DNA from: an uncultured Alphaproteobacteria bacterium
GTDB taxonomy: Bacteria > Pseudomonadota > Alphaproteobacteria > Micavibrionales > Micavibrionaceae
DNA length: 17,464 bases
Assembly: GCA_946481105.1 (NCBI GenBank)
Contig: CAMLMM010000042.1
Location: 1 to 17,464, forward strand
Direction: 5' to 3'
Shown: in pieces, positions 1 through 17,464 of the stretch
Layout of the letters: each line of letters starts with the position of its first letter
Position numbering within the stretch: the first letter of the stretch is position 1
Notes under the pieces: model-generated
Told to the model about the DNA's origin: nothing
What the model saw: only the letters and a program-made list of their open reading frames with translations
The model's database searches: none
Made by a program: the position numbers and the translations under genes

Positions 1-1214
1 GTCCAGTTGCCATCAATCTTTGCTGTTCCCTGCCAGCCAATCCGCAAATCAGAACCTTCCGGAATATCGGCAATGACTTTATACGACATGGTTCCGTTTG
101 GATCTTGCGTTGCCTCATAACCAATACTGCGTATTTTGGCATCCTGACGGCTTAAAGGGGACACATTCAAATAAAATGATACACCCGAATCCAGATTAAT
201 CGGAACCATGGCATCAACAGGAACACTGATGCGCAGCCTATATTGACTGGTATCGGCAACCATCATGATGGGTTCACCTGTCTGAACAGGTTTTCCCTGC
301 AGCCTATGTGCATCGGCAAAGATGACTACGCCCTCGGCGGGGGCCATGATGTCGCCTTTTTCTTCAATCGTCCGCGCATAATCATATTGAATCTTCTTTT
401 CGGCCATTTCTGATTCAATTGTCCCAAGCTGATTCTTCTTATCCGGAGACATCAGGGCTTCACGACGCAAACGTGCCAATGAAGATTCGCTCGTCTCCAA
501 GGCCTGTTTGGCCAGATTCGCATCTGCTGAAAAGTTTGTATTCTCCATCCGGGCCAGAATTTGTCCCTTGGTAACTTTATCGCCCGGCTCCACCACAACT
601 TTCTCGATGACACCATCAAACGGGATCGTCACACGATACGCGTCTTCCGCGATAATTTCTGCCGGCGCGGTGATGGTCATGCGCACAGGGAATAAAATAA
701 GAACAATGGTCGCGACGATAATCCATTTTCGGTGTTTCGTTATATTTCTCAATCGCCGCCATATCCAGTGATGACCACGCATCGCCTGCAACGCCAGGGC
801 CACGCTGTACGGTCCGGATAATTCCTGCAATATCTGTGTTTTGGCTGCATCCGGTATCGTATCGCACTCGATCCACAAACCGCCCAGCAACCCTTCCTGA
901 CGTGTCTGCAGCCGTACCACAATAACCGGGTTTTCATTATCCGCATGTACCGTCACGGACGAAGCCGATGGTTCTTTTAAAAACCTTTTCAGCTTGGTTT
1001 CTATGGTTTGCGCATAACTACTTTTTGTATCAAGAACGGCGTTGCCCGAAATTTTTTCCAACTGTATCCGGCCATAGAGTTTATGCCAGAATATCGCCTG
1101 CTTATAGGGCACAAGCTTTTGTGTTTCATTGACGACAACATGGGCATAAGCGAGAAGACTGTTTGCTTCCTGCGCCTGACGTTCCAAGGTGAGTAAAGTC
1201 AGCAATTTTTCCAT
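1..1214 (-). CDS. HlyD-like membrane adaptor with N-terminal cytoplasmic domain (partial, 3' end off window)
   Basis: The frame is open from an ATG at 1214 to the left edge (404 codons). AAGG about 7 bases upstream overlaps the stop of the preceding adaptor. Residues 1-160 have no signal peptide and look like a cytoplasmic GAF-like domain (motif VVNETQKLVPYKQAIFW at about 27-43). A single membrane segment follows at about 164-177 (WIIVATIVLILF), preceded by the basic stretch RRLRNITKHRK. After it come an HlyD/biotinyl-lipoyl half-motif (about 197-223, FDGVIEKVVVEPGDKVTKGQIL), a coiled-coil hairpin (about 225-285), the second lipoyl half (MAPAEGVVIFADA) and the start of a beta-barrel. It is the third gene of the TolC-like/HlyD/HlyD operon. 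The architecture suggests an inner-membrane adaptor whose cytoplasmic domain senses or binds something. From memory, similar proteins are encoded next to M50-peptidase-like membrane proteins, so such a gene may lie just beyond the edge. The GAF assignment is inference. Confidence 0.8.
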   Translation of the reverse strand, partial: MEKLLTLLTLERQAQEANSLLAYAHVVVNETQKLVPYKQAIFWHKLYGRIQLEKISGNAVLDTKSSYAQTIETKLKRFLKEPSASSVTVHADNENPVIVVRLQTRQEGLLGGLWIECDTIPDAAKTQILQELSGPYSVALALQAMRGHHWIWRRLRNITKHRKWIIVATIVLILFPVRMTITAPAEIIAEDAYRVTIPFDGVIEKVVVEPGDKVTKGQILARMENTNFSADANLAKQALETSESSLARLRREALMSPDKKNQLGTIESEMAEKKIQYDYARTIEEKGDIMAPAEGVVIFADAHRLQGKPVQTGEPIMMVADTSQYRLRISVPVDAMVPINLDSGVSFYLNVSPLSRQDAKIRSIGYEATQDPNGTMSYKVIADIPEGSDLRIGWQGTAKIDGNW

Positions 1215-1222
1215 ACCAGACC

Positions 1223-2290
1223 TTACTTCTTCGCCTGCAGAAATCCTTTAACACCCGCCTTTTCAATGGCGGCAACACTCAGCGTGATTTTACCACTCAT
1301 GCCAGGCAGCAGGATATCCGAGTAATTATCGAGCGTGGCCCGCATCTGAATAGACTGGCTGACAGGATCAATTGCGCCGTAAACGCGGGTAACTTTAGCT
1401 GTATAGGTCTTTTCTGTTTCATTAATGGCAATAGTAAGGGGCGCACCCACATTGACCCAGCGCAGCCATTTTGATGGCGCCAGAAATTCCGCCTGCAACG
1501 GCTCATCGGACGCTACTTCCATCAATACGCGGTCTGTACGGGTATATTCACCGGCATTTGCCAGGCGCTTTGTCACATGGCCGTCAAACGCGGCGCGTAT
1601 AGTGCAAGCATCCAGACGCGCCTTATAAATTTTCAGCTTGGCATCGGCCTGCTTATCTTCAGTTTCGCTATTCAAACGCTCCACATCGGAAATGATATCC
1701 AGCTTGAATAATTGATTTGTGTCTGCGGCTTTTTTCTTGGTCAGGTCTTTCTGCAATCCTGCCATCTCGGCTTCGGCCTCTAGGTCAGCACAGTCATATT
1801 TCACCAGAATGTCATCTTTTTTAAAACTGTCGCCATTATCTAGGGGCACATCCGCAATGCGGCCATCCTGTGAACTCGAAATTACTGTAAATGTCTGCGG
1901 GGTCAGGATAGCATCAATTGTCAGCATATCTGTTTCCGGCTTCCAGGCGGAGCTGGAGGTCGCCGGAGTTCCGGAAGCCGGTTCCTCCTGCGCCAGTTCC
2001 TTTTCCAGTTTCTTCTGCTTGATCTCTGACAGGGTGATATGGCGTACTGGTTCCTGTTTATGCTGAACCTCGACCACATTTTCAGTTTTTTTAGCAGAAT
2101 TGAAATAAGATGAAATCCGAGCAACCTGGCTCTGCGCCTCAAACAAGGCGGCGTCATAGGCCTGCCATATACGCGACATCGTTGACTGAACTCGTTTGAC
2201 TTCAATTGGCTCATATGTATAAGCCATAGCGCAACTGCCTGTAACCAGGACAGACACAGCCAGAGCAGCAATGACAGTTTGCCTGTTCAT
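1223..2290 (-). CDS. HlyD-family periplasmic adaptor protein
   Basis: A 355-residue exported adaptor. Residues 1-24 form a signal peptide with a likely cut after AMA. C20 is preceded by TGS, a poor lipobox, so lipidation is doubtful. Residues 35-115 are polar and partly coiled (QKKLEKELAQEE). The first lipoyl half is at about 138-166 (SSQDGRIADVPLDNGDSF), the alpha-hairpin at about 168-228, the second lipoyl half at about 230-258 (IRAAFDGHVTKRLANAGEYT), and beta-barrel and membrane-proximal strands follow to the end. Cysteines C167 and C229 flank the hairpin. The start ATG overlaps the stop of the TolC-like gene by one base (TAATG), implying coupled translation. It probably bridges the TolC-like channel and an inner-membrane partner. 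The substrate cannot be read from the sequence. Confidence 0.87.
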   Translation of the reverse strand: MNRQTVIAALAVSVLVTGSCAMAYTYEPIEVKRVQSTMSRIWQAYDAALFEAQSQVARISSYFNSAKKTENVVEVQHKQEPVRHITLSEIKQKKLEKELAQEEPASGTPATSSSAWKPETDMLTIDAILTPQTFTVISSSQDGRIADVPLDNGDSFKKDDILVKYDCADLEAEAEMAGLQKDLTKKKAADTNQLFKLDIISDVERLNSETEDKQADAKLKIYKARLDACTIRAAFDGHVTKRLANAGEYTRTDRVLMEVASDEPLQAEFLAPSKWLRWVNVGAPLTIAINETEKTYTAKVTRVYGAIDPVSQSIQMRATLDNYSDILLPGMSGKITLSVAAIEKAGVKGFLQAKK

Positions 2291-3716
2291 TACGTTCCCT
2301 TGCCTCCGCCTGTCAAATTCTGCCCGAGCGTATTGATCATGGCGGCAGTAGCATCCTGGTAATCAGCATGAGCCGCCTGCATACGCAGATTATTGACCTG
2401 CGAGTCAATGCGCGCCAGCAGGCTGTCGGCCTTTGAAACCTGTCCTATTTTACTTTTCGCATTCAGGACCTTGGTGCGGGTCGCGGCATTCTGATAAGCT
2501 TGCAACGCATGATTATAGACGGCCTGACTGTTCTTTAGCCGGGTACGACCGATATGCACCTGCGCGAGGATGGCCGCGTTCAGCGCCTGACGGCGTGCAT
2601 CGGCGACATCCTGCTTGGCTTCTGCAGCTTTATAGCGCGCCGGCAAGGTAAATATATTCAGGATGTTTTGAACGATATTGCCCGTCAGGCTGGTCCATTC
2701 CGATTCCTGAAGGAAACTATTGCTGTCCGTATTGTACGAGAAGAGCAGGCTGGCCCCCGGAAATGTTTTGAATACCTCGCGCCGTGTGTTTTGAATGGCC
2801 ACATTTCGTTGCAGAACTTCTTCACGCATCTCAGGGCGGTTCTTGAGGGCCTGCAATTCCTGATCCGCTATTTTTGTCTGTAACAATTTTCTGCCACGGC
2901 CATCATCAACAGGTTTCGTTAAAATAATCTCGGTTGTCTGCGGAATTGACAGCAGGCCCTTCAAATCGGCAGATGCCTGACTCAGGCCAATCTGCAATTC
3001 TTCAAGAATGCGCTGCCGATCATGGATCAGGGCGATTTTTTCGCTTGCCTCATCGGATGACAATAAATTTTTATCAATTGCCTGATTAATATGTAGATAT
3101 TGACTATCGCTTTCATTCAGCAGCGCCCGTGTCGTGTCAATGGTGTTCTGGAACGCCCAGGCGCGCCAATAGGCGGCATAAACATCCCGCTCAATATTCT
3201 GAATGACCTTGCTGTAACGTTCCTGCGTAATCTTTGTCTGTTCACTGGCCGTTTCGGCCTGTGCCATGGCGAGGGCCGCATCCAGCAAATTCCAGCTTGT
3301 CTGCACCTCCGATACCCGGCGCAGACGGTCGGTGGACTGGGATGGCTCCAAAGATTGCAAGCCGCTGATAACCGACACGCTGGACGATGCGCCGTCATTA
3401 TTGCGGCGGACAAACCCGCGTGAGGCGGTCAGACTTGGCAAAGCCGCCAGTTTTTCCAGCGTAACATTCCCTTCCTGCGATAATATTTCCATAGCGGCTA
3501 CGCGCGCATCCAAATTGGCATCCACGCCGCGCGCCAGCGCATCCGGTAAAGTCAGCGTAATTTTCTGTTCGGGCGTTGGGCTGATTCGATCGGTGCGGAG
3601 TATATCTTCATGTTTCGCTGTATCGAGGTCAGCCGTCTGCGCACCGCAGGCGCAGAGCAGGACAGAGAGCGCCCCCAGAAGTGCAGGTCGCAGGATTTTT
3701 ATTGAATATGCAAACA
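2290..3716 (-). CDS. TolC-like outer-membrane efflux lipoprotein
   Basis: I chose the ATG at 3716 (475 residues); a GTG three codons upstream (3726) is the alternative. A short signal peptide ends in the lipobox L21-C22-A23-C24, so the mature protein is probably lipidated on C24, as in the OprM/NodT type of outer-membrane factor. The rest is long amphipathic helices with the two-repeat OEP pattern: repeat 1 starts near ITLTLPDALARGVDANLDARVAAMEI, repeat 2 near ALKNRPEMREEVLQRNVAIQNTRREVFKTFPGASL. The C-terminal end is helical (TKVLNAKSKIGQVSKADSLLARIDSQ). It would form the trimeric exit channel. It is the first gene of the operon with two HlyD-like adaptors and has its own promoter. It also lies directly downstream of the MFP-RND pair, which has no outer-membrane factor of its own here, so it could serve both. 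Confidence 0.88.
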
Positions 3717-3731
3717 TAAGAATCACAGAAT

Positions 3732-3745
3732 GGCGCGAATGCGCC
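3732..3745 (-). other. Small GC hairpin in the 5' leader of the TolC-like gene
   Basis: GGCGC and GCGCC pair around a 4-base loop. The hairpin lies between the predicted transcription start (about 3746) and the ATG at 3716. No clear Shine-Dalgarno sequence is visible here. A stable five-GC-pair hairpin in so short a leader could affect mRNA stability or ribosome access. This is inference. Confidence 0.35.
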
Positions 3746-3752
3746 CCTGTGG

Positions 3753-3781
3753 ATTGTATCGTAATTTTATAATTGATTCAA
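3753..3781 (-). promoter_or_regulatory. Sigma-70-type promoter for the TolC-HlyD-HlyD operon
   Basis: Read on the minus strand, TTGAAT (3781-3776), 17 bases, then TACAAT (3758-3753): both hexamers are close to consensus with ideal spacing. The start of transcription would fall near 3746, about 30 bases before the ATG at 3716. The -35 box lies within the 13-base palindrome AATTGA-T-TCAATT (3771-3783), a possible operator. Confidence 0.6.
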
Positions 3782-3830
3782 TTATCTAGGAAAAATATTA
3801 TGTCAAATTTACTGTGGATAAAATAAGGGA

Positions 3831-6800
3831 TTAGACATGGGATGGTTTAAATTTGCGCACCACCCAGCTTTCAAAACGCTGGATATACGTAAACGTCACC
3901 GGCACCACCAGCAGACTCAGGGCCGTTGACGTGACCAGACCGCCAATCACGGCAATCGCCATTGGCTGGCGGAAACTCGGGTCGCCACCGAAACCAAGGG
4001 CCACGGGTGTCATCCCCGCAATCATGGCAATCGTCGTCATGACAATCGGGCGCGCACGTTTATGGCAGGCATCAATGACAGCATCACGTGGAGTCATGCC
4101 ACGGTCGCGCATACTCACAATCGTGTATTCAACCAGCAGGATTGAGTTTTTGGTAACGACTCCCATCAGCATCACGATACCGATCAGCGTCGGCAGGTTC
4201 ATTTCGCCATTGGTAATCAGCAGGGCAATAACCGATCCGCCAAATGACAGCGGCAAGGCTGAAATAATCGTGACCGGCTGCAGAAAATCTTTAAACAGCA
4301 GGATAAGCACGCACAACACACACGATATACCCGTCAGCATGGCAATTCCGAAACCGGTAAAAAGCTCCATCATGATCTCGGCATCACCGGTTTGGATTAA
4401 ATTGACATTGCTCGGACGATTCTTGATCGACGGTAATTCCATGGCATCTTCCAATGCCTTGCCCAGCGCCTGCCCGCCCAGATCGGCGCTAACTGTCACA
4501 TAACGGTTGCGGTCATACCGGTCAATCTGTGATGGTCCTGTACTCATGGATATATCGGCAATGGATGACAATGCCGTGGTGCCGTTGCGTGTGGGCACGC
4601 GCAGATTGGCTATCGTGTTGATATCCTGGCGCGCTTTGTCGGCGACACGCACACGAACATATATCTGGCGATTATCAAGATTCAGCTTGGACAATTGCGC
4701 ATCAAAATCGCCCGTCGTCGCCACGCGGACCACATCCCCAATGGTTTCCGTTGAAACCCCCAATTCCGCAGCCCGCTCCATGTTGGGGCGAATAATGATT
4801 TCCGGGCGCTGCAGGCTGGCGGTTGAACTGATATTGCTCAAGGTTGGAATGGAACGCAGGTCGCGCTCAAGTTTCTGCGCGGTGGAGTTCAGGGCTTCAG
4901 CATAATCGCTCGAAAGAATAATCGACAGCTTCTCTCCGACATTCCCGGTCCCCAGTGCAAAACGCGCCCCGGCGATATTCTTCAGCCGCGCACGAATGTT
5001 ATTTTCGATGTCCGTCTGGCTGGGACGCTCGCCGCGGGGCAAAAACTGGACGGTGATGGTCGCCTTGCGCACTTCGCCCGCCTGCATCTGCCCGCCATTG
5101 ATCATCTGGGCAACGCCGACAGCAGAAAATATATGCTCAATGCCCTCAACATCCTGAATGGCCTTTCGTACATTCTCGGTGATATTCACACTGTCTTTCA
5201 GGCTGCTGCCGGGGGGCAATTCCATATTGATCATCGTAAAGCCGATATCCGATGCAGGAACGAACCCGGCTGGCAGTTTTCCGGCCAGGACAAACGTCGT
5301 TACCAGGAACAGCAAAGCAAACGTCATCGTCGATTTCATATGCCCCAGGCACCAGCGTACCAGGGCCAGATATTTCGTCATGATCCAGCCGTCTGGTCGG
5401 TGTGGCTGAACTTCATCTTTCATGAAATAGACGGCCATAACGGGAGTTAATAAGCGCGCCACCAGTAGCGACGCCATAACCGAAATAACAATCGTCCAGC
5501 CGAACTGCTTGAAGAACAGTCCCGACACCCCGGACATCAGCGACGTCGGCAGGAATACGACCACCAGCGTCAATGTGGTGGCAATCACCGCCATGGCGAT
5601 TTCATTCACCGCATCCGTGGCTGCTTCGCGGATGGATTTTCCCATCTGCTTATGACGGGCAATATTTTCGATTTCAACAATCGCATCGTCGACCAGAATA
5701 CCGACCACAACCGCCTGCGCCAGAAGCGTTAATGTATTCAGGGAATAGCCCAGCCATTCCATGGCGGCAAACGTTGGGATCATGGAAAGGGGCAAAGCTG
5801 CCGCCGAAATCAGTGTAGCCCGCCAGTCACGCAGGAAAAACCACACCACCAGAACCGCAAGGAATGCGCCTTCATAAAGCATATCCATGGAACCACGGTA
5901 CTGCTCCATTGTATAATCAACTGTATTGCTGACTTCCGTAAATTTTAAACCCGGATGCGTATCCTCAAGTTTTTTAAGGGCTTCCGCGACCGATTCTGCA
6001 ATCTTTGTCTCATCAAACCCTTTGGAACGAAAAATCTGGAACCCGACAGCAGGCTTCCCGTCAAGCAACGCTGCCTGCGCCGCATCCGCGTATGTATCGG
6101 ATATGTCCGCGACCTGATCCAGCCGTATATGGCGGCCATCGGCCAGTGAGATAGATAATGCCTTTAAATCCGAGGCCTGTTTTACGGTGGCAATGGTCCG
6201 CACCGACTGCTCTACCTGCCCAAGCTGCCCCCGTCCCCCCGATGATTCCACCTGAATGGATTTCAGCGCATGCGAAATATCATTGGCGGTAACGTTGAGC
6301 GCCGCCATGCGCACCGGATCGACTTCAACCCGGACTTCCCGATTGACACCGCCCAGACGATCAAATTGCCCTACCCCTTTAACGCCCAGCAATGTCTTGC
6401 TGATTTTGTCATCGATAAACCAGGACAGGTCGGTTTCATTCATGCGTTCCGACGTAACAGAATAAGTAATAAGCGGCGCGCCACCGATATTGACCGCCGA
6501 CACCGTGGGCGGCAAAAGGTCCGTCGGCAAATCGGAACGCACCTGATCGACGGCATCCTTGGTTTCGATCAGCGCGTCTGAAAGCTCCTTTTCAAGCACA
6601 AACTCGGCAATAATCGTTACCTGACCATCGGTAATCGACGTCATGATATGCTTAATACCGGACAAGGTCGCTATCGAGTTTTCAACCTTGCGGGCCACTT
6701 CGGTTTCCAGCTGAGCCGGTGCGGCGCCAGGAAGGGACAGCGACACATTGATTGTCGGCAGTTCTATGTCGGGGAAGTTTTGGATAGGCAGGTTGCGAAA

Positions 6801-6884
6801 GCCATACAGCCCCGCAAATGTCATCATTATAAAGAACAGAATGGCCGGAATAGGATTCTTGATCGACCAGGTGGCGAAGTTCAT
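3831..6884 (-). CDS. RND-family multidrug-type efflux pump, inner-membrane transporter
   Basis: 1017 residues, the usual length for an AcrB/MdtB-like HAE-1 RND pump. The N-terminus FATWSIKNPIPAILFFIMM begins TM1, followed by the periplasmic porter start GFRNLPIQNFPDIELPTINV. TM2-TM6 lie at about 335-475. The proton-relay aspartates are visible in TM4 (GILVDDAIVEIENI, D399-D400), and the relay lysine in TM10 (MGVVTKNSILLVEY, K912). A second porter region and TM7-TM12 complete the duplicated fold, ending near VPVTFTYIQRFESWVVRKFKP. All key residues are present, so it should be active as a proton-driven trimer. It starts 3 bases after the MFP stop, with AGGA about 9 bases upstream. Its drug or lipid specificity cannot be told from sequence. 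Confidence 0.93.
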   Translation of the reverse strand: MNFATWSIKNPIPAILFFIMMTFAGLYGFRNLPIQNFPDIELPTINVSLSLPGAAPAQLETEVARKVENSIATLSGIKHIMTSITDGQVTIIAEFVLEKELSDALIETKDAVDQVRSDLPTDLLPPTVSAVNIGGAPLITYSVTSERMNETDLSWFIDDKISKTLLGVKGVGQFDRLGGVNREVRVEVDPVRMAALNVTANDISHALKSIQVESSGGRGQLGQVEQSVRTIATVKQASDLKALSISLADGRHIRLDQVADISDTYADAAQAALLDGKPAVGFQIFRSKGFDETKIAESVAEALKKLEDTHPGLKFTEVSNTVDYTMEQYRGSMDMLYEGAFLAVLVVWFFLRDWRATLISAAALPLSMIPTFAAMEWLGYSLNTLTLLAQAVVVGILVDDAIVEIENIARHKQMGKSIREAATDAVNEIAMAVIATTLTLVVVFLPTSLMSGVSGLFFKQFGWTIVISVMASLLVARLLTPVMAVYFMKDEVQPHRPDGWIMTKYLALVRWCLGHMKSTMTFALLFLVTTFVLAGKLPAGFVPASDIGFTMINMELPPGSSLKDSVNITENVRKAIQDVEGIEHIFSAVGVAQMINGGQMQAGEVRKATITVQFLPRGERPSQTDIENNIRARLKNIAGARFALGTGNVGEKLSIILSSDYAEALNSTAQKLERDLRSIPTLSNISSTASLQRPEIIIRPNMERAAELGVSTETIGDVVRVATTGDFDAQLSKLNLDNRQIYVRVRVADKARQDINTIANLRVPTRNGTTALSSIADISMSTGPSQIDRYDRNRYVTVSADLGGQALGKALEDAMELPSIKNRPSNVNLIQTGDAEIMMELFTGFGIAMLTGISCVLCVLILLFKDFLQPVTIISALPLSFGGSVIALLITNGEMNLPTLIGIVMLMGVVTKNSILLVEYTIVSMRDRGMTPRDAVIDACHKRARPIVMTTIAMIAGMTPVALGFGGDPSFRQPMAIAVIGGLVTSTALSLLVVPVTFTYIQRFESWVVRKFKPSHV

Positions 6885-6887
6885 TAT

Positions 6888-8003
6888 TTATTTTCCTGCT
6901 GCATTACTGGCTACCGTATCATTCGTAATCTGGACTATGTCCCCGTCATTCAGGAACCCGGCCCCGTCAACCGCCAGAACATCCTGCTGCTCCACACCTG
7001 TCAGAATTTCTGCTTTATCATCACGATGACGGCCGACCGTTACCTGGGCCATGGCAACTTTCGCGCGGCCTGTATTTTTATCGAGTTTGAACACATAGTT
7101 CTGACCATCGCGGATAACCACGCTCTTGGCAGGCACAATAACGGCCGTAGTCCTGTCAAAAGCGATATCGCCGGTGGCATACATACCTGCGAGGGCCGAA
7201 CTGCCAATAGGCAGGTCGGCATATACTGTCCCCATGCGCGATGCGTCATCCAGCGATGGGGCAACCTGGCGCACTTTGGCGTCGACTGTCCTTCCATCCG
7301 GCAATGTTAATGTAACGGCCTGATCCGGTTTAACACGCGTCATCTGTGCGGCGGTGAATTGTCCGCGCCATTCAAGACGGTCCTGGCAGATAAGGCGGAA
7401 CAGTTCCTGCCCGACACTTGCCACCATACCCATACTTGCCATACGGGCGCTGATCGTCCCGTCATCCGGCGCAATGATATCCGCATTGCGTACTTCGATA
7501 TCTTTGGCGTCCAGTTGCGCCTTGGCGATTTTAGCCTGGGTGACATAGGCCGTTATCTGCTGCGCACTCATGGCGTCCGTGTCTTTCATTTTCACGGCGC
7601 GGGTCCGGTCTGACTCGGCTTTTTGATAGGCGGCTTGTAATTCGGCCTGCTGCGCCAGAAGCGTTTCTTTATTGAACCGCGCTAACACCTGCCCCTTGGT
7701 GACTTTATCACCGACATTGACATTAAGTTCGATAAGACGCTGCCCGTTAATCTCGCTGCCTATACTGGCTTCCTGCCATGCGGCGATCGCGCCGGAGCCC
7801 GTGACCGTTTCCGCCCAGTCTGCTTGCTGGGGGCTGGCGATACTGACCGTCATGGCAGCAGCGGCTTCAGGCTTGGGCGTATCGTCACCTTCCGCCTGGG
7901 TCATAACCCCTGCCGCCAAAAGCATCATAAGAATAAAGGTGATTGCGACTTTATTTTTTGTTCGCAGGGGGATATTCCCCAGGAATCCTGATTTTTCCGA
8001 CAT
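6888..8003 (-). CDS. RND efflux membrane-fusion protein (periplasmic adaptor)
   Basis: 371 residues. A single N-terminal hydrophobic segment (about 18-36, VAITFILMMLLAAGVM) acts as an anchor or signal; there is no lipobox. The barrel-sandwich half-motif is at about 78-110 (ASIGSEINGQRLIELNVNVGDKVTKGQVLARF), the coiled-coil hairpin at about 112-170, the second lipoyl half at about 175-205 (APDDGTISARMASMGMVASVGQ), then beta-barrel and membrane-proximal domains (IVPAKSVVIRDGQNYVFKL). It is the first gene of a two-gene operon with the RND pump and links that pump to an outer-membrane channel. ACGGA lies about 9 bases before the ATG. In the leader, ATCCG (8010-8014) can pair with nearby CGGAT, a weak hint only. 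No regulator gene is adjacent. Confidence 0.92.
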   Translation of the reverse strand: MSEKSGFLGNIPLRTKNKVAITFILMMLLAAGVMTQAEGDDTPKPEAAAAMTVSIASPQQADWAETVTGSGAIAAWQEASIGSEINGQRLIELNVNVGDKVTKGQVLARFNKETLLAQQAELQAAYQKAESDRTRAVKMKDTDAMSAQQITAYVTQAKIAKAQLDAKDIEVRNADIIAPDDGTISARMASMGMVASVGQELFRLICQDRLEWRGQFTAAQMTRVKPDQAVTLTLPDGRTVDAKVRQVAPSLDDASRMGTVYADLPIGSSALAGMYATGDIAFDRTTAVIVPAKSVVIRDGQNYVFKLDKNTGRAKVAMAQVTVGRHRDDKAEILTGVEQQDVLAVDGAGFLNDGDIVQITNDTVASNAAGK

Positions 8004-8131
8004 AAATTTATCCGTTTAATTTTTATACGCGGATGATATAGACCGTCGCCACGGAATAGCATCCCTAACTGCCGGATTAACTTACAAAAATTTTAAAATG
8101 AAGGATATAGAAAGGAAAAACTTATCAGGAT

Positions 8132-8530
8132 TTATGAATCCAGCGCGTCCAGCAGCGTGTTCTGCATCTCCAACCCGGTGCGCAACGCCTGAGCATTTGC
8201 TTTATAGGCATGTTCCGCCACCTTGATATTGACCAGTTCTTCGTCAAGATTAACGTTCGGGGAATTAACCATACCATCGGCATTGGCAAAGGGTGAATCA
8301 GGCTCGAAACTCGGACTGAAAGGCGGATTCCGGTTCAAAACCACCGTTTCCACGCCGGAACCATTGCCAATAGACTTGGTTAGCGTTGTTTTGGCGGCAT
8401 ATGCCTGGTTTGGATTATTGGGATCAAGCGAACCGGTGCTATCCGCATTGACGATGTTTTCCGTAGCGACAGCCACTTTTTTTGACTGCGCCATTAATCC
8501 GGACAACGATGTCGAAACCGGGTTTATCAT
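8132..8530 (-). CDS. Orphan FlgC-like flagellar rod protein
   Basis: 132 residues, close to the usual FlgC length. The N-terminus MINPVSTSLSGLMAQSKKVAVATENIVNADSTG matches the rod/hook N-terminal helix with its N-x-AN-x-x-T motif, here NIVNADSTG. The middle FEPDSPFANADGMVNSPNVNLDEELVNI is the FlgC-type segment before the C-terminal helix (PDG-x-V-x-x-PNVN). The C-terminus HAYKANAQALRTGLEMQNTLLDAL is the conserved rod C-terminal helix. In the family these helices build the proximal rod in the periplasm. No other flagellar gene is in the window, so it is either a relocated flagellar gene or a paralogue with another use. It diverges from a secreted-protein gene across 52 AT-rich bases. No convincing ribosome-binding site is seen before the ATG. 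Confidence 0.78.
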   Translation of the reverse strand: MINPVSTSLSGLMAQSKKVAVATENIVNADSTGSLDPNNPNQAYAAKTTLTKSIGNGSGVETVVLNRNPPFSPSFEPDSPFANADGMVNSPNVNLDEELVNIKVAEHAYKANAQALRTGLEMQNTLLDALDS

Positions 8531-8582
8531 TTTATTAATATATCATAGTATAGATTAACAAATAGATTACGGGTAAAAGCAT

Positions 8583-9050
8583 ATGAAAAATATAATCTTT
8601 TCGGCCCTTATGGGATTCCTCCTTTTTACAGCTCCGGCCCATGCCGATCCTAAATTCATGGGTATCATCTGGTATGGCGACCATTGGGAAAACCAGGACT
8701 TTATTCCTTATTACGATAACGGGACTGAGCCTCATAATAATCAGTGGGACGACAAAACCTGGACTCCCGCCAACTGGGTGGAAATGAGCGGTAAAACCGG
8801 CCCTGAATTTATCCATCATCTGCAGGTGATTGATATCTTAGGCTCGAACGGTGTTGAAGATGGCGCACCTTATATCAATGTCGGTCCGAATTTCTATCAC
8901 CTCTCCGGCTATGATAAACGCCGCGTCGCTGCCACGCTCGACTACGTCTATAACGTGACCGCCAAAACCCCCAAGATGTTTTACCTGCGTGATGCGAAAA
9001 CGGAAAAATTCATTGGTTATTACACCAAAGACGGCCTGACCCTCGAATAA
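8583..9050 (+). CDS. Secreted protein of unknown function, Trp-rich
   Basis: 155 residues; I do not recognise the family. Residues 1-21 are a clear signal peptide (MKNIIF...LLFTAPAHA) with an AHA cut site. The mature protein has no cysteine and no further membrane segment, so it is likely periplasmic or released. Five tryptophans lie in the first 45 mature residues (W30, W35, W55, W60, W65), the last three exactly five apart. The C-terminal half is Tyr-rich with alternating strand-like stretches (KMFYLRDAKTEKFIGYYTKDGLTLE). GGG lies about 10 bases before the ATG, and it ends at a strong hairpin terminator. It is divergent from the FlgC-like gene and may share its promoter region. Confidence 0.75.
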   Translation: MKNIIFSALMGFLLFTAPAHADPKFMGIIWYGDHWENQDFIPYYDNGTEPHNNQWDDKTWTPANWVEMSGKTGPEFIHHLQVIDILGSNGVEDGAPYINVGPNFYHLSGYDKRRVAATLDYVYNVTAKTPKMFYLRDAKTEKFIGYYTKDGLTLE

Positions 9051-9054
9051 ATCA

Positions 9055-9079
9055 AAAGCCCCTTGCGGGGCTTTAATTT

Positions 9080-9081
<2 letters not shown>
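9055..9081 (+). terminator. Bidirectional intrinsic terminator between the secreted-protein gene and ilvC
   Basis: An 8-bp perfect stem (AAAGCCCC / GGGGCTTT) has a TTGC loop and is followed on the + strand by AATTTTT. It starts 5 bases after the stop of the secreted-protein gene. On the minus strand it follows the ilvC stop directly and is trailed by a weaker T stretch, so it probably ends both convergent transcripts. Confidence 0.85.
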
Positions 9082-10670
<1,589 letters not shown>

Positions 10671-10690
10671 ATCTTTCAATCCTTTTAAAT

Positions 10691-11020
10691 TTAATATCGT
10701 AATAATTTATACAAAACAAAACATCCAAAAGCAGCCATGACCAACAATATAGCCCATCGACCAATAGATCGAATAGACGTTAATGTCCCTTTCTCATACA
10801 CAACTTCGTCATGCAGTGTATTTTGCTGATTAATCAGAGCGACTGCTGGATCATAATCATCGTTATCCAAAACAGATACCGTTACTTCAATAGCTGGCAG
10901 ATCACCACGTGCTGCCATAAGATGCTCACCTGTTACAGAAACTTTGATACCAGCCTCTTCCAGCATATGAGCAACAAGATGCGCCTCAACAGGATTATAA
11001 CTTCCAAAAACCCGCTGCAT
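10691..11020 (-). CDS. DUF2007-domain protein with C-terminal membrane anchor, inside the ilv operon
   Basis: 109 residues. Residues 1-65 match the DUF2007 (putative signal-transducing) pattern: FGSYNPVEAHLVAHMLEEAGIKVSVTGEH, then an acidic strand region VTVSVLDNDDYDPAVALINQQ. Residues 66-87 are a linker with basic residues, and 88-106 are a single membrane helix (RWAILLVMAAFGCFVLYKLL), giving a cytoplasmic domain tethered at the inner membrane. The ATG is 5 bases after the ilvB stop with only a weak ribosome-binding site, suggesting coupling to ilvB translation. It is visibly more AT-rich than ilvB and ilvN, which could mean later insertion. The domain resembles ACT/GlnB-sized ligand folds in size only. 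No biochemical role can be stated. Confidence 0.8.
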   Translation of the reverse strand: MQRVFGSYNPVEAHLVAHMLEEAGIKVSVTGEHLMAARGDLPAIEVTVSVLDNDDYDPAVALINQQNTLHDEVVYEKGTLTSIRSIGRWAILLVMAAFGCFVLYKLLRY

Positions 11021-11025
11021 TTATC

Positions 11026-12870
11026 TTACACTAAGTGTTTCTCAAATTTTTCGGCATCCGCCGCCAGGATCATTTCATGATGGCCTTTGCCGGACGGAAT
11101 CATCGGGAAGCAGTTTTCCTTCTGATCCACGCAGACATCGACAATCGTGACACGATCAGTTTTCATCATTTCCTGAATGACCTTGTCCAATTCCGCCGGG
11201 GTTTGCGCCCGCAGGCCGATCCCGCCATAGGCCTCGGCCAGCTTCACGAAATCCGGCAGGCTATCGGTATAGGAACTCGAATAACGCTCGCCGTGCAATA
11301 ACTGCTGCCACTGGCGCACCATGCCCATCCACTGGTTGTTCAGGATGAATATTTTGACGGGCAGGCGGTGCTGAACCGCTGTCGACATTTCCTGCATATT
11401 CATCAGGATCGACGCCTCGCCCGCCACATCGACGACCAGCGCATCCGGGTGCGCCACCTGCGCGCCAATCGCCGCCGGGAACCCATATCCCATCGTCCCG
11501 AGTCCGCCCGATGTCATCCAGCGGTTCGGTTCGTCAAATTGCAGGAACTGCGCGGCCCACATCTGGTGCTGCCCCACTTCGGTGGTGATATACACATCGC
11601 GCTTATCCTTGTTCAGGAAATGCTGGAGCCGTTGCAACGCGTATTGCGGCTTGATGATCTTGTCGGATGATTTATACGCCAGGCACTTCACGCTGCGCCA
11701 TTCCTCGATCTGTTTCCACCACGCCTTGAGCGCCACCGCGTCCGGCTTGCAGCCACGTTTCTTCCAGACCGTCATCATCGCGCGCAATGCTTCTCCGGCA
11801 TCGGCAACAATGCCCAAATCCACGCGCACGTTTTTGTTGATCGAGCTGGCGTCAATATCGATATGAATTTTTTTCGAGTTGGGTGAGAACACGTCCAGAC
11901 GCCCGGTCACGCGGTCATCGAAACGCGCACCGATATTGATCATCACGTCGCAATCATGCATCGCCAGATTGGCCTCGTACGTGCCATGCATGCCAAGCAT
12001 CCCCAGATGCTGCTTGTCCGTCATCGGATACGCACCCAACCCCATCAATGTGGATGTACACGGATATCCGGTCATACGCACAAATTCCGTCAGCAGCTTG
12101 GCCGCCTGTGTCCCTGCATTGATAACGCCGCCACCCGTATAGAAAATAGGTTTCTTAGCATTGGCAATAAGTTCAATAGCCGCTTCAATCTTTGATAAAT
12201 CAGGCTGGGTGCGCGGTTGGTAGCGTGTCAAATCGGCATTTTCCGGCGAGGTGTATGGCCCCGGCGCAAACTGGATGTCTTTCGGCAAGTCGATGACGAC
12301 TGGGCCGGGACGCCCGGATTTCGCCACATGGAATGCCTCATGAATAACCGGCGATAATTTCGTCACATCGCGCACCAGGTAATTCTGCTTGGTGCACTGG
12401 CGCGTAATCCCGGTCGTGTCCGCCTCCTGAAACGCATCAGTGCCAATCAGGAAGGTCGGCACCTGCCCACAGATACAGACAACCGGAATGGAATCGAGCA
12501 GCGCATCGGTCAGTCCCGTCACCGCATTGGTGGCCCCCGGCCCGGATGTCACCAGCGCACAGCCGACTTTTCCGGTGGAACGGGCATAACCTTCTGCCGC
12601 ATGCAGCGCCGCCTGTTCATGACGCACCAGCACATGGCGGATGGATTTCTGCTGGAACAGCGCATCATAAATCGGCAGGACCGCCCCGCCCGGATATCCG
12701 AAAATCGTATCGACGCCGTTATCGACCAGCGCCTGAATAACAATCTCCGCCCCGGTGAGTGTCTGCTTGTCGTACACCATCTTGCGCACCGGCGCTTTTT
12801 TGACCTTGGGCGCAGGCGCAGGCTTAACCAGTTTCATCTTTGGTTTGGCGGATGTTTTTGACGGTGCCAT
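11026..12870 (-). CDS. ilvB: Acetolactate synthase large (catalytic) subunit
   Basis: ThDP-, Mg- and FAD-dependent enzyme that condenses two pyruvates to acetolactate, or pyruvate plus 2-oxobutyrate to acetohydroxybutyrate. 614 residues, slightly long because of a Lys/Pro/Ala-rich tail (residues 1-30). The PYR domain has the catalytic glutamate (LVRHEQAALHAAEGYAR, E85) and TSGPGATNAVTGL. The central FAD-binding domain includes YTGGGVI and NIGARFDDRVTGR. The PP domain has EVGQHQMWAAQ, SGGLGTMGYGFPAAIGAQ, the metal site AGEASILMNMQEMSTA (484-499) ending in NN511-512, then MGMVRQWQQLLHGERYSSSYTDSLPDFVKLAEAYG. The usual Asp of the GD-x-S metal motif is Glu485 here. GAGGAT lies 5 bases before the ATG. 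Expression is probably set by the attenuator just upstream. Confidence 0.97.
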   Translation of the reverse strand: MAPSKTSAKPKMKLVKPAPAPKVKKAPVRKMVYDKQTLTGAEIVIQALVDNGVDTIFGYPGGAVLPIYDALFQQKSIRHVLVRHEQAALHAAEGYARSTGKVGCALVTSGPGATNAVTGLTDALLDSIPVVCICGQVPTFLIGTDAFQEADTTGITRQCTKQNYLVRDVTKLSPVIHEAFHVAKSGRPGPVVIDLPKDIQFAPGPYTSPENADLTRYQPRTQPDLSKIEAAIELIANAKKPIFYTGGGVINAGTQAAKLLTEFVRMTGYPCTSTLMGLGAYPMTDKQHLGMLGMHGTYEANLAMHDCDVMINIGARFDDRVTGRLDVFSPNSKKIHIDIDASSINKNVRVDLGIVADAGEALRAMMTVWKKRGCKPDAVALKAWWKQIEEWRSVKCLAYKSSDKIIKPQYALQRLQHFLNKDKRDVYITTEVGQHQMWAAQFLQFDEPNRWMTSGGLGTMGYGFPAAIGAQVAHPDALVVDVAGEASILMNMQEMSTAVQHRLPVKIFILNNQWMGMVRQWQQLLHGERYSSSYTDSLPDFVKLAEAYGGIGLRAQTPAELDKVIQEMMKTDRVTIVDVCVDQKENCFPMIPSGKGHHEMILAADAEKFEKHLV

Positions 12871-12886
12871 TTTATCCTCGTGTAGT

Positions 12887-12914
12887 AAAAAAGCCCCTGC
12901 TTTTCAGCGGGGGC
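12887..12914 (-). terminator. Attenuator (intrinsic terminator) in the ilvB leader
   Basis: On the minus strand GCCCC-C-GCT, loop GAAA, AGC-A-GGGGC: five GC pairs, one C.A mismatch, three more pairs and a GNRA-type loop, followed immediately by six T. It lies 17 bases before ilvB, between the leader peptide and the operon. A terminator here, before the first structural gene, is the hallmark of attenuation. Confidence 0.85.
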
Positions 12915-12964
12915 GTTGCGGGTTTCCTGTCTGTGCCGTTTTCTAGGCTAGGCTCCGCAACGCC
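12912..12964 (-). promoter_or_regulatory. Antiterminator hairpin of the ilv attenuator
   Basis: GGCGTTGCGG (12964-12955, inside the last codons of the leader peptide) is perfectly complementary to CCGCAACGCC (12921-12912), 10 pairs around a 33-base loop that contains the leader stop. The 3' arm shares bases 12912-12914 with the 5' arm of the terminator, so the two hairpins exclude each other. A ribosome that reaches the stop would cover the 5' arm and allow termination. One stalled earlier at Ile/Val codons would leave it free. Confidence 0.75.
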
Positions 12965-13047
12965 GGGCTAATAATAAGGCCGACGATCACACCCACGATG
13001 AGTAGGAATGCGGAATTAGCGTGAAGTTGCGCGACAGGATTTAACAT
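12943..13047 (-). CDS. ilv operon leader peptide (attenuation)
   Basis: A 34-codon ORF, too short for normal gene calling: ATG at 13047, TAG at 12943. Residues 14-27 read FLLIVGVIVGLIIS, with 11 of 14 residues Leu, Ile or Val, including a Leu-Leu-Ile-Val run and an Ile-Ile pair. It ends 28 bases before a GC-rich terminator and overlaps the antiterminator arm, the layout of branched-chain leader peptides such as IvbL/IlvL of enterobacteria. The peptide itself would have no function; its translation rate senses charged tRNA for Leu, Ile and Val. There is no good Shine-Dalgarno sequence (AGG is 15 bases upstream), so the start is the least certain part. A small membrane peptide is the alternative reading. 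Confidence 0.78.
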   Translation of the reverse strand: MLNPVAQLHANSAFLLIVGVIVGLIISPALRSLA

Positions 13048-13088
13048 GCATAAATTGTTACGCCTGTTTACCCTGCCTTGCAACAAAA

Positions 13089-13117
13089 TTTACACGCCAT
13101 CTTCCATAATTTATGAA
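13089..13117 (-). promoter_or_regulatory. Candidate promoter of the ilv operon
   Basis: TTCATA (13117-13112), 17 bases, TGTAAA (13094-13089) on the minus strand, each 4 of 6 to consensus, giving a short leader of about 40 bases before the leader-peptide ATG. A second, weaker candidate, TTGCAA with TAACAA at 17 bases, would start transcription almost at that ATG. The sequence does not decide between them. Confidence 0.35.
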
Positions 13118-13167
13118 GATTACCATTTTGGCTTGCGGGATAAGGCTATCGCCATTAAAAGTCCCTT

Positions 13168-14448
13168 ATGACACAGACATTGAAAATCCTTCTGATTGGC
13201 GGCGGCGGGCGCGAACATGCTCTCGCGTGGAAACTGACACAATCTCCCCTTTGCCGTGAACTGATCTGCGCGCCGGGTAACCCCGGCATCGCCGAACTGG
13301 CTACCTGCTTCCCGGTGAAAGTGGATGATGTGGCCGGGCTGGTGAGGCTGGCCAAAGATGAAAAAGTCGATTTCGTTGTCGCCGGGCCGGAAACGCCATT
13401 GGTACTAGGGTTGGGGGATGAACTCCGCGCACTGGGCATTCCCGTTTTCGGACCATCCAAAGCCGCCGCGCAGCTCGAAGGTTCCAAAGGATTCATGAAA
13501 GATATCTGCCGCAAATATAATATCCCGACCGCAGCCTATGAACGCTTTACCGATATCCCCAGCGCCCACGCCTTTATCGATAAACTCGGCGCACCGATCG
13601 TGGTGAAAGCCGACGGCCTCGCCGCGGGCAAAGGCGTTGTCGTGGCGATGACCGTGGCCGAAGCCAAAGACGCCGTGAACGATATGCTCTCGGGCAATGC
13701 CTTCGGCAACGCGGGCGCGTCCATCGTGATTGAGGAATTTCTGGACGGCGAAGAGATAAGTTATTTCGCTATTTCCGATGGCACAAACCTTCTGCCACTC
13801 ACTTCCGCGCAGGACCATAAACGTGTCGGCGATGGCGACACCGGTCCGAATACGGGCGGCATGGGGGCATACTCTCCAGCGCGGTTGATGACTCCGGAGC
13901 TGGAACAGATAGTTATCAAAACCATCCTCGAACCCACCGTCAAAGCCATGGCCGCCGAAGGTCATCCATTTACCGGAGTCTATTTCGCCGGGCTGATGAT
14001 TGTGAAGGGCGTCCCGAAACTGCTGGAATATAATGTGCGTTTTGGCGATCCGGAATGTCAGACATTGATGCTGCGCCTCGAGAGCGATCTGGTCGACATG
14101 CTCTATGCCGCATCGACTGGTAAGCTCGACACCGTCAAGCCGACATGGTCGGCGCAACCATCTTTATGTGTCGTGATGGCCTCACGCGGCTATCCGGGCG
14201 CCTTCGACAAGAATACGGTAATCGGCAATCTTGATGCGGCGCAATCTCTCCCGCAGGTCCATATCTTCCATGCCGGGACCGCGCAACATAATGGTAAGTT
14301 AGTGGCAACAGGTGGTCGTGTCCTGGGTGTCTGTGCCACAGGCCATGATGTGGCCGATGCCCGCAATCACGCCTATAAGGCCGTTGACGCAATCAACTGG
14401 CCAGAAGGTTTCTGCCGCCGGGATATAGCCTGGCGGGCAATAGCATAA
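13168..14448 (+). CDS. purD: Phosphoribosylamine-glycine ligase (GAR synthetase)
   Basis: ATP-dependent ligation of glycine to 5-phosphoribosylamine, the second step of purine synthesis; cytoplasmic. 426 residues, the normal monofunctional length. The N-terminal domain has [13 protein letters not shown] (11-23), PGNPGI (36-41) and [16 protein letters not shown] (71-86). The ATP-grasp domain has [31 protein letters not shown] (145-159) and [11 protein letters not shown] (188-198). The signature [24 protein letters not shown] (214-237) is intact, as is the metal-binding [12 protein letters not shown] (287-298). A C-terminal barrel follows. It diverges from the ilv leader across about 120 bases. 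No Shine-Dalgarno sequence is visible before the ATG (GTCCCTT), so initiation is weak or the mRNA is leaderless. Confidence 0.97.
14413..14439 (+). terminator. Possible terminator hairpin at the 3' end of purD
   Basis: TGCCGCC plus GGG pairs with CCT plus GGC(G)GGCA around ATATAG, with one bulged G. It lies within the last codons of purD, and a T-rich stretch (ATTTCTTTT) begins only about 12 bases later. It is therefore not a canonical intrinsic terminator, though it could stall transcription or protect the mRNA end. Confidence 0.25.
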
Positions 14449-14541
14449 TAATTTCTTTTGACGAAAGACTGGACCTTTCACCCCCGGCACTGTATTTAAT
14501 ACCTAATAGAGTGTGTCGTAATTTTATTTGACAGAGTTCAT

Positions 14542-15531
14542 ATGGATTTCCTTAACTCCCTTTTGCCTTTTCTAGACGACCAATTTATGGGCCAGTCGGT
14601 AGGTATATGGCTCACATTTCTGCTGATTATCGGCACATTAATGGTGTTCGACCTGGGCATTCTGTCCCGGCGTGCCGAAGTCATTTCCCCGCGCACCAGC
14701 CTGTATTATTCCGCCTTTTATGTAACATTGGCCTGTATTTTCGGTGCCTGGCTCTGGAGCGATATGGGGGCCGGCCACGGCATGGATTATTTCACGGCTT
14801 ATATGATCGAGTTATCCCTGTCACTCGACAACCTTTTCGTTATGTCGGTCATTCTGGCCTATTTCAATATCCCGCGAAAATACCAGCATAAGGTTTTATT
14901 CTGGGGGATTATCGGCGTTCTAGTGATGCGTGGTGTCATGATTGCGTCAGGACTGGCTATCGTTCAGTCGTTTGAATGGGTTCTGTATATATTCGCCCTG
15001 TTTCTTATCTTTACCGGTTTCAAAATGCTGCTGGTATCAGATGATAACGATGAAGACATGAAAGACAGCGCGCTGATACGTTTTTTTCAAAAGCATCTGC
15101 GCTGCACCAAAGAACTTGATGGCCATCGTTTCTTCGTCCGCCTGCCCATGAAAGAAAATGGGAAGATGGCTTTGCATGCCACTCCGCTGTTTATGGCGCT
15201 TATCTGCATCGAATTCATGGATGTTGTGTTTGCCTTGGACAGTGTCCCGGCCGTGTTCGCTATTACCCGGGAATCCTTTGTTGTATACAGCAGTAACATC
15301 TTTGCCATTCTCGGCCTGCGCAGCATGTATTTCGCCGTGGTGGCTCTGCTTGATCGATTCAAATATATGAACTACGCCCTTTCGCTTGTCCTTATATTCA
15401 TCGGCGGCAAAGTGTTTTATGGTCATTTTGTCGGAGAGATGAATCACTTTATATCACTGGGTATTACAGTGAGTCTCTTAGCAGGTGGAATTCTATTCTC
15501 GCTTTTTAAAACGCGTGAACAGAACGACTAA
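14542..15531 (+). CDS. TerC-family integral membrane protein (Alx/TerC type)
   Basis: 329 residues, the usual TerC/Alx length, with about nine membrane segments (first at about 21-38, last at about 303-322). The family signatures are present: ELSLSLDNLFVMSVILAYF (90-108, with D96-N97 in the helix) and the repeat-related IEFMDVVFALDSVPAVFAITRE (223-244, D227 and D233). These acidic residues in two inverted repeats are thought to bind metal. A polar cytoplasmic loop lies at about 166-210 (DDNDEDMKDS). Characterised relatives take part in tellurite resistance or in manganese export and co-translational metal loading; which applies here cannot be told. No ter-operon partners and no yybP-ykoY-type riboswitch are visible in the 93-base upstream gap. 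The ribosome-binding site is weak (ACAGAG). Confidence 0.93.
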   Translation: MDFLNSLLPFLDDQFMGQSVGIWLTFLLIIGTLMVFDLGILSRRAEVISPRTSLYYSAFYVTLACIFGAWLWSDMGAGHGMDYFTAYMIELSLSLDNLFVMSVILAYFNIPRKYQHKVLFWGIIGVLVMRGVMIASGLAIVQSFEWVLYIFALFLIFTGFKMLLVSDDNDEDMKDSALIRFFQKHLRCTKELDGHRFFVRLPMKENGKMALHATPLFMALICIEFMDVVFALDSVPAVFAITRESFVVYSSNIFAILGLRSMYFAVVALLDRFKYMNYALSLVLIFIGGKVFYGHFVGEMNHFISLGITVSLLAGGILFSLFKTREQND

Positions 15532-15578
15532 GCCCTCCGCGCTGCAGCACAAATACATCCTCGATTTTTTTGATTTCT

Positions 15579-15603
15579 TTAATATTTCATGATGAAATAT
15601 TAA
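15579..15603. repeat. 25-base perfect palindrome upstream of the GNAT gene
   Basis: Arms TTAATATTTCAT and ATGAAATATTAA flank one central G, 12 perfect pairs, ending 27 bases before the acetyltransferase ATG. It has no T tract after it, so it is not a standard terminator for terC. Position and symmetry suit a repressor operator, or an mRNA hairpin. Confidence 0.6.
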
Positions 15604-15630
15604 GATACACACCACAATCAGGAGTCTGCC

Positions 15631-16200
15631 ATGGCAACCGAGAATTTGCAGCAATCTGCCTTAAAGCCTATTCCATCGGTTGAACTTGTCACCTCCCCTC
15701 TTTCCGTGGGTGACCTTAATGATTTATGCGATGCAACAGAATCCGCGATTGAAGCAGGTGGCGGTTTCGGCTGGGTAGATTTGCCAAATCGTGGACTGCT
15801 GGAACGCTTCTGGCAGGGGGTAATGGCCATGCCCGTGCGCATGCTTTTTGTTGCCCGGCTGGATGGGGTCATTTGTGGGGCGGCGCAGTTGGTACGGCCG
15901 GCCAAGAACAACGAAGCCCAGGCCTTCGCCGTGACCTTAACCGGCCTGTTTATTTCGCCGTGGGCGCGTGGGCAGGGGCTGTCACGACGGTTGCTGGATT
16001 TTGTTGAAAAATCGGCCTTAAAAGAAGGATATGCGGTTGTCAATCTTGATGTGCGGGAAACTCAGGATGCGGCAATAAAACTTTATGAAAGTGCGGGGTA
16101 TACACAGATCGGATATCACCCGCACTACGCCCGGATTAAAGGCCAGATAGTAGCCGGACGCTATTATTATAAACTGATAGATCTTAATATGAAGAATTGA
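15631..16200 (+). CDS. GNAT-family N-acetyltransferase
   Basis: 189 residues. The GNAT core is clear in the second half: beta4 LTGLFISPWARGQGLSRRLL (103-122), with the acetyl-CoA pyrophosphate loop R113-G-Q-G-L-S, then helix alpha3, beta5 YAVVNLDVRE (134-143), and alpha4/beta6 AAIKLYESAGYTQIGYHPHYARI (147-169). Tyr152 in LYESAGY is the usual general-acid position. The first 60 residues (SVELVTSPLSVGDLNDLCDATESAIEAGGGFGWVD) are the variable substrate side. The C-terminus VAGRYYYKL is typical. The substrate is unknown; a small molecule or a protein amino group are both possible. AGGAG lies about 8 bases before the ATG, and a 25-base palindrome sits just upstream. It converges on the HicB-like gene with a 10-base gap. 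Confidence 0.9.
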   Translation: MATENLQQSALKPIPSVELVTSPLSVGDLNDLCDATESAIEAGGGFGWVDLPNRGLLERFWQGVMAMPVRMLFVARLDGVICGAAQLVRPAKNNEAQAFAVTLTGLFISPWARGQGLSRRLLDFVEKSALKEGYAVVNLDVRETQDAAIKLYESAGYTQIGYHPHYARIKGQIVAGRYYYKLIDLNMKN

Positions 16201-16210
16201 TTGCCGTGCC

Positions 16211-16522
16211 TTACGCGGGTGAATTTTCCTGTTCGCCAATCTGAACATAAACGGATATCCAGCCACGCCCCGCCAGACAGTTACGTGGCGGGCGCACGGG
16301 ATTATCACGCTCGGGTAAATCTTTACCTAACATACGGTAATAACGGTTAAGGGCACGCAGTTTTGCGCGCAGCTTTTCGATAGCCGCATCGGGAGAAGGT
16401 GCGACAACCTTTACATCTGGCAGCGAAGAAAGGCGGGCGCTGTAAAGATCGTCTCCATTCTCCGGTTTTCTTACATCCTCTTCCAAAGGCATGCATTCTA
16501 TCCAATACCCGTTTCTAGGCAT
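16211..16522 (-). CDS. HicB-like antitoxin-fold protein without HicA
   Basis: 103 residues. The middle YSARLSSLPDVKVVAPSPDAAIEKLRAKLRALNRYY (27-62) resembles the HicB-like fold (strand, LPD turn, PS/T-x-EEAI helix). It is followed by LGKDLPERDNPVRPPRN, which resembles the helix end and basic/proline tail, and a final strand WISVYVQIGE. No DNA-binding ribbon-helix-helix or HTH is evident, and there is no small HicA-type dsRNA-binding ORF on either side, so it is solo. GGAGAGAA precedes the ATG, and a good promoter lies 40-70 bases upstream. It converges on the GNAT gene. It may be an antitoxin remnant or a HicB-fold protein with another role; the assignment is by pattern only. Confidence 0.6.
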   Translation of the reverse strand: MPRNGYWIECMPLEEDVRKPENGDDLYSARLSSLPDVKVVAPSPDAAIEKLRAKLRALNRYYRMLGKDLPERDNPVRPPRNCLAGRGWISVYVQIGEQENSPA

Positions 16523-16567
16523 AGATTCTCTCCCAAAAGGTTTTTTCTTGTTATATGTAAGAACTTC

Positions 16568-16596
16568 CTTATATCACAAAAGACGTAGAAAAGCAA
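16568..16596 (-). promoter_or_regulatory. Sigma-70-type promoter for the HicB-like gene
   Basis: TTGCTT (16596-16591), 17 bases, TATAAG (16573-16568) on the minus strand, with predicted start near 16561 and a leader of about 39 bases. It shows the small gene is expressed independently of its neighbours. Confidence 0.55.
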
Positions 16597-16693
16597 AAAG
16601 CAAAACACATCGTATCGTAATTGCGCCTAATCCATATTGATTCTTTTATTTTTATAAAGTTTGATGACATTTCCGACTTGAAAGGATGAATTT

Positions 16694-17065
16694 ATGCCCA
16701 CCACTTATGACCCGAACAATATTTTCGCCCGTATTCTGCGCAAGGAAATCCCCTGCACGCCGCTTTATGAAGATGAATTTGTGCTGGCCTTCCGCGATAT
16801 CGCCCCCAAAGCCCCGACACATATTCTGGTTATTCCCAAAGGGGCCTATACCGATATCGCCGATTTCGGCGCCCGCGCCAGTGCAAGGGAAATCGAAGCC
16901 TTTTTCCGCGCGGTGGCCAAAATATCCGCCGATGAAAATGTGGCGGCCAGCGGTTTCCGGGCTATCGCCAATACCGGTGTGAACGGCGGGCAGGAAGTCC
17001 CGCATTTCCACCTGCACCTGCTCGGCGGGAAGCATATCGGCCCGATGGTCGCAAACGCAGCCTAA
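16694..17065 (+). CDS. HIT-family (HinT-like) purine nucleotide hydrolase
   Basis: 123 residues, the usual HinT length. The N-terminal FARILRKEIPCTPLYEDEFVLAFRDIAPKAPTHILVIPK (11-49) is the conserved start of the fold. The catalytic histidine triad is at the C-terminus: GGQEVPHFHLHLLGGK, with H104, H106 and H108 (His-x-His-x-His). Relatives hydrolyse adenosine phosphoramidates and aminoacyl-adenylates; cytoplasmic. The physiological substrate here is not known. AAAGGATG lies 8 bases before the ATG. The stop is one base from the stop of rpoN on the other strand, leaving no room for a separate terminator. The preceding 170 bases are AT-rich and hold the HicB-like promoter on the other strand. 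Confidence 0.95.
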   Translation: MPTTYDPNNIFARILRKEIPCTPLYEDEFVLAFRDIAPKAPTHILVIPKGAYTDIADFGARASAREIEAFFRAVAKISADENVAASGFRAIANTGVNGGQEVPHFHLHLLGGKHIGPMVANAA

Positions 17066-17066
17066 G

Positions 17067-17464
17067 CTATTTGGATTTTTTTATCCGGCGGCGTTGGACG
17101 GAGGATGGAATATTCAGCGCCTCACGGTATTTCGCGACCGTGCGGCGGGCGACATTCATGCCTTCTTTGTTCAGCAGATCGGCCAGATCATCATCCGACA
17201 GAATGGCATCCGCGCTCTCAGCATCAGTCAGCGCCTTGATACGCGCCTTGACGCTTTCGGAGGAAATGGAGATGCCGTCCGCCCCTTCAATCGAGGACGT
17301 GAAAAAGAATTTCAGTTCAAACAGGCCGCGCGGCGTGCCGATATATTTCCCCGTAGTCACGCGGCTGACGGTGCTTTCATGCATATCGATGGCTTCGGCG
17401 ACGTCACGCAGGGTCAGTGGTTTCAGGAATTCAATCCCGTACAGGAAGAACCCGTCCTGTTTCT
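17067..17464 (-). CDS. rpoN: RNA polymerase sigma-54 factor, C-terminal part (5' end off window)
   Basis: The frame is open from the right edge to the TAG at 17067 (132 codons). The edge sequence reads KQDGFFLYGIEFLKPLTLRDVAEAIDMHESTVSRVTTGKYI, the sigma-54 core/HTH region with the recognition helix HESTVSRV, followed by GTPRGLFELKFFFTSSI. The RpoN box ARRTVAKYRE, which contacts the -24 element, is present and exact. The tail ends RRRIKKSK. Sigma-54 directs RNA polymerase to -24/-12 promoters and needs an ATPase activator. In many proteobacteria a hibernation-promoting factor gene follows rpoN; here it is replaced by a convergent HIT-family gene. Confidence 0.97.
   Translation of the reverse strand, partial: KQDGFFLYGIEFLKPLTLRDVAEAIDMHESTVSRVTTGKYIGTPRGLFELKFFFTSSIEGADGISISSESVKARIKALTDAESADAILSDDDLADLLNKEGMNVARRTVAKYREALNIPSSVQRRRIKKSK

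Follow-up and report, generated by a model that had tools for sequence, protein, structure and literature searches.

The window, i.e., the whole 17,464-nucleotide stretch of DNA analyzed here, carries a presumed ilvB-(DUF2007)-ilvN-ilvC operon, and a short ORF lies upstream of it, with a gap of 72 bases to the ilvB ATG (12870). The genes of this region and the coding part of the putative leader are as follows:

11026..12870, minus strand: ilvB, encoding the large subunit of acetolactate synthase, at the head of the presumed operon
10691-11020, minus strand: DUF2007 protein of 109 aa (PF09413, E 1.1e-10) with a C-terminal hydrophobic stretch, between ilvB and ilvN
10113-10679: ilvN, downstream of ilvB in the presumed operon
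9080-10147: ilvC, downstream of ilvB in the presumed operon
13168-14448: purD, in the opposite direction to ilvB
12943..13047, minus strand: leader peptide ORF of 34 codons, MLNPVAQLHANSAFLLIVGVIVGLIISPALRSLA, with its ATG at 13047 and its TAG ending at 12943
12970..13005, minus strand: control codons 15-26 of this ORF (L L I V G V I V G L I I), L/I/V being enriched 8-16 positions before the stop across 53 leaders (see below)

The first-pass annotation had singled out this ORF as a Leu/Ile/Val-rich leader peptide of ilvB, and its length, strand, coordinates, ATG and TAG are all confirmed. The branched-chain run within it, FLLIVGVIVGLIIS, had been credited with 11 such residues out of 14; counted on the translation, L/I/V make up 10 of the 14. 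Taken by itself, this composition is weak evidence and suggestive only: among the 312 window ORFs of 12-100 aa, one other (10933-11007, minus strand) reaches 11/14, and an ORF with at least 10/14 L/I/V arises in 62 of 20,000 dinucleotide shuffles of the 297-base intergenic stretch. As such composition shuffles are insufficient, the ORF is taken as real because it is kept in relatives, and it is this conservation, rather than the shuffling, that dismisses chance composition.

Relatives were examined in two sets. The first comprised 80 ilvB loci with IlvB identities from 84% down to 66%, its first entries being metagenome-assembled alphaproteobacteria and genomes labelled Micavibrio, a genus filed by NCBI under Bdellovibrionia and which we take to be a member of the alphaproteobacterial order Micavibrionales. 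A scan of this set for at least 8 L/I/V in 12 residues at most 900 bases from the IlvB match, which would miss leaders with fewer control codons or lying farther from ilvB, passed 18 loci (L001-L011, L013, L014, L016-L019 and L044); none of L020-L043 and L045-L080 passed, and these include Rhodospirillales and Hyphomicrobiales as well as members of the order of the window. In L004, L011, L014 and L018 the leader stop lies unusually far upstream, 319-489 bases from the IlvB match, and L014 has, by eye, a further hairpin plus T run near ilvB, so that a second control element may lie there between leader and ilvB. The gene directly upstream of ilvB in L012, L014, L016, L017, L020 and others ends in a YAKRQxTWFxxQ-type sequence and presumably encodes MiaA, which modifies A37 of tRNA; its place in the window is taken by purD, on the other strand. 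No relative of the DUF2007 protein was found in the 80 loci at E up to 0.01.

The second set was drawn from the order of the best hit, in which 75 of 142 genomes gave an IlvB match at E up to 1e-200 (the other 67 were left out); the sequence upstream of ilvB was read in 74 of the 75, G035 being left out since its match begins at the contig edge. A scan for at least 7 L/I/V in 12 residues, followed by a hairpin and T run within 150 bases, matched 54 of the 74 relatives and the window, i.e., 55 in total, from which L136 and L162 were discarded on visual inspection, their ORF and hairpin pairs being unrelated. In 52 of the 74 order relatives, ilvB is accordingly preceded by a short ORF with a Leu/Val/Ile run and a terminator behind it; the other 22 lack this leader. 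Together with the window, this gives the 53 leaders compared here. The near-copies L113 and L114 are both counted among them, and leader starts were set at the ATG closest to the stop among those yielding 18 codons or more, a rule which may err by at least 3 bases where ATGs crowd.

Leader and terminator occur in all eight nearest relatives (L111-L118), which form a clade with the window. On the IlvB tree, leader presence and absence requires 10 changes, compared with a mean of 19 for shuffled labels; the leader-bearing genomes are clustered, yet occupy more than one clade, and L165 and L166 lack the leader though placed among leader-bearing genomes (the placement of L121 is meaningless, given its branch length of 10 and odd composition, probably from a wrong-strand translation). 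Retention of the terminator with loss of the ORF, which the first-pass annotation had named as the observation that would speak against its proposal, is encountered in part: L149, L154, L165, L169, L170 and L174 show a terminator-like hairpin and no such ORF. These hairpins, however, differ by eye from the terminator sequence of the window, and none of the eight nearest relatives is among them.

Across the 53 leaders, the L/I/V run is kept at fixed positions while the other positions drift, as the first-pass annotation had anticipated for a genuine leader. L/I/V account for 69.7% of the residues (517 of 742) located 7-20 positions before the stop, and the peptides have a median length of 24 residues (range 20 to 39), with 49 of the 53, the window included in the comparison, being 20-27 aa long. 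On this comparative basis, the reading of the ORF as a leader of ilvB is supported. These figures also bear on the possibility that the ORF codes for a small membrane peptide having a function of its own, its site before ilvB being incidental or only co-regulatory. A 34-residue product containing a hydrophobic stretch of about 14 residues would suit such a peptide, and the lack of a matching Pfam family at E up to 0.1 is uninformative at so short a length. However, most of the leaders (the above-mentioned 49) are very short and largely made of V, L, N and I, and the control stretch of the 53 leaders, with Asn at 12.1%, Phe at 0.3% and Ala at 2.7%, is unlike a yardstick of membrane-helix-like stretches from two window membrane proteins (354 residues), in which L/I/V account for 42.9%, Phe for 8.8% and Asn for 0.8%. 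Further, the L/I/V content stays while the sequence drifts, and the ORF end is under constraint at the RNA level: the peptide ends recur as ALRxxA, EALRA, GALxV and others, and their likeness is taken as an RNA constraint since they are read from the segment termed region 2 below. A membrane peptide is hence very improbable as an account of the ORF; judging by the differences from the yardstick, what is kept in the run seems to be the codons of three amino acids and not a hydrophobic helix.

Downstream of the control codons, the minus strand holds segments that are predicted to form mutually competing RNA structures:

13009..13015, minus strand: region 1 (protector) part a, TTCCGCA, codons 11-13, pairing with TGCGGAG over region 2 in the predicted ribosome-free leader fold
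12980..12985, minus strand: region 1 (protector) part b, CGTCGG, control codons 21-23, pairing with CCGGCG over region 2 in the predicted leader fold
12955..12964, minus strand: region 2, GGCGTTGCGG, the antiterminator 5' arm, which encodes the leader end
12912..12921, minus strand: region 3, CCGCAACGCC, the antiterminator 3' arm, whose last 3 bases open the terminator stem
12893..12914, minus strand: terminator hairpin GCCCCCGCT-GAAA-AGCAGGGGC with one mismatch, an intrinsic terminator by its shape
12887..12892, minus strand: terminator T run of six T

The terminator proposed downstream of the ORF in the first-pass annotation is thus found as a terminator-shaped hairpin (12914-12893) with six T, before the ilvB ATG. 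A strict consensus scan of the window listed neither this terminator nor a leader promoter; the former omission is put down to the mismatch in the stem, and the latter to promoter hexamers (see below) that are poor by the rule used.

Region 2 (GGCGTTGCGG) and region 3 (CCGCAACGCC) are exact reverse complements of each other. In an alignment of the close clade (eight sequences, including the window and omitting L114), reaching from 60 bases before the ORF end to just past the T run, the region 2/region 3 helix has 10 pairs and is paired in 80 of 80 cells, whereas sliding one arm by 1-3 columns leaves 31-55%. Region 2 is invariant in this clade and region 3, which lies outside any ORF, varies from C to T and from A to G; both changes keep G-U or U-G pairs and no two-sided change occurs. 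Shuffling cannot separate the pairs in this alignment, as one arm never varies. The wider set is more diverse, with 36 different region 2/region 3 helices across the 53 leaders, and their mean ungapped score of 19.0 compares with 14.4 for shuffled region 2, the highest of 100 shuffles scoring 15.3. The helices reach at least 2 bases into the terminator arm in 51 of the 53, and the uninterrupted helix has just 4-5 pairs in 8 of them. When pairing was scored against the terminator 5' arm, using the strongest hairpin of each leader, the antiterminator's own partner beat the median of partners swapped in from other species in 49/53, and z fell below -1.64 relative to shuffled region 2 in 43/53. 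In the window itself, the uninterrupted antiterminator helix overlaps the terminator by only 3 bases.

A terminator with a competing helix would likewise be expected if a riboswitch or a protein-bound RNA drove the terminator, the ORF being a chance by-product. A search of the window against Rfam release 15 (4227 families) gave no match at E up to 1, although an undescribed aptamer would escape such a search. Against this stand two observations: the invariant columns downstream of the ORF in the close-clade alignment all fall in region 3 and the terminator, and 52 of the 74 relatives retain the L/I/V run. An aptamer-driven terminator is therefore considered extremely improbable. The comparison of sequences establishes the ORF, its L/I/V run, the predicted terminator and the predicted competing helix, together with their joint conservation.

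These elements can be assembled into a ribosome-mediated transcription attenuator of the trp/ilv type. RNA polymerase would start at or just upstream of the leader ATG, with a ribosome following and translating the peptide. If charged Val, Ile or Leu tRNA were scarce, the ribosome would stop in the control codons, where it would melt or cover region 1 and leave region 2 free; the latter would then pair with region 3, the terminator could not close, and the operon, presumably as a single transcript, would be transcribed. With charged tRNA plentiful, the ribosome would reach the stop codon and cover region 2, allowing the terminator hairpin to close, with termination about 155-160 bases past the leader ATG. 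In the absence of a ribosome, region 1 would hold region 2, and the terminator would form too.

This scheme was compared with equilibrium folding, in which everything up to the ribosome footprint was masked and the pairing of the terminator 5' arm with its 3' side was computed. In the predicted ribosome-free RNA of the window, the two parts of region 1 hold region 2 and the terminator is closed; across the set, ribosome-free terminator pairing exceeds 0.7 in 44/53 leaders and is 0.7 or less, i.e., not clearly terminating, in 9/53. With the A site on the stop codon, it exceeds 0.7 in 53/53 (mean 0.90), an outcome that the masking of region 2 almost guarantees. Moving the A site to 12 codons before the stop, inside the L/V/I run, lowers the mean to 0.53, compared with about 0.7 for earlier codons; over the L/I/V codons 12-20 before the stop it is 0.64, with values below 0.3 in 8/53. 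In the window, with a 10-base footprint, terminator pairing is 0.3-0.5 at codons 19-23 and 0.9 at the stop. This dip to 0.3-0.5 moves with the footprint, from about codons 20-24 at 6 bases to 18-21 at 14, and codons 15-17 remain at 0.7-0.9 at every footprint tried (6 to 14 bases). Additionally, the predicted fold of the window accommodates the complete terminator together with 7 pairs of the antiterminator. Equilibrium folding hence backs the switch only moderately, the modeled effect having the right direction and a moderate size; folding during transcription should favor the region 2-region 3 pairing, as it forms first.

Upstream of the ORF, two further elements may represent its promoter:

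13078..13083, minus strand: putative -35 element TTGCAA, an instance of a conserved TTG[CA]H box, with a 17-base spacer to the -10-like element
13054..13060, minus strand: putative -10 element TAACAAT, 6 bases before the leader ATG, proposed from position counts

The -10 element would place the transcript start of the window at, or 1-2 bases from, 13047. Counts over 52 of the 53 leaders (L139 has too little upstream sequence) are consistent with such an arrangement. In 34 of the 52, a TTG[CA]H box has its first base between -37 and -34 relative to the ATG; the other 18 lack it at that place, and 500 shuffles gave 1.2 on average and at most 6. Further, T is found at -13 in 34/52, A or T predominates at -12, A is found at -11 in 39/52, and a pyrimidine occupies -1 in 44/52. 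A Shine-Dalgarno core (AGGA, GGAG or GAGG, -18 to -4) precedes the leader ATG in none of the 52, whereas the same rule matches 20/53 of the ilvB starts. The fixed distance of the -35-like box and the absence of a Shine-Dalgarno core together suggest that the leader transcript begins at or beside the AUG, i.e., that it is leaderless; 375 leaderless mRNAs have been reported in Caulobacter, according to a passage in PMC4117421.

A leaderless transcript that terminates early also raises the possibility that the attenuator is supplemented by trans action of the leader peptide or of the released short RNA, like peTrpL/rnTrpL of Sinorhizobium meliloti. The predicted layout, with a leaderless ORF on a short terminated RNA, would match that of rnTrpL as outlined in parts of PMC7298713 and PMC10117765. 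However, outside the L/I/V run and the RNA-constrained end, the peptide is poorly conserved by eye and there is no sign of a trans target; hence, an additional trans function appears improbable. The preferred reading remains attenuation in cis, in which ilvB-(DUF2007)-ilvN-ilvC would be controlled by a ribosome-mediated transcription attenuator, and from the sequence comparisons we assign it a probability of roughly 0.92. Counted against it are the absence of the leader in 22 of the 74 relatives, the moderate outcome of the stall model, the 9 of 53 leaders not clearly terminating when ribosome-free, and the empty strict promoter scan, together with the 18 of 52 leaders that have no box at the usual distance, the lack of two-sided changes in the close-clade helix, the 3-base overlap of antiterminator and terminator in the window, and the short uninterrupted helices (4-5 pairs) in 8 of 53 leaders.

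Extending this reading to the wider group, we lean slightly toward the view that much of the Micavibrio-like order reads its ilvB attenuator from a leaderless RNA: a promoter at a fixed distance would set the start on the leader AUG, the ribosome would load as the 5' end emerges, and the terminated free RNA of about 160 bases would start with AUG, several branches having dropped the leader peptide, in whose place they have either nothing or leaders of another kind with a terminator. Should the leaderless start hold true, this would be attenuation that proceeds without a ribosome-binding site, with the starts of transcript and leader kept together across the order.

The loci lacking the leader show several features of their own. 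An Rfam scan of 20 of them (L136 and L162 being outside the scan) found only tRNA (RF00005), in three: L175, L176 and L178 have a tRNA gene upstream of ilvB, on the strand opposite to it. L132, L136 and L159, which belong to one leader-less clade, share a stretch before ilvB (..TTGTGATATG..GGCTGAACAGGAAAC..TTTAAAGCGCG..ATGAGCTA..GCCATCGCGCTTTAA..) that forms a long hairpin by eye and has no Rfam match in L132 and L159, the two covered by the scan; the attenuator may here have been replaced by a regulatory RNA of another kind. In L149, L154, L169, L170 and L174, an A/T-rich block (TAATTTTATTTC-like) precedes a TTGAC-like promoter (TTTACA in L170), with the terminator-like hairpin noted above also lying before ilvB. 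This arrangement is perhaps an operator combined with another kind of attenuator.

Ribosome-mediated attenuation of ilvB is already described in Caulobacter, itself an alphaproteobacterium, and in other alphaproteobacteria, and the window adds a predicted example in the Micavibrio-like group. Its interest lies in providing a concrete candidate regulatory switch for alphaproteobacteria known here mainly from metagenome-assembled genomes, along with 52 relatives in which control codons, competing helices and promoter can be compared. Among the matches listed from the open-licence literature, no title concerns the Micavibrio-like group, and in the main text of a survey of premature terminators (PMC2965389) the terms ilv, Caulobacter and branched-chain are all absent.

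Among the known systems, the S. meliloti trp attenuator RNA begins with the trpL ATG, as stated in parts of PMC7298713 and PMC10117765, a coincidence of RNA start and leader ATG that is reported there and predicted from promoter spacing for the window; unlike the window, it relies on Trp codons and precedes trpE(G). Upstream ORFs of ilvB have been described in Corynebacterium and other lineages, and a passage in PMC10272879 presents the ilvBNC uORF of Corynebacterium (ilvB-II motif) and the ilvB-OMG motif as branched-chain-rich uORFs before ilvB that are thought to act by attenuation, as proposed for the window; the window itself has no Rfam match at E up to 1. Closer in lineage, an ilvB leader peptide of alphaproteobacteria, as in the window, was described earlier; a passage of PMC1273637 credits it to Vitreschak et al. 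2004, a paper which by its title deals with attenuation. Finally, the first-pass annotation had mentioned an attenuation of ilvBN in Caulobacter, which agrees with the account in PMC4117421, citing Tarleton 1994, of attenuation via tandem Ile and Val codons. By description, the Caulobacter crescentus ilvBN system (Tarleton, Malakooti and Ely 1994) is like the window in its operon type and in the branched-chain codons of its leader, and a ribosome pause there prevents formation of the terminator, according to the corresponding passage of PMC4117421, in the same manner as is proposed for the window.
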